From assembly GCF_041361465.1 (NCBI RefSeq), contig NZ_JBGKAC010000002.1:434001-498000 (forward strand): DNA of 64,000 bases. The letters are read 5' to 3'. A program made the position numbers and the translations under genes. This document shows positions 1 through 64,000 of this stretch, in pieces. Under the pieces are notes generated by a model. That model did no database searches. It was not told the origin of the DNA and was given only the letters and a program-made list of their open reading frames with translations. The stretch is from Halobaculum sp. MBLA0143 (GTDB taxonomy: Archaea; Halobacteriota; Halobacteria; Halobacteriales; Haloferacaceae). Each line of letters opens with the position of its first letter. Within the stretch, counting starts at the first letter, position 1.

Positions 1-839
1 GAGAACAGCTCCTCGACGGGTGCCGTCTCGACGATCTCGCCGAGGTACATCACCGCGACCCGGTCGGCGACCTGGCGGACGACCGACAGGTCGTGGGTGA
101 CGAACAGGATCGACAGTCCGAGGTCCGCCTGTAGCTCCTGGAGGAGGTTGAGGATCTGCGCCTGGACGGAGACGTCCAGCGCCGAGACGGGCTCGTCGGC
201 GACGATCAGCTCCGGGTCGACCGACAGCGCGCGGGCGATCCCGACGCGCTGTTGTTGGCCGCCGGAGAACTGTCCGGGGTACCGCGACGTGTGTTCCGGC
301 TCGAGTCCGACGCGATCGAGGAGTTCCTCCGCCCGCCGTCGGCGGTCGGCCGCGGAGTCGCCGATGTCGTGGACGGCCATCGGGGCCGTGACGATCTCGC
401 CGACGGTCTGGCGAGGGTTCAGCGACGCGAGCGGGTCCTGGAACACCATCTGGAGCTTCCGTCGGTACGGTCGCATCGACCTGTCGTCGAGTCCGGTGAC
501 GTCCTCGCCACGGTACCGGATCGTCCCGTCTGTCGGCGTCTCGAGGTTCAACAGCGTCTTGCCGAGCGTCGACTTCCCGCAGCCGGACTCGCCGACGACG
601 GCGAGCGTCTCCCCCTCCCAGACCGTCAGGTCCACGCCGTCGACGGCCCGGACCGTCCCGCCGGCCCCGAGGAGCCTGTCGACGATCCCGTCCGACTGGT
701 CGAAGTGCTTCCGCAGGCTCTCCGCGGCCAGCACGGGGTCGCCGCTGGCGTCCGACGAGTCGGCAGTCTCGGACACCGTCTCCCGGCCCGCGTCGTCTCC
801 CGTCGGCCGCCGGTCGCGTTCGGGCGTGTCGGAGCTCAC
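1..839 (-). CDS. Peptide-type ABC importer ATPase (OppF/DppF-like), partial
   Basis: Second ATPase of an oligopeptide/dipeptide-type importer, powering uptake at the cytoplasmic face. The frame reads leftward from a GTG at 839 and is still open at base 1, so the C-terminus lies outside the window. Seen: Walker [10 protein letters not shown] at about residues 83-91, Q-loop in MVFQDP, signature FSGGQQQR, Walker [13 protein letters not shown] and the switch-histidine segment FVTHDLS. An unusually polar N-terminal extension of about 35 residues precedes the ABC domain. The GTG overlaps the TGA of the preceding ATPase gene in a GTGA junction, which implies translational coupling. OppF-type proteins pair with an OppD-type protein, which is the upstream neighbour. 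The transported substrate cannot be read from the sequence. Confidence 0.93.
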
Positions 840-1909
840 GGGAGATCACTCTCCCCCCGGCGCAGACACGCCGCCTCGTGGTCGTCCGTCTCTCCCACCG
901 ACCGGAACGACGGGTCGACCTCGAAACAGTCGCGCTCCGCCTCCGGACACCGCGGCGCGAAGTGGCACGCGTACGGCACGTCGATCAGGTCCGGCACGTT
1001 CCCTTCGATCGGTCGGAGCTCCCGGTCCGGGTCGTCGATCTGTGGCGTGCTGGCGATGAGTCCCTGCGTGTACGGGTGCTGTGGGTTGTCGAACAGCTCG
1101 CGCGTCTCGGCACGCTCTACGATCTCGCCGGCGTACATCACGTTCACCCGGTCGCACGTCTCCGCGACGACGGCGAGGTCGTGGGTGATCAGCAGGATCG
1201 ACGTGTCGAAGACGTCCTTCAGCCCCTCTAGCTCCTCCAGTATCTGCGCCTGCGTGGTCACGTCGAGCGCGGTCGTCGGCTCGTCGGCGACGAGCAGGTC
1301 CGGTTCGCACGACAGCGCCATGGCGATCATCGCGCGCTGTCGCATCCCGCCGGAGAACTCGTGTGGGTAGTCCACCGCCCGCGCGTCGGGCTCGGGGATC
1401 TCGACGGCCTCCAGCATCTCGACGGCACGACGCCACGCCTCGCCGTTCTTCGCGGCGCCGACCAGCTTGCGCTTCAGCTCTGCCGGCAGCGAGACCGACT
1501 CGCCGACATCCTGGTGGAGTCGGACGGACTCGGCGATCTGCTCCCCGACGGTGAGCGTCGGGTTCAGGCTGCTCATCGGGTCCTGGAACACCATCGAGAG
1601 CCGGCCACCGCGGAGCTGTTGGCGGCGGCCTGCGGACATCTCCGACAGTGACTCGCCTCGGAACCGGATCTCGCCGTCGACTACCTCTCCCGGTTCCTCG
1701 ACGATCCCGGCCACGCTCTCGGCGAGCACCGACTTCCCGGAGCCGGACTCCCCGACGAGTCCGACGATCTCGCCCGCTTCGATCGTGAGGTCGACTCCGT
1801 CGACGGCGGTCACGGTCCCCCGCTCGGTCGGGAACTCGGTCCGGAGGTTCTCGACGTCGAGGACGGTGTCGCTCGTCCGTCCGTCGTCGGCAGCGTCCGT
1901 GGTCCCCAC
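836..1909 (-). CDS. Peptide-type ABC importer ATPase (OppD/DppD-like)
   Basis: First ATPase of the importer, 357 residues, a normal OppD length. Seen: Walker A GESGSGKS near residues 53-60, [10 protein letters not shown]-loop, signature FSGGMRQR, Walker [13 protein letters not shown] and [10 protein letters not shown]. The C-terminal region carries the oligopeptide-transporter extension with [14 protein letters not shown], whose cysteines resemble the iron-sulfur or zinc-like motif usual in this subfamily. The GTG start lies one base after the stop of the permease gene, and the 3' end overlaps the next ATPase gene, so this is the fourth gene of a tightly packed five-gene operon. OppD and OppF form the heterodimeric motor; the specificity (dipeptide, oligopeptide, or another small ligand) is not determined here. 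Confidence 0.95.
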
Positions 1910-1910
1910 G

Positions 1911-2996
1911 TCAGTTCACCTCACGTTCGGAGATGTCGAACGCGTCGCGCAGTCCGTCACCGACGGTGTTGAACGCGAGGACGGTGAGCATGATCGCCAG
2001 CCCGGGCATCACGGAGATCCACCAGGCCTGCGAGATGAACTGCCGACCGTCGGAGATGAGCAGCCCCCAGGTCGGGGTCGTCGGCTTCACACCGAGGCCC
2101 AGGAACGAGAGACCCGCCTCGGCGAGGATGGCCAGCGGGATCATCAGCGTCGCCTGGACGATCAGCGGTGCCACGGCGTTCGGGAGCATCTCCCTGAACA
2201 TGATCCGGGCGTCGCTCATCCCGACCGCACGCGCGGCGACGATGTACTCCTCCTCCCGGATCGAAAGCACCTCGCCGCGGATGATCCGCGCGAAGTCGTC
2301 GATGAACGCGATCCCGATGGCGAGAACGACGTTCACCAGCCCGAGCCCGCCCAGGACGGCGATGATCCCGACGCCGAGGATGATCTCCGGGAAGGCCCAC
2401 TGGAAGTCGACGTACCGCATGATGACGCTGTCGACCCACCCGCCGTAGAACCCGGCGAGCATCCCGAGTGTCGTCCCGACGACGAACGCGAGTGCGACGG
2501 TGGCGAGAGCGACGAGCAACGACACCCGGGCGCCGTAGACGATCCGCGTCAGCATGTCGTGTCCGAACGAGTCCGTGCCCAAGTAGTGGGTCGCCGTCTC
2601 CACCTGTCCGTCGTCGTCGAAGTCGCCGGTCGACTCGCTCATCGGCTCTTTCATGAACCCGAACGTCTGCTCGGGTCCGTACGGCGCGACGAACGGCGCG
2701 AACACGGAGACGAGGACGAGCGAGGTGACCACGACCGCCCCCGCGAGCGCGAGCTTGTTGCCGAGTAGGGCCGAGGCGATCCGCTCGCCGACCGAGTCGT
2801 GCTCGGTGACTGCCGTCTCCGTCTCGTACTCCGGCGGGACCTCGCCGGCGCCGAACTCCCCGCGGTGCCGTGCGTACTCCGGGTGGTCGCCCGTCTCACC
2901 CCCGTCGGTTCCGACCGTCGTCTCGGACCCTCCGGCGGCCTCCGACGTCCGAGGGGCGTCGTCGGTCGCGTCTGCAGCCGGGTCGTCTCTCGTCAC
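1911..2996 (-). CDS. ABC importer permease (OppC/DppC-like)
   Basis: Inner-membrane permease of the peptide-type importer, 361 residues. A long acidic, disordered N-terminal segment (about 75 residues) precedes the first membrane helix, followed by the OppC N-terminal domain and a binding-protein-dependent transport domain. The EAA loop that docks with the ATPases is visible around DARIMFREMLPNAVAPL. The C-terminal part has GLSFLGLG, typical of the DppC group. The GTG start overlaps the TGA of the DppB-like permease in a GTGA junction. Together with its neighbours it forms the membrane channel. Confidence in the family is high; the substrate is unknown. Confidence 0.95.
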   Translation of the reverse strand: MTRDDPAADATDDAPRTSEAAGGSETTVGTDGGETGDHPEYARHRGEFGAGEVPPEYETETAVTEHDSVGERIASALLGNKLALAGAVVVTSLVLVSVFAPFVAPYGPEQTFGFMKEPMSESTGDFDDDGQVETATHYLGTDSFGHDMLTRIVYGARVSLLVALATVALAFVVGTTLGMLAGFYGGWVDSVIMRYVDFQWAFPEIILGVGIIAVLGGLGLVNVVLAIGIAFIDDFARIIRGEVLSIREEEYIVAARAVGMSDARIMFREMLPNAVAPLIVQATLMIPLAILAEAGLSFLGLGVKPTTPTWGLLISDGRQFISQAWWISVMPGLAIMLTVLAFNTVGDGLRDAFDISEREVN

Positions 2997-3949
2997 GATT
3001 CGTCACCTCCGTACCCCACCCGCGGGTCGATCGCGGTGTAGGTGATGTCGACGATCAGGTTCATGAACACGAAGATCCCGGAGACGAGCAGGATGGCCAC
3101 CTGCGTCACCGGGTAGTCGCGCTCGAGGATCGAGTTGACCAACAGCCGACCGACCCCCTTCACACCGAAGACGATCTCGACGGTGACGGTCCCGCCCAGC
3201 ACCAGCGCGAGCTGGATCCCGGCGATGGTGACGACCGGCATGAGCGCGTTCTGCAGCGCGTGCTTGTACAGCCGGACGGAGCTCCCGACACCCTTCGCCC
3301 GAGCCGTCCGCATGTACTGTGCGTTCAGCGTCTCGATCAGCGACGACCGCATCATCCGGGTGACGCCGGCGGCGTACGGGAGCCCGACGGCGACGCCGGG
3401 CAGCACGATACTCTCGAGCCACGGGAGGATCCCGTCGGACAGCGGGGTGTACCCAACCGTCGGGAACCACCCGAGCCAGACGCCGAAGACGATCGCCAGG
3501 AGGATCCCGACGAAGAACGCCGGCATCGAGACCCCCAGGAACGCGGCGACCGTCGCCGCGTAGTCGGCCGGCTCGTTGCGGCGTGTCGCGCCGACGACGC
3601 CCGCCGGGATCGCGACGAGCAGCCCCAGCGCGACGCCGAAGGCGGCGATCGACAGCGTCTTCGGGAACGCCTGCGCGACGAGGGTACCCACCTGCTCGCC
3701 CGAGGTGATGCTCGTGCCGAAGTCGCCGACCAACAGGTCAGTCATCCAGTCGGCGTACTGGACCGGGAGCGGCTGGTCGAGGCCGAGCTCCGTCGTGAGC
3801 GCCTCGACGGCCTCGGGGGTCGCCTCTTGGCCGAGCATCGCGCGGACGGGGCCACTCGGGACGGCACGCAGCCCGAAGAAGACCGTCGTCGCCACTAGCC
3901 ACATCACGAAGAGGGCGTGCCCGACACGCTTCGTCAGGTACCGCCACAT
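2993..3949 (-). CDS. ABC importer permease (OppB/DppB-like)
   Basis: The other membrane permease of the importer, 318 residues, the usual DppB length. The N-terminus MWRYLTKRVGHALFVMW is the classic DppB first helix, followed by the extracytoplasmic VGDFGTSITSGEQV segment and the transport domain. The EAA-type docking loop is around MRTARAKGVGSSVRLYKHAL. It starts with ATG three bases after the stop of the binding-protein gene and overlaps the following OppC-like gene by four bases. Gene order (binding protein, B, C, D, F) matches standard dipeptide operons, which supports joint expression. Confidence 0.95.
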   Translation of the reverse strand: MWRYLTKRVGHALFVMWLVATTVFFGLRAVPSGPVRAMLGQEATPEAVEALTTELGLDQPLPVQYADWMTDLLVGDFGTSITSGEQVGTLVAQAFPKTLSIAAFGVALGLLVAIPAGVVGATRRNEPADYAATVAAFLGVSMPAFFVGILLAIVFGVWLGWFPTVGYTPLSDGILPWLESIVLPGVAVGLPYAAGVTRMMRSSLIETLNAQYMRTARAKGVGSSVRLYKHALQNALMPVVTIAGIQLALVLGGTVTVEIVFGVKGVGRLLVNSILERDYPVTQVAILLVSGIFVFMNLIVDITYTAIDPRVGYGGDES

Positions 3950-3952
3950 GCG

Positions 3953-5590
3953 CTACTCCTGGAGGAAGACGCTGTGGAAGTTCCGGAGCCCGGGAGTGTG
4001 GGTGAACCCGCCGACCTCGCTGCGGATCCCCGCGACGTCGTCCTCGTGAGAGAGGTACGCGTGCGGCACGTCCTCGATGAGCTTGTCCTCGAGGTCGTGG
4101 AGGAGCTGCATCCGCTGCTCGCGGTCGGTCGTCCGGCGCTGCTCTGCGAGCATCTCGTGGACCTCCTCGCTCTGGTAGTTCACCCAGTTCCACACGCCCC
4201 CATCGTCCGGGAGCCGGTAGAAGTTCCACAGCCCCTGCTCTGGGTCCGGGTCGACGACGCTCCCGGAGACGGTCACGTCGTAGTCGAGATCCGCGTACCG
4301 GTCCCAGTACGTCGAGGACGTGACCTGGTCGATCTCCACGTCGAACCCCGCCTCGGTGAGCTGTTGTCTGATCGCCTTCGCCTGCCGGAGGTTCCCGGAG
4401 TTGGCCAGGATGGCGAAGCTGGCGCCGTCGGCGCCCCCGTCCTGGATGAGCTGCTTGCCCTCCTCCGGGGCGTACGCCTGGTCCTGTGGCTTGTCTTCCC
4501 GCCAGGCCCAATTGGTACCCTTCGAGATCACGCCGACATCGGCCAGTGCGTTGCCGAAGAACGCGGTCTCGACGAACCGCTCGCTGTCGATGCTCTTGGC
4601 GATCCCGCGTCTGACCTGCTTGGAGCCGAACGGCTCCCGGTTCTGGTTCATGGCGACACCCAGCCAGTTGATCCCGGGCGCTCTGCTGGCGGACGTGGAG
4701 CCGTCCTGATCGACCTGATCGAGGTTCTGGAGCGGCACCAGGTTGGTGAACTGGACGTCGCCGGCCCGCAGCGCGTTCACGAGCGACGCCGGCTCGCTGA
4801 TCGGCTGGACGTCGATCCCGTCGAGGTACGGGAGCTGCACGCCTTCCTCGTCCGTCTCGAAGTAGTCGTCGTGGGCGTCCAGCGTGATACTCGACCCGAC
4901 CTGGTGTTCGGTCACCTGGAACGGACCGGTTCCGACGGGCGTGACGGAGTACTGGTCGGCGCCCATCTCCTCGATGGCGTCCCGGCTCACGACGGTCGCG
5001 GCGCGACCCGGACCGCGAGTGAGGTACACGAGCAACACCGCGTTCGGCTCCGTCAGGTTCAGCCGGACCTCGTAGTCGCCCAACACCTCGACACCCCCCT
5101 CGTCGAGCGGCTGGAGTGTGCTCAGCTTCGGGGCTGCCGGCGCTTCCTCCTCGATCGTCCGGCGGATCGTGTACTCCACGTCCTCGGCCGAGAACTCGGC
5201 CCCGTTGTGGAACGTGACGTCGTCGCGGAGCTGGAACGTGTACTGCGTCCCGTCGTCGGAGACCGTCCAGTCTTCCGCGAGGTCGCCGACGATGCTCAGG
5301 TCGTCGTCCAGCGTCGTCAGCCCGTTGAACACGTTCGACGCCAGCTGGAAGTACTGCCCGACACTGATGTACGGCGGGTCGAGCTCCTCGATCGAGCCGG
5401 TGAACCACGCCGCTTGGAGCCGACCGCCGGTCTTGCTCTCCGGGCTCGGTGTGGACTCTCCCTCGGCTTCACTGTCGTCGGTCGACGTACCGGTCTCCCC
5501 AGAGCCACTGCCGCCACTGCCGCCGGCACAGCCCGCCAGACCGCCCATCCCGGCGGCTCCCAGGAGCCCGACGGCGGTCCGTCTGCTCAC
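3953..5590 (-). CDS. Peptide-type ABC importer substrate-binding lipoprotein
   Basis: Extracellular solute-binding protein family 5 (DppA/OppA type), 545 residues. The N-terminus has a twin-arginine motif SRRTAVGL, a hydrophobic stretch and a lipobox ending LAGCAG, so it is predicted to be exported folded through Tat and lipid-anchored outside the cell. A Ser/Gly/Glu/Asp-rich linker follows, typical of haloarchaeal lipoproteins. The mature part shows the family signature region EDWTVSDDGTQYTFQLRDDV. The GTG at 5590 places the RR motif directly at the N-terminus. The frame stays open upstream (ITADDNFDSEDLSGPR) but has no ATG or GTG there, so a non-standard upstream start is possible. First gene of the operon; it captures the ligand and delivers it to the permeases. 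Confidence 0.93.
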   Translation of the reverse strand: MSRRTAVGLLGAAGMGGLAGCAGGSGGSGSGETGTSTDDSEAEGESTPSPESKTGGRLQAAWFTGSIEELDPPYISVGQYFQLASNVFNGLTTLDDDLSIVGDLAEDWTVSDDGTQYTFQLRDDVTFHNGAEFSAEDVEYTIRRTIEEEAPAAPKLSTLQPLDEGGVEVLGDYEVRLNLTEPNAVLLVYLTRGPGRAATVVSRDAIEEMGADQYSVTPVGTGPFQVTEHQVGSSITLDAHDDYFETDEEGVQLPYLDGIDVQPISEPASLVNALRAGDVQFTNLVPLQNLDQVDQDGSTSASRAPGINWLGVAMNQNREPFGSKQVRRGIAKSIDSERFVETAFFGNALADVGVISKGTNWAWREDKPQDQAYAPEEGKQLIQDGGADGASFAILANSGNLRQAKAIRQQLTEAGFDVEIDQVTSSTYWDRYADLDYDVTVSGSVVDPDPEQGLWNFYRLPDDGGVWNWVNYQSEEVHEMLAEQRRTTDREQRMQLLHDLEDKLIEDVPHAYLSHEDDVAGIRSEVGGFTHTPGLRNFHSVFLQE

Positions 5591-5717
5591 CCGGGGTCCA
5601 CTCAGGTCCTCACTGTCGAAGTTGTCGTCCGCTGTTATGTCGTCTGTTACAACATACCACGCAGGGGTGAACCTTACACCAAATTATTTTGGGTTGGGCC
5701 CCATCGTCCCGACCACG
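5591..5717. promoter_or_regulatory. Divergent promoter region, importer operon / HTH_10 regulator
   Basis: A 127-base gap between two divergent genes, clearly more AT-rich than its surroundings. The run CAAATTATTTTG near 5682-5693 offers TATA-like elements in both directions. The tract TGTTATGTCGTCTGTTACAA (about 5635-5654) contains repeated TGTTA words and a short TATGT/ACATA inverted pair, a possible operator. The site is the natural place for the HTH_10 protein to act, but binding is inferred only from position. Confidence 0.45.
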
Positions 5718-6455
5718 GTGACTGGAGACGACACGAGCTCGGAGGAGCTCGACGAGACGCCGACACAGATGCGGCAGGCGACGCTCCGGGTCCGTCACCA
5801 CGGGGAACCGGAGTCGGACGTCTCGGCGGCGTTCCCGCGCGTGACGCTCCGATCGGTCTCGTCGATGACCGGCAGTGGGAGTCGACGGAAGCGGATCATC
5901 GAACTCAGTGGCGACCCGAGCAGAGTCGCGTCGTTCCTCGAGGAGTTCCGCCGGGCCGACCCGATTGTCTCTGCCGAGCCGTTGTCTCCGTTGTCGCGCA
6001 ACAGCGTGTACGTGGTCTTCGTCTACGACGTGACAGCGTGGGACAGCATCACGGAGTCGCTCACGGAGCTGGGGGTCCACTACAAGGCCGGGACGACGAT
6101 CAACGCCGGCTGGGAGCGCTGGGTGGTCTACCTGGAGGACCCAGAGGAGTTGTCGCGGGTGATGGACCACCTCCGGGCGGGAGGAAACGACGTGGAGCTG
6201 ATGTCGAACGTCGAGATGAGCGAGCTCTCGGCGCCCGACCAGCTGCACGCAGACCAGATACTCGGCGAGCTGACGACCCGTCAGCGCGACGCGCTCGTGG
6301 CCGCGATCGGTGTCGGTTACTACGAACACGACGGGGACGGCGCGATCACGGACGTCGCCGACGAGCTCGGCGTCGCGGAGACGACCGCGTGGGAACACCT
6401 CTCGCGTGCAGAGGGGAAGCTGATGCGACACATCGGACGCTACCTCAACCGGTGA
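5718..6455 (+). CDS. HTH_10 (Bat-like) transcriptional regulator
   Basis: Haloarchaeal regulator of the bacterio-opsin activator (HTH_10) family, 245 residues from the GTG at 5718, or 228 from the ATG at 5769; both starts are plausible. The N-terminal two thirds is the Bat-type sensor/coupling domain of unknown ligand. The C-terminus is a canonical HTH_10: LTTRQRDALVAAI, then YYEHDGDGAITDVADELG and a recognition region ETTAWEHLSRAEGKLMRHI. It is divergent from the importer operon and separated by only 127 bases, so it is a good candidate for its local regulator. Whether it activates or represses is unknown. Confidence 0.85.
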   Translation: MTGDDTSSEELDETPTQMRQATLRVRHHGEPESDVSAAFPRVTLRSVSSMTGSGSRRKRIIELSGDPSRVASFLEEFRRADPIVSAEPLSPLSRNSVYVVFVYDVTAWDSITESLTELGVHYKAGTTINAGWERWVVYLEDPEELSRVMDHLRAGGNDVELMSNVEMSELSAPDQLHADQILGELTTRQRDALVAAIGVGYYEHDGDGAITDVADELGVAETTAWEHLSRAEGKLMRHIGRYLNR

Positions 6456-6573
6456 CTCACTCCGGATTCGAGTCGTCGTGTGGTGTCACGGCTCCGGGTC
6501 GTGCCCGTCGCCCGTGCGCCGCACCGGCCCCTCTCGACGTAACTCTCCTACCTCCGCGGCACCACGTTCGACC

Positions 6574-6972
6574 GTGGGCGTCTCCATCCCGGCCGAGCCG
6601 ACGGTGTACGTCGAACGGCACGCCAGCGGCGCGAGCTGTGCCTGGGAGGCGGCCGGGCTCGAACAGTTCCTGACGGCCGTCGGTGACGCCGCGGGCGCTG
6701 CCGACCCGACGGTGACCGTCGACGCGCGGTCCGTCGCCGGTCGGCAGCCGCTCCCGGTCTCCGCCGTCGACCCGGCCGACACCACGTACGTCCGCTTCGA
6801 GCCGCCCGCTGGCTGGCGGCTAGCGTGGGAGCGCCGGACGACGCCCGTCGTCACCTTGGACGGTACCGTGTCGCCGAAGCGCTGCCGCCGACTCCACCGC
6901 GCGACGACCGCAGACGCAGCCTGGCCCCCGACAGCACAGACCCGTCTCGTGGAGCTGCTCGGCGAGGAGTGA
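6574..6972 (+). CDS. Hypothetical protein, 132 residues
   Basis: No family recognised. The frame has haloarchaeal coding character (acidic, Asp/Val-rich, GC-ending codons) from GTG 6574, starting VGVSIPAEPTVYVERHASG. An in-frame ORF runs further upstream to 6478, but that part is arginine- and proline-rich and looks like a shadow, so the later GTG is preferred. The C-terminal part (TPVVTLDGTVSPKRCRRL ... TRLVELLGEE) is compact with no membrane segment or export signal. A competing ORF on the other strand (6486-6980) has less protein-like composition. It follows the HTH_10 gene on the same strand but with no obvious functional link. Confidence 0.5.
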   Translation: MGVSIPAEPTVYVERHASGASCAWEAAGLEQFLTAVGDAAGAADPTVTVDARSVAGRQPLPVSAVDPADTTYVRFEPPAGWRLAWERRTTPVVTLDGTVSPKRCRRLHRATTADAAWPPTAQTRLVELLGEE

Positions 6973-7193
6973 CCCGTCACTCGTCGCGTGGTGTGCTCTC
7001 AGCACGACGACGAGCGCCCGGTGTACACGTTCGTCGTCGGCGAGAGTGGTGTTCGGGACGGAGTAGTCACGGGGGAGGTTGGACAGCGCCGTCGCCGAGC
7101 ACACGAGAGCACACTCGGAGGTCTTTGCGACGATCCGGACTCGACGACCGCGCGTCGACGGAGACGAGATCGGTCGAACTGGGGGTGACCCTG

Positions 7194-7840
7194 TCACTCC
7201 CAGACGGTGTCGTAGCCGGTCTCACGACACCGTCGGTCGTGAGGATTGCAGTCTCTCCCCTCCGGTCTACTCCCGGTCGGCGGGTCGTTCCCGGACGACA
7301 ATTTGCTCTGGTAGTCACCACTCCCGTCCAGCCAGGCACACTCTGGATCGGTCGATCGCCCGTTCCCGTGCTCCCCCACGGGGAACTGGCTGCAGTCTGT
7401 GAGGAACGCAGCCGGCAAACTGTGCTCGGTGCCTGGCCCGTCAACCGTGAGTGGGGTCGACGGCAGCGAACAGCGCCATCTCGCCGTCGCGTGGGGCAGG
7501 CGGTAGCGACGAGTTCTGGTCTTCCGTCCACGACCGTCGCCCGAACGCCGCCGGTCTCTCCGGCTCGAACACCGTCTGACACGAACCCCGGCCGTCCGTG
7601 AACACGAGCGAGACGGTGTGGACGCTGCCGGAGGCGTCGGTAGGTTCCGGGCGAGAGGTCGGTAGCGAAGAGAGCTCTGTATCGGACCACCCGGCACGAG
7701 AACGACTCCCGGCCAGAAGAGGGGCAGGCGTCGATGGACGACCTCGAGATCGATCTCGATGCGGCCACCCGGGCTGTCGTCGTCGGGACACAGGTCGGCG
7801 GTGCGAAGAACCCGGTTGTCGGGTCCGGATCCGTCGGTAA
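7194..7840 (-). pseudogene. Probable decayed gene, secreted-protein-like fragments
   Basis: No intact gene is visible between 6973 and 7876, but protein-like stretches appear on the minus strand in different frames. They include CPDDDSPGGRIEIDLEVVHR and LPLFWPGVVLVPGGP near 7700-7800, SVHTVSLVFTDGRGSCQTVF near 7560-7620, and LPAAFLTDCSQFPVGEHGNG then ECAWLDGSGDYQSKLSSGND ending at a TGA at 7194. The frames change between blocks, as expected of an old gene with indels. The interspersed cysteines and Gly/Asp-rich text resemble secreted or pilin-like proteins, but no family can be named. Confidence 0.3.
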
Positions 7841-7876
7841 GTGCTGAACGGCTGCTGCCCCAGTGGCCACCGCGGA

Positions 7877-9694
7877 TCAGTCGTCGGAGGTCCACCCGCG
7901 GGCGCGCTGCCGCAGTCCGTCGGGAACGACCGACGGCAACCGGTTCTCCCGGCCAGACTCCGTGCTGGTCGACGCCTGGGACGACTGTGGCTCCTCTGCC
8001 GGCTCGCTAGTCGACGCCGTCGTCTCTGTGGGCGTCGACGTGACGGGTCCTCTACCGGCACCGGACGTGGCGACGACGACCCTGACCCCAGTCTCGTAGC
8101 CCTCGTCGAGTCGGACCGTCCACCCGTGGAGCTGTGCCAACACCCGGACTTTCGGGAGTGCGAGTCCCGCACGACTGTTCGGGACGGCCGCGTCGAGGTC
8201 GAAGTAGTCGTCGGGGTTGGTCTCGTCGCCCACGGGGTCGCCGTCGTCGGTGAAGGTGACGGCGTCGCCGTCCACGCCGACCGCGAGCGAGTCCGCACCG
8301 TTCGCCGCCGCGAACTCGGCGGCGCTCGTCACCATGTGAACGAGCCGCGACCGACTCCCTTCGACTGTCTCGTCGGCCGCCACGAGCAACGACACGTCGG
8401 TATCTGTCGCCGTCCGTGCCTCGACCACCACGGACTCCAACGACAGTCGCGAGGTCCCGTCGAGTGTCGTCCCGTACTGTGTCAGCGAGACGAAGTCTTC
8501 GATGATATCGACAGCGCGGTCGCCGGCGTCGTTGACCGTCTCCAGCGCGTCCTCGGCACTGTCCGTGTCGCCGTCCGTGACAGCCCGTTCGGTCTCACGG
8601 ATCCACCCCTGGAGAATGTTCAGTTGATTCAACAGCTCGTGTCGTAGCCCCGCAGAGATGCTCTCCAACTGCTGATTGTGACGGTCGAGCTCGCGCCGTC
8701 GGCGCTCCGCTCCGGTGACATCTGTGAGGTGGATCACACGGCTGTCGCTGGGGCCGGCGTGTGAGGCCTGCGTCTCCGTCACCAGATAGTACCCCGCTCC
8801 CTCGCCGGCGTCTCGTTCGACGATCGCGGTCTCCGTGTCGAGTGCGGCTGCGATGTCCGGAAACGCTGCAGTCAGACTGTCACCACACCGCCGTCGAATC
8901 TCCGGATACACCACCTCTGCGTGGTCGTTGTAGTCTCTGAGTCGGTCGTTGGCGTCGAAGTACAACAACGGCTTCTGTGTCGTGTCCGACGCCTGCACCA
9001 CGAAGAAGCGGTCGCGGAAGACGAACAGCGCACCGACGGCGAACACCGCGACACCGATCGGCTCGTAGTTCATCTCGATGAACACGTCCGTCGTGTAGCC
9101 GAGCAGGTCTAGTCCGACCGGCGCGGCGGTCAACACGGACAGTCCAGCCAACGGTAGCGTGTCGTAGTCCGCCTCGGTGAACGCCTCGAACAGCATGAAG
9201 AAGCCGATACCGGCGGCGACGTAGGAGGCACCCGTGATCACCCAGTGGGAGACACCGTGTGTGGTCGCGTAGTGTGCGAACGGCTCCGTCGTCCAGGTGA
9301 TGTCGAAGTACGACCCGTGCAACGGGTTGGTCAGCTTCAGCCCGACGATCAGGAGGAACGAGACGACTGCGACCTGTCGCCAGACGCGGCTGCGGTGGAG
9401 CGTCCGACCGGTGAACGCAGAGGCGAAGTAGAGCCACGCGTAGATCGAACTGAGCCCGACGACGAGACTGGCGACGTAGCTCAGATACGCGACCTGGTAC
9501 GTCGGTGCGACCAGAAACAGCGTCTGGAGTAACGCCCACCCGCCGCTCCCCACGAGCAGTCCGAGCAACCCAGTTCGCGTCTCGGCGTCTTCCACGCGAA
9601 GTGCGCGGCCGGTCCCGACCGCGCAACCGACCGTGGCGAGGAGGTACACGAGGACGTACACACCGATGTTGTCGACGAGACTTATCATTGCCAT
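7877..9694 (-). CDS. 7TM sensor histidine kinase
   Basis: Membrane histidine kinase of about 605 residues, starting at ATG 9694 (alternative ATG 9688). Residues about 5-225 form seven hydrophobic helices of the 7TM type found on haloarchaeal kinases (MISLVDNIGVYVLVYLLATV onward). A PAS-like domain follows (FRDRFFVVQASDTTQKPLL to HLTDVTGAERRRREL). The kinase core has an H-box ISAGLRHELLNQLNILQGW with the phospho-accepting His, and an ATPase domain with VTFTDDGDPVG and a degenerate G-box SRAGLALPKVRVLAQLHGW. A Thr/Ser/Glu-rich tail ends the protein. A long open frame continues upstream to 10369, but that part belongs to a decayed transducer. No cognate response regulator is adjacent. Confidence 0.85.
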   Translation of the reverse strand: MAMISLVDNIGVYVLVYLLATVGCAVGTGRALRVEDAETRTGLLGLLVGSGGWALLQTLFLVAPTYQVAYLSYVASLVVGLSSIYAWLYFASAFTGRTLHRSRVWRQVAVVSFLLIVGLKLTNPLHGSYFDITWTTEPFAHYATTHGVSHWVITGASYVAAGIGFFMLFEAFTEADYDTLPLAGLSVLTAAPVGLDLLGYTTDVFIEMNYEPIGVAVFAVGALFVFRDRFFVVQASDTTQKPLLYFDANDRLRDYNDHAEVVYPEIRRRCGDSLTAAFPDIAAALDTETAIVERDAGEGAGYYLVTETQASHAGPSDSRVIHLTDVTGAERRRRELDRHNQQLESISAGLRHELLNQLNILQGWIRETERAVTDGDTDSAEDALETVNDAGDRAVDIIEDFVSLTQYGTTLDGTSRLSLESVVVEARTATDTDVSLLVAADETVEGSRSRLVHMVTSAAEFAAANGADSLAVGVDGDAVTFTDDGDPVGDETNPDDYFDLDAAVPNSRAGLALPKVRVLAQLHGWTVRLDEGYETGVRVVVATSGAGRGPVTSTPTETTASTSEPAEEPQSSQASTSTESGRENRLPSVVPDGLRQRARGWTSDD

Positions 9695-9710
9695 TATCAA
9701 GGGCCTGAAC

Positions 9711-9720
9711 CACATAAAAT
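9711..9720 (-). promoter_or_regulatory. Promoter TATA element of the 7TM kinase
   Basis: On the minus strand the motif ATTTTATGTG lies about 20 bases upstream of the kinase ATG at 9694, preceded by GTTTCGAGG, which resembles a BRE. The spacing predicts a transcript starting at or next to the ATG, i.e. leaderless. This promoter supports the internal start at 9694 rather than the long ORF from 10369. Confidence 0.6.
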
Positions 9721-9829
9721 CCTCGAAACGGGGTGTGCCGGCGACCCGGTAGAACTGCCGCTCGGACGGGTCGCCGAACACGAGTCCGTGTCGCTCTGCG
9801 AGACACTCGAGAGGGGAGTCGAGTCGACC

Positions 9830-10369
9830 GAGACGGACACCTCCTCCGTGGTGCTGCCGAGGTCGTCGCTCGTCTCCGCGGGCCCCTCGTAGACCGTCCC
9901 CATCTCCTCGAACTCCGCGGGCGGCTCGCGGACGGTGGGGTCCACCGTGAGGTCGCCGTCGGCGAGTCTGTGGAGACTGTCGCTCACGTCCGCCAGCAGT
10001 GGGGTCTGGTACGTCTCCAGGGTCGGCCCTCCCCGCCTCCCGCCGCCGCTCGGTGACGTCGCGGCCGAGTTCCAGGACACCGACCGACTCTCCGGCGGCG
10101 TCGTACGGTGGAGTGGTGGTCCACTCACTCGGCACGTCCCGCCCGCGCCCGGTCGTGATCGTCTCCTCGACTCGCTGCACGCCCGCCTCGGTGTCGAGCA
10201 CCTGGTCGACGGAGTCCGTCGAGGGGCTGTCGCCGTCGAGGAGTGCCCCCGCAGGCTCCCCGGTCACCTCTCGGGCCGTCGCGTCGAACAGCGGGCACGC
10301 CTGGTCGTCGAGGTTCGTCACCCGCCCGACAGTGTCCGTGACGAGGTGAGTGCCGAGGCACGCGGTCAC
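9830..10369 (-). pseudogene. Decayed PAS/HAMP segment of a haloarchaeal transducer
   Basis: Remnant of a signal-transducing protein. From GTG 10369 the first frame reads a PAS-like domain (HLVTDTVGRVTNLDDQACPL, then GRDVTERRREAG). After about 10028 the recognisable text moves to another frame: TLETYQTPLLADVSDSLHR, LADGDLTVDPTV and EFEEMGTVYEGPAETSDDLG. This is characteristic of the HAMP-like segment of Htr methyl-accepting transducers. It then fades without any signalling domain. The GTG overlaps the TGA of the upstream winged-helix gene, so the pair may once have been an operon. At least one frameshift and loss of the whole C-terminus argue that it is non-functional. Confidence 0.6.
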
Positions 10370-10842
10370 TGCGTGTCGCCCGAGAACCGGTCGCTCGGCA
10401 CTTGGAGCGTGAACTCGACGGTGTCGTCCCCGTCGTCCTCGACACGCACGTTCACGTCGTCGTCGACGGGGGCGTCCAGCGGGGCGGCCTCGCCGTACCA
10501 GAGGACGACTGTCGCGCCCCCGTCGCGGAACTCCACGCTGGCGGCCCGAAGGTCGGAGACGTACTGCGTCCGGCTGTGCGAGGCGGCCGGCGCCGACACC
10601 TCTCGTACGAGCCCGAGCGAGACTAGCCGGTCCAGCCGGCGGTACACCGTCGATCGCGACACGTCCGTCGTGTCGACGACGCGGCCGACACCGATCGGGC
10701 TGCCGTCCGCCTCCGCGAGTGCCGCCCGCGACACCTCGTCGCCGAGCACGCTCAGGATCTCCGACACCGTCTCCGGGTCACTCTCCTGCCGCCGCTCGAA
10801 CCGTCGGCCGTCACCTGCGTCACCACTCGGCGTGTCGCTCAT
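10366..10842 (-). CDS. Winged-helix transcriptional regulator
   Basis: 158-residue DNA-binding protein. A helix-turn-helix of the ArsR/MarR-like winged type occupies residues about 22-75: PETVSEILSVLGDEVSRAAL, then VGRVVDTTDVSRSTVYRRLD and LVSLGLVREV. The C-terminal half (QYVSDLRAASVEFRDGGATV ... VEFTLQVPSDRF) looks like a small beta-rich ligand or dimerisation domain. Haloarchaeal regulators of this layout often sit beside sensor genes; here the 3' end overlaps the start of the decayed transducer. It starts at ATG 10842. The target is unknown. Confidence 0.75.
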   Translation of the reverse strand: MSDTPSGDAGDGRRFERRQESDPETVSEILSVLGDEVSRAALAEADGSPIGVGRVVDTTDVSRSTVYRRLDRLVSLGLVREVSAPAASHSRTQYVSDLRAASVEFRDGGATVVLWYGEAAPLDAPVDDDVNVRVEDDGDDTVEFTLQVPSDRFSGDTQ

Positions 10843-10901
10843 GTGGGTACCACGCCACCCCTCGACTTGGTTATTCCTCGGCTAAGCTGGGTTTCGCCGG
10901 C

Positions 10902-11579
10902 CTACCGACCGTTCTGTTCGAGCTCGGGCGACTCGCCGACACTCCCGTCGTCTCCCTCCACCGACTCCGTCGTCTCGTCGGTAGTCGCGCCCGGCGAGGT
11001 GTCCCAGACCCTCGACAGCCGGTCGCGGAGCCGTGTCGGCGTGTGGCGGTCGACTGACTCCGACAGGGTCATGCACAGGAGCATCACACCGCCGCCGATT
11101 GCCCAGCCGGCCGCCGTCGTCGGGGCGAGGAGCGTCCCCGCCAGCACCGCGACACCGACGACCCCGGCGGCGGCGTGGGTGGCCGTCGACAGTCGGTCGT
11201 CGTCGTCGCCGTCCACCCGCCGCATACACGTCTGGAGCCGCATCGCCGCCGGATGTCTGACCACGTCACCCCGGCTCTGGTCGTACTCGATCACGCCGAA
11301 CTCCGCGAGTTTCGGGAGGTGACCCTGATAGAGGCTGATGTACACGCGTTTCCGGTCCGACGAGGACAACAGCTCCGGGGTGGTGTCGTTCTCTTCGGCA
11401 GCGATCCGGTCTGCGAGGTCCGACAGCGTCGTCTCTGGCGTCTCTTCGAGGTGGCGGAGCACCGCGCGACGCCGAGGGTTCTTCAGCAGCGTGAACGCCG
11501 CACCCCTGTCGAGGCTCTCCGTCTCACCTCCGTGCTGTACTCCCGGCTGCCCGTTCTGCAGTGTGTCTGGTCCGTTCAT
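10902..11579 (-). CDS. DUF7344 winged-helix membrane protein
   Basis: 225 residues from ATG 11579; a TTG three codons further up is less likely. Residues about 25-115 are a DUF7344-type winged helix: AAFTLLKNPRRRAVLRHLEE, TLSDLADRIAAEE, then RKRVYISLYQGHLPKLAEFG and VIEYDQSRGDVVRH. Two hydrophobic helices follow (AAAGVVGVAVLAGTLLAPTT and GWAIGGGVMLLCMTLSES), then an acidic tail. This domain order, DNA-binding head and membrane tail, is common in haloarchaea. The proteins are presumed membrane-tethered regulators but their targets are mostly unknown. A second member lies immediately upstream. Confidence 0.8.
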   Translation of the reverse strand: MNGPDTLQNGQPGVQHGGETESLDRGAAFTLLKNPRRRAVLRHLEETPETTLSDLADRIAAEENDTTPELLSSSDRKRVYISLYQGHLPKLAEFGVIEYDQSRGDVVRHPAAMRLQTCMRRVDGDDDDRLSTATHAAAGVVGVAVLAGTLLAPTTAAGWAIGGGVMLLCMTLSESVDRHTPTRLRDRLSRVWDTSPGATTDETTESVEGDDGSVGESPELEQNGR

Positions 11580-11834
11580 GTGTCCCAACCGCCCAGTGGT
11601 GACGCTCCCCCGTGTGGCGTTGCCGTCGCCCCCTGTACACTCGGCGATCCGTCCACCGCCCTCGCGTCGGTATACGGAACGTAACCACGTTGTCGTCCAT
11701 GCTAAGTTGTGACATGATAAAGCTACGCCTCGGCCGTAGCCAACGGGACTCGTATTTATGATCCTTCCAGTCGGTGGGACACGCCGAGCGGGCGCGTGTC
11801 GGCCGCTGCCGCGACGACGGGCGAATGCTGGCGG

Positions 11835-12374
11835 TCACCGCCCCCAGAGCGAGCCGGTCCGGCAGCGTCCGGCCACCCGACGGACACTGACGAACAGTCG
11901 GACGGCGACGGCGACGGCCAGTGCGGCGCCGGCGACGCCGGCGGCCACGGGCCACCCGGCCCCCGTCGCCGCCGCGGTGCCGACGGTCAGCCAGACGACG
12001 ACCGCGACGGCGCCGTACACGACCTCCCAACGTGGTCGCCCGGCGAGCCCGACGACACGGAGGAGGAGTCGCGTCTCGGGGCTGTTCTGCAGCCTGAGGG
12101 TTCGTCGGTCACGTTCGTGGGCGACGGCGCCGAACTCGACCAACTGCGGGACGTGCGTCTGGTAGAGCGCGGTGTAAGCGCTCTCGACTTGTGCGTCCGT
12201 GGGGCAGTCCGGGTCGTCCGTCGAGGTGTCGTCGCGGCAGTGCTCCATCACTGCGACGCGGCGCGCCGCAGTGTCGATCGACACCTCGCCGTTCTCGCAC
12301 AACACCCGGAGTAGTCGCCGGCGCCGGGCGTTGCTGGCCAACCCGAACACGGTGTCGGCTCGCTCGGCGTCCAT
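11835..12374 (-). CDS. DUF7344 winged-helix membrane protein (second copy)
   Basis: 179 residues from ATG 12374; the ORF can extend to 12440 but that part does not look like protein. The HTH region reads TVFGLASNARRRRLLRVLCE, VSIDTAARRVAVME, then AYTALYQTHVPQLVEFGAV, the same pattern as the downstream paralogue. Two hydrophobic helices follow (VVYGAVAVVVWLTVGTAAAT and GVAGAALAVAVAVRLFVSV). It differs considerably from the 10902-11579 protein, so the pair is not a recent duplication. Predicted membrane-anchored DNA-binding protein of unknown role. Confidence 0.75.
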   Translation of the reverse strand: MDAERADTVFGLASNARRRRLLRVLCENGEVSIDTAARRVAVMEHCRDDTSTDDPDCPTDAQVESAYTALYQTHVPQLVEFGAVAHERDRRTLRLQNSPETRLLLRVVGLAGRPRWEVVYGAVAVVVWLTVGTAAATGAGWPVAAGVAGAALAVAVAVRLFVSVRRVAGRCRTGSLWGR

Positions 12375-12537
12375 GTCGTACCGACGAGACGTACGTGGAC
12401 CACTCGTTTCGTTAACTGGGGTGTACTCGGCGTCGGCCACACGGCCGGCGGACGCGACTCGCAGAACGGGTTCCTAACGCTCGGTGACGTGGCCGCGGAC
12501 GCCGAGAGCGGCCACGGTGTCGGGACACCGACGCAGA

Positions 12538-12834
12538 CTACGGCAGCGAGTGGTGGGGCGGCTCGACGCCGACGGTGTCGGCGTCGACGGTGACGTGACA
12601 GTCCTCGTAGTCGAACTCGACGGTCAGTTCGGGCGTGTCACGGGTCTCGAACAGTCGATCTAGCGTGTCCGTGTCGACCACGGTCTCCAACGGAGTGAGG
12701 TCGTCGGCCGTCGTGCCGAGAGCGTCTGCGACCGCGGTAGCGACCTGTGTCGTCACAGACTGGCCGTCGACGTTCCGCCGGACGAACCCGGACGACCGGC
12801 TGTCGTCGGTTGGGGTGTCACTCGACTCTGTCAT
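12538..12834 (-). CDS. HalOD1 output-domain protein
   Basis: 98-residue stand-alone haloarchaeal output domain 1 protein. The family pattern is clear: VTTQVATAVADALGTTADDL, TPLETVVDTDTLDRLFET, then VEFDYEDCHVTVDADTVGV. HalOD1 domains occur alone or attached to response regulators in Halobacteria and are presumed signalling outputs; the biochemical function is not established. It begins at ATG 12834, and the bases just upstream (TAAGAGAGAATACAGAG on the minus strand) could contain the promoter. No partner kinase or receiver is adjacent. Confidence 0.8.
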   Translation of the reverse strand: MTESSDTPTDDSRSSGFVRRNVDGQSVTTQVATAVADALGTTADDLTPLETVVDTDTLDRLFETRDTPELTVEFDYEDCHVTVDADTVGVEPPHHSLP

Positions 12835-13039
12835 AACTCTGTATTCTCTCTTAGACCGACACTGGGAGTAAACGGTTCTAATTCTTGTGTTCTCGCTCGT
12901 CTATCGTCACGACCGCGCTGCCGTGTGTCACTCCTAGTCGTCTCTGGACGGACTGTCGGTCGCCGTCTCGCGACGGCTCGTCGTCGCCGGCGGACTGTCT
13001 GCACGCCCCGAGAAGAACCGCATCAACGTAGGTCGTCTC

Positions 13040-13480
13040 GTGGTCACGCTCCGCTCGGTGAGATCAGTGCGAGTGACAGATCTGCTCAGGAGTGATCCCG
13101 TGACCGTGACACCGAGTACGCCGGCCGCCGAGGCCGCCAGTCGGCTCCACGAGGCGACCCGCGACTGTCTCGTCGTGGTCGACGACGGGGAGCCAGTCGG
13201 GCTGCTGGCCCGACGTGACTTCGCGCTCGACGGCGCGACGGCAACGCGGTCGCCCAGCGGCCGCCCGGTCGGTGAACTCCTGCCGACGACCCACGCGACA
13301 GTGACGACGGACTGTAGCGTCACGCGGCTGTGCACAGAGCTCCGTGCGGTCGACGCCCGCCACGCCGTGGTCGTCGACGACGACGGGCTTGCCGGCGTCG
13401 CCTCGCTGGACGATCTGCTCGTCGCGCTCGTCCGTCGCCACGAGGCCGTCGCCCCGGGGACGGGGGGTCGGGGCGACTGA
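13040..13480 (+). CDS. CBS-domain pair protein
   Basis: 146 residues from GTG 13040; in-frame GTGs at 13058 and 13067 are alternatives, and MRVTDLLRSDPVTVTPSTP from 13067 is the most typical CBS N-terminus. Two CBS motifs are present: SRLHEATRDCLVVVDDGEPV with GLLARRDFAL, and RLCTELRAVDARHAVVVDDD with LAGVASLDDLLVALVRRHE. A CBS pair forms one Bateman module that usually binds adenine nucleotides and senses energy or ionic state. No catalytic domain is fused, so this is a stand-alone sensor of unknown target. Confidence 0.8.
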   Translation: MVTLRSVRSVRVTDLLRSDPVTVTPSTPAAEAASRLHEATRDCLVVVDDGEPVGLLARRDFALDGATATRSPSGRPVGELLPTTHATVTTDCSVTRLCTELRAVDARHAVVVDDDGLAGVASLDDLLVALVRRHEAVAPGTGGRGD

Positions 13481-13630
13481 TCGTCCGCGTGACTCGGGCC
13501 GCTCTCGACGACCCCGTGGCGCCGGCTCGTCTTCGGCCACGAACGAGCCACCGCCCGGGCGAGCGTGAGGCGACCCGGGGGCGACGCGACTGTCGACGAC
13601 GGACGCGAGCGGCGCGGTCGCTTCGAACTC

Positions 13631-13680
13631 GTGAGTGTCCGTGAGTGTCCGTGAGTGTCCGTGAGTATCGTGAGTATCGC
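13631..13680 (+). repeat. Short 10-bp tandem repeat
   Basis: Three exact copies of GTGAGTGTCC lie head to tail at 13631-13660, followed by two shortened variants GTGAGTATC. It sits in a region of 767 bases (13481-14247) without an intact gene. Probably replication-slippage DNA rather than a binding site. Confidence 0.8.
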
Positions 13681-14079
13681 GTCCGCCGTCCGGGTTCGTG
13701 GGAGTGCGGCGCGACCGCCTCGGTCGGTCGCACTACGACTCTCACGACGCGAACCGGGTCCGTACCGTCTGCCCGACTGTGAGTACGACTGTCGGAGCCG
13801 ACTCCCGTGGAGGCATGGGGGGGTCCGGGTGGTCGGCGCCGACGGTCACGTGTGTCTCCGCCCCGGCTTAGTTATCCGCCGGCTACGACGTTCCGACCGG
13901 TCGGGAGCTGGGGGGTTCGTGTGTCACTACCGACCGGATTCGTCGACCCGGTCGCAGCCACGACACCGTCGTCTTGCCCCCGAGCTCTCACACTCCTCGT
14001 CGTCACAACAGTCTCGAAGCCCACCCGAGCGAGTTCCCGGCGGAAACCCACTGTGGATCGACACTTCGGCGACCACACG

Positions 14080-14256
14080 GACGGAGACTGCGCGGCGAGC
14101 GCCGAGAGCGTGTTCCGGGTACTGGCACGCGTTCGCCGGCGGTCCCTGTCGGTCGTCGTCCGGGCGGCCGGTGGCCCGTCGACCGAGGCAGTCGCCTGGC
14201 GGGTCCAGGACGCGACCGACGACTCTCCGGCGACGACTCGCCGGCAGTCAGCCGGG
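14080..14256 (+). pseudogene. Remnant of a DUF7344-like winged-helix gene
   Basis: The plus-strand frame through this stretch reads SAESVFRVLARVRRRSLSVV, then VRAAGGPSTEAVAWRVQDAT. This matches the start of DUF7344 domains, in which an S-x-x-x-VF-x-L-x-RRR core is followed by a turn and a second helix. There is no adjacent start, no remainder of the domain and no membrane part; it runs into the 3' end of the opposite-strand trmB-like gene. The rest of 13481-14247 shows only the 10-bp tandem repeat and no other supportable coding sequence. Confidence 0.35.
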
Positions 14257-15114
14257 GTCGCTCCCGTCCGACCCGTTCTCGCCGCCCGTCGCGTCCGTCT
14301 CCGGCGACGACTCTCCTTCTCCCTCCGGATCCCGATCCGAGAGGAGTCCCTGTGCGAGCAGTCGTCGGGTGACGACGACCAGCCCGTTGCGGAAGCCGCG
14401 GCCGAACACGGCGTGTTCGTCGCTGCCGTCGCGGTCGACGGTGCTGACGAGGATGTTCTCCCGGTCGACCAACAGCAGTCGTCCGACCGCGACGTGATCG
14501 TCCGTGGTCGCGTCCAGCCAGTCGAGCTCGGAGACGAACGTCGTCGCCGTCGGCACGGTCTCGTGGAGCCGGTCCGTCAGCGACTCGTCGACCCCGCCCA
14601 ACACCACGTCCACCTCGTCGTCGCAGTCGGCGAGCGTCTCGACGAGCGCGTCCGTCGGGACCGACTCGTGGCCGACGACGAGGACGACCTCCTCGTCGGC
14701 GTCGGCGACGAGCTCTGCCGTTCGACTCTCGACGGCGGCCGGGCTGGACAGTGCCCACACCTCCTGTGGGGTGCTGTCGTCGCCGTCGTCGTCCACGGGT
14801 TCGAGACTCGCCAGCGCGTCTGCGAGCCGGTCGACCCGTTGGTCGTACTGGTCCCGGAGAGTGGTGGTCGCCTCCGACAACGGCACCGCGCGGAACCGCT
14901 TGGGACTGGAGTGTTGCACCTCGACCAGTCCCTGTGCCTCCAGCACGCGGATTGCGTCGTACACCCGTGTCCGAGGCACGTCCGTTATCTCGCTCAGCTG
15001 TTTCGCCGTCCCGCTCGACAACCGCGTGAGGCCGACGAAACACTTTGCCTCGTACTCCCGCAGTCCGAGCTGCTGGAGCACTTCTCCTGCTGTCTCCGCG
15101 TCGTTCCTGCTCAT
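14248..15114 (-). CDS. TrmB-family transcriptional regulator
   Basis: 288 residues from ATG 15114; the ORF extends 15 bases further but a TATA element favours this ATG. The N-terminal winged helix is textbook TrmB: LQQLGLREYEAKCFVGLTRL, GTAKQLSEITDVPRTRVYDA, VLEAQGLVEVQHSSPKRFRA. A coiled segment (TTTLRDQYDQRVDRLADALA) follows. The C-terminal region (VVLVVGHESVPTDALVETL to ENILVSTVDRDGSDEHAVFG and RGFRNGLVVVTRRLLAQGLL) is the sensor domain of this subgroup, which in haloarchaea is often not sugar-binding. A decayed paralogue lies divergently about 400 bases away. The target is unknown. Confidence 0.85.
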   Translation of the reverse strand: MSRNDAETAGEVLQQLGLREYEAKCFVGLTRLSSGTAKQLSEITDVPRTRVYDAIRVLEAQGLVEVQHSSPKRFRAVPLSEATTTLRDQYDQRVDRLADALASLEPVDDDGDDSTPQEVWALSSPAAVESRTAELVADADEEVVLVVGHESVPTDALVETLADCDDEVDVVLGGVDESLTDRLHETVPTATTFVSELDWLDATTDDHVAVGRLLLVDRENILVSTVDRDGSDEHAVFGRGFRNGLVVVTRRLLAQGLLSDRDPEGEGESSPETDATGGENGSDGSDPG

Positions 15115-15165
15115 TGTCCCAACCTGCAACCCGCAAGCGACGGGTCGGTACGGCTACACTCCACA

Positions 15166-15176
15166 GAATAAAATAG
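15166..15176 (-). promoter_or_regulatory. TATA element upstream of the TrmB gene
   Basis: On the minus strand CTATTTTATTC lies about 50 bases before ATG 15114, an AT-rich island in GC-rich surroundings. It predicts a transcription start near 15142 and a short leader. Confidence 0.5.
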
Positions 15177-15370
15177 TCGTCGTCTGTCTAGACGTGGAAC
15201 CGCCGAGTCGGGCCCGGCTCGGTCGTTGTCACTCGGAGCACGACAGTTCGCGCCGGGAGCTGCTCGTGGCCGTAGGCCGACGGTAACCAGTAGTCACTCG
15301 TTCACTCGGTTAATCACAAAATGCTTTTTACCCGTCACACTGTACGGTGGTTCGGTACGCAGTAGGAATT

Positions 15371-15499
15371 GTGTCCCAACCGCAACCCGACGCGTACCAG
15401 CCGGCCACCCCGTGGCCGGTTCGAGACGGCACGTCCGGCGGGGGTTCGACACGGAGCGACGGCACCGAACCGGGGGGTCCCACCGCCGGAGAACGGTAG
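15371..15499 (+). CDS. Possible 42-residue ORF, uncertain
   Basis: GTG 15371 opens a 42-codon frame beginning MSQPQPDAYQPATPWPVRDG and ending at TAG 15499. A good TATA-like element, GCTTTTTACCC, lies at 15323-15333, about 25 bases before a plausible transcription start, so the region may be transcribed. The text is low complexity and has no known family. It may be only the altered 5' end of the decayed trmB-like gene that follows. Confidence 0.25.
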   Translation: MSQPQPDAYQPATPWPVRDGTSGGGSTRSDGTEPGGPTAGER

Positions 15500-16110
15500 T
15501 GAGTCGACAGAGGAGCGAGTACCTCGCCGAGCGGAGAGTGCCGAAGCGTCGCCGACGGACGTGAGCGACGCCGCCGAGGTGCCCCGAACGCGGGTGTACG
15601 ACGCCGCCGCCGCGCTACGGGAGCGGGGGCTCGCCGAGCGAGAACGGGCGTCACCGACGGAGTTCCACCCCGTCTCGGCCGAGACGGCGACCAGACGGGC
15701 CCAACGGGAGCCGAACGACCCGACGGTGGAACTGTCGACGGCGCTCGGGGCGCTAGAGCCGGGTCGACGAGATTCTCGGGGCGCTGTGAGCGGCCGCCGA
15801 CCGCGGCGTCGCCGTCGGGTTCACCGCGCTGTCCCCGGCCACCGAACGCCGCGTGAGAGAGATCGTTCCCGGTGCCGAGCCGTTCGAGTCGCCGTGGACC
15901 GACGACGGCACCCCCGCCGGGCGACTGCCGGCCGTCGCCGACCGACGCACCCTCGTGAGTGTGCTCCCGACAGACGACGGGTCCCTCCCCACCGTCCGTG
16001 ACGGCGACCCGAATCGCGCACTCCTCGTCTGTGCAGTTCGCCAGGTCGTCGCCGGTGAGGGTCCCCTCGCCGACCGCAGTGTCGCCGCCGTCGCGCCCGG
16101 TCCCTACCGA
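15500..16110 (+). pseudogene. Decayed TrmB-family regulator
   Basis: Two blocks of TrmB text lie on the plus strand in different frames. The first (about 15555-15770) reads DVSDAAEVPRTRVYDAAAAL, RERGLAERERASPTEFHPVS and VELSTALGALEP, the winged-helix and coil. The second (about 15853-16010) reads MREIVPGAEPFESPWTDDGT, PAGRLPAVADRRTLVSVLPT and DDGSLPTVRDGDPNRALLV, the C-terminal sensor. The first helix (the EYEAKCFV region) is missing, and at least one frameshift separates the halves. It is oriented opposite to the intact TrmB gene upstream. Confidence 0.65.
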
Positions 16111-16125
16111 GAGATCCGGCCGACT

Positions 16126-16791
16126 TCACCGTCGTGTCCGGAACGCGTCGTCGCCCCACGGCCGGAAGTCGACGTCGAACGTCCAGACGTCTCGGTCCTG
16201 TTCGACGAGTCGGAGGAACTCCGCGGCGACCTCGTCGGGGTCGGCGCGTTTCTCGTCGGGGACGCTCTCGTCGACGGTGTCGCTGTCGACCCAGCCGTCG
16301 ACGAACACGTGAACGACGTGGACGCCTTCGGGCGCGAGTTGTCTCGCCATCTTCCGTGCGATCCACTTCACGAAGTCGCCGGTGTTGAGGATCACCGTCC
16401 CGCCGTCGTCCAACAGGTCTGGAAGTAGTTCGTCGACCACGACCACGAACCCGTAGCCGACCGTGTCGAGCGTCGTCCGCACCGAGGCGGGGTCGTCGTC
16501 CAACGGCCCGCTCCAGTTCGGAGCGGGCGTGTTGTGGACGTACACGTCGACGGGCCCGAACGCCTCGTGGACGGTCTCGACACCCGCTCGTACTGCCTCG
16601 GGGTCGGTCACGTCGACACTGACGGCGACGGCGTCACCGGGTGTCTCTGCCCGCAACTCCGCCGCCAGTTCCTCGACGAACGACTCACTGCGGGCCCACA
16701 GCACGACCCGATCACCCTCGCGTGCGAACCGTCTGGCGACCGACTCACCGATCGTCGGACCGACACCGCCGATCACGACAGTGCGTGTCAC
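16126..16791 (-). CDS. Short-chain dehydrogenase-like protein lacking the YxxxK segment
   Basis: 221 residues with a clear SDR Rossmann fold: nucleotide-binding loop GGVGPTIGESVARRF, ARSESFVEEL, SVDVTDPEAV, HNTPAPNWSG. The domain then reads GGTVILNTGDFVKWIARKMA directly into RQLAPEGVHVVHVFVDG. In normal family members about 15-20 residues carrying the catalytic Ser and YxxxK lie between these blocks. The deletion is in frame, so a protein can be made but classical oxidoreductase activity is doubtful. Either the gene is decaying or the protein has a non-catalytic, cofactor-binding role. Starts at GTG 16791. Confidence 0.75.
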   Translation of the reverse strand: MTRTVVIGGVGPTIGESVARRFAREGDRVVLWARSESFVEELAAELRAETPGDAVAVSVDVTDPEAVRAGVETVHEAFGPVDVYVHNTPAPNWSGPLDDDPASVRTTLDTVGYGFVVVVDELLPDLLDDGGTVILNTGDFVKWIARKMARQLAPEGVHVVHVFVDGWVDSDTVDESVPDEKRADPDEVAAEFLRLVEQDRDVWTFDVDFRPWGDDAFRTRR

Positions 16792-17028
16792 GCGTCTCTC
16801 GACGGGTGGGGACTACTCCACGGTTGTGCGGTCGCGGGAGTCGGTGCACAACCGACGGGGTACCGACACGGACACACCACGCGCCCACGGCTGTACTCGG
16901 CCTCTTACCGGGGGTCGATGCAGTTGGAGTCGGTGTCGGGTGCGGACCGAGAGTCGAGGTGATCGCGTGGTGTCCGGTGGAGGTGGGGAGACGGACGAAG
17001 AGTCCGCGGAGCGTTCCTCGGACGAGTC

Positions 17029-17168
17029 TCAGAACTCCTCGAACCCGGGGGTGGCAGTCGTCAGGTCGCGGTCGGCTGGCACGACGGGGACGACCCGCGT
17101 GGTGCGCACGTCCGCGAGCGTCTCGCGGACGACCCCGACCCGCGAGCGGCGTCTCTCGGCGCGGTAGC
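17029..17168 (-). pseudogene. Possible PIN-domain toxin remnant
   Basis: Within the 593-base gap 16792-17384, the minus strand carries a protein-like tail ending at TGA 17029: ERRRSRVGVVRETLADVRTT then RVVPVVPADRDLTTATPGFE. The pattern resembles the middle of VapC-type PIN nucleases, where such a strand precedes an acidic catalytic position. The frame upstream has no start and the catalytic C-terminus is missing. Nothing else supportable is visible in the gap. Confidence 0.3.
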
Positions 17169-17384
17169 TGGGGGGCGGTAGGCACGTCCTGCCGTCTTCC
17201 ACGACGTTCCACGGCGTCGTGCCTCGGGCTGTGGTAACGGGTCCTGAACGTTACGACGAGTTGAACTAGCACCGAGCCGTAGACGGTGGAATGTCGAATC
17301 CGAGGGAAGGACCACTGCCAGCCGGTAGGCGACCCCGTCTCCTCGACTCGGAACCCACACCGCAGTAGGGGTCGTCGGGAGTCG

Positions 17385-18335
17385 TCACTCGACGTCGTGG
17401 TCGAGGACCTCCACGTCGTACAGTCCGGTCCAGCGGTAGCGACGACCCTGCCAGCCGAACTCCGCTCGCGTGAGCCCGTAGACGAGCATGGGAAGCGTCA
17501 GGATGTACGCCGGGACAGTGAGCAGGAACGTCCACCGCTCGAGACCGAAGTAGGCGTACGCGAGGCCGGCGACGGCCGTCACGAGCGGGACCGTCACGAA
17601 CGGAACCAGGAGCGTCCCGACCAGGACGGCGAGCTGTGTCGACACGCCGAAAGCCAGTCCACCGGGGTCGAGGTACAGTGCCGTTCGCGTCCAACGAACC
17701 TGGCGATCGAGCGTCTCCCCGAGCGTGCCCGAGACTGGCATCTGGCGGACGAGACTCGGGACAGACTCGACGCCTTCGACGCGTCGTGTGAGCAGAGCGT
17801 CGTCGCTGACCGTCCGCCCGAGATCCGCGACGTACTCGTCCAGGTCGATCGCCTCCCGGTGGAACGCCATCGTCCCGCCCCACGCAGTCGTGTCCAGAAG
17901 CGTCGTCAGTGCCGCACCGATCGCGCCCGGTCCCTCCAGGGGCTTCAGTAACGGACCGTCGCTGACCGGGACGGGGGCGGTCGAGACGACGTGGTCGGGC
18001 GGAGCGTCGGCGAGGTGACGCAGAACCCGCGAGAGCCACTCTGGACCGTGCTCGAAGTCGGCGTCCGTGCAGACGATGTACTCACCCGTCGCTCGCTCGA
18101 GGCCTGCAGCGAGTGCGTTACACTTCGCAGAACACCCCTGCGGCTCGCCGGCGACGACCACCTCCGCCGGCGTTCCCGCTGCGCTCTCGACCACTGGATC
18201 GTCCGGGCCGTCACACGCGAGGATGAACTCGTCGTCACGTGCGACCTGCTCGGTCAGTTCGTCGCAGGCCACCGTCCACCGCTGGGTCGGGAGTACGACG
18301 CTCACGCTCTCGTCGACCGTAGTCGAGTCCGACAT
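17385..18335 (-). CDS. GT2-type glycosyltransferase with C-terminal membrane helices
   Basis: 316 residues. The N-terminal catalytic domain is a family 2/21 glycosyltransferase: VSVVLPTQRWTVACDELTEQ, AKCNALAAGLERATGEY, the DxD-type metal motif in IVCTDADFEHGPEWL, and a distal acceptor region ending QVRWTRT, which corresponds to the (Q/R)xxRW motif. Hydrophobic segments follow (VSTQLAVLVGTLLVPFVTVP, LVTAVAGLAYAYFGL, FLLTVPAYILTLPMLVYGLT). The enzyme probably transfers a sugar from a nucleotide donor to a lipid or envelope acceptor at the membrane. It stands alone, without other glycosylation genes nearby. Start ATG 18335. Confidence 0.85.
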   Translation of the reverse strand: MSDSTTVDESVSVVLPTQRWTVACDELTEQVARDDEFILACDGPDDPVVESAAGTPAEVVVAGEPQGCSAKCNALAAGLERATGEYIVCTDADFEHGPEWLSRVLRHLADAPPDHVVSTAPVPVSDGPLLKPLEGPGAIGAALTTLLDTTAWGGTMAFHREAIDLDEYVADLGRTVSDDALLTRRVEGVESVPSLVRQMPVSGTLGETLDRQVRWTRTALYLDPGGLAFGVSTQLAVLVGTLLVPFVTVPLVTAVAGLAYAYFGLERWTFLLTVPAYILTLPMLVYGLTRAEFGWQGRRYRWTGLYDVEVLDHDVE

Positions 18336-18930
18336 CTCCTGACGTTCGTCGTCGACTGCGGCCGGATAAGTATCTCGCCGTTGTCACGTATCGCGGGCGA
18401 CCGAGCGCCAGACACGATTCTCTGGTGCTCGGTCCCTCCTCGAGAGTGCGTGGACAGAGAGCCGGCCTCTCGACAACGGGGGTCACGGGTACGACGACGC
18501 CGACGGTATCGACGCCGAGCTCGAACGACCGGTCGTCGCGGCGGCGGAGGGCAGTTCCGAGTGCCGGTGGGCGACGACCGACACTGTTCCAGACTCTGCG
18601 ATGGCACGGTCGCACGGTCGACCACCGAACGGCACGACGGACGTGAGACGTCGACTCTCGTCGACGACGTCGGGACGGTGGTCGAGGGGGGTTGGAGGAG
18701 AACAGAGCCGACGCCCGAGTAGCGACGCACTCGTCGGGGAGGGTCACCGACGACGACACTGGGGAGACAACCCGTTCGTAACACGAACGAGCGAGGGACG
18801 GTGTCGTGACGAACGTGCCTTCACACCATCTAGTACCACTCCATCATAATTCTTGGCCGGCTCTGAATCAGATCACACAACCAAGACAGAGTCAAATAGA
18901 AAGATTCCGTGTACTCTGCTGACATCTCGT
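18336..18930. other. Intergenic region with no supportable gene
   Basis: 595 bases between the glycosyltransferase and the Tat-exported protein. ORFs here are arginine-rich and shadow-like. The last 90 bases (18840-18930) become AT-rich and contain the promoter of the downstream gene: an AAATAGAAAG tract near 18893-18902, about 30 bases before its ATG. Confidence 0.5.
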
Positions 18931-19926
18931 ATGGTAGACGATACACAGACGACAGAGACCGAGAGAGAGCACGCGGACGGCGGCCAACAGGGGGGTCGAG
19001 CGGACGACCACCCGAACGGGGAGGCGGCCGTCTCACGCCGACGGGCGCTCGCGGGCGTCGGGGTAGCCGGCTTCGCCGGTCTGTCGACCGTCTCGTCGGT
19101 CGTCACCGCGGACCACGGCGAACAGGGGACCGAGACTACGGGGTCGGTGAGTGTGATCCCGAACCCGGGCTTCATCACGAACGCACGGGGGGAAGCACCG
19201 CCGTTCGACGACGACACACCGTTGTTCGATCCGGTACCGGTGTCGATCCCACTCGACCGAATTCTCGACGGCGACGAGGAGTACGACTCGACGTTGTTCC
19301 GCTCGCTCAACGACGGCAAACAACAGGTCGTCAGACCGCCCAGTGACTACAGTCGAGGCGACGGCTACGACCAGTCCTGGGTACCAGTCACCTGGGGGGA
19401 GTACAGTGCCGTGAGTGGCGAGATCGCGGTCGGCGAGACGTACGGTGGCGCTGGGACGGACATCCACGTGTCCGTCGAGAACGGGCTACCGAACGGGCGC
19501 TACACCGTCTGGGTGGTGAAGTTCGCGTCACTCCGGGAGGAGAGCGACCTCGGCCCGAACGACCCGTTCGTCACGCCGGAGGGGAACGGACTCGTCGGCT
19601 TCCAGAACTTGGGGCGAAAGTTCGGCGGTCCCGGCGACGCCGAGAACGTCTTCACCCTGGACGCAGACGGCAGCGGGACACTCCGCGCGGTGAACGAGGG
19701 CGCCGAACTGACCGGGATCCCCGGGTTCGACGAACCGGGGTACCCGTTCGTCGGCGAGACCGCCGACTACGAACAGAGTGACGACCAGCTAACACGCGTC
19801 GCACCAGACGTGCGGGCGGAAGACGAGATCCACTTCGTCGGTGCGTTCCACTACGACGACCACACCTGGGGGAACTACCCCGGGCCGTGGCACGTGAACC
19901 ACTTCGACGTTCGGTTCCAGTTCTAG
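18931..19926 (+). CDS. Tat-exported hypothetical protein
   Basis: 331 residues from ATG 18931. A polar N-terminus is followed by a twin-arginine signal, SRRRALAGVGVAGFAGLST, with a hydrophobic core and probable cleavage near VSSVVTADHG. There is no lipobox Cys. The mature part has no recognised domain; it is rich in Asp, Gly, Tyr and Trp and has repeated phrases such as IPNPGFITNARGEAPPFDD and HFVGAFHYDDHTWGNYPGPW. A beta-sandwich is plausible from the alternating pattern (GRYTVWVVKFAS, DADGSGTLRAVNEG). Several haloarchaeal exported proteins with this architecture have no known function. Monocistronic, with a good TATA region. Confidence 0.75.
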   Translation: MVDDTQTTETEREHADGGQQGGRADDHPNGEAAVSRRRALAGVGVAGFAGLSTVSSVVTADHGEQGTETTGSVSVIPNPGFITNARGEAPPFDDDTPLFDPVPVSIPLDRILDGDEEYDSTLFRSLNDGKQQVVRPPSDYSRGDGYDQSWVPVTWGEYSAVSGEIAVGETYGGAGTDIHVSVENGLPNGRYTVWVVKFASLREESDLGPNDPFVTPEGNGLVGFQNLGRKFGGPGDAENVFTLDADGSGTLRAVNEGAELTGIPGFDEPGYPFVGETADYEQSDDQLTRVAPDVRAEDEIHFVGAFHYDDHTWGNYPGPWHVNHFDVRFQF

Positions 19927-20152
19927 TCGCCACGCGAGCGCTGCCGGCGGCCTCCAGACCTCTCTATCCTGCCGGCGGGCGACGTCGCGTCGACGACGAG
20001 TCCGTCTGCCAGGTCACGATCCGGTCTCCCGATCCTCGGCGGGGGTCTGGACCTCCTCCGCGAGACCTCGGGTCTCCTCGGCGAAGCTCCGGACCCCCTC
20101 GGCGGCCACCACGAACCGTCTGTGGGGTCGTCACCGTCGCCGCCGTGGCGTC

Positions 20153-20281
20153 TCAGCGTAGCGCCGGCGGTACCACGTTCAGGCCGACGACGACGGCCAC
20201 GAGGAAGCCGAGCGTAATCAGTGCGGCGAGGCCGACGAGCACCATCGCCAGTCTCGCTTGACCACGAGGATCCCGGGTCAC
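20153..20281 (-). CDS. Small single-helix membrane protein, 42 residues
   Basis: GTG 20281 opens a frame reading MTRDPRGQARLAMVLVG then LAALITLGFLVAVVVG and LNVVPPALR before TGA. It is basic at the N-terminus with one clear membrane helix, well formed for a haloarchaeal mini-membrane protein, in a region of about 690 bases otherwise lacking intact genes. No TATA element is obvious. It may be genuine or the C-terminal relic of a larger membrane protein. Confidence 0.45.
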   Translation of the reverse strand: MTRDPRGQARLAMVLVGLAALITLGFLVAVVVGLNVVPPALR

Positions 20282-20368
20282 GGTCGTACCAACGGACGCG
20301 AGTGAGTCGGACTGTCGTCACCAGCAGGCTCTGCCGGTGTCGGCTGCGGCCGTCGTTGGCCGTCCCCC

Positions 20369-20813
20369 GACATCGAGCGTCCACCGGAGAACGGCGTTCC
20401 CAACGAGTACAGAGTCGTCCGTTCCGAGCGTGGTGGCGACAGCGACACGTACTCCTTCACTGTCCCTCACGACGAGCCGTCGTACTGTCCGTAGTGGGTC
20501 AGGCCGTCGACGGGGACGTGACGAGCGTCGTGCCGGGCGACGAGGAGGCGACGAGTCTCTCGGACGGCGGGAACCTACGAGCGTCGCCGTCCCGCTCGAC
20601 GCCGATCACGACGACCTCGTGACTGTCGTCGAGCAGCTGGCCGGCGAGGTCGAACGACTCCGCGAGGAGGACGAGGAGTTACGCGAGGAGTTGGCCGACG
20701 AACGAGACCGGACAGCTCGGGGACTGGCCCGAGTTCGGAGTCGAGTGACGGAACTGGGGGACTCCGACGAGAGCGACCCTGTGAAACCCGACTCCGACGA
20801 CTCGACCCTCTGA
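20369..20813 (+). pseudogene. Frameshifted gene with a coiled-coil C-terminus
   Basis: Three protein-like blocks follow one another on the plus strand in different frames. Block 1 is DIERPPENGVPNEYRVVRSE, RGGDSDTYSFTVPHDEPSYC, ending at TAG 20494. Block 2 is AVDGDVTSVVPGDEEATSLS (about 20500-20577). Block 3 is DDLVTVVEQLAGEVERLREE, DEELREELADERDRTARGLA, RVRSRVTELGDSDESD, ending at TGA 20813. Block 3 is a strong heptad coiled coil and can be read alone as 64 residues from GTG 20619. I take the whole as a broken gene; the short coiled-coil protein may still be expressed. Confidence 0.4.
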
Positions 20814-20853
20814 CGGGTCCGGAACCGGGTCGCAGGAGCCGACTACGGCGCCA

Positions 20854-21054
20854 GTGCTCCCCAGGCGCGAGCGACTGCACTACGTGTTCGTCGCCGCATC
20901 GCTGGTCGGGACCGTGTGGCTGCTCTGGTACCGGAACCTGCTCGTTCTGCCGCGAGGAACGACGATTCGACCCTCCCAGACCGGACGCGCCGCCTACTCT
21001 GGTCGAGTGGTGTATCGACTGAGACTCTCCGACAGGCTCAACTGCGTGGTGTAA
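20854..21054 (+). CDS. Possible small membrane protein, uncertain
   Basis: 66 codons from GTG 20854 reading MLPRRERLHYVFVAASLVG then TVWLLWYRNLLVLPRGTT. One hydrophobic helix is flanked by basic residues; the remainder is arginine-rich and less convincing. It ends at the inverted-repeat leader of the next operon. No family recognised; could be spurious. Confidence 0.25.
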   Translation: MLPRRERLHYVFVAASLVGTVWLLWYRNLLVLPRGTTIRPSQTGRAAYSGRVVYRLRLSDRLNCVV

Positions 21055-21089
21055 AGTACGCTTTACTGTAAAGCGTGGTTGACACCACG
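21051..21089. promoter_or_regulatory. Compound inverted-repeat leader (putative operator)
   Basis: GTAAAG (21051-21056), CTTTAC (21061-21066) and GTAAAG (21068-21073) form overlapping inverted repeats with 4-base and 1-base spacers. A second perfect pair, CGTGGT (21074-21079) and ACCACG (21084-21089), follows at once with a 4-base spacer. The word GCGTGGT also occurs at about 21044. Such nested symmetry just upstream of a cassette ending in an XRE repressor gene strongly suggests an autoregulatory operator, overlapping an AT-rich TATA-like segment. Binding is inferred. Confidence 0.55.
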
Positions 21090-21100
21090 TGTGCCACATC

Positions 21101-21169
21101 ATGACCGATCGAACGTCACGCCCGGTTCGGGTCTGCTCCGCGACCGGTCTGGTAGGTGAGTTCACATGA
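21101..21169 (+). CDS. 22-codon upstream ORF coupled to the membrane cassette
   Basis: ATG 21101 begins a 22-residue frame (MTDRTSRPVRVCSATGLVG...) whose TGA overlaps the ATG of the next gene (ATGA at 21166-21169). The exact overlap is the same junction type used elsewhere in the operon, which suggests that it is translated and couples downstream translation. The peptide has no recognisable motif; it may be a leader peptide or a residual 5' gene fragment. Confidence 0.4.
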   Translation: MTDRTSRPVRVCSATGLVGEFT

Positions 21170-21462
21170 GTACACTCGGTATCGCCGTCGTCGTGGCCTC
21201 CACGGCGGTCATCACCGTCGGGCTCTACCTCGGTCGGCGCGTCGACACGGCCGAACCGCTCGTCGATGCCCCGAGGTGGGTCCGCATCGCCGCTGGCGCG
21301 CTCGCACTGGGTGGCCCGTGGCTGGTGGAGTCGGCCGTCGTGGTCCCCGGTTTGGGTGACCCCGTCGCGGCCGTCGTGACACTGACGAGTACCATCGCAC
21401 TCTGGCTGGTCGCCGACCGGGTAGTCGGCATCGCCGACCGGGATGGTGCGAGTGCCTGCTGA
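21166..21462 (+). CDS. Small membrane protein, 98 residues
   Basis: Three predicted membrane helices: TLGIAVVVASTAVITVGLYL, IAAGALALGGPWLVESAVVV and PVAAVVTLTSTIALWLVADR. No signal peptide and no recognised enzymatic motif. It is the first full-length gene of a three-gene cassette whose members overlap (next gene starts 20 bases before this stop). Similar small membrane proteins precede DUF2178/XRE pairs in haloarchaea, but their role is unknown. Confidence 0.7.
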   Translation: MSTLGIAVVVASTAVITVGLYLGRRVDTAEPLVDAPRWVRIAAGALALGGPWLVESAVVVPGLGDPVAAVVTLTSTIALWLVADRVVGIADRDGASAC

Positions 21463-21871
21463 CGCCGCCGAGCCCTCCGGTGACGACTGGCTAGCCACAC
21501 GGACCCGCTATCGGCGGCTCTCGCTCGGGTCGCTGGTGGGGGGCGCCGCCGGCTTCCTCTTTATCAGTACCGTCGGGCCACCGCTAGCAGCTGTCGGTGT
21601 CTTCTGGCTGGGATGTGTCGGCTTCTTCGCAGTCCGACGGGTGGCCCCGATGACGCTGTTCGACGAGCGTGACCGAGCGTTAGAACACCGTGCCAGCTAC
21701 GATACACTCCGGGTGGTCGGAGCTGTACTCGTCGTCGTCACGCCAGTGTCCCCCGTCCTAGAGGAGAACGGTTGGCTGACCGTCCCTCCAGTTGCCGATG
21801 GAGTGTTGTTGGGCATCGCCGCTACCTTCGGCGTCTTCGGAGTCGCGTACGTCGTCCGGCGATACAGATGA
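21443..21871 (+). CDS. DUF2178-like membrane protein
   Basis: 142 residues with four hydrophobic segments (SLVGGAAGFLFISTVGPPLA, AVGVFWLGCVGFFAVRRV, LRVVGAVLVVVTPVSPVLEE, VLLGIAATFGVFGVAYVVRR). The cytoplasmic loop TLFDERDRALEHRASYDTLR carries the conserved DER...E.RAS pattern of DUF2178 proteins, which are typically encoded beside a small XRE regulator. The molecular function of the family is not established. The GTG start overlaps the preceding gene and the TGA overlaps the next ATG (ATGA), indicating coupled translation. Confidence 0.8.
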   Translation: MVRVPADAAEPSGDDWLATRTRYRRLSLGSLVGGAAGFLFISTVGPPLAAVGVFWLGCVGFFAVRRVAPMTLFDERDRALEHRASYDTLRVVGAVLVVVTPVSPVLEENGWLTVPPVADGVLLGIAATFGVFGVAYVVRRYR

Positions 21872-22080
21872 AGAACGACATCCGCGAACGTCGGGAAGCC
21901 GCCGGACTCAGCCAGGGGGACCTCGCCGCCGCAGTGGAGGTCTCTCGACAGACGATCAACGCTCTCGAGCGGGACCGATACGACCCTTCGATCGAACTAG
22001 CGTTCAAACTCGCACGGTTCTTCGACTGCCACATCGGGCAGCTGTTCACCCCCGATCTCGACTGGGATCCCCCCGAGTAA
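21868..22080 (+). CDS. XRE-family small regulator
   Basis: 70 residues, almost entirely one Cro/C1-type helix-turn-helix: MKNDIRERREAAGLSQGDLA, AAVEVSRQTINALERDRYDP, SIELAFKLARFFDCHIGQLF. Small XRE proteins of this type (YozG/Cro-like) partner with DUF2178 membrane proteins. It overlaps the DUF2178-like gene by four bases. It probably binds the compound inverted repeat at 21051-21089 and represses its own cassette; this is inference from gene order and the symmetry of that site. Confidence 0.85.
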   Translation: MKNDIRERREAAGLSQGDLAAAVEVSRQTINALERDRYDPSIELAFKLARFFDCHIGQLFTPDLDWDPPE

Positions 22081-22245
22081 CGAGCAGTTGCTCGCAATTT
22101 TCTAGGATAGAGAAGAGGGATTCTCCTTCGACCTCCGAGCTCTCATCCTCTACCGGTGCGCGACTGATCTCGCCGACGTCTACAGCCCGTGGCCTGTGCG
22201 GGTTTCCGACTCTCGCAACCGGCGGTGGTGTGAGACTCCACACGA

Positions 22246-22770
22246 TTAGAGTTGGATACGGTGTGACTCCCCGCCGCACTCGGAACACTCGCACAGGATC
22301 GCCTGCGACTCACCGTCTTCTCTCTCGACGTCGAACGTTTGCTCGGTGAGGCCTCCACAGTCGGGACAGTCGACCAGATACCGGCTCTCGTCTTGGTACT
22401 CGCGGGGTGCGCCGAGCGCGAGTATCGACGCCGTCGTGTCGCTACGGTTCACGACGAACTGGAAGGTATCCGGCGGTACACGCACTGCCTCGTCCGCCTC
22501 CACGTGCAGATCAGACTCTCCCGACGGGGTTTCGACCTGGACCTCGCCGTCGAGAACGACGAACACCTCTTCCTGGACCGGGTGTTTGTGCATCGAGTGT
22601 GCGGAACTCTGGCCCGGCGCGAGTTCGAAGTAGTTCAGTGAGAACCCTTCGACATCCAGTGCGTACCCGAGTTGGCGTGCAGCAGCGACGGAATCGGCCA
22701 TCGCACCCGCGGGAATGGTCTCGTCTGCCGGCCCCCTCGGCGTGACCTCGTCGAAGCTAACTCGTTTCAC
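22246..22770 (-). CDS. Cupin protein with C-terminal zinc ribbon
   Basis: 174 residues from GTG 22770 (a TTG further up at 22797 is possible). The cupin core is clear: FELAPGQSSAHSMHKHPVQE with two metal-type histidines, EVFVVLDGEVQVETPSGESD, and AVRVPPDTFQFVVNRSDTTA. The C-terminus has two CxxC knuckles, DCPDCGG and CECSECGG, which form a zinc ribbon. Fusion of a cupin to a zinc ribbon is seen in haloarchaeal proteins of unknown ligand. A GTTTTGCG tract about 30 bases upstream could supply the promoter of a nearly leaderless transcript. The gene is convergent with the XRE cassette. Confidence 0.85.
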   Translation of the reverse strand: MKRVSFDEVTPRGPADETIPAGAMADSVAAARQLGYALDVEGFSLNYFELAPGQSSAHSMHKHPVQEEVFVVLDGEVQVETPSGESDLHVEADEAVRVPPDTFQFVVNRSDTTASILALGAPREYQDESRYLVDCPDCGGLTEQTFDVEREDGESQAILCECSECGGESHRIQL

Positions 22771-22977
22771 GATTAGAGTGGGTACCTCGACTCGCAAAAC
22801 CGTTCATGCGGAGTGGTAACACATCGAGGGCAATCCCGATCCCTCTCCGCGGAGTTTCTGCCGCTCGATTTGCGGCGGGAGGGTCGGTGTGCGTCGTCAC
22901 ACAGACCCGGAACGACCGTTGCCACTCGACCGTTCGACGGAGAAACGTTCTATCTGGCGTCTAACACGAGAGGCGAG

Positions 22978-23275
22978 TCAGACGGAGCCGGTGGGGTCGA
23001 CACCCACGTCGAACAGCGTCTCCGGCTCGGCGAGCGAGGCGACCGAGTCGTCGACCTGCGAGGGAGTCCTCGACGTACCAGACGGTCACGTCGAGCGGCG
23101 GGTCGAGTTCGGCGGCGTCGCCGCGACGAAGCGCGCCGGTCTCGTCGCCGAACGCCCCCTCACCGTCGTCTGTTCGCAGGTCGGCACGGACGAGCACCCG
23201 GCCGTCGTCCGGTTTACGGAGGACGGACTGGTCGTCCAAGTCGAGTTGGGACCACGCCCGACCTCGTGAGCGACC
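22978..23275 (-). pseudogene. Frameshifted hypothetical gene
   Basis: Between the cupin and the metallopeptidase (22798-23564) only broken coding text is seen. On the minus strand one frame reads LDLDDQSVLRKPDDGRVLVR, ADLRTDDGEGAFGDETGALR, RGDAAELDPPLDVTVWYVED. After a one-base shift the next frame continues VDDSVASLAEPETLFDVGVD and PTGSV to a TGA at 22978. Both halves are acidic and read smoothly into each other, so this is probably one gene with a frameshift. Family unknown. The plus-strand ORF 22889-23269 over the same bases is judged a shadow. Confidence 0.4.
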
Positions 23276-23564
23276 GCACACCGGGTGTACAGCGACGGGA
23301 AAGCACTGCGGCACTCTCGGAGAGCAGGTCTCCGACGCCCTCGGGGACCGGTGTCCGGATACCCTGGCTGTCGACGTATCACTACGTCTGGCTGCGAGGG
23401 AAACGTGCACTCGCTGCCCTCGGTCTCGGAGTAGGTGGAAGGTGGGGGAACTCGGCTGACGATCACATCTGTCGGGACGTACAGGCTGGCTGGAGAGGGA
23501 CCGAGCAGGGGTGCCGTCGAGTGAGGGCTAAACACTTTCATCGCGGTAGCCGTCGTGTTTCGGT

Positions 23565-25370
23565 ATGGAGACGTGGGCCGTCGGAGCAGCTGTGGTCCTG
23601 CTCTCGCTCGGAGCCGTGGCACCCGGGGTGCCCGTGGCCGGGGCACAGAGCCCGACCGGCGACGAACTGCCTCGGCAGTTGACCGGCCTCGACACACAGA
23701 CTGTTCCAACCGGAGCCCACAGTGTCACGCTCGGAGGCGTCGCTCCGTCCGCTGTAGGAGGTCCCACTACTGTGGCCGACGGGCAGTCACCACCCGCCGA
23801 CGACGAGACACTGAACGTCTCGTACACCTATCGACGACTACCCGACGAGCAGGATGTCGTCGAGGTGACGATGCGGATTCCGGCGACACCGGGGATCGGG
23901 GAGGTGCGATTCGAGTTCCAAGAGGAGTCGACTGTCGTCACGACGGAGAACGTCACGCGGAGCGGGGGTGTGTACGAGTGGACCGGTGAGACCTCCGCGA
24001 CGGTCACCTATCGACTCCGGATCGACTGGAGTTACACCGGTAACGCCAGAGAGTCGTGGACACTGGTGGAGCATCTCCCTCCGGCGATACGGCCCGAAGC
24101 GGCGGCCGATACGGACGAGACGATCGCGGTGGCCGGCACGGGGTACGTCGGGAACAACACGTTACTGCTGGGTTCTCACGAGGTGCACCCCCGACAGGCC
24201 GACGGCCAGATCGTCCATCTAGTCGTTCCGGGTGACCGTTCGCTCCGGTACGGTCCCACCCGGACTGTCGACGCACTCGCCAACGTCTCCCGCTCGCTAG
24301 AGGTCGGCGCCCGTGACGAGACCGTTCACGCATTTGCGACGCCGAAGATCCGGACGGAGGCGACGATACTCGAGTTCGACGGCTTCGCACTCGACGGGAA
24401 CACGCTCCTCGTCGACGCCGACGCCGAACTCGCTGCTTGGGTCCACGAGTACGTCCACACCCGTCAGGCGTTCTCGACCGCGGAGCGTCTCCGGTGGCTG
24501 ACCGAGGGCAGCGCGCGCTACTACGAGTGGCTGCTCGCTGTCGAGTCCGGCTACGCCGACTGGGGAGAGCTCCGTGAGGTCTTCCGCAAGGCGACGAACG
24601 ACGACAGCGTTCTCTCGGACCCCGACACCTGTAGGGCCGAGAGCGACTACGCCAAGGGTGCGCTCGTTCTCGCGGCCGTCGATCGAGAGATTCGAACGGC
24701 GACAGACGGTGAACGAACGCTGGAAGACGCTCTCCGACGCATCAACGGGGAGGACACGGCACCGACTGTGGACAGCTTCGTTCGCGCTGTCCGCAGAGTA
24801 GGCGGTCCAGAGGCAGCGGCGACCGCCGAACGGTACGTCACGACCCGCGCGGTGCCGGAATTCAGATCGGACACCGAACGACTCGAGACCGTCTACGGCT
24901 ACAGGTCCCCCCAGATACGGGAACAGGTCGTTCACGCGTCGGTCGTCGGCGAGGACGGGACTCGGAGTGTAAACAGTACCGACGGACAGATCACCGTGGA
25001 CCTCAACGAGACGTTCCGACTCACGGCACGGGTCGAGAACACCGGTGACAGCCGGGGCTTGGGAGCCGTGAGGCCACGACTGTCGACCGAGAGATTGGGC
25101 GGCGATTACGTCGACACCACTTGGGTCGGCTGGGTTGCCCCGAACGAGAGCGTCACCCAGAACGCCACTCATCGATTCGGCCGTCCCGGTGATTACACAC
25201 TCTTCTGGAACGGCGTTCGCTACGACGTGTGCGTCGCTCCGGCCCGTGGAGCGCCGTCCGTCGACGACGGTGAAACACGACCGAGCCGTCGCCCGAGGTC
25301 GTCGCTCGAGGTCGAGGCACTCTGTGAGCGGATGGAGACGACCCAGCGAAGGTTCACGCCAGCGGGCTGA
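23565..25370 (+). CDS. Secreted gluzincin-type metallopeptidase
   Basis: 601 residues. The N-terminus has a Sec-type signal peptide (VGAAVVLLSLGAVAPGVPVA) with cleavage near GAQS. A beta-rich segment leads to the zinc site HEYVH (His294, Glu295, His298), with Glu314 in WLTEGSARYYEW as probable third ligand; this is the M1/M61-like peptidase MA arrangement. Helical and beta domains follow (ERTLEDALRRINGEDTAPTV; SVVGEDGTRSVNSTDGQITV). It is predicted to act outside the cell on peptides. A TATA-like CTAAACACTTT at 23527-23537 lies upstream. The last 30 residues lose protein character and a coherent tail continues in another frame (25328-25471), suggesting a 3' frameshift. Confidence 0.75.
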   Translation: METWAVGAAVVLLSLGAVAPGVPVAGAQSPTGDELPRQLTGLDTQTVPTGAHSVTLGGVAPSAVGGPTTVADGQSPPADDETLNVSYTYRRLPDEQDVVEVTMRIPATPGIGEVRFEFQEESTVVTTENVTRSGGVYEWTGETSATVTYRLRIDWSYTGNARESWTLVEHLPPAIRPEAAADTDETIAVAGTGYVGNNTLLLGSHEVHPRQADGQIVHLVVPGDRSLRYGPTRTVDALANVSRSLEVGARDETVHAFATPKIRTEATILEFDGFALDGNTLLVDADAELAAWVHEYVHTRQAFSTAERLRWLTEGSARYYEWLLAVESGYADWGELREVFRKATNDDSVLSDPDTCRAESDYAKGALVLAAVDREIRTATDGERTLEDALRRINGEDTAPTVDSFVRAVRRVGGPEAAATAERYVTTRAVPEFRSDTERLETVYGYRSPQIREQVVHASVVGEDGTRSVNSTDGQITVDLNETFRLTARVENTGDSRGLGAVRPRLSTERLGGDYVDTTWVGWVAPNESVTQNATHRFGRPGDYTLFWNGVRYDVCVAPARGAPSVDDGETRPSRRPRSSLEVEALCERMETTQRRFTPAG

Positions 25371-25471
25371 AGCGACTCTCCGACGGCGACGAGCCACCGG
25401 CACGGGCAGAACTGGCGACGGCGCTCGACGAACTGGCGGCCCGCTCGAACGGCACCGACCCACGAGCGTAG
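25328..25471 (+). pseudogene. Out-of-frame tail of the metallopeptidase
   Basis: Immediately after the peptidase, in a different frame, the DNA reads ADGDDPAKVHASGLKRLSDG, DEPPARAELATALDELAARS, NGTDPRA and then TAG. This has typical haloarchaeal composition, whereas the last residues of the annotated peptidase (RRPRSSLEVEALCERMETTQ) do not. A single indel near 25290-25330 would join them. It may be the original C-terminus. Confidence 0.35.
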
Positions 25472-25925
25472 CCGGCTGTCCGGCTGACTAGCGGTCTCTC
25501 TGCTGTACTGGTCGTCCCAGTGGCGGCCGGTACCGGTGTCGGAAGCCACCCCGTTCTCCGGCAGTGTGTGCCCGACTCGAACACGGGTGACACTTCTTGG
25601 GCTGGTCACCAGGGAGGTCGAATGGGAGTATCGGGTAGAATCCTCTCACGTCGTCCGTCCTGGCGGGAGCGACACGCGTCTTCGAGGGGAAGTCGCACGT
25701 CGGAGCAGAGAAGTTCGGAAAATCTCGTCGGGTGACTATCACAGGCTGCAGTACACGAGGGTTACGCTGGGGCGAGACCGTCCAACTCTCTCTCGACTCC
25801 CTGACGTCGCTCCCGGAGACGGACGCGGTCGAGACACTGCCGGTCGCGTCGACACACGACGAGAGGCAACCGACCGAACAGACACCTGTGACAGAACGGA
25901 CGCCGACGGGGTAGGGTGGGGTGGT
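25472..25925. other. Intergenic region with no supportable gene
   Basis: 454 bases between the metallopeptidase and the convergent M32 carboxypeptidase. A plus-strand frame at 25777-25914 reads TVQLSLDSLTSLPETDAVET but has no start in context or known family. Nothing else stands out. Confidence 0.4.
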
Positions 25926-27416
25926 CTACAGGTCGTACAGTTCGCCGAACTTCGACTCGACGTACTCGAGGAAGTAGTCGGCGGTCAGCGGCTCGCCGGT
26001 CACCACCTCCATCAGTTCGTCCGCCGGATAGCGCTGACCGTGTGCGTGGACGTTCTCCTCCATCCAGGTCAGCAACGGCTCGAAGTTCCCGTTCCGGATC
26101 AGTTCGTCCACGTCGTCTCGTTCCTCGCGGAGTGTCGCGTCGAGCTGTGCGGCCGCGACGGAGCCGATCGTGTAGCTCTGGAACCCGCCGAACCCGCCGG
26201 TCCAGTGGACGTCCTGGAGACACCCCTCCGCGTCCGTCTCCGGCCGGACACCGAGGTACTCCTCCATCTTGTCGTTCCACACCCGCGGGATCTCCTCGAC
26301 GTCGATCTCGCCGGCGACGAACGCCCGTTCCACCTCCGTCCGGAGGACGATGTGCATGTGGTAGGTGAGTTCGTCCGCCTCGACCCGGATCAGGTTGTTC
26401 GGGTAGATCCGGTTGGCGGCCTCGAACAGCGTGCGGGCGTCGAAGTCGGTGCCGAGGTGGTCGTTGAACGTCGGGGTGAAGTACTCCCAGAACGCCTCCG
26501 TGCGGGCGACGTGGTTCTCCCAGAACCGCGACTGACTCTCGTGGATCTCGTAGCGTTCCGAACCCAACGGTGTCCCGTACTCCGACTGCGGGACGCCCAG
26601 CATGTACGTCGCGTGACCGAACTCGTGGATCGTCGCGTTCAACGCCTCCAACGGCGCCTCCGGGTCGAACCTGGTGGTGACTCGCGCGTCGAACTGTGTC
26701 CCGGAGGTGAACGGGTGTGCGGAGGTGTCGAGCCGGCCGCGGTCGAAGTCGTACCCCAGCAGTTCGAGCGCCTCGCGGTTCAACGCCTCCTGTGTGGCCT
26801 CGTCGTACGTCGCCTCGAACGGATCCGCGAGCGTCACCGCCGACGCTCGGATCGACTCGATCAACGGCACCAGCCGTTCACGGAGGTCGTCGAAGATCGA
26901 CTCCACCATCGGCTCCGGGAACGCCGGCTCCAACCCCTCGTACAACACCCGGTACGGCTCCCGATCCGGGTCGAGGTGGTCAGCCCGTTCCCGCTCCAGC
27001 TCCCGACGGCGTTCCAACACCGGCGCGAACTGGTCGAACTCGTCGTCGGCCCGAGCCGACTCCCAGGCGTCCTGTGCCTCCGCCGACAGCTCCGTCCGTT
27101 CCCGCACCAGCGACTCCGGCACTCGCGTGGCCCCCTCGTAAGACTCCTCGACCTCGCGGACGACCGCCGCCTGTTCGTCGGTGAGGTCGGCGTCCGCCAA
27201 CGCGTCCAACGCCTCCCCCAGTGTCTCGTCGGTCTGGCGCTCGTGGAGCACCGACGAGAGGGCAGACAGCTGTTTGGCCCGCGCAGGCGTCCCGTCTGCC
27301 GGCATCGTCACCTGTTGGTCCCAGCCGATCAACTGCGCGGCGTCGGAGATGTACGTGGTCTGCTCGACGTGGTCGAGTAACGTCTCGTAGGCCTCCGGCG
27401 CGTCTGTCTGTGACAC
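25926..27416 (-). CDS. Carboxypeptidase Taq family (M32) metallopeptidase
   Basis: 496 residues, the normal M32 length. The enzyme removes C-terminal residues from peptides in the cytoplasm using a metal ion. The HEFGH motif (His264, Glu265, His268) is in the context ATIHEFGHATYMLGVPQSEY, followed by HESQSRFWENHVART, the second conserved M32 block, and IYPNNLIRVEADELTYHMHI, the third. The N-terminus (SDAAQLIGWDQQVTMPADGT) also matches the family. Starts at GTG 27416; no signal peptide. It stands alone, convergent with the region after the secreted peptidase. Confidence 0.95.
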   Translation of the reverse strand: MSQTDAPEAYETLLDHVEQTTYISDAAQLIGWDQQVTMPADGTPARAKQLSALSSVLHERQTDETLGEALDALADADLTDEQAAVVREVEESYEGATRVPESLVRERTELSAEAQDAWESARADDEFDQFAPVLERRRELERERADHLDPDREPYRVLYEGLEPAFPEPMVESIFDDLRERLVPLIESIRASAVTLADPFEATYDEATQEALNREALELLGYDFDRGRLDTSAHPFTSGTQFDARVTTRFDPEAPLEALNATIHEFGHATYMLGVPQSEYGTPLGSERYEIHESQSRFWENHVARTEAFWEYFTPTFNDHLGTDFDARTLFEAANRIYPNNLIRVEADELTYHMHIVLRTEVERAFVAGEIDVEEIPRVWNDKMEEYLGVRPETDAEGCLQDVHWTGGFGGFQSYTIGSVAAAQLDATLREERDDVDELIRNGNFEPLLTWMEENVHAHGQRYPADELMEVVTGEPLTADYFLEYVESKFGELYDL

Positions 27417-27520
27417 GGGCTCACCTGTTGGGGATTCGATATAACTCTGCCGACCGGACTCGCAAGGTGGAACGTGGAGCGGCGTCCCCTCCGAGAGGCG
27501 ACCGACGAGACGACAGTTGA

Positions 27521-27631
27521 ACCCCGGGAGGTGACCCCGACACGTCCGTACACGAGGTCCCCCAGTCGGGGTTCGTCGCGGTGATCGCGGTGCTGGCCGC
27601 GTTGCTCGCCGGGCGGCGCGAGCGGGGGTAG
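27521..27631 (+). pseudogene. Orphan C-terminal anchor of a surface protein
   Basis: In the 341-base gap after the M32 gene, the plus strand reads GGDPDTSVHEVPQSGFVAVI then AVLAALLAGRRERG to a TAG at 27631. A short polar stretch, Pro-x-x-Gly-Phe, one membrane helix and an Arg-rich end are the hallmark of PGF-CTERM-like sorting tails on haloarchaeal secreted proteins. An in-frame TGA lies just upstream at 27518, and no body of the protein is left. Gene remnant. Confidence 0.45.
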
Positions 27632-27757
27632 CGAGTCACGGGGCGGTGCCGACGAGGCCGAAGAGCCCGCGCAGAGAGGTCTCACCACGTCGACCCACTC
27701 GGTCGTGGTCGAGGGGAGAGATGAGCCAGGAGAGACGAGCCGAGAGAGCTCGGGGAG

Positions 27758-28747
27758 TCACTCGATCCGTGACAGCCGTCGGTCGAGTTCTTCGCGGAAC
27801 CACGCGGTCAGTTCTGCTTCGGACTCCTCGCGCCACTCGGCGAACCGTTCGACGTAGTCGGCCGTCGAGAGCTGGATCGTCGCGTCGTACACCGCGCCAC
27901 GCTCGGCGGACTCCGGGAGCTCACCGGCGACGGCTCGGTAGCCGCGGCGGAGTGCGTCGACCAGTCGCTCGGGCGCGGGCTCGCGGAGCGGAGCGAGCGC
28001 TTGTTCGCGTGCCCGGGTCAGGTCACGTACCGGGTCGCCGACGACGCTGTTGCCCCAGTCGAGCAGGGTGAGGCGGTCGTCGCCGGTGTCGAAGCAGTTC
28101 GGTGTCGCCGGGTCGCAGTGGAGCAGTCTCGCCGGCGGGTCGGTGAGTCGCTCCCGAGCAGCGTCGATGGCCTCGAGCAGGCGCGCGTACTCCGAGTCGA
28201 ACCGGTCGGTCGGAGCGAGTCGCCGGTTCTCGACCACCGCCGCTCGCAGTACGTCCGGCCACGGCGTGTGGTCGACCGCCAGCTCGTCGGCGTCGCCGCC
28301 GGTGATCTCGCCGGGACGGTCGAATCGCTCCGTGTGGACGGTCGCCAGCGTGCGTCCGAGCCGTTCGGCGAGCGTGACACGCCGGTCGGGTGTCGTCTCG
28401 AACCACTCGTCGGCGACTGCCGTCCCGGCGGCCGGCTCGGTGAGCAACGCCGCCGGCTCCGCCGTCGTGCCGACGACCGACGGCACCGTCACCGGGAGGT
28501 TCAAGCCGACGTACTCGAGCACCCCGGCCTCGGCACGGAGCTCTGCTCCGTCCGGGTCTCCCGGCGTCGCCTTGCAGTACACCGGGTCGCGGTCGGTGAA
28601 CGTGACCCGGGCCACCTCGGTCGTCCAGTTCCACGTCGGACCAGCCGGCCCGACTGTTTCGACCGTCGCGTCGGGGAGAGCGCGTCTCACCACCCGAGTG
28701 AACAGCTCTGTGTCGAGCGAGCCCTCTGACTCGTCAGTCGTTCCCAC
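27758..28747 (-). CDS. Aminoglycoside phosphotransferase-fold (APH) protein
   Basis: 329 residues with a protein-kinase-like APH fold. Seen: nucleotide-binding N-lobe with VARVTFTDRDPVYCKATPGD, catalytic loop LLHCDPATPNCFD (HxDxxxxN with Cys in place of the common Gly) and metal-binding LTLLDWGNSVVGDPVRD. It therefore probably phosphorylates a small molecule, but the APH family in haloarchaea covers many substrates and antibiotic resistance should not be assumed. Start GTG 28747. It is monocistronic and convergent with the surface-protein remnant. Confidence 0.85.
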   Translation of the reverse strand: MGTTDESEGSLDTELFTRVVRRALPDATVETVGPAGPTWNWTTEVARVTFTDRDPVYCKATPGDPDGAELRAEAGVLEYVGLNLPVTVPSVVGTTAEPAALLTEPAAGTAVADEWFETTPDRRVTLAERLGRTLATVHTERFDRPGEITGGDADELAVDHTPWPDVLRAAVVENRRLAPTDRFDSEYARLLEAIDAARERLTDPPARLLHCDPATPNCFDTGDDRLTLLDWGNSVVGDPVRDLTRAREQALAPLREPAPERLVDALRRGYRAVAGELPESAERGAVYDATIQLSTADYVERFAEWREESEAELTAWFREELDRRLSRIE

Positions 28748-28923
28748 GTCCGGACCGCGTCGGCTCGTCTCTTAGCCGTTGGGGTCGTGTGTCGCCTCAC
28801 CGACGCCCGTCGCCGGCCGACAGTCACTCTCGCTCCCGCCCTCGGTCGTCGGGGGCGACCGTTCGACCCGTTCGACAGAGTGCTGGAGGAGTGTCCAGTG
28901 GCCGAGAGCGAACTGTCGGCCGA

Positions 28924-29019
28924 CTCTCCGGAAACGTGGTGTGTGTCGCGTCGGAGCCACGGCGGCGAGTCGGTTCCCGCGGGTCACACCACGAGACGAC
29001 ACCGAAGGTTTCCGGAGAG
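28924..29019. repeat. Long imperfect inverted repeat
   Basis: CTCTCCGGAAA at 28924-28934 is perfectly complementary to TTTCCGGAGAG at 29009-29019. Just inside, CGTGGTGTG at 28935-28943 pairs with CACACCACG at 28985-28993, with an unpaired 15-base stretch on the right arm. The element lies in the 620-base gap 28748-29367 where no gene is supported. It could be a cruciform or RNA hairpin, or the ends of a small non-autonomous insertion; no target duplication was recognised. Confidence 0.6.
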
Positions 29020-29367
29020 TTGCGACGGGGACGCTGGAGAGAGAAGCGACGAGTCGAACGAAACGAGCCAAGTAGCCCGTGAAGCGGCGACAGGGCGACG
29101 AAACGGACGATTGCCAGGAGGACAGTGGAGGCCGGAACGGAGACGCGGTGCCGTCGAGACGGTGAGACGACGTCTGTGTACGCCGTGACACTCGGGCGGG
29201 ACTCGGGCACCCCATCCGTCTCACTGTGCAACCCGTGTCACGGTACGACCCGCGTCGCCGCACGACCTGTGTCGCCACACGGCCCGGATCGCGTTCTCGA
29301 CACTGCCTCCACCTGGGCTCTCGTCGTCGGTCGCTCTGTGGGAGTAGAGGCCGTAGCCGAAGTTCCT

Positions 29368-29859
29368 ATGACGGAGATAGGACGATTGGGGGACGTGGCC
29401 GACAACGAGACCGACGACACCGACCAGGCGATCCTCCACGCTCTACAGGAGGACGCTCGCAATCTCTCCTCGGACGAGATCGCCGAGAGGGCCGGGATTG
29501 CAGGGAGTACCGTTCGAAAGCGGATCCAACGACTCGAGTCCGAAGACGTCGTCAAGGGGTACAGCGCCGACGTCGACTACCAGAAGTCCGGGTACCCGCT
29601 CCGGATGCTGTTGTTCTGCACCGCGTCGATCCCCGAGCGGGGGGATCTCATTCCCGACATCCTGGCGATCGACGGCGTCGTCTCCGTCCAGGAACTGGTC
29701 ACCGGCGAACAGAACCTCCTCGTGACGGCCGTCGGGGAGTCGGACAGTGACATCACACCGGTCGCGCAGGAACTGCTCGACATGGACGTGACGGTCGCCG
29801 ACGAGGTACTCGTTCGGAGCCACGAGTCCACCCCGTTCGGAGGGTTCGCGCCCGAGTGA
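29368..29859 (+). CDS. Lrp/AsnC-family transcriptional regulator
   Basis: 163 residues from ATG 29368, or 154 from GTG 29395. The N-terminal AsnC helix-turn-helix reads DQAILHALQEDARNLSSDEI, AERAGIAGSTVRKRIQRLES, DVVKGYSADVDYQKSGYPLR. The C-terminal RAM-like domain follows (ILAIDGVVSVQELVTGEQNL, LVTAVGESDSDITPVAQELL). Such proteins usually form octamers and respond to amino acids or act as constitutive regulators. It lies upstream of, and on the same strand as, the dabBA pair, but 340 bases separate them, so a link is speculative. Confidence 0.85.
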   Translation: MTEIGRLGDVADNETDDTDQAILHALQEDARNLSSDEIAERAGIAGSTVRKRIQRLESEDVVKGYSADVDYQKSGYPLRMLLFCTASIPERGDLIPDILAIDGVVSVQELVTGEQNLLVTAVGESDSDITPVAQELLDMDVTVADEVLVRSHESTPFGGFAPE

Positions 29860-30071
29860 GTACGGCACACGAGGAGTCTCGACCCGTGTGGCCCCGGCGA
29901 GTGGGCGAGTCCACTCGACGTCCACTCGCCAGAGTGGGAGACGGGCCAGTTCCAGCCTCTTCCACAGAGCGCCGACTCGTCGCGCCGACGAGGGTCACCA
30001 CCGGTGATCGCTCGTCGTGACCGGCCTGCCGGACCGACCGTGAACCGAACCTCGGGTCGTTTCTTAGCGAA

Positions 30072-30091
30072 CACTCTGTCCGAACAGTGTA
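30072..30091. promoter_or_regulatory. Imperfect palindrome upstream of dabB
   Basis: ACACTCTGTCCGAACAGTGT is an imperfect dyad (ACAC/GTGT and TGT/ACA arms around CCGA). It lies 108 bases before the dabB start and next to a TATA-like AGCTTAACTATC at 30092-30103. It is a candidate regulator site in the 340-base interval 29860-30199, which otherwise holds no gene. Confidence 0.35.
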
Positions 30092-30199
30092 GCTTAACTA
30101 TCGGGACGTTCTCTGCTCGTGTAGATCGGTTGGCTACTCCGGGCTGGGACACCCGCCGAGACGGGCCCAGACGTCGTAGCCACCCGACACCACCGAACT

Positions 30200-31693
30200 A
30201 TGTCAGGAGGAGATCAGTCGACGGCGGTCGGATCACCTGTCGAAGCGGAGACCACATCGTCAGCCCGGATACCCCTACTGCTCACTCGGCTCGTGTGGCT
30301 GCTCTGGGTCGGGAGCCTCGGTGTCGTCACCGCTCGACTCCTCGGCGAGGGCCCGTGGGCCGTGGCGGGACTCGTCGTCGTCGACGGTCTGACCGTCGTG
30401 ATGTGGACGGTGGTGACCTTCTTCAGCGGCATCGTCCACAGCTACTCGCGGCGTTACCTGGCCGGGAGTCGCGACATCGACCGGTTCTTCGTCAGCGTGT
30501 TCGGGTTCACGCTGGTCGTGATGACGCTCGTCGCGGCCGAGCACGCCGTCCTGTTCGGAGCGGCCTGGCTGGCGATGGGGCTGGTGATGGCCGACCTGAT
30601 CGGGTACGTCCGGGGCTGGAGACAGGCGCAGACGGCGGCCCGAGTCGCTCGTCGGTACTTCCTCGCCAGCACGCTCTTCGTCGGCGTCGCCGTCGGGACG
30701 CTGTGGTGGGCCACCGGCGACACGACTATCTCTGGTCTCGCAGCTGCCGGTGACGCCGTCGGGACGCCCGTCCAGTGGGTCGCGCTCGGTGCGCTGCTCC
30801 TGGCGGCGACGATCCAGTCGGCGCTCGTCCCGTTCCACGGCTGGCTGCTCGGCTCGATGACCGCGCCGACGCCGGCGTCCGCTCTGATGCACGCTGGCTT
30901 CGTCAACGCCGGTGGGATTCTGCTGACACGCTTCGCCCCTCTCGTCACGGTCGACCCGTCGGTCATGCTCCTCGTCGTGATCGTCGGAGCCACCAGCGCA
31001 CTCCTCGGGAAGCTCCTGAAGTCCGTCCAGACGGACGTGAAACGCCAGCTCGGCTGCTCGACGGTCGGCCAGATGGGGTTCATGATCGTGCAGGCCGGGC
31101 TGGGGTTCTTCGGTGCCGCGATCACGCACCTCGTCTTACACGGCTTCTACAAGGCGTACCACTTCCTCTCCTCCGGCGAGGGGGTCGAACACACGAGCCC
31201 GACACCGGAGGAGTCGCCCGCTCTCGGTGCGAACTTCCCCGGTGTCGTCGTCGCGCTGCTGACTGGGCTCGGCGGCGGTGCGGTGTTCGCGGTGCTCACG
31301 GGCAAGGGAACGAGCCTCGACAGCGGACTCGTGTTGACGTTGTTCGTCGTCGTGCCGACGCTACACGCGACCTGGGATCTCGCCCGCCGGCAGTCGCTGC
31401 CGACGGCCGTTCGGTACCTACTAGTCCCGTTGGTCGGTCTCCCGGCGATCGCCCTCTACGCGGTGGTGTACTCCGTCGTCACGACACTCGTGGCAGACCT
31501 CCCGGTCGTCACCGCACCGGCCGAGCTGACCGTCGTCCACGGCGTCGTCGTCGCGGCGTTCCTCGTGGCGTACGTCGCCGTCGAGACCGGCGTCTATCGG
31601 CGCAGTCGTCGCCTGTACGTCGCGCTCGTGGACGCCAGCCAGCCACCGACCGAGACCCTGCTGACCGCCTCGGAGGAGTACAATGAGTACTGA
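30200..31693 (+). CDS. dabB: DabB, membrane subunit of inorganic-carbon transporter
   Basis: 497 residues, a NuoL/MrpA-like multi-helix membrane protein (proton-conducting transporter family). Conserved features include the broken helix LVPFHGWLLGSMTAPTPASA, LMHAGFVNAGGILL and HLVLHGFYKAYHFLSSGEGV. Immediate pairing with a DUF2309 (DabA) gene identifies it as DabB rather than a complex I subunit: in the DAB system, cation flux through DabB energises carbon uptake by DabA. The dabA start lies inside the last codons of this gene (11-base overlap), implying coupled translation. Located in the cytoplasmic membrane. Confidence 0.9.
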   Translation: MSGGDQSTAVGSPVEAETTSSARIPLLLTRLVWLLWVGSLGVVTARLLGEGPWAVAGLVVVDGLTVVMWTVVTFFSGIVHSYSRRYLAGSRDIDRFFVSVFGFTLVVMTLVAAEHAVLFGAAWLAMGLVMADLIGYVRGWRQAQTAARVARRYFLASTLFVGVAVGTLWWATGDTTISGLAAAGDAVGTPVQWVALGALLLAATIQSALVPFHGWLLGSMTAPTPASALMHAGFVNAGGILLTRFAPLVTVDPSVMLLVVIVGATSALLGKLLKSVQTDVKRQLGCSTVGQMGFMIVQAGLGFFGAAITHLVLHGFYKAYHFLSSGEGVEHTSPTPEESPALGANFPGVVVALLTGLGGGAVFAVLTGKGTSLDSGLVLTLFVVVPTLHATWDLARRQSLPTAVRYLLVPLVGLPAIALYAVVYSVVTTLVADLPVVTAPAELTVVHGVVVAAFLVAYVAVETGVYRRSRRLYVALVDASQPPTETLLTASEEYNEY

Positions 31694-34172
31694 GACGACG
31701 GTCCGAGAGAGCCTCGAACACGCGGCAGAGAGCGTCGGAGCGGCGTGGCCGCTCCACTCGTTCGTGACCGCCAATCCGCTCGCCGGGTTCGAAGACCGCC
31801 CGTTCTGGGAGGCCGTTCGGGAGGGCGAGCGGTTGTTCGGCGCTCGCGGCTACCCCAGTGCCGAGGTGTTGCGCCGGGCCTGGGAGACCGACCGGATCGA
31901 TCCGGAGGTCCTGTCGGCCACACTCGCCGACCACGGGTACGACGACACCCCCCCGGAGCGGCTTCTGGATCGGGTGGAGACGGGAGAGACAGCGGAGACG
32001 ACAGAGACGAACCAATCGGGAACGACGGAGACGGAGACACCAGAAGCGCGGATGGAGGGTGTCCTGACGAAGTGGCTGGCGGCCTTCTTCGACCAGGGAC
32101 AGGCCGACTGGCCGATGCCGAACCGCGAGGACGGTCTCTACGCCGCCGTCCGAGCGGTGGTCCGTCACGACCGCCACGTCCCGAACCGGTCCGAGGTCGC
32201 GGAGTTCCCCGACGACCCAGTCGCCGCCGTCGAGAACGTCCTCGCGGACTGGCCGAGCGAGCAGTGGGAGTCGATCTTCGAGTACCACCTCGCCGGGCTC
32301 CCCGGCTGGACTGGCTTCGTCAAACACCGCGTCGAGGCGGGTGACGACTGGCAGTCGGCGTACCCGGCGACGCTCACCGGCTACCTCGCCGTCCGGCTCG
32401 TCCTCGCCGATCTGTTCGACGCACCGATCGCGCCGCCAGAGGGGACACACACCACCGACTCCGACGAGACACCCGACGAGGGTGCCGTTCCGCTCCCGGA
32501 GATCTGGCTCACAGCGTGGGAGACCACCTACCGCGAGGAGCTCGTCGGTGCCGTGGCCGACGCCGGGCGGTCGCAGCAGTCGGATCACGACGGTCACGGG
32601 ACGGACGACGGCGACAGTGACCGGCCCGCCGCCCAGCTGGTGTTCTGTATCGACACGCGCTCGGAGATCGTCCGCCGCCACGTCGAACGGGCGGGTCCGT
32701 ACGAGACCCACGGCTACGCCGGGTTCTTCGGAGTCCCGATGCGGTACGAGGGGTACGACGCCGAGGTCACCGTCGACGCCTGTCCGCCGATTCTCGACGC
32801 CCAACACCGGATCGCCGAGCAGCCGACGGACGAGAGCGACCCGCGACGGAGCGACTACGAGTTCTGGTCGCGGCTCCGCCAGTCCGGGAGTGAACTCCTC
32901 CACACGCTCAAGACGAATCCGGGGACCGTGTTCGGGTTCGTCGAGAACACCGGGGGCGGGTACGGGTTGGCGCTGGCGGCCCGGACGCTCCTGCCAGCCC
33001 GCGTCTACGACGCGCTGGCGGCGACCGACGACCACGTCCCCGACGCCCACGAGTTCTGTGCGCCGACGGTCGACCACGAACCCGGCGCCCCCGGTGAACT
33101 CCCACAGGGACTCACCCACGAGGAGAAGGTCGAGTACGCCGCCACCGCCTTCGAGCTGATGGGCTGGGAGGCGTTCGCCCGTGTCGTCGCCTTCGTCGGC
33201 CACGCCGGCCAGACGGCCAACAACCCCTTCGAGTCGAGTCTGGACTGTGGTGCCTGTGCCGGCAACCCCGGTGGCCCCAGCGCTCGGCTGCTCGCGGCGA
33301 TCTGCAACGAGGACGCGGTTCGGGAGGCGTTGCGCCAGCGCGGCCACGAGATCCCGCACGACACCGTCTTCGTCGCCGGCGAGCACAACACGACGACCGA
33401 CGAGATCACCCTGTACGACGGCGGTGTGCCCGAGAGCCACGCGGCCGACCTCGAACGGCTCCGTGAGGACCTCGCGGAGGCCCGGGCCGGGGCGGCGGCC
33501 GAGCGCGCCGCGGACGTGGGTGCGGCGCCGGCGTCCGGCGTCCGCGAGACCGAGCGCCGTGCGACCGACTGGGCGGAGACCCGTCCGGAGTGGGGGCTGG
33601 CCGGCAACGCCGCGTTCGTGATCGGACGGCGGGCGCTCACGGCCGACCTGGACCTCGGGGGTCGCTCGTTCCTCCACTCTTACGACCCGGCCACCGACCC
33701 CGACGGCGACGCGCTCGAAGCGATCCTGACCGGTCCGATGGTGGTCACCCAGTGGATCAACTGTCAGTACTACTTCGCGACGGTGGACAACGCAGCCTAC
33801 GGGAGCGGGTCGAAGATCACTCAGAACCCGGTCGGGAACGTCGGCGTCTACCAGGGGAACGGCGGCGACCTGATGACCGGACTGCCGCTGCAGTCGGTGC
33901 TTGCGGCCGACGACGAGCCCTACCACCAGCCGCTCAGGCTGTCCGTCGTCGTCGAGGCGCCCGTCGACCGCGTGACGGAGATTCTGGCCGCCCACGACCA
34001 CCTGACGGACCTGCTGGACAACGGCTGGCTGTCGTTGACCGTGGTCGACCCCGAACGGGAGTACCGTGCGTTCCACTACGACGGTGGGCTCGCGTGGAGG
34101 GCCGTCCGCCCGGCAGAGTCGGGAGAGGCGACGGGGCCACTGCTGACGGCAGACTCCGCGGACGAGGACTGA
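31683..34172 (+). CDS. dabA: DabA, DUF2309 inorganic-carbon transporter subunit
   Basis: 829 residues, DUF2309/UPF0753. DabA resembles a beta-carbonic anhydrase and, with DabB, traps CO2 as bicarbonate in a one-way, ion-gradient-driven reaction. The zinc site of characterised DabA (Cys, Asp, His, Cys) is present: Cys322 and Asp324 in VFCIDTRSE, His507 in FVGHAGQTANNP, and Cys522 in LDCGACAGNPGG. The 15-residue His-Cys spacing equals that of the bacterial protein. The N-terminus WPLHSFVTANPLAGFEDRPF is also typical. Two acidic inserts (about residues 98-125 and 258-315) are haloarchaeal adaptations. No carboxylase genes are in the window. Confidence 0.93.
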   Translation: MSTETTVRESLEHAAESVGAAWPLHSFVTANPLAGFEDRPFWEAVREGERLFGARGYPSAEVLRRAWETDRIDPEVLSATLADHGYDDTPPERLLDRVETGETAETTETNQSGTTETETPEARMEGVLTKWLAAFFDQGQADWPMPNREDGLYAAVRAVVRHDRHVPNRSEVAEFPDDPVAAVENVLADWPSEQWESIFEYHLAGLPGWTGFVKHRVEAGDDWQSAYPATLTGYLAVRLVLADLFDAPIAPPEGTHTTDSDETPDEGAVPLPEIWLTAWETTYREELVGAVADAGRSQQSDHDGHGTDDGDSDRPAAQLVFCIDTRSEIVRRHVERAGPYETHGYAGFFGVPMRYEGYDAEVTVDACPPILDAQHRIAEQPTDESDPRRSDYEFWSRLRQSGSELLHTLKTNPGTVFGFVENTGGGYGLALAARTLLPARVYDALAATDDHVPDAHEFCAPTVDHEPGAPGELPQGLTHEEKVEYAATAFELMGWEAFARVVAFVGHAGQTANNPFESSLDCGACAGNPGGPSARLLAAICNEDAVREALRQRGHEIPHDTVFVAGEHNTTTDEITLYDGGVPESHAADLERLREDLAEARAGAAAERAADVGAAPASGVRETERRATDWAETRPEWGLAGNAAFVIGRRALTADLDLGGRSFLHSYDPATDPDGDALEAILTGPMVVTQWINCQYYFATVDNAAYGSGSKITQNPVGNVGVYQGNGGDLMTGLPLQSVLAADDEPYHQPLRLSVVVEAPVDRVTEILAAHDHLTDLLDNGWLSLTVVDPEREYRAFHYDGGLAWRAVRPAESGEATGPLLTADSADED

Positions 34173-34483
34173 CTCGAGGCGCTGCCGACCGTCTGTCCGG
34201 CTCGGTGGGGGAGGGGGACTGCCAGTCGCCGTCGCCCCCAGGGCGGCCAGACCCACCCGTCGAGTTTCGACGCGGCCGAGAGACACTGTGACAGTCCCGC
34301 GAGGCGGGTCCACCCTCTCCGGGCGTCGCCGCGTCTCCCGCCGGCACGCCACTAGATTCAAGTTGGAGAGAAGATAGGTCATACTCGTCCGTCTCACGGC
34401 CGTCTACAGGCACGACTGACGAGACGGACGATCCGACGGTCACAGACGCGTTCGAACGACACGCACCGCACTCGACGCCGACG

Positions 34484-36370
34484 TTGGGGTTCCGGCGGTA
34501 CCTCCGCGGGCGCAAACTCCTGTTCGGCGGCGCCGCCGTCTCCACGGTGCTGTGGCGACTGGCGAACATCGTCCCGCCGTATCTCCTGGGTCGCGCGGTC
34601 GACGCCTTCTTCACCGGCGAGCGGTCGAAACTCTCGGTCGCGTTCGTCCCGCAGGCGTGGATTCCGGAGAGTCTCGCCGGGCAGTTCGGCGCGCTCGTCG
34701 CGTCGTTCGGCGGCCTCGTCGCTTTTCAGGTCGCGTGCAACGTCGCTCGCCACCTCTCGTGGCGGTGGCTCCAGCAGTCCGTGCTGCACGACCTCCGGAC
34801 GGACGTGTACGACGCCGTCCAACGGCTGGACGTGGCGACGCTGCGGGCGGAGTCCACCGGCGACGTGATGAGCGTCGTCAACAACGACGTGAACCGACTC
34901 CAGACGTTCCTCGACGACGGCGCCCAGACACTGTTCCAAGTGTCGGCGTTCTTCGTCGTCCTCTTGGCGGCGATGCTCGGGATCCACGCAGAACTGACGC
35001 TGTTGGTCGTCGGGTTCGTCCCGGTGATGCTGGCGGCGGTGTACGGCTACCAACGGCTCGTCGAGCCGCGGTACGACGACCGCCGCACGGCGGTCGGCCG
35101 ACTCAACACCCACGTCGAGACGGTGCTGGGCAGCATCGAGACGGTGAAGGCGTTCACCAACGAGTCGTTCGAGCGCGAGCGTCTCCGCGACCGGTCGCTG
35201 GCGTTCTGGCGAGCGGACTGGCGGGCGGCGAAGCTGTCGGGCGTGTTCTTCCCCGCCCGACAGTTCGTCTCGCTGGGCGTGATGCTGGCGATCGTCGTCG
35301 TCGGCGGGTGGTGGGCGATTGCGGGCCCGCCGCTCGTCTTCTCGACGCCGCTGTCGCCCGGCGAGTTCGTCACGTTCTACTTCTTCGGTCAGATGTTCGT
35401 CGGCCAGTCCGCGCGGCTGAGCGACGTTGCCGACACCTACACGGACGCGAAGGCGTCCGCCAAGCGCGTGTTCGGACTGTTGGCGTACCCGACCGCCGAG
35501 AGTACCGGGGGCGCGTACGAACGTGCCGAACCGTGGACGGCAGACGGAGGTTCGACAACGGACGAGGACGGGGCGACGGGCGAACGCCCGACGACCGTCG
35601 ACGGCACGGTCGCGTTCGAGGACGTGACGTTCTCGTACCCCGGAGAGTCACAGCCGGCGCTGGAGGGGGTCGACTTCACCGCGTCGGCGGGCGAGTACGT
35701 CGGCTTGGTCGGCCCGACGGGCGCGGGAAAGTCGACGGTGTTGCGGCTGTTGTTCCGATTCTACCGACCGGACGAGGGGACGATCCGGGTCGACGGAACG
35801 GACGTCGCAGAGCTGTCGACGGATCGGCTCCGGGAGGCAGTCGGCTACGTCGGTCAGGAGTCGACGCTGTTGGACGGCACCGTGCGGGAGAACATCGCGT
35901 ACGGCGACCACGACGCCACGGACGCGGAGATCCGCTCGGCAGCGGAACGCGCGAACGCTCACGGGTTCGTCACGGACCTGGACGACGGCTACGACACCGA
36001 GGTGGGCGAACGCGGCGTGAAACTGTCCGGCGGCCAGCGCCAACGGATCGCCATCGCCCGAGCAATCGTCCGCGACCCGGAGATTCTCCTGTTGGACGAG
36101 GCGACGAGTCACGTCGACAACCGGACGGAACTGTACATTCAGGAGGGGTTGGCGGAGTTGATCGAGGGGCGAACCACTGTCGCCGTCGCACACCGGCTGT
36201 CGACGATCCGCGACGCCGACACGATCCTCGTGTTCGAAGACGGACAGATCCGCGAGCGTGGTGCCCACGAGACGCTGCTGGCGGCCGGAGGGCTGTACGC
36301 CGACCTCTGGCGACTCCACACCGGCGAGGCGTCGGAGCTGTCGGAGTTGGCGTTGTCGCGTGGAGAGTGA
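34484..36370 (+). CDS. ABC exporter, fused membrane and ATPase domains
   Basis: 628 residues from TTG 34484. A six-helix type 1 exporter membrane domain (LANIVPPYLLGRAVDAFF; GQMFVGQSARLSDVADTY) is fused to an ATPase with Walker A GPTGAGKST, signature LSGGQRQR, Walker B ILLLDEATSHVD and a His in VAVAHRLSTI. Homodimeric MsbA/LmrA-like exporter of unknown substrate. The start is uncertain: the frame reads sensibly upstream (TDETDDPTVTDAFERHAPHS from 34412) without any ATG or GTG, so the true start may lie further up or have mutated. The codon and linker style matches neighbours. No partner genes are adjacent. Confidence 0.88.
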   Translation: MGFRRYLRGRKLLFGGAAVSTVLWRLANIVPPYLLGRAVDAFFTGERSKLSVAFVPQAWIPESLAGQFGALVASFGGLVAFQVACNVARHLSWRWLQQSVLHDLRTDVYDAVQRLDVATLRAESTGDVMSVVNNDVNRLQTFLDDGAQTLFQVSAFFVVLLAAMLGIHAELTLLVVGFVPVMLAAVYGYQRLVEPRYDDRRTAVGRLNTHVETVLGSIETVKAFTNESFERERLRDRSLAFWRADWRAAKLSGVFFPARQFVSLGVMLAIVVVGGWWAIAGPPLVFSTPLSPGEFVTFYFFGQMFVGQSARLSDVADTYTDAKASAKRVFGLLAYPTAESTGGAYERAEPWTADGGSTTDEDGATGERPTTVDGTVAFEDVTFSYPGESQPALEGVDFTASAGEYVGLVGPTGAGKSTVLRLLFRFYRPDEGTIRVDGTDVAELSTDRLREAVGYVGQESTLLDGTVRENIAYGDHDATDAEIRSAAERANAHGFVTDLDDGYDTEVGERGVKLSGGQRQRIAIARAIVRDPEILLLDEATSHVDNRTELYIQEGLAELIEGRTTVAVAHRLSTIRDADTILVFEDGQIRERGAHETLLAAGGLYADLWRLHTGEASELSELALSRGE

Positions 36371-36544
36371 CGACCGTCCGTCCACACCTGGGTGTCGGCT
36401 GTCTCCAGAGAGGAATCGGGCGGACGAACTACGGGGTCTGGTATCGGAGGGACCCGCGTCGTCTCCCGTCTCACTCGACCGCGGCACGCGACCTCGGGCA
36501 GGTCGATCTGTCGACTGTCACGACTGACGGCGAGCGAGAGTGAG

Positions 36545-36988
36545 TTACTCGTCGTCGCCGTCGTCACCCTGCAGCCGCGGGTCGATCGCCGGGTCACGTT
36601 GCTGGTCTCTGGCGCGCTTCTTCGCTTGCTCGACGGTCGACTCTTCTTCGGCTCGTGTCACCGTGAGATCCGTGTCCCCGATCTGGTCTTCTGCGATCTG
36701 TCCGAGAGTCTCGTCGGGCACCTCGTCGCTCGGCGACGACACTCTCTCTGAAGACGTGGTTGTCGGAGAGTCGGCCGTCGTCGAATCTGGTGGGTCACCG
36801 GGCTCGACTTCGTCTACCCGCAGGAATAGGAAGTCCGTCGTATCCTCGGTGCCGTGTGCGTACTTCGACACTGTTCCCGCCAGTCGTACCGGGCTCTCGT
36901 CCGGGTTCGGGTCCACGTCTCCCTCCAGCAGACACTTTACGTCGGAGTCGCTGTCCGGTGCGTCGACGTACCACCCGTCCCGCGCCAT
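36545..36988 (-). CDS. Acidic hypothetical protein, 147 residues
   Basis: Starts ATG 36988. The N-terminal half (MARDGWYVDAPDSDSDVKCL, LEGDVDPNPDESPVRLAGTV, TTDFLFLRVDEVEPGDP) looks like a small folded beta-rich domain, perhaps OB-like. The C-terminal half is a Ser/Thr/Asp/Glu-rich linker ending in a charged helix (TRAEEESTVEQAKKRARDQQ). No family recognised. A strongly AT-rich promoter region lies 75-90 bases upstream. No export signal; probably cytoplasmic. Confidence 0.7.
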   Translation of the reverse strand: MARDGWYVDAPDSDSDVKCLLEGDVDPNPDESPVRLAGTVSKYAHGTEDTTDFLFLRVDEVEPGDPPDSTTADSPTTTSSERVSSPSDEVPDETLGQIAEDQIGDTDLTVTRAEEESTVEQAKKRARDQQRDPAIDPRLQGDDGDDE

Positions 36989-37050
36989 GTCACGACCAGT
37001 TCGTCAAAACTGTTCGGTTCGGTGTACCACGCACTACTCATCTGGTCATC

Positions 37051-37080
37051 TATTGAATTGTATTGTCAATTATATCTTTT
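37051..37080 (-). promoter_or_regulatory. AT-rich promoter island of the acidic hypothetical gene
   Basis: Thirty bases, almost all A/T, in very GC-rich DNA. On the minus strand it contains AAAGATATAATTGACAATAC, offering a TATA box within GATATAATT, with ATTGA/TCAAT inverted words at its end. It sits between the 3' end of an MFS gene and the 36988 start and would yield a leader of about 40 bases. The T-rich side could also help terminate the MFS transcript. Confidence 0.5.
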
Positions 37081-37099
37081 GCTGCAGTCTGTCAACGAG

Positions 37100-38323
37100 T
37101 CAGTCGTCACCCGACTCGGTAGCCGCCGTCGCGTCGACTGGCGTGCGAACTGGGTCTGTGACGAGCCACAGCACGACACCGAGCGCCGCGACGGCGACGG
37201 TCGTGACCACCAGGAACGACACCGTCCCGAACCGCTCCGCGAACTGTCCGCCGACGACGTTGGCGGCGCCCGAGGCGAGCGACAGCGCCATCGACACCCC
37301 GGACAACACCGTCGCTCGACCGACGTCCTCGATCCGGTCGTTCAGGTAGCCGTTCCTGACGGGGCGCGTCAGACTCGTCGCTCCACGACTGACGAACAGA
37401 GCCGGGACGATCGCAGCCGGCACCAGTGCGGCCAGTCCGTACACGAGACCGTACACCGGCGCCAGCCCGAACAACACGCCACGCCGGCCGAGCAGATCCT
37501 CCGCCTGGCCGGCGAGTGTCGAGCTCGCGGCGGACACGAGTTTGACCGCCGCGTAGAACACCCCCAGCCCTGTCACGGGGACACCGACGGCCCGCATCGC
37601 CGGCTGTTCGAACACGCGGCTCAGCGAGAAGGCGACGTTGAACAGTGCTGCGTACACGACCAGCCAGCGGAGGTCGGCCCGCCCGAGTTCGTCGCGCAAC
37701 ACCCGAACGGCGCCCCCGAGGCCGAGGCCGTCGGCGACGTCCGCGCCGTCCGCTCCGTCGGCCTCGGGGTTCGTCGCGCTCGTCCGCGGCAGCGTGGCGA
37801 GGACGGGGAGCCCCAGTAACGCGAGCACGCCGTTGGCGACGAACGGGAGGCGTGGGTCGACCCCGTACAGCGCCGCCCCGCCGAGCGCGGCGGCGGCGGA
37901 GGTGCCGGCCAACAACCCCCGAGAGCGACCGTCGACTCGCGTGTACTCGTCGTCTCGGTCGACGGCCGCGAGGAGTTCGTACAGCCAGGCGCTCGCCGTC
38001 CCGCTCCGGAACGTCCACGCGAACCCCCAGAGCGCGAACACGACGGCGAACCCGGCGGTGGACTCTGCGAGGACGAACCCCGCCATCACCGTCGCCGTCA
38101 GCAGGCTGCCGAGCGCCAGCCCCGCACGCCGGCCGAGCCTGTCGCCGACGTAGCCGGTCGGCACCTCCGAGAGCACCAACACGAACAGGAACACGGCCTG
38201 GACCGTCCCGATACCGGCGAGTGACACGTCGTTGGCCTGCAGGTAGACGACGGAGACGGGGAGGTAGAAGCCAGCCGACACTGTCGCGCGATACGCGTAG
38301 TACCTCCCGACGACACCGATCAC
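37100..38323 (-). CDS. Major facilitator superfamily transporter
   Basis: 407 residues with about twelve membrane helices. The MFS motif between helices 2 and 3 is present as VPTGYVGDRLGRRAGLALGS. A short acidic linker (NPEADGADGADVADGLGLGG) separates the two six-helix halves, and the second half repeats a related motif (LAGQAEDLLGRRGVLFGLAP). The family moves small molecules by cation coupling or facilitated diffusion; the substrate is not evident. GTG start at 38323; no operon partners. Confidence 0.88.
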   Translation of the reverse strand: MIGVVGRYYAYRATVSAGFYLPVSVVYLQANDVSLAGIGTVQAVFLFVLVLSEVPTGYVGDRLGRRAGLALGSLLTATVMAGFVLAESTAGFAVVFALWGFAWTFRSGTASAWLYELLAAVDRDDEYTRVDGRSRGLLAGTSAAAALGGAALYGVDPRLPFVANGVLALLGLPVLATLPRTSATNPEADGADGADVADGLGLGGAVRVLRDELGRADLRWLVVYAALFNVAFSLSRVFEQPAMRAVGVPVTGLGVFYAAVKLVSAASSTLAGQAEDLLGRRGVLFGLAPVYGLVYGLAALVPAAIVPALFVSRGATSLTRPVRNGYLNDRIEDVGRATVLSGVSMALSLASGAANVVGGQFAERFGTVSFLVVTTVAVAALGVVLWLVTDPVRTPVDATAATESGDD

Positions 38324-38459
38324 GACTCACTCTCGTCGCCGGCCGGACTTGTACGCTCCCGTCCGTCCGCTGGAGTGAAACAGTGCGTCGCCGGCCGTTC
38401 TGCAGTCGGGCTGTCACCGACCGCTCTACCCTCACCTCCCGCCGACACCGGTCGTCTCG

Positions 38460-39425
38460 TCAGTCGGCGAGGGTAATCGAGACCACTGGCGACGGGACGC
38501 GACACACCGTCTCCCAGCCACCCTCGTCGCGTCGGTACACGACACCAGTCGCCCGGTCGGACGCGTCGACGTCTGCGGTCGCCGTCCCGGCGTACAACGC
38601 CCCGTCGGCGCTCGTCAGCGCCCAGACGTACTCCGTCGTGTCGGGGGTCTGGGCAGCGTGTAGGGCGTTCCGTTCTCCGCCGATCCAGAACACCAGCGCC
38701 TCGGCGTCGTCCCCGGGCCAACCGCCGGGCACGTGACGACCACCGCTGGTGTACAACACGCCGTCGTGGCGTGCGAACCCGTGGAAGTAGCTGTACCCCT
38801 GGAACAGTTGACCGGTGTCGCGGCGTCGCCACGGCTCTCCGAGCGCGTCGGTAGCGTAGAGTCCTTGCCCGGTCGCCGCGAGCCACTCGTCCGGCGTCCG
38901 TCGGAGGTCGTGAACGTCCTCCGCGAGTCCGCGGTGGTGGGAACTCCACGCGCCGTCGTGCAGGTGGAGTACACCCGTCCGTTCGACCGCGACCGCGAGT
39001 CCCGCGGCGGTCCTGACGGTGTCGGAGACCCGGCCACCGGCCTCGCTGACGACGACACGCTCGTCGTCGATCCACCGACGTGCCGGCGCGAGTTCCGGGA
39101 GTTCGGTCGTCGTCCACTCCTGGCCGTCGGGTGCGGTGTGGACGGCCAACGGGTCGCTCCCGCCGACGACGACCCCCGTCTCGTCGACCGCGAGGTGCGT
39201 GGGGTCGTCGGTCGGCACCTCCAGCGGCTCCCAGTCGGCGTCGCGAGAACGACGGGAGACGCCGTCCCCGTCCAGACAGTAGACGGTGTCCCCGTCCGCC
39301 ACGACGCTCACGACACCCGTCGGACCGGAGACCCGGGTCGGTCCCGTCCGTTCGTCTCCGGAGGAGTGACCGTCGGCCGCGTACCGGTAGAGTCCGTCTC
39401 TCGTCCCCAGGTAGTAGGTCGTCAC
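38460..39425 (-). CDS. Beta-propeller-like repeat protein
   Basis: 321 residues. Repeated blade-like units with G-x-x-x-G-L-Y/V-x-R patterns: TYYLGTRDGLYRYAADG, DGDTVYCLDGDGVSRRSRDA, TAAGLAVAVERTGVLHLHDG, DEWLAATGQGLYATDALGEP, DGALYAGTATADV. This fits a BNR/sialidase-like or WD40-like propeller. No signal peptide, so it is predicted cytoplasmic, which is unusual for BNR proteins. Start GTG 39425. Function unknown; it follows no obvious partner. Confidence 0.7.
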   Translation of the reverse strand: MTTYYLGTRDGLYRYAADGHSSGDERTGPTRVSGPTGVVSVVADGDTVYCLDGDGVSRRSRDADWEPLEVPTDDPTHLAVDETGVVVGGSDPLAVHTAPDGQEWTTTELPELAPARRWIDDERVVVSEAGGRVSDTVRTAAGLAVAVERTGVLHLHDGAWSSHHRGLAEDVHDLRRTPDEWLAATGQGLYATDALGEPWRRRDTGQLFQGYSYFHGFARHDGVLYTSGGRHVPGGWPGDDAEALVFWIGGERNALHAAQTPDTTEYVWALTSADGALYAGTATADVDASDRATGVVYRRDEGGWETVCRVPSPVVSITLAD

Positions 39426-39623
39426 TGTCAGTCACCCCACACGGCCGGGTCGGTCTCGTCTCCGTCGCGGTCGTCACTCCGGCGTGTGGGTCGGCTCGGT
39501 GTCACCGACGAGAGATCCGTCTCGACACGGGCTAGGTCTTTCGCGGTGTCGCAGGTGTCGAAACAGTCTCTGACACCGGTGTATCAGAGTAAACACTAAT
39601 TCGGACGACGACGACCACCGGGT

Positions 39624-40130
39624 GTGTTCAGTGTCCGCGAGTTCCGGCCCGCAGACGCCGCGGCAGTCTGGCGTGTCCACGAGCGTGCCTTCCGGGCGTC
39701 GCGGCTCCCGTTCGAGGACGACCCCGAGTTGGATCGGGACCTCGGGGCGCCGACGACACACTACGTCGACGGCGACGGGACGCTCCTCGTCGGGGTGGTC
39801 GAGACAGAACGCGGAGGTCCCGACGAGGGAGCCGACGAGGAGAGACTCGTCGCGCTCGGTGCGTCGGAGCCGGTCGACGAGACGACCGTCGAGTTCCGGC
39901 GACTGCGGGTCGACCCCGACCACCGACGGCGGGGGTACGCGAGCCGACTGCTCGACGAACTCCGTGCACGTGCCGTCGCGGGTGGCTTCGAGACGGTCGT
40001 GTTGGAGACGGACGAGCGGCTGCAGGCGGCGCGGGCGTTGTACGAGTCGCGTGGCTACGAACAGACCGGAGACGGCTGCGGGGAACGGTGTGGCGTCACG
40101 TACCGACTGCGGCTCCCAGGAGACGGGTGA
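39624..40130 (+). CDS. GNAT-family N-acetyltransferase
   Basis: 168 residues. The acetyl-CoA binding loop of the GNAT fold is VDPDHRRRGYASRLLDELRA, with the preceding strand TVEFRRLRVD and the terminal ALYESRGYEQTGDG block. The N-terminus FSVREFRPADAAAVWRVHER is also typical. It transfers acetyl from acetyl-CoA to an unknown amine. Starts GTG 39624, and is followed 60 bases later by a second GNAT gene on the same strand. Confidence 0.85.
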   Translation: MFSVREFRPADAAAVWRVHERAFRASRLPFEDDPELDRDLGAPTTHYVDGDGTLLVGVVETERGGPDEGADEERLVALGASEPVDETTVEFRRLRVDPDHRRRGYASRLLDELRARAVAGGFETVVLETDERLQAARALYESRGYEQTGDGCGERCGVTYRLRLPGDG

Positions 40131-40189
40131 GGGGTGGTGTCCCGGCCGTCCCAGAGACGCTTATCGGCCCGCGGGCACAACGGGTGGCC

Positions 40190-40630
40190 GTGACCGGTGA
40201 CGACTACGAGCTGCGAGAACAGCTCCCGACGCCGGAACGGTTCGTCGAACTGCGCGCAGCCGTCGAGGTCCCCCCGCGGTCGGTCGAAGCCGCCGGACGG
40301 GGGTTGGCGGAGAGCCGCTACGGCGTCTCTGCCGTCCACGAGCCGAGCGACACGGTCGTCGGGATGGCCCGAGTCGTCGGCGACGGCGCGACCGTCTTCC
40401 ACGTCTGTGACGTGGTCGTCCACCCGGACCACCAGAGCCGCGGCGTCGGCACACAGCTCGTGGACGCGGTGGTCGAGTACCTCAACGCGAACGCGCCGGA
40501 CGAGGCGTACGTCAACCTACTGGCCGACTTAGACGGCTTCTACGAGCGCTGGGGGTTCGAGGAGAGCCGCCCGGCGTCGAAGGGGATGGTCGTCCCGACC
40601 GGCGAGCGCGACTGGGGAGGACGGGTGTGA
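40190..40630 (+). CDS. GNAT-family N-acetyltransferase (second)
   Basis: 146 residues from GTG 40190 (or 148 from GTG 40184). The acetyl-CoA loop is VVVHPDHQSRGVGTQLVDAV, followed by AYVNLLADLDGFYERWGFEE and the substrate-side RPASKGMVVPTG. This arrangement is common in haloarchaeal arylamine- or PhnO-like GNATs. The ORF extends upstream to 40088, overlapping the first GNAT gene, but a GCTTATCGG TATA-like element at 40159-40167 supports the later start. The substrate is unknown. Confidence 0.85.
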   Translation: MTGDDYELREQLPTPERFVELRAAVEVPPRSVEAAGRGLAESRYGVSAVHEPSDTVVGMARVVGDGATVFHVCDVVVHPDHQSRGVGTQLVDAVVEYLNANAPDEAYVNLLADLDGFYERWGFEESRPASKGMVVPTGERDWGGRV

Positions 40631-40853
40631 GCGCCCGGTCGCAGCGGGGTGACGGTTCCGCGCCCAGACCCTCCACGACCGGGTCGAACTGGAGCCCGGG
40701 ACTCACCCCGAAGGCGACGGGCGACGACGGCTGACGGTACGGGCCAGGGGCAGCGTTCCACGTTACGCCGACGTGTGCTGGCTCGGGCCGTCGGTGTCGG
40801 TCGAGATCACAGACGAACGAGGCGAGTGCCCCTGGGCCTGCCCCCGAGGCGGT

Positions 40854-41315
40854 TCACTCGTCGTCTGCTCCGTCTTCACTCTCGCGCGACTCGGCACCAC
40901 TCGACTCGACGCCGTCCGATCCAGCGCCATCCGACTCGACGCCGCCCGGCGAGAACCCACCGTCCCGCTCGTCGACAGCCCCGCCGTTGACGGCGTGGCA
41001 CAGCAGCTCCGGCTGTTCGTCCGGTTGGTCGTCCGCCAACACCTCGTCCACGACGGCCGCGTGTTCCCGGTCGATCTCGTAGGGCGACGACCTGAACGCC
41101 TCGTACACCTCGTCGAGGTCCTCGGCTTCCATGTAGTACATCAGGTACGTCGCCTCGGGCTGCTCGTCCAGGAAGGCAGCCTCGGCGACCATCCCCTCGT
41201 GGGCGAGCGTCTCCATCGCCTCCGACTCGCGCCGCTTCACCTCCGCCATCCACTCGCGGAGTCGATCCTCACAGCCCGGTTCCACCCGCTCTCTGGTCGA
41301 CACGACGTCTGCCAC
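40854..41315 (-). CDS. DUF6176 family protein with acidic tail
   Basis: 153 residues from GTG 41315. The domain reads VEPGCEDRLREWMAEVKRRE, EAMETLAHEGMVAEAAFLDE and YLMYYMEAEDLDEVYEAFRS, a ferredoxin-like antibiotic biosynthesis monooxygenase type fold assigned to DUF6176. The last 45 residues are Asp/Ser/Gly/Glu-rich and disordered (GAGSDGVESSGAESRESED). The function of the family is unknown. A much longer antisense-looking extension upstream on the same frame is rejected because its composition is arginine- and proline-rich. Confidence 0.7.
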   Translation of the reverse strand: MADVVSTRERVEPGCEDRLREWMAEVKRRESEAMETLAHEGMVAEAAFLDEQPEATYLMYYMEAEDLDEVYEAFRSSPYEIDREHAAVVDEVLADDQPDEQPELLCHAVNGGAVDERDGGFSPGGVESDGAGSDGVESSGAESRESEDGADDE

Positions 41316-41495
41316 GGGGGCGACTCGCGGCCTACTCACTCGAAGCTTTCCCACGTCTGGCAGTCGTCGAGACCAACTCGTCCGTGTGCCGACGCTCGGG
41401 GCGGCAGAGTGGCCCGCGGTCGGTGGCGGTCGCGCAGTGAGAGCCCAGACCGGGGTGTTCGATCCGGTGGCGGCCGTCGGTCCGGCACGGTACCT

Positions 41496-41771
41496 GTGGA
41501 ACGCACCTCCTCCCCGACAGCGGGCCACGAGGCAGACAGACGGCTCGCCCGGGAGTACGTCTCCCCGGTGATCGACCGGATGGAGGGCGTCGCCGGCTGT
41601 CGCGGCGTGCGGTTCACGCGGTTCGGTCGCGACCCACAGTACGACCGATCGCGGACCGACGACCTCCGGTCGTAACTGGACGAGTTGGAGGCGACTGTCG
41701 ACGAGTTGGAGGCCACCGTCGACGATCTGGCGGCCGCCGGCGGCTTCGACTACTACGACGGCTCGAAGTGA
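41496..41771 (+). pseudogene. Small coiled-coil gene interrupted by an in-frame TAA
   Basis: GTG 41496 starts a frame reading GHEADRRLAREYVSPVIDRM, EGVAGCRGVRFTRFGRDPQY, DRSRTDDLRS, then TAA at 41673-41675. The same frame continues without shift: LDELEATVDELEATVDDLAA, AGGFDYYDGSK, TGA at 41771. Both sides are clearly coding in style, with a good coiled coil after the stop. A single substitution would restore a 91-residue protein. It is either a recent pseudogene or a readthrough case. Confidence 0.55.
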
Positions 41772-41778
41772 GCGGGGG

Positions 41779-42432
41779 TCACGGACGGCGGCACCGGACG
41801 ACCACGCCGGCGACCGCGACCACGAGCGCCAGTAGGGCCGCGACCACATCGAGCCCGGGCCCACCGGCCGCGGTCTCGCCGTCGTCGCCGGGCGACTCGG
41901 TCGCGTCGCCCCCGCCGTCGGCCGCGGTCTCGGTCGTCTGTGTGCCGGTCGCCGTCCCCGTCTCGGCCGCGACGCGGACGGTCCCGGACTCCGTCGCCGG
42001 GTCGATCCGGCTGCCGTCGTCGGCGTCGAACCGCCCGTCGACGGAGACCGTCGCGGTGCCGGCGTCGTCGCCGCGGACGACGAGCCGCGCGACAGTGACG
42101 GCATCCGTGCGGTTCTGGACTGCCCCGTCGGTGTCGGCACCGCGGAGCCGGACGGTCGCGTCGTCGACGACGGTCGCGTTCGTCAGCCCGAACTGGTCGG
42201 AGACGTTCGCGTCGACCACGGTCGCGGCGCCGTCGACGGTGACGGTGGCGTCGTAGCCCGCGACGCCCGCAGGCGCAGCGGTCAGCCGCACCTGGACCAC
42301 GGTCGTCTCCCCGGGGGCGACCGTCGCGTCGGTGACGGTCACCGTGGGCGTCGTCTGGGCGCCCGCGCCGCCGGCGGCCAGCACCACCCCGACGACCGCC
42401 AGGGCCGCGACCGCCAGGACCGCGACTCTCAC
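41779..42432 (-). CDS. Membrane-anchored cohesin-like surface protein
   Basis: 217 residues. A Sec signal peptide (VAVLAVAALAVVGVVLAAGG) is followed by one cohesin-like beta-sandwich, residues about 27-150: VTVTDATVAPGETTVVQVRL, AGVAGYDATVTVDGAATVVD, GTATVSVDGRFDADDGSRI. A Thr/Gly/Glu/Asp-rich stalk then leads to a C-terminal helix (LDVVAALLALVVAVAGVVVR) with an Arg end, so the domain would be displayed on the cell surface. Cohesins bind dockerins through calcium-dependent contacts, and the gene immediately upstream on the same strand (52 bases away) encodes a dockerin. The two therefore plausibly form an attachment pair; interaction is inferred. Confidence 0.75.
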   Translation of the reverse strand: MRVAVLAVAALAVVGVVLAAGGAGAQTTPTVTVTDATVAPGETTVVQVRLTAAPAGVAGYDATVTVDGAATVVDANVSDQFGLTNATVVDDATVRLRGADTDGAVQNRTDAVTVARLVVRGDDAGTATVSVDGRFDADDGSRIDPATESGTVRVAAETGTATGTQTTETAADGGGDATESPGDDGETAAGGPGLDVVAALLALVVAVAGVVVRCRRP

Positions 42433-42484
42433 GCGGCCACCTCCGTCGACACCGCGAGCGCGGGTCGGGTCCGTGTCGACACGG

Positions 42485-44806
42485 TCACGACACCTCCTCG
42501 AACAGTGCCCGCACGTCGTCGAAGTCGATCCGCCCGTTGTCGTTGAAGTCGAACGCGTCGGCTCCCTCCACGTCGTCGGAGCCGACGTTCTCGAAGAACT
42601 CCGTCACGTCGTCGAAGTCCGCGCGGCCGTTGCCGTTGAGGTCCTCGCAGTCTCCGTCGTCGTCCGGGTCCGTCGTCGCCGTGCCGTCGACGGTCGGACA
42701 GGACCGCTCCGTCGCGGCGACGCGGCCACAGTCGGCCGCGAGCCGGACCGTCACGGACTCGCCGGCGTCCGTGTCGACGGTCTGGTCGGCGATCTCCACT
42801 CGGCCGCTGCCGGCCGCGGCCCCGGTCAGCCGGACGGTGCCCAGTCGGATCTCGTCGTCGTCCGGACCCAACCGGTCCGAGAGGTCGGCGACCTTCAGCC
42901 GGGCGACCTGGCCGTCCGTCTCCGCCGTCGCCGTACCGAACGACTCCGCGGCCGTCGCGGCCGTCGGTGTCACGGTCGACGGGAACCGGAGCCGGAGGTC
43001 AGCGCCGGAGAAGCCGGGGTCGAACCCCGTCAGTCGCACCCCCGCCGTCGTCTCGGCGTCGACGCCGACGGAGACGCTCTCGACGCACAGTCGCGGGCCG
43101 TCCCCGTCGTCGGTCTCCTCGGTCTCCTCGCCGTCGCCGACGGCACCGATCGGGTACGCGATCCGGCCGTCGTTCGAGAAACTGTCCGACGGCGGGAGCG
43201 TGTCGCCGGTCTGGTTCGCCAGACTCCGTTCGGCCTTCTCTCTCGCGCTCTCCCGTGACACCGCCGGCACCCAAGTCCAGTACACGTCGCCAGTCGCGGT
43301 CTCGGGGATCTCCGCCGTCACCGTCACCGTCCCGGAGCCAGCCTCGTCCATCTCGGCGAGTCCGTACACCGTGCCGTCGCCGCCGCCGATCGCGGCGAAC
43401 ACGATGTTCGCCTGTGCGTCGTCGGTGAGTGCCGTCACCTGGATCTCGACGCCGGCCTCCGAGCCCGCCGTGACCGACTCCGGCGCGCTCGTCAGCCGGC
43501 CGCGTTGGAACGCCTCGCCCGCGTCGTTCACTCGGACGATCGTCTGGTCGTTGCCCGCGTCGTCCGTCTGCTCGGCCTCGGTGACGGGCCCCAGCGGGAG
43601 CGCCAGCCGGCCGTCGTTCGAGAAGCTGTCGGACTCCGGGAGCCCGACGTCGACCCGGTTCAGGAGGCTCCGCTCGGCCTTCTCCAGGGCACCCCGGGCG
43701 GAGCTGGCCGGCACCCAGGTCCAGTACACCCGCTCGGGGGCGTCCTCGGGGATCTCTGCGGTCACGGTCACCGCCCCGGTGCCCGTGTTCTGCATCTCGT
43801 TCAGGCCGTACACCTCGCCGTTGCTGTTGCCGATCGCGGCGAACACGACGTTCGACTGTGCACCGTCGGTGAGCGCCGTCACCTGGATCTCGATGCCGAT
43901 CTCCGAGCCCGGAGTGAGCGACTCGGGGGGGTCCGTCAGCCGGCCGCGTTGGAACGTCTCGCCCGCGTCGTTCACCCGGACGATCGTCCGTGCGTCGTCC
44001 TCCTCGTCGTCCGTCTCCGTTGTCTCGGCCGCGTCCCCCTCGCCGTCGACGACCGTCAGCGAGTCGAAGAACATCTCCACGCTGAAGTCGTCGTAGTCGG
44101 AGCTGTCCGCGCCGGTCCAGCCGGACTTCTCGCCGACCGTGTTGGCGAAGTTCTGCACCTCGACGGCCGCCACGCTCGTCGCGTTCACCAGCTCGAACGT
44201 CCGGGTGACGCGGTTGTCCGGCGCCCCCGACTCGTCGAACTCGATCGTGAACGTCCCCGCGTCCCAGTCGAAGTCGACGGTCGTCCCCACCCAGGTCTCG
44301 TAGCCGGCCTCCGTCAGGCCGACCCGATCCAGCGTCTCCGGGGCCGTGTGTTCGACGTACCACTCCGGGTTGTCCGTGGCGAACCCACAGACCACGTTCC
44401 CGTCGGCGTCGAGCAGCCGGAGCCCGCCACCGTAGCTGCCGGACAGCTCCAGCCAGTTGCCGACGAAGCTGTCGATCCGTCGGCCGCCGGCGAGCACGTC
44501 CGGCTCGTAGGCCGCGATCCGCCGGTCGATCCCCTCGGCTCGGATTCCGAGGCTCCGCTCCCCCTCGTAGGCGTACGCCGTCGTCGGCCCGAAGCCGTCC
44601 TCGAACACGCGCCAGTCGTCCAGGTCCTCGCCGTCCTCTGTCGTGCGGTGTGAGGAGGCCGCCGCCCGGTCGGTGGTTCTCGACAGCCCGGTGCCGGCGA
44701 CGCCGACCGTCGCCAGCGACCCGAGCACGCTCCGTCGTGTCCGGCCGTCGCCCTCGGACGCCTGTCGGTCCCCAGACGCTCCGCCCCGCCCCTCGTGACT
44801 AGACAT
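42485..44806 (-). CDS. Large Tat-exported protein with repeats, cohesin-like domain and dockerin
   Basis: 773 residues. A twin-arginine signal (GRTRRSVLGSLATVGVAGTG) indicates Tat export. Residues about 60-255 form a concanavalin-like beta domain (DFDWDAGTFTIEFDESGAPD). Two tandem repeats of about 145 residues follow, each beginning TIVRVNDAGE.FQRGRLT and containing VYWTWVPA and SDSFSNDGR. Residues about 566-690 are cohesin-like (GVRLTGFDPGFSGADLRLRF). The C-terminus is a type I dockerin with two calcium loops, DLNGNGRADFDDV (722-734) and DFNDNGRIDFDDV (753-765). First gene of an operon with the anchored cohesin protein. No enzymatic motif was recognised. Confidence 0.8.
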   Translation of the reverse strand: MSSHEGRGGASGDRQASEGDGRTRRSVLGSLATVGVAGTGLSRTTDRAAASSHRTTEDGEDLDDWRVFEDGFGPTTAYAYEGERSLGIRAEGIDRRIAAYEPDVLAGGRRIDSFVGNWLELSGSYGGGLRLLDADGNVVCGFATDNPEWYVEHTAPETLDRVGLTEAGYETWVGTTVDFDWDAGTFTIEFDESGAPDNRVTRTFELVNATSVAAVEVQNFANTVGEKSGWTGADSSDYDDFSVEMFFDSLTVVDGEGDAAETTETDDEEDDARTIVRVNDAGETFQRGRLTDPPESLTPGSEIGIEIQVTALTDGAQSNVVFAAIGNSNGEVYGLNEMQNTGTGAVTVTAEIPEDAPERVYWTWVPASSARGALEKAERSLLNRVDVGLPESDSFSNDGRLALPLGPVTEAEQTDDAGNDQTIVRVNDAGEAFQRGRLTSAPESVTAGSEAGVEIQVTALTDDAQANIVFAAIGGGDGTVYGLAEMDEAGSGTVTVTAEIPETATGDVYWTWVPAVSRESAREKAERSLANQTGDTLPPSDSFSNDGRIAYPIGAVGDGEETEETDDGDGPRLCVESVSVGVDAETTAGVRLTGFDPGFSGADLRLRFPSTVTPTAATAAESFGTATAETDGQVARLKVADLSDRLGPDDDEIRLGTVRLTGAAAGSGRVEIADQTVDTDAGESVTVRLAADCGRVAATERSCPTVDGTATTDPDDDGDCEDLNGNGRADFDDVTEFFENVGSDDVEGADAFDFNDNGRIDFDDVRALFEEVS

Positions 44807-44931
44807 CGTCAGTTCACAGCGGCCTGTCGAACTTCAGCCCACGCCGTGAGCAGTCACCTCACCGCGTGGGTCGACGTGACGGGTTCGAGACAGATTCAAT
44901 ACACAGGGGTGGAGAACTCCCGACGGGGAGC

Positions 44932-45848
44932 ATGATCGACGGGGACGAGGGACCGACGGGGCGGCGGGTGGGATCGCCGGGTGGCGACGGACGGGGACAG
45001 AGTCTGGATGCGAACGTCGTCGAGTTGGCCCGGGACAGACACGCGATCGTGGACTACCTCCGCGACGGCCCGGAGACGCGGCGGGCGGTCGCGGAACGGG
45101 TCGACGCCTCGCGGTCGACGGTCGACCGGGCGCTGTCGACGCTCCACGAGCACGGGCTCGTCGAGCGGACGGCAGAGGGGTACGAGACGACGCTCGTCGG
45201 CGTGGTCGCGCTGGAACGGGCTCGCGAGTTCGACCGGGACGCCGAGGCGCTGGCTCGGGCTCGTCCGGCGCTGTGGCCGCTGTGGAAGGAGACCCCGGTG
45301 TCGGTCGACCTCCTCCGCGAGGCGACCGTCGGGGTCGGCGAGACCGTCGACGAGCTGTTGTCGGCTCTGACCACCCGCCTGGAACGGGCGCGAGACGTAC
45401 GGATCGCCGCCGCGGCGCTCCCCGGGACGGCCCACCTCCGGGGGCTCCACGGCCGCGCCGTCGGCGACTGTTCGGTGACGCTCGTCTGTGGACAGACGCT
45501 GTTCGAGGCGCTGCTGGACCGTCACCCCGGGTGGCTCCGGGGGCTCGTCTGTGACGGCGACGCGAGAGTCGCGCAGGCCGACCTCCCGGCGCTGGAGCTC
45601 GCGGTCGTCGAGACGAACGAGCAGACGGCCGCGTGGCTCGTCGTGTACGACGGCGGACGCCCGCACTCGGTCGTCTACAACGACACTGCCGACGCCGTGG
45701 CGTGGGCCGACGACTGTCTCGACGGCTACGTCGAGACGGCGACGGACCGCGTCGACCGCGTCCGGGCGTTGCCGTCGGAGACGCCGGTCGACACCCCCGG
45801 CGGTCCCGTCGGCGGCGGCGACCGCGACCGCCGTCGCCCGACACCGGG
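44932..45848 (+). CDS. Winged-helix regulator (FilR1-like), 3' end unclear
   Basis: Starts ATG 44932, about 305 residues before protein character is lost. The winged helix reads DANVVELARDRHAIVDYLRD, RRAVAERVDASRSTVDRALS, TLHEHGLVERTAEGYETTLV. The C-terminal domain resembles the FilR1/methanogen regulator middle domain (ALPGTAHLRGLHGRAVGDCS, VVETNEQTAAWLVVYDGGRP, SVVYNDTADAVAWADDCLDG). Near 45800 the frame becomes arginine-rich and runs without a stop to 46509, overlapping a LamG domain read in another frame. I infer a frameshift joining the two. Divergent from the dockerin gene, so a candidate regulator of it. Confidence 0.75.
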
Positions 45849-46409
45849 GTGGCCGACGGCAACCGGGCGGAGGCGTCGCTGCTCGCAGGGGGCTACAGCT
45901 ACGACGGCCGACCAGTCCGGACGCCGCAGTTCGGTACGGAGAGGACGTTCACGGTCGCGCTGTGGTTCCGGGCCGCGGCGCCCGACGACGGCTGGCAGAC
46001 GCTCGTCAAGTGGGACTACCTCGCCGTCGGGCTCCGGCACGGGCTCCTCTTCGCCCACGTGTACGACCCGGAGACGGACCGCGAGCGCGCCCGGACGGAC
46101 CTCCCGACGGCCGACCTCCGGGCCGACCGCTGGCACCACGTCGCGTACGTCTGTGACGACACCGCCGCGACGCTGTACCTCGACGGCCGCGAGGTCGACA
46201 CGACGACTCACGACGACCGGATCGAGATCGCCCCCCGCGGCGTCTGTCTGGGGTACATCTACCGCGACCGCGACACCGGGGTCCACGCGCCCGAGTTCGA
46301 CGGCCGGATCGTCGACGCCCGGTTCTACGAGACCAGGCTCGACGCCACGACGATCCGCGAGATCGTCGCCGCGACGAGCCCCGACGTGGCCGGCGACTCG
46401 CCGGTGTGA
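45849..46409 (+). CDS. LamG/concanavalin-like domain, probably frameshifted from the regulator
   Basis: 186 residues if read from GTG 45849. Clear LamG pattern: AEASLLAGGYSYDGRPVRTP, TERTFTVALWFRAAAPDDGW, QTLVKWDYLAVGLRHGLLFA, ADRWHHVAYVCDDTAATLYL, DGREVDTTTHDDRI, and FDGRIVDARFYETRLDATTI. The domain usually binds carbohydrate or protein. It has no signal peptide and no convincing start of its own, and begins exactly where the regulator frame decays, so it may be the C-terminal half of one HTH-FilR1-LamG protein disrupted by a one-base indel in the GC-rich run 45800-45848. A separate gene is the alternative. Confidence 0.65.
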   Translation: MADGNRAEASLLAGGYSYDGRPVRTPQFGTERTFTVALWFRAAAPDDGWQTLVKWDYLAVGLRHGLLFAHVYDPETDRERARTDLPTADLRADRWHHVAYVCDDTAATLYLDGREVDTTTHDDRIEIAPRGVCLGYIYRDRDTGVHAPEFDGRIVDARFYETRLDATTIREIVAATSPDVAGDSPV

Positions 46410-46640
46410 GGGCTCGGCGGTCCGAGGCGGACGAGGCCCGACGATACCCGTCTGTGGAGTGACGGAGGACGGGCGGCGAGGCCGGGTGGACCGGTTCGAG
46501 GACGGGTAGCGGGAGCGAGTGGGCCTGTTCGAGGACAACTACGGACTCCCGCGAGGAGACACCCGTTCGACCGCCCTCGAGTAGTCTGACGCCGCCGTAC
46601 TCCCCACAAGGCACTTTCCGTGCCGCTCGGCAGTCCCGGT

Positions 46641-47540
46641 GTGCTCACCGACACGACTCGGCGTCGGTTCCTCGGGGTCGCCGCCGCGCTCTCGGCCGGC
46701 TGTGCGGCACGCCCCGGTCGCCGAGCCGACGCCGGCGGGACCGAGACGACGGACCGCGGGGCGAGCGACACGTCGACGCCGACGACGGACGGCTCGGAGA
46801 CGACCGAGACGGCCTCGCCGGCCCCGTCGCTCCCGGAGCGAACACTCGCCGACCCACCCGAGGGGCCGGAGTCGTACCCCGACCGCCCGGACGGCGACGG
46901 ACCGGGCGCGGCCGTCGCGTTCGTCCGACAGTTCGAGCACGCACAGGGGTACAACGTCCTCCACGAGCCGGACGCGGAGTCGATCTCCGTCCAGCCCGCG
47001 GCAGAACACGTCCGCTCGGTCGAGCCGGGCGGGCACTACGTCCTCGGCCGGCGGAGCGGCTACGCGAACTACGCGGACGGCGTCCACGCCGACCTCGGCA
47101 GCGCCCCACGGCTGTACTTCGTCTCCCCGCGGTACGTCGTCCGCGTCGGCGAGGAGGACGACCGGCTCCGAGACTGCACGACGGTGCCCGCGGCCGACGA
47201 CCCCGCCGACAACTTCGCCGCGAAGTGTTCCGGCGACGACGCCCGCTACGCGGTCGTCAACCTCGCGCCAGAGACCCGGGAGATGGTCGTCGAGGTGTCG
47301 CGTGCCGACACCGGAGCGACGGTCGGCCGCGAGTCCTACCGACTCGTCCCCGGGCGCCTGGTCGTCTTCGACGGCGTGACCCGCCGTCGGGGGCGCTACC
47401 GACTGACCGTGACCGCCGGCGACCGCGAGACGACGGCCGCGTGGGACCTCCGGAACGGCCCCCGGGAGCGGCCGCCGGTCGTCGTCTCCACCCCGCGTCG
47501 CCGGCTCGCCGTCGAACGGTTCGACGGGTGGCCGTACTGA
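46641..47540 (+). CDS. Tat-exported lipoprotein of unknown function
   Basis: 299 residues from GTG 46641. The N-terminus MLTDTTRRRFLGVAAALSAGC is a twin-arginine lipoprotein signal with lipobox LSAGC. A Thr/Ser/Glu/Asp-rich linker follows. The mature domain (AVAFVRQFEHAQGYNVLHEP, HYVLGRRSGYANYADGVHAD, GDDARYAVVNLAPETREMVV, GRYRLTVTAGDRETTAAWDL) looks mostly beta-stranded, without a recognised family. Two cysteines (in RLRDCTTVP and AAKCSGDD) could form a disulfide outside the cell. It lies downstream of the LamG segment on the same strand and may belong to the surface cluster. Confidence 0.75.
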   Translation: MLTDTTRRRFLGVAAALSAGCAARPGRRADAGGTETTDRGASDTSTPTTDGSETTETASPAPSLPERTLADPPEGPESYPDRPDGDGPGAAVAFVRQFEHAQGYNVLHEPDAESISVQPAAEHVRSVEPGGHYVLGRRSGYANYADGVHADLGSAPRLYFVSPRYVVRVGEEDDRLRDCTTVPAADDPADNFAAKCSGDDARYAVVNLAPETREMVVEVSRADTGATVGRESYRLVPGRLVVFDGVTRRRGRYRLTVTAGDRETTAAWDLRNGPRERPPVVVSTPRRRLAVERFDGWPY

Positions 47541-47559
47541 GACGGGGGTGACGCGGCCG

Positions 47560-48291
47560 TCAGCCGACGTGCGTCTCGACGGTGAACACGACGACGACGG
47601 CGGTCGTCAGCAGGCCGACGACCGCGGCAGTCCCGAGGGCTGTGCTCGTGGTGACGGGCGCGTCGAAGCCGCCCGCCATCGCCACTCGGAGGGGGAAGTG
47701 ACCGGGGAGGAATCGAGCGAGGGCCGGTGTGTCGGTCGCCAGCGGGTTCTGGAAGACGAACAGGTCGAGCATCGCGCCGAACAGGATCACGTACACGCCG
47801 GAGAGCCGGTCGAGGAGGACGCCCGCGAGCACGCCGACGAGTCCGTAGACGAACGCCGTCGCCAGCACACCGACGAGGAACACCGCGAGGCTCGCGGGCT
47901 CGAACGCGGTCAGCATCACCGCGACGGAGACGGTCGTGGCGATCACGGAGACGGCGGCGACGAGTCCGAGTCGGGCGACGACCACCTCCCAGGGCCGGTA
48001 GCCGGCGACGACGGTCCGGGCGTCCGCCTCGACGGCCGTCTGCATCAGGAACAGACCGGCGACGCCGGCCAGCAACGCGGCGGTCATCGGGGTCGTGAAC
48101 GCCGGGAACGCCTCCGGGAGCGTGGTCGCCACTACCCGGTCGGCGACGTGGACGCGGGCCGGACCGGAGGGGGCGACGAGCGTGAACAACCCGACCACGT
48201 ACGCCGGCGCGACGACGAGCAACGCGAGCAACAACGGCGTCCGGCGGAGTTCCGACGCGCCCGCTCGGAACGCGGTGCCGACGCGGGTCAC
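47560..48291 (-). CDS. ABC-2 type exporter permease (second)
   Basis: 243 residues from GTG 48291, which overlaps the TGA of the preceding permease in a GTGA junction (the ORF reaches 48300). Six hydrophobic segments typical of ABC-2 permeases: LLLALLVVAPAYVVGLFTLV, TTPMTAALLAGVAGLFLMQT, VVVARLGLVAAVSVIATTVS, ASLAVFLVGVLATAFVYGLV. Cytoplasmic-side motif ADARTVVAGYRPWEV. With its paralogous neighbour it would form the membrane half of a heterodimeric exporter powered by the adjacent ATPase. Substrate unknown. Confidence 0.85.
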   Translation of the reverse strand: MTRVGTAFRAGASELRRTPLLLALLVVAPAYVVGLFTLVAPSGPARVHVADRVVATTLPEAFPAFTTPMTAALLAGVAGLFLMQTAVEADARTVVAGYRPWEVVVARLGLVAAVSVIATTVSVAVMLTAFEPASLAVFLVGVLATAFVYGLVGVLAGVLLDRLSGVYVILFGAMLDLFVFQNPLATDTPALARFLPGHFPLRVAMAGGFDAPVTTSTALGTAAVVGLLTTAVVVVFTVETHVG

Positions 48292-49091
48292 GCCGACCAC
48301 CCCACCACGCCGGTGACGCGGTCGACGACGGCACCGGCGACACCGAACGTCCCGCCGGTGGACCGGCCGTACGCGAGCAGTGCAGCGGCCGTCGACAGCC
48401 CGATCCAGGCCAGCGTCGGCACGAGGTGTCCGCCCGCGTACGTCCCGTCGAAGACGGCGGCCGTGAACAACGCCTGCGGGTGTGCCAGCGGCGCGAGGTC
48501 GGTCACCTGGAGCTCACCGGCGACCGGCAGCGACACGGCGAAGTCCACCGGGAACAGCCCCGAAGAGAGCGCGTTGTCGATGTCGGCGAGGAACACGAGC
48601 ACGACGGACCCCTCCAGCTCTCGGGGGACGACCGTGCCGACGAGCACGCCGAGCAGTCCGTACAGTAGTCCGGCCGCGACCAACGACGCGAACGCGAGCG
48701 CCGGCGCGGCGACGGTGACACGGAACGCGAGCGCCGCGAACGCGACGGTCGCGCCACAGACGGCGATCGCCAAGACGGTGACCAGCCGCGACGCGAGTGT
48801 CGTGTGTCGGGGCAGGCCCGCGACCGCGGCGCGCTCGTCGCCGCGACGGGCGCTCAACAGCTGGAACAGTCCGACCAGGCCCGCGAGGAACGCGACCGCG
48901 AACAACGCGCCGGCCGTCCGCCCGGCCGCCGCCGGAGCGGCCGCGAGCGCCGGCAGTTGCGGGAACGACGCCAGTGCGGTGCCGTACAGCTCCACGACCA
49001 CCGGCGGGAGGACGACTACCCCCACCAGGGTCCGAGGCCGCCGGAGCAGTTCGGCGAGACGGAGCCGCGTCACGGTACCGAGCGTGCTCAC
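48288..49091 (-). CDS. ABC-2 type exporter permease (first)
   Basis: 267 residues from GTG 49091, which overlaps the ATPase stop in a GTGA junction. Membrane segments include GALFAVAFLAGLVGLFQLLS, LVTVLAIAVCGATVAFAALA, ALAFASLVAAGLLYGLLGVL and LVPTLAWIGLSTAAALLAYG. The cytoplasmic loop SARRGDERAAVAGLPRHTTL corresponds to the same position in the downstream paralogue. The ORF is open far upstream (to 51230), but that DNA encodes the ATPase and other genes in different frames. Confidence 0.85.
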   Translation of the reverse strand: MSTLGTVTRLRLAELLRRPRTLVGVVVLPPVVVELYGTALASFPQLPALAAAPAAAGRTAGALFAVAFLAGLVGLFQLLSARRGDERAAVAGLPRHTTLASRLVTVLAIAVCGATVAFAALAFRVTVAAPALAFASLVAAGLLYGLLGVLVGTVVPRELEGSVVLVFLADIDNALSSGLFPVDFAVSLPVAGELQVTDLAPLAHPQALFTAAVFDGTYAGGHLVPTLAWIGLSTAAALLAYGRSTGGTFGVAGAVVDRVTGVVGWSA

Positions 49092-49957
49092 GGCTCTTCG
49101 ACCCCCGTAGCGGTGCTGGCGTCGTCCGTCGCGTCCGTGGCGGTACTGTCTGTCGTGTCCGTCTGCGCCTCCTCGGCGCTGCCGTCGTGTGCCGCGCTCC
49201 GGGCCTGCTGGGGTGGCTCGTCCCGTTCGTGGAGCCGGCCGTCCCGGAGCTCGACCACGCGGTCGAACCGCTCGCGCTCGCTGACGAGGTGTGAGACGAC
49301 CGCGATCGCGGTGCCGTCCGCGACCAGGTCCTCCGCCAGCTCCCAGAACGCGAGGTACGTGTCCCAGTCGAACCCCGTGTACGGCTCGTCGAGGAACAAC
49401 ACGTCCGGCTCGTGGAGCACGGCGACGGCGAGGTTCACCTTCTGTCGGTTTCCGCCCGAGAGGTGGTCGACGCGGTACGACAGGAACTGCTCGAAGCCGA
49501 GCCGTGCGGCCAGCTCGTCGCGCCGCTCGCGGACCCGCTCCGCGGACAGTCCGTACGCCTCGCCGAACAACGAGAACGTCTCCTCCACGGTCAGCCGGTC
49601 GTACAACAGCGTCTCCTGTGGACACCACCCGACCGCGGCGTCGTCGTCGACCGTCCCGGCGTCCGGCGCGAGCGCGCCGACGAGGATCTGCAGCAGCGTC
49701 GACTTCCCCGAGCCGTTCTCGCCGACGATCCCGACGATCTCCCCGGGGGACAGCTCGAGCTCGGCACCGGTCAACACCGGAACCTCCCGGCCGACGAACG
49801 GGAGCCGCGAACGGTACGTCTTCTCGACGCCGCTGGCGGTGAACACCGGTTCGGCCGCGTCGGCCACGCCGTCGTCCGTCCCGCGGTCGTCTCCGGGCGG
49901 CTGGTCGCCGGACGACGGCGCCCGCCGACCGTCCGCTCCGTTCTGTATATTCGACAT
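49088..49957 (-). CDS. ABC exporter ATPase
   Basis: 289 residues. After a disordered N-terminus, the ABC domain shows Walker A GENGSGKST, Q-loop WCPQETLLYDRLTVEE, signature LSGGNRQK, Walker B VLFLDEPYTGFD and the switch His in VVSHLVSE. A long Ala/Thr/Asp tail ends the protein. It powers the two ABC-2 permeases encoded downstream with overlapping ends. ATG 49957 lies inside a perfect inverted repeat, and a TAATACATTTCG element about 20-30 bases upstream predicts a leaderless transcript. The exporter is probably controlled by the divergent GbsR-like gene. Confidence 0.92.
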   Translation of the reverse strand: MSNIQNGADGRRAPSSGDQPPGDDRGTDDGVADAAEPVFTASGVEKTYRSRLPFVGREVPVLTGAELELSPGEIVGIVGENGSGKSTLLQILVGALAPDAGTVDDDAAVGWCPQETLLYDRLTVEETFSLFGEAYGLSAERVRERRDELAARLGFEQFLSYRVDHLSGGNRQKVNLAVAVLHEPDVLFLDEPYTGFDWDTYLAFWELAEDLVADGTAIAVVSHLVSERERFDRVVELRDGRLHERDEPPQQARSAAHDGSAEEAQTDTTDSTATDATDDASTATGVEEP

Positions 49958-49968
49958 CGAGCGAATAT
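49947..49968. promoter_or_regulatory. Inverted repeat over the ATPase start codon (putative operator)
   Basis: ATATTCG at 49947-49953 and CGAATAT at 49962-49968 are perfect inverted arms with an 8-base spacer. The spacer contains the ATG of the ABC ATPase gene. The 55-base divergent region to the regulator start at 50013 also contains GAACGAAATG and a TATA-like ATGTATTAG. A protein bound here would cover the transcription start of the exporter operon, as expected for a repressor. Confidence 0.6.
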
Positions 49969-50012
49969 TCCGAACGAAATGTATTAGTCCTTTCGGAGGG
50001 TACCAGTCTTCG

Positions 50013-50627
50013 ATGACCGAGACCGAGACGGCGACGGAGCTCCAGCCGGGCGGACAGGCAGGGGAGGCCCGCGAACGCGTGATCGAGGCGTTCGAACGGA
50101 GCGCGGAGATCTACGGGTTGAGTCGGAGCTACGGCCGGCTGTACGGGTTGTTGTACTTCGCGGACGGGCCGGCGTCGTTGGACCAGTTGGTCGAGGCCAG
50201 CGGCTACGCAAAGTCGACGGTGAGCACCACGCTGAAAGACATGGAGCGGCTCCACCTGGTCTACCGTCGCTCCGTTCCGGGCGAGGGGAAACGAGCGTTC
50301 TACGAGGCAGAACGCGACTTCTGGACGGTCGTCAGAGAGTTCCTCCGTCGGGAGGTCCGACGCGAGATCGACATCGTGGGTCGTGCGCTCGCGGACGCCG
50401 AAGAGACGCTGGAGGCCGCCGCCGAAGCGTCGCCTTCCGACGACGGCTCCGACGGGGCGGGCGACGCCGACCGGGACACCGACGACGACCGGATCGAACG
50501 CGACCTCCGACGAGTTCGGGAGCTCCGACAGATGTACGACCGGAGCGAACGGGCCGTCCGGTTGTTGACCGGTTCCTCGGTCGACCGCCTCGCCGGGCTG
50601 TTGGAACGCCTCCGGAACGACCGGTGA
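50013..50627 (+). CDS. GbsR/MarR-type transcriptional regulator
   Basis: 204 residues from ATG 50013. The N-terminal winged helix reads AFERSAEIYGLSRSYGRLYG, LLYFADGPASLDQLVEASGY, AKSTVSTTLKDMERLHLVYR, followed by VPGEGKRAFYEAERDFWTVV, the wing and linker of the GbsR group. The C-terminal half is helical and charged (ETLEAAAEASPSDDGSDGAG; DLRRVRELRQMYDRSERAVR) and probably dimerises. It is divergent from the ABC-2 exporter operon with only 55 bases between starts and a palindrome there, so it is the likely local regulator. Confidence 0.85.
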   Translation: MTETETATELQPGGQAGEARERVIEAFERSAEIYGLSRSYGRLYGLLYFADGPASLDQLVEASGYAKSTVSTTLKDMERLHLVYRRSVPGEGKRAFYEAERDFWTVVREFLRREVRREIDIVGRALADAEETLEAAAEASPSDDGSDGAGDADRDTDDDRIERDLRRVRELRQMYDRSERAVRLLTGSSVDRLAGLLERLRNDR

Positions 50628-51172
50628 CACGCGGAGATCACAGGACCGAAGTGTCACAACGACGTGGAAACGTTGCCTTGCGCGGACTCGACGACACGCC
50701 GGACGGAGAGGGGATCGACCACAGCCACCGCCGCGTCGCCGTGGCACCGGGCGGGCGGACGGTCCACCGCCCGGCGCGCGACGGGACGGGTGTCGCCTGC
50801 GAGACGGTCGCCTCGCGGTGGGAGACGCTGCCGGCCGAGGAGGTGCCGACGAACCACCGGCCGTGTAGCCGCGACGACTGCGCGTCGTACCTCGTGGATC
50901 TGGACTTAGACGGAGAGGCGCTGTCGGACGGCCCCCCGGCGTGGCTGACCGACCACGACCGTCCGGTGGTCGTGACGGCCGGCGGCGACGCACTCCACCG
51001 CCCGGACGGGGACAGTCCGGAGCCGGCACCGGCCTGCCGGATGCACGCCGCTGCCGACTCCTGGCGCGCCGTCGAGCTGACCGGCGGTGTCGTCGCCTTC
51101 CACACCGTCTGTGGCGTCGAGACCTGCCGAGAGTACCTCGCCGGGTTCGACGAAGTCGACGTCGGAGAGTGA
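50624..51172 (+). CDS. Cysteine-containing hypothetical protein with two repeats
   Basis: 182 residues from GTG 50624, which overlaps the preceding TGA; a GTG at 50651 is an alternative. Two similar modules are visible. The first is RRVAVAPGGRTVHRP...C...W, then HRPCSRDDCASYL. The second is RPVVVTAGGDALHRP...C...W, then HTVCGVETCREYL. Each ends with a C-x4-C-x-x-YL knuckle preceded by a Trp and another Cys, suggesting a duplicated metal-binding unit. No family recognised. Cytoplasmic by absence of a signal. It may be co-transcribed with the GbsR-like regulator. Confidence 0.7.
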   Translation: MTRGDHRTEVSQRRGNVALRGLDDTPDGEGIDHSHRRVAVAPGGRTVHRPARDGTGVACETVASRWETLPAEEVPTNHRPCSRDDCASYLVDLDLDGEALSDGPPAWLTDHDRPVVVTAGGDALHRPDGDSPEPAPACRMHAAADSWRAVELTGGVVAFHTVCGVETCREYLAGFDEVDVGE

Positions 51173-51263
51173 CCGACCGCCGACTGCGCCGGCCGCTCCG
51201 ACGACAGACCACGTCGGGGGACACCGTCATCGTGATATTTCCCCAACACGAATCCCACGAGCG

Positions 51264-51848
51264 ATGGCGACGCCGGTGTACCTCACGCCGCCGGAGCTGT
51301 GGGTGTTGTTCGGAGTCGGGCTCTTACTGGGGAGCCGCGAACTGATCGTCCGGCAGTACCTCGGGCTGGGCGACCGCCCGGCCGCGGACGGAGCGGGGTC
51401 GTTCTGGGTGTTGTGGGCCGCGACGGCCGCCGGGACGACCGTCGCGGTGGTCGCGCCGCTGGCCGGCGTCGGGACGCTGCCGGCCCCGAACGGTTCGTTC
51501 TGGCTGGGTGTCGTCGTGATGCTCGTCGGCTTCGCCGTCCGAATGACGGCAGTCGTCACGTTGGGCGAGCAGTTCAGCCACCGGGTCGTGGTTGCGGACC
51601 GGGAGGTAGTCGACACCGGGCCGTACGCCTGGGTGCGACACCCGTCGTACACGGGCGCGGTCGTCACCTACCTCGGGGTCGGGGTAGCCTGCGGCAACTG
51701 GGTGAGTGTCGTGGCCGCCACCGGCGGAGCGATCGTCGGCTACGGCCACCGCGTCCGACTGGAGGAACGAACGCTGCGTCGGGAACTCGAAGACTACGCC
51801 GCGTACACCCGGAAGGTGCCGTACCGGCTGATCCCGTTCGTGTGGTAG
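51264..51848 (+). CDS. ICMT/PEMT-like membrane methyltransferase
   Basis: 194 residues from ATG 51264. Several membrane helices precede the conserved isoprenylcysteine carboxyl methyltransferase/phospholipid methyltransferase region: VVDTGPYAWVRHPSYTGAVV with the invariant GPY.xxRHPxY core, then YGHRVRLEERTLRRELEDYA and AYTRKVPYRLIPFVW, where Glu and Tyr contact the methyl donor in the family. It probably methylates a small lipophilic or lipid substrate with S-adenosylmethionine in the membrane. The acceptor is unknown. Confidence 0.88.
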   Translation: MATPVYLTPPELWVLFGVGLLLGSRELIVRQYLGLGDRPAADGAGSFWVLWAATAAGTTVAVVAPLAGVGTLPAPNGSFWLGVVVMLVGFAVRMTAVVTLGEQFSHRVVVADREVVDTGPYAWVRHPSYTGAVVTYLGVGVACGNWVSVVAATGGAIVGYGHRVRLEERTLRRELEDYAAYTRKVPYRLIPFVW

Positions 51849-51977
51849 CGAGCGTCGCCTCCCCCGTGAGTAAACTGTATGCCGCTATAGAGAATCCGGG
51901 GGCAGTGGCTGACTCGTCGCCCGACTCGGCCGGAGGGGTCGTTCTCGTCTACTCGAAGCGACAGAGGCTGTCCACTC

Positions 51978-51989
51978 GAACTCGAGTTC
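51978..51989. repeat. 12-base perfect palindrome in an intergenic region
   Basis: GAACTCGAGTTC is its own reverse complement; the flanking TCGAA and TTCGAG words (51976 and 51999-52004) extend the symmetry loosely. It lies about 56 bases before the start at 52045 and just before a CTTAAC element at 52016-52021, so it could be an operator for the following gene. Confidence 0.45.
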
Positions 51990-52044
51990 AGTTCAGGGTT
52001 CGAGTCTCGAAGACTACTTAACGAAGGAGACACGAACGTCTAAT

Positions 52045-52464
52045 GTGACGTGGCGAGCAGTCGCGGCACGGACGGTAGGGGCGGACCGTCGGGTTCCGGT
52101 GCCAGACCGCGTGCGGCCGGTGTTCTTCGACGGGCCGGCGACGGGCGACGAACAGGTGTTCTGGAGCGTCGGTCACGGCGACGGTTCACTCCTCGTGTCG
52201 GACACGCCCGTCCGAGGCGACGCCTACGAGCTCGTCGCGGACACGACGGTGTACGAGCGCGCGCCGGGAGACTACCGGCTCAGGCCACCGTCGAGCGTCC
52301 CCTTCAACCTCCGGGCGCCGTTCGTCGACGGCGGCAGCGTCGTGTTCCTCGTGACGGCGCAGATGGCCGCCGACCGCGGGCCACAGGGGGCGTTCCTGGC
52401 GTCACGCCGCCGCGCCGGCTGGCTCCTCCGCGACGGCGTCCCGATCCCGGGCGCGTTCGACTAG
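52045..52464 (+). CDS. Hypothetical protein, 139 residues
   Basis: Starts GTG 52045, about 25 bases after an ACTACTTAACG TATA-like element, which suggests a leaderless transcript. Sequence is compact and mostly beta by pattern: RRVPVPDRVRPVFFDGPATG, DEQVFWSVGHGDGSLLVSDT, YELVADTTVYERAPGDYRLR, GGSVVFLVTAQMAADRGPQG. No recognised domain, signal peptide or membrane helix. It ends 28 bases before the convergent MFS gene. Confidence 0.65.
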   Translation: MTWRAVAARTVGADRRVPVPDRVRPVFFDGPATGDEQVFWSVGHGDGSLLVSDTPVRGDAYELVADTTVYERAPGDYRLRPPSSVPFNLRAPFVDGGSVVFLVTAQMAADRGPQGAFLASRRRAGWLLRDGVPIPGAFD

Positions 52465-52492
52465 TGAGGTCGGCGTTCGTTCTCCCGGCGGA

Positions 52493-53881
52493 TCACTCCG
52501 GGTCGTCGCCGACGGTCACGTCGAACGCGGCCGGCGTGGCCGCTCGAACGGACGGGAGCCGGCGGAGTCGTGGTCGGAGGCAGAACCAGAGGCCAACGAA
52601 CGCGAACCCCGTGGCGCCGAGCGCCATCGCCGTTCGAGCGTCCAGGAGTGTCGCGGCGACGCCACCCAGGAGCGACCCGACCGGCAGCGTCGCCGTCGAG
52701 GCGGTCCCTTTCAGCGAGGAGACGCGACCGAGCAGTTCCGACGGGAACAGCCGTTGGTTGAGCGTCGACACGAAGACACCGTTGGCGCCGGCCGGCACCC
52801 ACGCCAGCCCGAACAGAACGACGGCGGCGAGCCGGGAGGTGGTTGCGACGGACGCGACCCAGGCGCCGGCGGCCGCCAGCGACGTGCCGGCCCGGAACCA
52901 CCCGTACGGCAGCCCGGTGAGTCGGTCGGCGACGTTCGTCCCGACGACGCGACCGACGCCGAACGCACCCAAGAGGAGTCCGTACGTCCCGGCACCGCCG
53001 CGGGTCGCGGCGTACACCGGGAGCAGTGTCAACGTCGCTCCGAGTGCGAGGTGGAACACGGCCGACACCCCGACGAGCTCGACGAACACCGTCCCGCGGA
53101 GCGCCGCAATCCCCTCGCGGGTGTCGGCGACGTACGCCGTGACTGCGTCCGAGACGGAGGGTCGACTGTCACCGCCGGAGCCCGTGTCACCGCCGGAGCC
53201 CGTGTCACCGCCGGAGTCCGTGTCACCGCCGTCGGTGGCGGTGTCGACGTCGGTGTCGGCTCCGTCGTCACCACCCGTCAGTCCCGGGCGGACGCGAGCG
53301 AACAACACGGCGGCGACGAGGAACGTCGCGGCGTCGGCCGCCAGCAGCGCCTCGACGCCGAAGACGGGGATCAACAGTCCGCCGACGGCCTCGAACACGG
53401 TGTCGAGTCCGAGCGTGACCGTCGCGAGCAGCCCGTTACCGGTCGACAGTCGTTCGTCGGCGACGAGCCGCGGAACGAGACGGGCCTGGACCGGCGTGAG
53501 CGTCACCGCGAGCCCCGCCAGTGCCGCGACGACGGCGGTCAGCAACGGGACGGCGAGCCGGCCGGTCGCGCCGGCGACCGCGAGTCCGGCGACACCGACA
53601 CCCTGGAGCAGTTGGACGACGACGAGCAGTCGGACCACGTCGACGCGGTCGACGACGGCGCCGGCGGCGAACTGCAACAGCCACGGCGTCAGCAGCGCGG
53701 CGTTGACCACCGAGACGACCAGCGGCGAGCCGCTGGTCTGGAGGGCGAACCAGAGCACCGCGACGGCGTAGAGGCTGTCGCCCAGGTTGGTGACGAACTC
53801 CCCGGCGAGAAACCGCCGGAACGGAGCGTTCCGCCGGAGGAGGTGGCCCCGGTCGGTCGTCGGGTCGATCACGGCGACCAC
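52493..53881 (-). CDS. MFS exporter-like transporter
   Basis: 462 residues from GTG 53881 (or 459 from GTG 53872). About twelve helices in the MFS_3/enterobactin exporter-like style: RRFLAGEFVTNLGDSLYAVA, LLQFAAGAVVDRVDVVRLLV, and the second-half FRAGTSLAAAGAWVASVATT. The central cytoplasmic loop contains a GGDTGS-type Gly/Asp/Ser repeat encoded by an 18-base DNA repeat. Probable exporter of a small molecule; no regulator or resistance gene is adjacent. A neighbouring 431-base stretch upstream has no gene. Confidence 0.88.
   Translation of the reverse strand: MVAVIDPTTDRGHLLRRNAPFRRFLAGEFVTNLGDSLYAVAVLWFALQTSGSPLVVSVVNAALLTPWLLQFAAGAVVDRVDVVRLLVVVQLLQGVGVAGLAVAGATGRLAVPLLTAVVAALAGLAVTLTPVQARLVPRLVADERLSTGNGLLATVTLGLDTVFEAVGGLLIPVFGVEALLAADAATFLVAAVLFARVRPGLTGGDDGADTDVDTATDGGDTDSGGDTGSGGDTGSGGDSRPSVSDAVTAYVADTREGIAALRGTVFVELVGVSAVFHLALGATLTLLPVYAATRGGAGTYGLLLGAFGVGRVVGTNVADRLTGLPYGWFRAGTSLAAAGAWVASVATTSRLAAVVLFGLAWVPAGANGVFVSTLNQRLFPSELLGRVSSLKGTASTATLPVGSLLGGVAATLLDARTAMALGATGFAFVGLWFCLRPRLRRLPSVRAATPAAFDVTVGDDPE
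53168..53221 (-). repeat. 18-bp tandem repeat inside the MFS gene
   Basis: Three head-to-tail copies of GTCACCGCCGGAGCCCGT (53168-53185, 53186-53203, 53204-53221, the last with one change), and a partial fourth. On the minus strand each encodes a six-residue D-T-G-S-G-G unit in the loop between the two halves of the transporter. Because the unit is a multiple of three, copy changes keep the frame. Confidence 0.85.
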
Positions 53882-54312
53882 CTCTGGCGTGTGGTGGAGT
53901 GTGGCGTCGACGTGAGACTGGTGACGGTGCAGTGTGGCGTCGGTGGGGTGTCAGTTGGGGTGTAGTAGGGAGTTCGTCGTGAGTCTGTCGTGGCGTGGTG
54001 GCGGCAGCGACGAGCGGTACGGTGAGCGGCGTGGTGAGCGGTGCTTCTGCGGTCGCGGACGGCGACCGTGGCGGTGCGACGGCTGTGGCCCGTTCGGGCC
54101 GTGTGTGTGCGTGGCATGGGCGCGGACGGCTGCGGCGGTCGGAGACGAGACGAGTGCTGCAGCTATCCGGCCCGCGCGAGGGCCAGCAGACGGCGCGAGA
54201 ACGTGGTGAGCGGTCGCCGTCGCGGCACACCGGCTGCTGTGTTCGTCGGGGTATTGAATCTGGCGCCGTGTCCGCCACGGTGATCACCTCGGCGTCACTC
54301 CCGTCGAGGTGA
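53882..54312. other. G/T-skewed intergenic region without a gene
   Basis: 431 bases between the MFS and cyclase genes. The plus strand of 53885-54120 is conspicuously rich in G and T words (GTGGTG, GTGGCG, GTGAGCGG). It holds a 12-base direct repeat AGTGTGGCGTCG at 53898-53909 and 53931-53942. Near 54281-54320 two copies of GGTGATCAC(T)CCGG-like text flank the end of the cyclase gene, forming a palindromic TGATCA. ORFs here are low complexity and not supported. Confidence 0.5.
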
Positions 54313-55026
54313 TCACTCCGGTGACGCCTCGGTCGGCGACGACGACTCGACGGCGACGGCTCGGACCGGCGCTCCGTCCCCGTCGAGCGCCAACGGGAGC
54401 GCCCGGAGTTCGAACCGATCCAGTCCCGCGAGCCCGGTCAGGTTCTCGACGATCGGCCGTTCGGCCCCCAGGACCGCCTCGTGGACCGGGACACCGTCGG
54501 GTTCGTCCGCTCGGTTCTCGTCACCGTTCGCGTGGTGGCTCCCGCCCTCACTACCCCCGCCACTACCGTGATCGGCGGGCGGGGTCGGGTCGGGGCTCAG
54601 TGTGTCCGTGGCGACTGCCAGCCCCGCTTCGGCACACGCTCGGCCGGCGGCGGGCGCGAGGTACGGGTGGTCACGGTAGCGTGCCGCCCCCCAGTGGTCG
54701 GCCCAGCCCGTGTCGAACACGACACAGTCGGCGTCGGTGTCCGTCGGCACCCGGTCGGCCGGCACCGCCTCGCGGGCGCCCAGGTCCCGGCAGTCCACCC
54801 GAACGGCGTCGAAGACGAACGTCTCCGGGTCGAACGACGCCAGCGTCCGGCCGTCGGCGAGGACGTGTGCCGGGGCGTCGACGTGGGTACCGGCGTGACT
54901 CCCGAGTTCGACCCGGCGGACGGCGTACCCGTCCGTCTCCACCGTCGCCGCGGGCGTCACCGACACCGCCGGGTCGCCCGGGTACGTCTGCATCCCCGTC
55001 TCGATCTCGTGTGTGAGGTCGCGCAC
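54313..55026 (-). CDS. Cyclase-family (kynurenine formamidase-like) metalloenzyme
   Basis: 237 residues. The zinc motif of the cyclase/arylformamidase family is complete: HAGTHVDAPAH (His44, His48, Asp50, His54). The N-terminus MRDLTHEIETGMQTYPGDPA and the later VFDTGWADHWG and ENLTGLAGLDRFELRALPLA blocks agree. The family hydrolyses amide or related bonds, for example N-formylkynurenine. An acidic, Ser/Gly/His-rich insert (about residues 143-172) is unusual and probably a surface loop. No kynurenine genes are nearby, so the substrate is open. Start ATG 55026. Confidence 0.88.
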   Translation of the reverse strand: MRDLTHEIETGMQTYPGDPAVSVTPAATVETDGYAVRRVELGSHAGTHVDAPAHVLADGRTLASFDPETFVFDAVRVDCRDLGAREAVPADRVPTDTDADCVVFDTGWADHWGAARYRDHPYLAPAAGRACAEAGLAVATDTLSPDPTPPADHGSGGGSEGGSHHANGDENRADEPDGVPVHEAVLGAERPIVENLTGLAGLDRFELRALPLALDGDGAPVRAVAVESSSPTEASPE

Positions 55027-55110
55027 CGACGGAGCGGTGCCCGCGGCGGGTCAAGAGGGTTGCGGGCAGTGCGCGGGTGTGAGTGGCCGGGGCGTTGTTT
55101 CTGGCTATCT

Positions 55111-55290
55111 GTAACAGACAAGCGTAACAGGTGGCTGTAGCAGACGGCTGTAATAGACAAATGTAACAGACGAACGTAACAAACAACTACAACAGACAAC
55201 TACAACAGACAACTGTAATAGAAGAGCGGCAGACGGCCGTAGCAGAAGAACGAGCCAGACGACCGCGGCAGACGTGCGTGGCGGAGGGGC
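55111..55290. repeat. 13-bp tandem repeat array
   Basis: About 13-14 degenerate copies of a 13-base unit close to GTAACAGACAACT run head to tail: for example 55111-55123, 55124-55136, 55137-55149, 55150-55162, 55163-55175, 55176-55188, 55189-55201, 55202-55214 and 55215-55227. One 11-base unit is at 55228-55238 and more diverged GC-rich units run to about 55290. The two units at 55189-55214 are identical. Copies in the centre are AT-rich, unlike the surroundings. It occupies most of the 337-base gap between the cyclase start and the UV endonuclease end. Iteron-like appearance, but no replication gene is adjacent. Confidence 0.85.
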
Positions 55291-55363
55291 GTGAACGACG
55301 GTCGTGACGGAGACGTTCGGTAGCGACGCCGCCGACTCGGATGCACGCGGGCGAGACGGCGCG

Positions 55364-56263
55364 TCACCGCGTGAGTGTGTGGTACAGGACGGCTCGTTCC
55401 TTCGCGTCCGCCTCCAGCATCACGTCCGCCGCGGCCCGGAGCCAGTCCGGGACGGTCTCGACGTACGTCGCGTGGCTCTGTGGACGGACGGACGTGTCGC
55501 CGGTGTGGAGTCGTTCCGCCTCCGAGAGGTGCACGACCGGGCGCTCGTCCCACGTCTCCCGGGCGCGGGCGAACCCCTCGCGGTAGGTCGCTCCGCGGTG
55601 GGTGAACTTGTGGTGGTGGTAGTCGAAGGTCACCGGCACGCCACACTCGTTCGTGACGCCGTCCGCGAGCTCGCCGACGGCGTACAGTCCCTCGTCGTCG
55701 TCGTTCTCGACGACGAGTCGGTCGGCAGCCCGCGTCGGGAGGTCGTCGACGCGCTCGCAGAAGCGCGCGAGCGTCGCCTCTCGGTCGCCGTACGTCGCTC
55801 CGACGTGGACGTTGATCGCGTGGTACGGCGTCCGCGGCAGCTCCATCAGGTCGAGCCACCGTCCGTGGTTCGCCAGGTCCCGCGCCGACCGCCGAGCGGT
55901 GTCTTCGGACGTGCTCGCCAGCTTGCAGTAGTAGTTCGGGTGGAACGTCAGCCTGATCCCGTTCTCGCGGACGAACGCGCCGACCTCGGCGAGTCGGTCC
56001 GCGAGCTCGTCGTACTGCGGGAGCTCCTCGACCTCGTACCGGAGGTTCCAGGGGAGCAGCTTCGACGTACACCGGTAGAAGAAGATTCCGTGCCGAACGT
56101 TCCACCGGAGGATCGACAGGAGATCACGGACGTTCTGGAGCGCTAGCTCCGAGACGTACGACAGCCCACGCTCTTCGAACGTCGCCTCCTGCATACTCCG
56201 GTTGCAACGGACGGGCGGCGACTCTTCGCGGAGCGTCCGGTTCATCGCGGCGTAACCGAGCAC
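55364..56263 (-). CDS. uvsE: UV damage endonuclease
   Basis: 299 residues. UvsE/UvdE cuts 5' to UV photoproducts and other lesions, starting an alternative excision repair route, and is a TIM-barrel metalloenzyme. Seen: LGYAAMNRTLREESPPVRCN, LLSILRWNVRHGIFFYRCTS, KLLPWNLRYEVEELPQYDEL, IRLTFHPNYYCKLASTSEDT, HVGATYGDREATLARFCERV, RLVVENDDDEGLYAVGELAD, PVTFDYHHHKFTHRG and PVVHLSEAERLHTGDTSVRP, which include the metal-binding His, Glu and Asp. The GTG start at 56263 gives a normal N-terminus. Fits the sunlight-exposed habitat of haloarchaea. Confidence 0.93.
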   Translation of the reverse strand: MLGYAAMNRTLREESPPVRCNRSMQEATFEERGLSYVSELALQNVRDLLSILRWNVRHGIFFYRCTSKLLPWNLRYEVEELPQYDELADRLAEVGAFVRENGIRLTFHPNYYCKLASTSEDTARRSARDLANHGRWLDLMELPRTPYHAINVHVGATYGDREATLARFCERVDDLPTRAADRLVVENDDDEGLYAVGELADGVTNECGVPVTFDYHHHKFTHRGATYREGFARARETWDERPVVHLSEAERLHTGDTSVRPQSHATYVETVPDWLRAAADVMLEADAKERAVLYHTLTR

Positions 56264-56391
56264 GGACTCCGTTCGGCGGGCGGCCGCATGGGCCTTTCTG
56301 TCCGACCGTGCGCGAGACGGAGACAGCGGCGACGCCGAGCGGCGAGGAGACGGCTGCGCGTCGGCTCGCGGCGCGTCGTCGTCCGGTTCCG

Positions 56392-57336
56392 TTACTCCAC
56401 GGCGGGGACGTGGTCTGCGACGCGGGCGACCCGGTCGCGGCCCTCGGCGTCGGACACGAGCGGCACCTCCACGACCGTCCGGTCGATGTCGTCGGTGGCG
56501 TCGCTCACGGCCGCTCGCTGGCGCTCGTACCGCGGCGCGCAGTTCGGGCAGTCACCCGGGGGCTCGCGGAGCGTCCGGTTGAGTAAGACGGTGTCGGCGG
56601 GGACGCCGGCCTCGTCCAGTTCCGCGACGAGTCGGCGGGTCTCCGCCAGCGCGACTCGTTCCGGGAGAGCGACGACACGGAACTCCGTGTGGTGGGCCTC
56701 CCGGAGCCGGTCGCCGACGCGGTCGACCGTCGACTGGAGCGTCGTCGCCCGGTCGGTGTACGAACGCCCTCCGTCGTCGTCGTCGGAGCCGCCGAAGAGA
56801 CGGCCGACGGTGTCGGTGACCGACCGCACTCGTTCGCGGGCCGACAGGAGTTTGCCGACGGTCGTGTCGAGCACGTCCGGCAGTTCCAGTAGTCGCAGCG
56901 TGTGGCCCGTCGGCGCAGTGTCGAACACGACCACCTCCCAGTCGTCGTCTGCGTCGTACTCGGCGAACAGGTCGACGACCGCCACCTCGTCGGCGCCGGG
57001 GACCAGTCCGCGGCGGGACACGTCCTGCACGTCCGACTCGTCGACGTCGAACCCGAGCGACTGTGCGTCACCCAGCAGCTCGTCGAACGTCTCGCCGTAG
57101 CGCCGACGGAACCGCTCGCGCGGGTCCACCTCCAGCGCGTACAGGTCCCGCGTCGGCGGGACGCTCGTCGGCCGTTCGCCCACCTCGCAGTCGAGCACGT
57201 CCCCGACGCTGTGTGCGGGGTCCGTGCTCACGATCAGCGTCCGCCGGCCGGCCTCGGCCGCCTGGAGCCCCGTCGCCGCCGCGAGCGTAGTCTTCCCGAC
57301 ACCACCCTTACCGCCGTACAACACGAATTCGGGCAC
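56392..57336 (-). CDS. ArsA/Get3-like ATPase
   Basis: 314 residues from GTG 57336; the ORF reaches ATG 57390 but a TATA box at 57358-57370 would place transcription start at about 57336 (leaderless). Deviant Walker A GGKGGVGKTT follows MPEFVLY directly, then STDPAHSVGDVLD (switch I), DTAPTGHTLRLLELPDVLD (switch II) and LNRTLREPPGDCPNCAPRYE with a CxxC. The family couples ATP hydrolysis to delivery of tail-anchored proteins (Get3) or arsenite export (ArsA); no arsB is adjacent and the CxxC favours the Get3-like group. Precise client unknown. Confidence 0.88.
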   Translation of the reverse strand: MPEFVLYGGKGGVGKTTLAAATGLQAAEAGRRTLIVSTDPAHSVGDVLDCEVGERPTSVPPTRDLYALEVDPRERFRRRYGETFDELLGDAQSLGFDVDESDVQDVSRRGLVPGADEVAVVDLFAEYDADDDWEVVVFDTAPTGHTLRLLELPDVLDTTVGKLLSARERVRSVTDTVGRLFGGSDDDDGGRSYTDRATTLQSTVDRVGDRLREAHHTEFRVVALPERVALAETRRLVAELDEAGVPADTVLLNRTLREPPGDCPNCAPRYERQRAAVSDATDDIDRTVVEVPLVSDAEGRDRVARVADHVPAVE

Positions 57337-57357
57337 TGTCGAACCCTCGTTCGTCGT

Positions 57358-57370
57358 CTGTATAAATCGT
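57358..57370 (-). promoter_or_regulatory. Promoter TATA element of the ArsA/Get3-like gene
   Basis: Minus-strand ACGATTTATACAG lies about 25 bases upstream of GTG 57336. This is the standard haloarchaeal spacing for a leaderless message and is the main reason for choosing GTG 57336 over ATG 57390. Confidence 0.65.
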
Positions 57371-57463
57371 CTGGCGGATCTCAGAGTCATCAGTCAGTAG
57401 GCGACTTCGAGAGTTGTCGTCTGGCTGTGTTGTTCTAGTGTCACGTCTGAGAACGCTATGCGG

Positions 57464-57475
57464 TAAGTTTATTCC
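57464..57475 (+). promoter_or_regulatory. Promoter of the AT-rich three-gene cassette
   Basis: TAAGTTTATTCC is a good TATA-like element. It lies 32 bases before GTG 57496 and 56 bases before ATG 57520, at the left edge of the AT-richer segment. It would drive all three downstream genes, which have no other visible promoter. Confidence 0.55.
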
Positions 57476-57519
57476 CGGGGAGACATCACTCATTCGTGAG
57501 ACAAAGAGGCACATCGCTC

Positions 57520-57765
57520 ATGCCACCAGAACTCGTCGTCCACCGTGATCGTCTGGATTCCGTACTACCTCTGCTCGGGGCGGAGGTCAACGACGACGGT
57601 TATCTCGTCGATACGGAGACCGGTGAGGTAGTCAGGTCAGAAGACGGTGAAGAATTGACTATCGACGAGATCGGGTACCTCGGTCATGGTTCTATAGAGC
57701 CTGTGGAAGCAGATTTCTCTGCTGTCGTCTCTCGTGTGAGCGACGAAAATCTGTGGGACGACTAA
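57520..57765 (+). CDS. Small hypothetical protein, cassette gene 1
   Basis: 81 residues from ATG 57520 (89 from GTG 57496). Sequence MPPELVVHRDRLDSVLPLLG, AEVNDDGYLVDTETGEVVRS, EDGEELTIDEIGYLGHGSIE, PVEADFSAVVSRVSDENLWD is acidic and compact, with no membrane helix and no recognised family. Codons ending in A or T are far more frequent than in flanking genes. The stop is nine bases before the next ATG. A small protein preceding a larger partner is common in toxin-antitoxin and defence cassettes, but nothing in its sequence proves that role. Confidence 0.7.
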   Translation: MPPELVVHRDRLDSVLPLLGAEVNDDGYLVDTETGEVVRSEDGEELTIDEIGYLGHGSIEPVEADFSAVVSRVSDENLWDD

Positions 57766-57774
57766 TCGGTCAGA

Positions 57775-58935
57775 ATGGGAGACGATTCGGCCGATGGCTG
57801 GGATATCATTCCAATCCTTGCCAGAGACCGCATCATTGCCTCACTCAAAGATAAAAATCTGCTCGAATCCTCCTTGAGCACTAAACTTAGAGAATCGATA
57901 CACCCAGACGAAGACAGTGGTCTTGCCGACCGGTTTCGGGGTTCGCTTTCATCCGTTTCCGACCGTCTGCCAGGAGACGGTGAGTGGCTCGTAAAGTACG
58001 TCTTCGACTACGAGTCGCTCCCGCGAAGTCGTCGGATGGAGCTGTGGGACTGGGTAACTGACGGTGGTCAGCCGCTGGATAATCGCCCAGAGGAGGACTT
58101 CCCCGTCGAAGGTTCGTTCGGGTGCCTGTTCGAACATTCCGAGCCGACTCAGGTCCACATCACTGGACTCGATGGTGCCGAGGCGCGTCTCAATCGTGAA
58201 GAGGGAAGAGACATCCTGTACCTCGACCCCGAGCAGCTCCCCGATGGAACATTAGAGCGATTCGCCCCGCAATTCCGGCAGTCGTACGAAGAGGAAGATG
58301 GGTTCCCGCTGGAGGAATTCGGGGATGTTGCATCTGTCGCTAATCTCCGTGGGGGGAGTAAGGATCGCTTCGACTTCTTTCGAGACAAGATTCCAGAGGA
58401 GTACCGTACTGTTCTGAAGGAGGCGCTCGTGCTCAATCGTCTGACAGAGCGAACGGAGATACAGAGGGAGGCAGTGCGAGAGTTCCGAGGAGACATTGCA
58501 GACGCGTACCGCGACAGGGCTGGTGGTGACCCAGCGGACGCTCAGACGCTGTGTAGCCTCTGTGGGGACGGGTACTTCTCAGAGGGAGCGCTGTTCGAGC
58601 GTCTGTACAGAGACAAGGTCGAAGAAGAAAGGTGGAGTGAGGAGGACTACCAGGATTTCTTCTATACCGCGATCTCAGAGTGTCCGTTCGCCGTTTTTGT
58701 TACTCCAGACGCTGAACCGAGGCCGATTTACGACGAAGTGATCCACGAGTGGATCCGAAAAGACAATTACAAATACCACCCTGGGTTCGTCGATATCCAC
58801 GCAAAGGGGAACTGGGCAAGACCGGTTCTCCGCGATACAATGGAGGTCTTCGGAGATCGCAACCCTGGGTTCGCCTCAGAGACCATTGAGGACGGAAATC
58901 AGCTCGTTGAACGCGTGCGGCTGGAGACGCTGTAG
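57775..58935 (+). CDS. Hypothetical protein, cassette gene 2
   Basis: 386 residues, no recognised family. N-terminal part DDSADGWDIIPILARDRIIA; the middle is acidic and helical (PEEYRTVLKEALVLNRLTER, TEIQREAVREFRGDIADAYR). A CSLCGDGYFSEGALFERLYR block could bind zinc with a partner site, and the C-terminal part has FVTPDAEPRPIYDEVIHEWI and KYHPGFVDIHAKGNWARPVL. No membrane helices or signal. The DNA is visibly AT-richer and uses codons such as aaa, aat, ttg and ata that are rare in the surrounding genes, a sign of recent acquisition. The stop TAG touches the next ATG directly, so it is co-transcribed with gene 3. Confidence 0.75.
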   Translation: MGDDSADGWDIIPILARDRIIASLKDKNLLESSLSTKLRESIHPDEDSGLADRFRGSLSSVSDRLPGDGEWLVKYVFDYESLPRSRRMELWDWVTDGGQPLDNRPEEDFPVEGSFGCLFEHSEPTQVHITGLDGAEARLNREEGRDILYLDPEQLPDGTLERFAPQFRQSYEEEDGFPLEEFGDVASVANLRGGSKDRFDFFRDKIPEEYRTVLKEALVLNRLTERTEIQREAVREFRGDIADAYRDRAGGDPADAQTLCSLCGDGYFSEGALFERLYRDKVEEERWSEEDYQDFFYTAISECPFAVFVTPDAEPRPIYDEVIHEWIRKDNYKYHPGFVDIHAKGNWARPVLRDTMEVFGDRNPGFASETIEDGNQLVERVRLETL

Positions 58936-59361
58936 ATGTCACTTCTAGGCGACTCTCTGTCACTCTTGGGTGACGAGACCACTGCGCTCGCGTTCCTCCC
59001 AGTAGTGAACTGGGTGTACATTCTCGTCGCGTCGCAGTCTCCAAGTGTCGTGATTTGGGTGCAGATTGGCTCGACAGTCGTTCTTGCAACGGTGCTATTT
59101 AATCTCCTTGAAAACCTCGATGTTGATCAAGAGTCAGAGGAGGAGGCGGATACGACACAGGCAGAACTCTACGAGGGCATATTACTGGTAGGAGCAGCTA
59201 TCGTGTGGGCAGCGATGCTTCTCTGGAGCATCTGGTCACTAATCGGACTGTTCGACAGCGACGAGGTGATTTCGGAGGTTCTGGTAGTCGTTTCTGCGGT
59301 AGTACTTCTGCTGATATCGAGCCATATACTCTTCAGAAGTTGTCTCCCCTCGTACGAGTAG
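58936..59361 (+). CDS. Membrane protein, cassette gene 3
   Basis: 141 residues with about four hydrophobic helices: TALAFLPVVNWVYILVASQS, SVVIWVQIGSTVVLATVLFN, YEGILLVGAAIVWAAMLLWS (running into IWSLIGLF) and ISEVLVVVSAVVLLLISSHI. A cytoplasmic or external acidic loop (DVDQESEEEADTTQAE) separates the pairs. No known family. It begins at the base after the preceding stop and shares its AT-rich codon use. A small membrane protein at the end of a cassette of soluble unknowns resembles effector-type membrane proteins in anti-phage systems, but this is inference. Confidence 0.75.
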   Translation: MSLLGDSLSLLGDETTALAFLPVVNWVYILVASQSPSVVIWVQIGSTVVLATVLFNLLENLDVDQESEEEADTTQAELYEGILLVGAAIVWAAMLLWSIWSLIGLFDSDEVISEVLVVVSAVVLLLISSHILFRSCLPSYE

Positions 59362-59421
59362 CGGTGCACAGTCTGAACACCGACACTCGGATTCAAGTCG
59401 TCGCCGCCGTCCAATCCGTGC

Positions 59422-59736
59422 ATGGAGGTTGTCAGTACGGAGACGGTGCCGGGCGAGGAGATTGCGGCGTCACTCGGAGTCGTTCGCGGGAACACGGTCA
59501 GAGCACGCAACGTCGGGCGGGACATCACTCAGAGCATCCGCAACATCACCGGCGGGGAGCTGAAGGCGTACTCGGAGCTGCTGTCGGACGCCAGAGACGA
59601 GGCGCTGGAGCGGATGGTCGAGGACGCCGAGTCGATGGACGCGGACGCGATCGTCAACGTCCGAATGGAGAGTTCGGCCATCGCCAACGGCGGCAGCGAG
59701 GTGATCGCCTACGGCACCGCAGTTCGGCTGGAGTGA
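59422..59736 (+). CDS. YbjQ/UPF0145 family protein
   Basis: 104 residues, the standard length of the YbjQ (DUF74) family: VVSTETVPGEEIAASLGVVR, GNTVRARNVGRDITQSIRNI, TGGELKAYSELLSDARDEAL, MDADAIVNVRMESSAIANGG, EVIAYGTAVRLE. These proteins form pentameric barrels resembling heavy-metal-binding folds; function is not firmly known. ATG 59422. It is followed three bases later by a membrane protein gene and is GC-rich again, marking the right border of the AT-rich cassette. Confidence 0.92.
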   Translation: MEVVSTETVPGEEIAASLGVVRGNTVRARNVGRDITQSIRNITGGELKAYSELLSDARDEALERMVEDAESMDADAIVNVRMESSAIANGGSEVIAYGTAVRLE

Positions 59737-59739
59737 GCG

Positions 59740-60189
59740 ATGGAGCGCGCCGACCCCGCACAGACGGGCGTCCGTGTCGGGCGCTCGGTCGGCGTCGCGA
59801 CGGGAGTGGCGACGGTGTCGGTCGCGGCGTTCGGTGCCGGGTCGCCGTACCACGGCGGGGAGCTGCTCGTCCAGGTGACCGGAATCGACGCCCGGGTCGC
59901 GACGGCGATCGTGGTCGGCGACGCCGTCGTCGCCGCGGTCGTCCGGTACACTGTCTGTTACGCTGTCGGGTCGCTACTGGGCGCCTACTACGGCTGGGTG
60001 AGCAACCGAGCGCCGCTGGCACTGGGACTGGCCGCGACGGCCGTCGGCGCCGTCGACGCGCTGCTGTCGATCACGCGGCCGACGCTCGCGGTCGTGTTCT
60101 TCGCCGCCTGGCTCGGGTTCGTGCCGGTTTTCCTCCGGCGGGCGCCCGCAGAGCCGACGACCGGCGACGACCCCGTCCGGCTGGGGTAG
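59740..60189 (+). CDS. Membrane protein of unknown function
   Basis: 149 residues, three or four helices (VGVATGVATVSVAAFGAGSP, ATAIVVGDAVVAAVVRYTVC, ALGLAATAVGAVDALLSITR, LAVVFFAAWLGFVPVFLRRA). Starts ATG 59740, three bases after the YbjQ stop, so the two are co-transcribed. No recognised family or catalytic motif. Confidence 0.7.
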   Translation: MERADPAQTGVRVGRSVGVATGVATVSVAAFGAGSPYHGGELLVQVTGIDARVATAIVVGDAVVAAVVRYTVCYAVGSLLGAYYGWVSNRAPLALGLAATAVGAVDALLSITRPTLAVVFFAAWLGFVPVFLRRAPAEPTTGDDPVRLG

Positions 60190-60238
60190 TCGGCCGCGTG
60201 TCGACAACTCGAACCGTCTCGGGGGCGACGGCGCGAGT

Positions 60239-61033
60239 GTGACGAGACCCGTGCGTGCGGCGTTCGACATCGAGACGGTATCGCCCCAACTGGACGACGA
60301 CGAGCAGCCGGACTTCCGCGACTCCCAACACTTCGAACTGCTCGCGGCCGCCGTCGCGTACGAGTACCCCGACGGCAGCCGGGAGACGGCGGTCCACTGG
60401 CGGGACGGCTGGGGGTCGACGGCCGAGTTGGCGGTCGCGGAGTGGATCGTCGACAGCCTCGCCGACGTGGAGACGGTGGTGACGTACAACGGCACGGAGT
60501 TCGACATGCTCCACCTCGTCGGCCGGGCGCGGATCGCCGGCGCGGCCGCCGGGCGACGCGAGCCGTTCGAGCGGGCGGAGGCGCTCGTCGACCGGATCGA
60601 CCACGTCGACCTCCAGCCGCCGGCGTGGACGGCGTTCGGTGACTACACCTCGCTGGAGGGGACGCTGCGGGCGGTCGGGATCGACCCCACGGCGACGGAC
60701 CCGACGGGGTTCGACCACGGTGTCCCGCGGGCGGCGTGGCCGACGACGCCGGACGAGCCCGTGGAGTCGAGAGATGTCGCGCGGCTCGGCGAGATCTACC
60801 TCGACGCCGTCGACGCGGGTGGAACTGTCGCGGGCGGCAGCGGCGGTGACGGTGACGCCGATGGCGGCGATGACACCGTCAGCGACAGTGACACCGACGG
60901 CGACACGGCCGACGGAAGTGATACCCCCGCCGTCGACGCCGACGAACTGCGGGCGATGCTGGACCACTACGCCCGGGCGGACGTCGAGTACCTGTTCGAC
61001 CTCGCGGACGCCAGACCGTTCGGCGGCGACTGA
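60239..61033 (+). CDS. RNase H-like 3'-5' exonuclease domain protein
   Basis: 264 residues. The three exonuclease motifs of the DnaQ/polymerase B proofreading type are present: Exo I FDIETVSP (residues 9-16) with Asp and Glu, Exo II VVTYNGTEFDMLHLVGRARI, and Exo III YARADVEYLFDLADARPF with the Tyr-x3-Asp core. An acidic, low-complexity insert of about 40 residues (GDGDADGGDDTVSDSDTDGD) precedes motif III. It probably degrades DNA or RNA ends; no polymerase is attached. Starts GTG 60239. Confidence 0.85.
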   Translation: MTRPVRAAFDIETVSPQLDDDEQPDFRDSQHFELLAAAVAYEYPDGSRETAVHWRDGWGSTAELAVAEWIVDSLADVETVVTYNGTEFDMLHLVGRARIAGAAAGRREPFERAEALVDRIDHVDLQPPAWTAFGDYTSLEGTLRAVGIDPTATDPTGFDHGVPRAAWPTTPDEPVESRDVARLGEIYLDAVDAGGTVAGGSGGDGDADGGDDTVSDSDTDGDTADGSDTPAVDADELRAMLDHYARADVEYLFDLADARPFGGD

Positions 61034-61161
61034 GCGACGCCGGGAACGCGTCGGACTACTCGCCGACGGCCGGCGAGTCGGCCACGTCGGCCACAGGCGG
61101 CACGGACGCTCCGGGCGGCGCGAACGGGTCGTGTCGGGGGTTCTCCTCCGTCAGAATCCTT

Positions 61162-61176
61162 CGAAACGGATAAATC
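61162..61176 (+). promoter_or_regulatory. BRE/TATA promoter of phoU
   Basis: CGAAAC (BRE-like) runs into GGATAAATC, centred about 30 bases upstream of ATG 61204. Predicts a leaderless or very short-leader phoU transcript, independent of the upstream exonuclease gene. Confidence 0.6.
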
Positions 61177-61203
61177 GCCCCGGCGTCACCACCGTGATAC
61201 AAT

Positions 61204-61872
61204 ATGTCACGGGAGAGCTATAGAGAGATGCTGGACGAACTGCGCGAGAACGTGTTGTACCTCGGTGAGTTGGTCGAAGGCCAACTGCGGGACGCGCTGG
61301 ACGCGCTCGTCGACCGGGACGAGAGGTTGGCCCAGCGGGTGGTCCAGACCGACGACGACGTGGACGACCTGTTCTTGGAGCTGGAGAGCGACTGTGTCGA
61401 CCTGCTCGCGCTCCAACAACCCGTCGCGGGTGACCTGCGACTGATCGTCGCCTCGTTCAAGATCCTCACGGATCTGGAACGGATCGGAGATCTCGCGGTC
61501 AACCTCGCGGAGTACGCGACCGGCGTGGAGTACACGGTGGCGCCGGACGTGGACGTCCAACGGATCGGCGAGACCGTGTTGGAGAACCTCAGTGCCGCGA
61601 CGGACGCCTACGCCGCCGAGGACCCGGAGCAGTGTTTCGACGTGGCCGCGGCCGACGACGAGGTGGACGCGATGTGTGAGACGGCCAGCGAGTCGGTCGT
61701 CCGCTCGCTCGTCGTCGGTGACGGTGTCGGCGGCCCGGACGTCGACACACTGTTGTCGGAGGTGTCGCGGCTCCTGCTCACGCTGCGAGACCTGGAGCGG
61801 GCCGGCGACCACGCCGTCAACGTCGCCGGACGGACGCTGTTCGCGGCCGAGAACGACGACGCCCTCCTGTAG
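61204..61872 (+). CDS. phoU: PhoU-family phosphate signalling protein
   Basis: 222 residues with the two PhoU helical bundles. Each contains the metal-binding consensus near LRLIVASFKILTDLERIGDL and LLLTLRDLERAGDHAVNVAG, with the E-R-x-G-D/A-D pattern. The N-terminus REMLDELRENVLYLGELVEG is also typical. PhoU proteins restrain phosphate import and signal phosphate status; haloarchaeal genomes encode several. No pst genes are in the window, so this is an isolated copy. ATG 61204 is supported by the promoter. Confidence 0.92.
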   Translation: MSRESYREMLDELRENVLYLGELVEGQLRDALDALVDRDERLAQRVVQTDDDVDDLFLELESDCVDLLALQQPVAGDLRLIVASFKILTDLERIGDLAVNLAEYATGVEYTVAPDVDVQRIGETVLENLSAATDAYAAEDPEQCFDVAAADDEVDAMCETASESVVRSLVVGDGVGGPDVDTLLSEVSRLLLTLRDLERAGDHAVNVAGRTLFAAENDDALL

Positions 61873-61908
61873 TCGGCTCGAAGACGGATCTTCTGGGACG
61901 CTGCGGGA

Positions 61909-62065
61909 CTACAGCGGCCGTGCCGCCGCGAACGCCGCCAGGGCGGGCGTCGTCACGAGCGCCCAGAAGCCGGAGGCGTCTCCGGTGTACGCCGTCGAGC
62001 CGACGACCCCACACGGCACGTACACCGTCGTTTCGATCCGAAGTCCGGCCAGTTTGGGGACGGAC
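61909..62065 (-). pseudogene. Possible C-terminal relic of a membrane protein
   Basis: In the 320-base gap between phoU and the pilin gene the minus strand reads LAGLRIETTVYVPCGVVGST, AYTGDASGFWALVTTPALAA, FAAARPL before a stop near 61909. One helix and a tidy end look genuine, but upstream the frame becomes arginine-rich and no start is seen. No other feature is visible in the gap. Confidence 0.3.
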
Positions 62066-62192
62066 TGCGTGTCTGCCGAGCCCACGAGACGACTACGCGA
62101 GGAGAGAACACGGCCGTCGTCCGAACTGTCTGGCGACCGAGACGATCCTCGTCGGCCTGTGCGGCGGGTAACCTGGCGCACTACCCAGGGAG

Positions 62193-62798
62193 TCACCCAC
62201 CGTCGCGTGCTGTGGCGGTGACGGTGAAGATAACCTGCCTGCTGGGCTCGTGGACGACAGTGACGCGGACGGTCTCGCCGGGCGCGACCGGACACTCCGA
62301 GGGGGTGAGTCGGAACGCGAAGCTGTCACCGACGACGAAGTTCGGGCCGGTGTCGGCGTGGAGCGCGCCGGCGGACCACTCCGCGTCGGGGCCGCCCTCG
62401 TCGATCGGACTGTCGTCGCCCGCCGCGAAGTTCTCCTCGCCGTAGCCCAGGTTACCGAGCCCACTCCGGGTGGATGGGAGGTTCAGGATCTCGGCGCTGT
62501 CGGTGTCACAGCCGGCCACGTCGCTCGTGTCGACCTGGACTCGGACGTTCGCAACCGGGACGGGGTCGCCGCCTCGGTGTGTGACCCGGACGACCCCGTC
62601 GGCGAACCCGGACTGGGTCGGGAACTCGACACTCGACTGTGCGACCTGTGGCGCCGGCTGGCGTAACCCCTGGGCCGCGCCGTCGACGAAGACGAACACC
62701 GTCCCGGCGAGGACGACGGTGACTGCGACCAACAGGACGACCGCGACGACACTCGAGACGCCGCGAGTCGTGCTCACCGAACCGTCTCTGAGACGCAC
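62193..62798 (-). CDS. Type IV pilin-like protein
   Basis: 201 residues. The N-terminus TTRGVSSVVAVVLLVAVTVV is the archaeal type IV pilin pattern: a short charged leader, the cleavage region before a long hydrophobic helix used for both membrane insertion and filament assembly. The rest is a globular domain with two cysteines (VAGCDTDS and PSECPVAP) and a late VTVVHEPSRQVIFTVTATA strand pair. It may be a minor pilin or pilin-like surface protein processed by PibD. No assembly ATPase or PilC-like gene is nearby. Convergent with phoU, divergent from the kinase. Confidence 0.85.
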   Translation of the reverse strand: MRLRDGSVSTTRGVSSVVAVVLLVAVTVVLAGTVFVFVDGAAQGLRQPAPQVAQSSVEFPTQSGFADGVVRVTHRGGDPVPVANVRVQVDTSDVAGCDTDSAEILNLPSTRSGLGNLGYGEENFAAGDDSPIDEGGPDAEWSAGALHADTGPNFVVGDSFAFRLTPSECPVAPGETVRVTVVHEPSRQVIFTVTATARDGG

Positions 62799-62979
62799 GC
62801 CTTCATCTACGAAGCGACGACTTTCAATCTACTGGGTCTGCCGGCACGAGTGGCGGCTGCGCCGTCGACGGCGGTGGGTTCGGGTCCCCTGGCTGGTGAC
62901 GACTCGTTCGACGCCCGTCTGCCGGCCACGCGAAACACGGACCCAGGATACACGTCGCTGGGGCTCGACAGGGCTGACG

Positions 62980-64000
62980 GTGACCGAACGCACAGACGAC
63001 GGCGACCCTCGTGGCGGCGAGCCGTCTGACCACACGCGACAGTCCGGCGAGCCGTCGGACCCGGCAGTCGCTGCACGCCGGTTCGTGACAGAGCTCCTGG
63101 GCGACGGGGCGACGGGAGCAGTCGAGGAGCTGTTCGCCGACCCCGAGCGGGTGTCGATTCGAGCGGTCGACGGGCGTGCGTTCGACAGTCTCGACGCGCT
63201 CCGCGACTACTTCGGCCGGCTGTCCGACCGTCACAGGCGCCGGCTCCAGGTCGAACGGGTCGTCCGCGACGGCGACACGGCGGTCGTCCGGTGGCGGCCG
63301 GCAGACGACGACTCGACGGCGTCGGCGTCTCTGACGGAGGTGACCGTCGGCGACGGCGGGATCACGAGTCTCGCGGGAGAGTTGACACCGACGATGGACA
63401 CACCGGAGCCGGGGCGCGCCGGGGCGGCCGTCGCGCTCGGCGTCGGGGACTGTGTCGTCGTACTCGCCCCCGACGACACCGTGATCGAGGTGAACGACGC
63501 CGCGCTGGAGGCGTTCGACCGGGCGCGCACGGACGTGCTCGGCGAGCCGGTCACGGCGTTGTTGGGACCCTCGCCCGAGTTCGAGGTCGACGAGGAGTAC
63601 CTCGTCACCGGTCCGTTCGGACACCGCGAGTTCGAGGTTCGGGTGTTCGACGCCGGGGGCGGCGGGTACGACACGGCCCGTACGCTCGTCGCCCGAGACG
63701 TGACACAACGGCGCCGTCGCCAACAGCAACTGTCCGTGCTCAACCGCGTCCTCCGGCACAACCTCCGCAACGACCTGGACGTGATCCGGTCGCGTGTCGA
63801 CTACGCCCGTCGGGCGGGTGACGGAGACGTGGCCGAGACGCTGGCGGCCGCACGGGAGGCGGCGGACGACCTCCTGGCGACCGCGGGCGACGCCCGACGG
63901 GTCCAGTCGTTGCTGGAGGATCCGAACTGGCAGCGTGTCGACCTCCAGACGGTCGCCGAGGAAACAGTAGACCGGGCTCGCGAGGAGTTCCCCGACGCGA
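62980..64000 (+). CDS. PAS-domain histidine kinase, partial
   Basis: Starts GTG 62980 and runs off the right edge (340 complete codons seen). Residues about 28-130 resemble a SnoaL/NTF2-like sensor (ARRFVTELLGDGATGAVEEL, DALRDYFGRLSDRHRRRLQV). Residues about 145-240 form a PAS domain (VVVLAPDDTVIEVNDAALEA). The H-box is RVLRHNLRNDLDVIRSRVDY with the phospho-accepting His, and the beginning of the ATPase-linker follows (VDLQTVAEETVDRAREEFPD). No membrane helix, so it is a cytoplasmic sensor kinase. The ATPase domain lies outside the window. Confidence 0.85.
   Translation, partial: MTERTDDGDPRGGEPSDHTRQSGEPSDPAVAARRFVTELLGDGATGAVEELFADPERVSIRAVDGRAFDSLDALRDYFGRLSDRHRRRLQVERVVRDGDTAVVRWRPADDDSTASASLTEVTVGDGGITSLAGELTPTMDTPEPGRAGAAVALGVGDCVVVLAPDDTVIEVNDAALEAFDRARTDVLGEPVTALLGPSPEFEVDEEYLVTGPFGHREFEVRVFDAGGGGYDTARTLVARDVTQRRRRQQQLSVLNRVLRHNLRNDLDVIRSRVDYARRAGDGDVAETLAAAREAADDLLATAGDARRVQSLLEDPNWQRVDLQTVAEETVDRAREEFPDA

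Follow-up and report, generated by a model that had tools for sequence, protein, structure and literature searches.

The genome of Halobaculum sp. MBLA0143 encodes, side by side, an exported protein ending in a dockerin and a small membrane protein carrying a cohesin, raising the question of whether the two genes together form a device that holds a secreted protein at the cell. The window analyzed here, a stretch of 64,000 nucleotides (contig NZ_JBGKAC010000002.1, positions 434,001 to 498,000), belongs to a contig of 589 kb; the genome, 3.58 Mb in all, is assembled in two contigs.

Organization of the cargo and anchor genes

The two genes, referred to below as cargo and anchor, lie on the minus strand, with the anchor gene downstream of the cargo gene and an intergenic gap of 52 bp (ORF list).

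42485..44806, minus strand: cargo protein CDS (ORF; 773 aa, ATG start, Tat-type, C-terminal dockerin)
41779..42432, minus strand: membrane anchor CDS (ORF; 217 aa, GTG start; leave-one-out profile 132 bits, E 5e-39)
42437..42444, minus strand: Shine-Dalgarno-like GGAGGTGG, 4 nt 5' of the anchor GTG (sequence)

Within the anchor, a single cohesin domain is framed by a signal peptide on one side and by a stalk and membrane helix on the other:

42355..42432, minus strand: signal peptide, residues 1-26, ending in ..AGAQ (sequence, by eye; AlphaFold2 helix 2-18)
41968..42345, minus strand: cohesin domain, residues 30-155, nine strands (AlphaFold2, Foldseek; the 46 top PDB matches are all cohesins)
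41851..41967, minus strand: acidic Thr/Gly/Asp-rich stalk, residues 156-194 (sequence; low pLDDT)
41779..41850, minus strand: C-terminal transmembrane helix with basic tail RCRRP (sequence; AlphaFold2 helix 195-214)

The cargo protein is longer and more composite, with a second cohesin domain directly ahead of its dockerin:

44672..44806, minus strand: Tat signal region, residues 1-45, with TRRSVLG and then a hydrophobic stretch (sequence, by eye)
44042..44644, minus strand: N-terminal domain, residues 55-255 (without Pfam, NCBIfam or PDB match)
43571..43990, minus strand: internal repeat 1, ~140 aa (69% identity to repeat 2)
43127..43546, minus strand: internal repeat 2, ~140 aa (69% identity to repeat 1)
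42710..43093, minus strand: cargo-internal cohesin domain, ~residues 572-699 (AlphaFold2 pLDDT ~90; top PDB match 2xdh, 2.8e-8)
42488..42688, minus strand: dockerin module, residues 707-773, with a DPDDDGDCED calcium-type loop ahead (profile 71.6 bits; AlphaFold2)
42608..42643, minus strand: calcium loop 1, DLNGNGRADFDD, residues 722-733 (sequence; ligand positions conserved in alignment A3)
42515..42550, minus strand: calcium loop 2, DFNDNGRIDFDD, residues 753-764 (sequence; ligand positions conserved in alignment A3)

Analysis of the two open reading frames bore out the account given in the earlier note. Both lie where it had placed them (ORF list: 773 aa from an ATG, 217 aa from a GTG); the large protein carries a TRRSVLG signal of the Tat type and two canonical 12-residue dockerin-type loops at its end; and sequence, AlphaFold2 and Foldseek agree on a signal peptide, one cohesin, an acidic stalk and a C-terminal helix in the small one. 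The computed net charge is −100 for the cargo protein and −15 for the anchor, an acidity typical of haloarchaeal proteins.

Most of the cargo protein is without recognizable relatives. Residues 55-565 matched nothing in Pfam, NCBIfam, PDB sequences or the 391 genomes of the class, and the whole protein, used as a single-sequence query against genome contigs, found no relative, probably because of this N-terminal part. Weak matches to the N-terminal half in two genomes (G122 and G136) were spurious, the clear ORF there encoding a metallo-beta-lactamase-like (RNase Z-type) protein.

Cohesin and dockerin assignment

Pfam and NCBIfam say very little about the two window proteins, and their identity was therefore built on fold and family profiles. 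The anchor scores 21.5 bits against PF00963, below the cut-off of 24.1, and is missing from the hmmscan output; hmmscan of the cargo protein returned EF-hand models only (EF-hand_6, E 0.0013), with no match to Pfam Dockerin_1 or cohesin. A second anchor, encoded on contig 1, exceeds the PF00963 cut-off at 30.5 bits, and the Dockerin_1 cut-off of 22.9 is passed by relatives within the subfamily (L041, 23.1; L049, 23.7; L058, 26.0; L061, 29.0; L067, 28.5). In the HMM search suggested beforehand as a check, the window's own cohesin and dockerin thus fall below the cut-offs, whereas the dockerins of these five relatives and the contig-1 anchor lie above them. Leave-one-out family profiles, from which the window sequences were excluded, recognized the anchor with 132 bits (E 5e-39); for the dockerin the score was 72 bits (E 7e-21).

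The anchor profile had no match among PDB sequences, so that fold comparison was needed. AlphaFold2, given 18 aligned sequences, placed nine strands in anchor residues 30-155, mostly at pLDDT >90, and in a Foldseek comparison of this model with the PDB the top 46 matches were cohesins, headed by 5nrm (E 1e-9), with archaeal 2xdh at 1e-8. For the cargo protein, a model of its last 215 residues, built from 30 aligned sequences (mean pLDDT 89), also matches cohesins, A. fulgidus 2xdh first (2.8e-8). According to these models, both cohesin domains belong to the nine-stranded jelly-roll fold of cohesins. The structure prediction proposed in the earlier note therefore found this fold in the anchor and in the cargo C-terminal part; the domain at 41779-42432, whose placement outside the fold had been named as grounds for rejecting the idea, has cohesins as its 46 top PDB matches, and the cohesin-like domain ascribed to the cargo protein itself has 2xdh as its top match (2.8e-8).

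In the dockerin part of the cargo model, a loop-helix unit occurs twice after the cohesin, a dockerin-like order. The module has the type I layout of two 12-residue calcium loops plus helices within ~60 residues, and the ligand positions are conserved across 29 aligned sequences. When the dockerin profile was run against PDB sequences, EF-hand proteins scored equal to dockerins, and the case for a dockerin is consequently based on architecture and family.

Measured against known arrangements, the pair differs from a cellulosome, having one cohesin in the anchor and no hydrolase or CBM. It has the A. fulgidus-type noncellulosomal arrangement of adjoining archaeal genes, one with a dockerin and one with a cohesin, and also the cassette layout of its relatives, in which the cargo ends in cohesin plus dockerin and the anchor gene follows directly downstream on the same strand. 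The window cargo has no enzyme domain by Pfam or NCBIfam and so lacks the phosphatase or nuclease that usually, though not always, belongs to this cassette.

Linkage of the pair across Halobacteria

The cargo protein found matches in 43 of 148 genomes of the same archaeal family, nearly always through its C-terminal module. In many of these loci the cargo is followed by a protein of 230-270 aa with a signal peptide, a C-terminal helix and a basic end, and these downstream proteins can be aligned to the window anchor along the whole of their own length, at 32-39% identity. A survey of the class covered 391 Halobacteria genomes, with counts taken among the matches listed and with profiles in which the window was one row of 18 and one of 29; a pair was called where an anchor lay ≤600 bp downstream of a dockerin gene on the same strand. 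Per-genome counts of cohesin-profile matches were given no weight, because they also take in the cohesin within the cargo.

Among the matches listed, 89 full-length anchors were found in 86 of the 391 genomes and 112 strong dockerins in 91 genomes. An anchor lies directly downstream of 84 of these 112 dockerins, and a dockerin lies upstream of 84 of the 89 anchors, so that the co-occurrence check called for in the earlier note came out in favor of the pairing, within the same matches. Most of the 28 unpaired dockerins among the matches listed are in genomes whose anchor adjoins another dockerin, in tandem or at a distant locus. No anchor was recognizable in two Halegenticoccus assemblies, one Halogranum assembly and about six genomes of the class sample, all of which have a dockerin protein. 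Relatives with a dockerin protein and no cohesin partner, which had been named beforehand as evidence against the pairing, are therefore a minority of genomes, and in most the partner is present. The arrangement had also been thought unusual; at least 86 of the 391 Halobacteria genomes hold a full-length anchor of the same family, and that view has to be given up. Outside Halobacteria, the same layout occurs in two MAGs, one of Archaeoglobaceae (L124) and one of ANME-2 (L128), and in three Methanomicrobiales loci (L163, L164 and L171) several dockerin genes stand in a row ahead of a match to the cohesin profile.

Usual cargo and relationships of the anchors

A set of 56 cargo proteins was compiled from named haloarchaeal loci chosen by similarity to the window C-terminal module; given this choice, the counts describe the window dockerin subfamily rather than all haloarchaeal dockerins. 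Among the 56 are 43 matches to the alkaline phosphatase PhoX, 5 to SNase (nuclease of the staphylococcal type), 3 to PhoD, 2 to choice-of-anchor-I proteins, and one each to 5'-nucleotidase and GDPD (glycerophosphodiester phosphodiesterase), from genera including Haloarcula, Halorubrum, Natrinema, Haloplanus, Halorientalis, Halobaculum and Natrialba. The usual cargo of the family thus consists of phosphatases and nucleases, with exported hydrolases as the consistent theme, and the earlier description of the pair as being without enzymes applies to the window cargo only, not to the family. That description had overlooked the usual cargo, exported PhoX first. The window cargo is a lineage-specific protein, unlike the usual phosphate-releasing enzymes.

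Several genomes have one anchor and two or more dockerin enzymes. In one of them (G082), PhoX, PhoD, a choice-of-anchor-I protein and a 5'-nucleotidase all carry the module, and the single strong full-length anchor is encoded beside PhoX, which led us to suggest that a single anchor may be shared among several enzymes.

In a tree of the anchors, the window anchor falls among anchors of nuclease cargo, apart from those of PhoX, with support (88/79) that is not strong. Haloarchaeobius iranensis carries one anchor of the nuclease type (L113) and one of the PhoX type (L151), which sit on different branches. Anchors thus tend to track cargo type and not species, the pattern expected of matched pairs. 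Positions such as L57, E97, A98 and Q134 are conserved in anchor cohesins and not in cargo cohesins, suggesting that the two kinds of cohesin have different partners; the window anchor deviates at these positions. The two faces of the anchor cohesin are equally conserved (mean entropy 1.52 versus 1.53 in anchors), and the binding face is thus not inferable from conservation.

Alternative explanations of the pair

The main alternative to docking on the membrane is docking on the cargo itself: the dockerin would bind the cohesin of the cargo protein, within or between chains, to give oligomers or chains that the membrane cohesin caps or nucleates. A cohesin stands just ahead of the dockerin in nearly all cargo of the family, that of the window folds as a cohesin, and Halegenticoccus and Halogranum cargo retains both cohesin and dockerin where an anchor was not found; about six further genomes likewise have cargo and no recognizable anchor. 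Such self-association would, however, require another explanation for the close linkage between anchor genes and dockerin genes (84 of the 89 anchors, among the matches listed), and anchor-specific positions such as L57, E97, A98 and Q134 also argue against it, even though the window anchor deviates there; we consider it unlikely. The calcium loops might instead only stabilize the protein or aid substrate binding, next to a cohesin that is unrelated to them. A part in substrate binding has been described for the dockerins of haloarchaeal mannanases and GAG lyases (PMC10963439, PMC13260240), and the equal scores of EF-hand proteins in the profile search also speak for this reading. One and the same C-terminal module is found, however, on catalytically unrelated enzymes, and is thus not substrate specific, and for about three quarters of the dockerins among the matches listed there is genetic coupling to a cohesin protein, which makes this explanation the most improbable of those considered.

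A further alternative concerns the means of attachment and leaves cohesin-dockerin docking valid. Archaeosortase-type signals have a tripartite tail and a diagnostic PGF motif. The tail of the anchor (a Gly/Pro-rich start, a hydrophobic helix and a basic end) is similar in outline, and might be cut and linked to lipid. The PGF motif is missing, however, from the window anchor (..GGPGLDVVAAL..) and from the aligned anchors, and processing of this kind seems quite unlikely.

Proposed mechanism of surface attachment

We propose that the two genes probably encode a two-component surface attachment device for exported proteins, based on calcium-dependent display by a membrane cohesin. This proposal starts from what is directly supported, namely the gene layout, the cohesin folds, the dockerin loops and their family, the class-wide linkage and the typical cargo; from these we infer dockerin-anchor binding, its calcium dependence, the topology of the two proteins and the display function. 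The 773-aa cargo would be exported folded by the Tat route, and the 217-aa anchor would be inserted separately through its signal peptide; its C-terminal helix would keep it in the membrane, with a single cohesin exposed outside the cell on a flexible acidic stalk. There, the calcium-loaded dockerin of the cargo would bind the anchor cohesin, and the cargo would be retained on the cell. The pair is widespread in haloarchaea, with enzymes that release phosphate, PhoX above all, as its usual cargo, and it probably spread as an anchor for phosphate scavenging; in the window it carries a different, lineage-specific cargo.

An extension of this proposal, which we put forward tentatively and rate at somewhat less than an even chance, is a surface complex for phosphate scavenging, in which one membrane cohesin would display, through calcium-dependent docking, several exported enzymes (PhoX, PhoD, 5'-nucleotidase, GDPD and SNase) encoded by local and distant genes, the window being a re-use for new cargo. 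The cargo's own cohesin could act as a competitor for dockerins. PhoX was sought as a second cargo in the source genome and none was found, and only one dockerin of the window subfamily is present there among the matches listed; both observations were counted against display by the membrane cohesin.

Comparison with known cohesin-dockerin systems

Noncellulosomal cohesin-dockerin pairs are already known from A. fulgidus, ANME archaea and planctomycetes. In A. fulgidus, the dockerin of ORF2375 and the cohesin of ORF2376 bind strongly and specifically and have been used in surface display (PMC9705933); the title of a 1999 paper, cited in PMC9012536, terms this pair an enigmatic vestige. The haloarchaeal pair resembles AF2375/AF2376 in being archaeal and without a cellulosome, the two A. 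fulgidus ORFs being consecutively numbered, and in its cohesin fold match (2xdh), but the haloarchaeal anchor is small with a single cohesin, and the haloarchaeal cargo has its own cohesin ahead of the dockerin. With clostridial cellulosomes it shares a calcium-loop dockerin on a secreted protein and a cohesin on a cell-bound one; in contrast to them, it is without cellulases, CBM or a multi-cohesin scaffoldin, and its anchor is held by a membrane helix.

Dockerin and cohesin modules likewise occur in ANME archaea, where they have been proposed to fix proteins to the outer cell layer (PMC9012536). Unlike the haloarchaeal pair, the ANME systems have scaffoldin-like members that carry as many as five cohesins, and the dockerins are on transporter binding and S-layer proteins (PMC9012536). 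For the planctomycete 'planctosome', cohesin-dockerin attachment of non-cellulolytic exoenzymes and a two-module adaptor have been proposed (PMC6461901). The attachment of such exoenzymes, and an adaptor with both modules, as in the haloarchaeal cargo proteins, are points of likeness; the planctosome differs in being bacterial, in its peptidases and large multidomain anchors, and in that no two-gene cassette has been described for it (PMC6461901). Surface anchoring through cohesins has also been suggested for a corrosive Methanococcus (PMC11452385). In the openly readable literature we found no account of a link between archaeal dockerins and PhoX or of a haloarchaeal cohesin-dockerin cassette, and the pair and its relatives suggest an undescribed way of keeping secreted enzymes at the cell.

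The conservation of the pair speaks against haloarchaeal dockerins being substrate-binding domains. Noncellulosomal cohesin-dockerin pairs have long been without a clear job, and in Halobacteria the pair is conserved and has a coherent, mostly phosphate-releasing cargo, so that the function of such pairs in archaea can be put to a direct test in cultured genera, among them Haloarcula, Halorubrum and Natrinema.

A second cohesin-dockerin pair in the Halobaculum genome

Analysis of the Halobaculum sp. MBLA0143 genome revealed a cohesin-dockerin pair (locus L005) that is more canonical than the window pair, with the subtilase-dockerin gene preceding that of the signal-cohesin-membrane protein.

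Genes of the second pair (G000:C1, near 253192-257380)
L005:5193-8552, subtilase with dockerin (Dockerin_1, E 4e-12; cohesin match, 21.8 bits)
L005:8611-9381, 256-aa signal-cohesin-membrane protein (PF00963, 28 bits)

In the profile search, neither gene matched the profiles of the window-type family, the haloarchaeal cassette of dockerin cargo and cohesin anchor, and thus the genome seems to carry two separate cohesin-dockerin pairs.

Surroundings of the window pair

A 14-nt perfect palindrome, CCGTGTCGACACGG, lies at window 42471-42484, immediately past the cargo stop codon. The divergent neighbour (window 44866-46409, plus strand) consists of an HTH-type regulator frame that runs into a Laminin_G_3 domain in a different frame. 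The open frame containing the LamG match spans 495 aa in genome G002 and 666 aa in genome G050, compared to 284 aa in the window, suggesting that the window copy may be frameshifted.

Variation among relatives

PhoX-type proteins of Halogranum and Halegenticoccus (L060, L061, L062 and L067; genomes G060, G042 and G018) retain cohesin and dockerin, and a genome-wide search of the same three genomes found no window-type anchor. At L184:4200-5014 (G221), the anchor gene is broken into two overlapping frames, reflecting either mutation or sequencing error; next to it, two dockerin proteins are encoded in tandem.

At L085:4580-8050 (G009, a genome from the window's own genus), a PQQ-propeller protein with a C-terminal dockerin is followed by a protein of 649 aa. 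This second protein contains two or more cohesin-like regions, ends in a calcium-loop C-terminus of its own, and may be an adaptor or a small scaffoldin of haloarchaea. Loci L078, L083 and L087 have similar neighbours.

Finally, the nuclease-type cargo proteins (L144, L113 and L066; ~1150-1420 aa) combine GATase-like DUF4350 repeats, SNase, cohesin and dockerin, and their phosphate source may be extracellular DNA.
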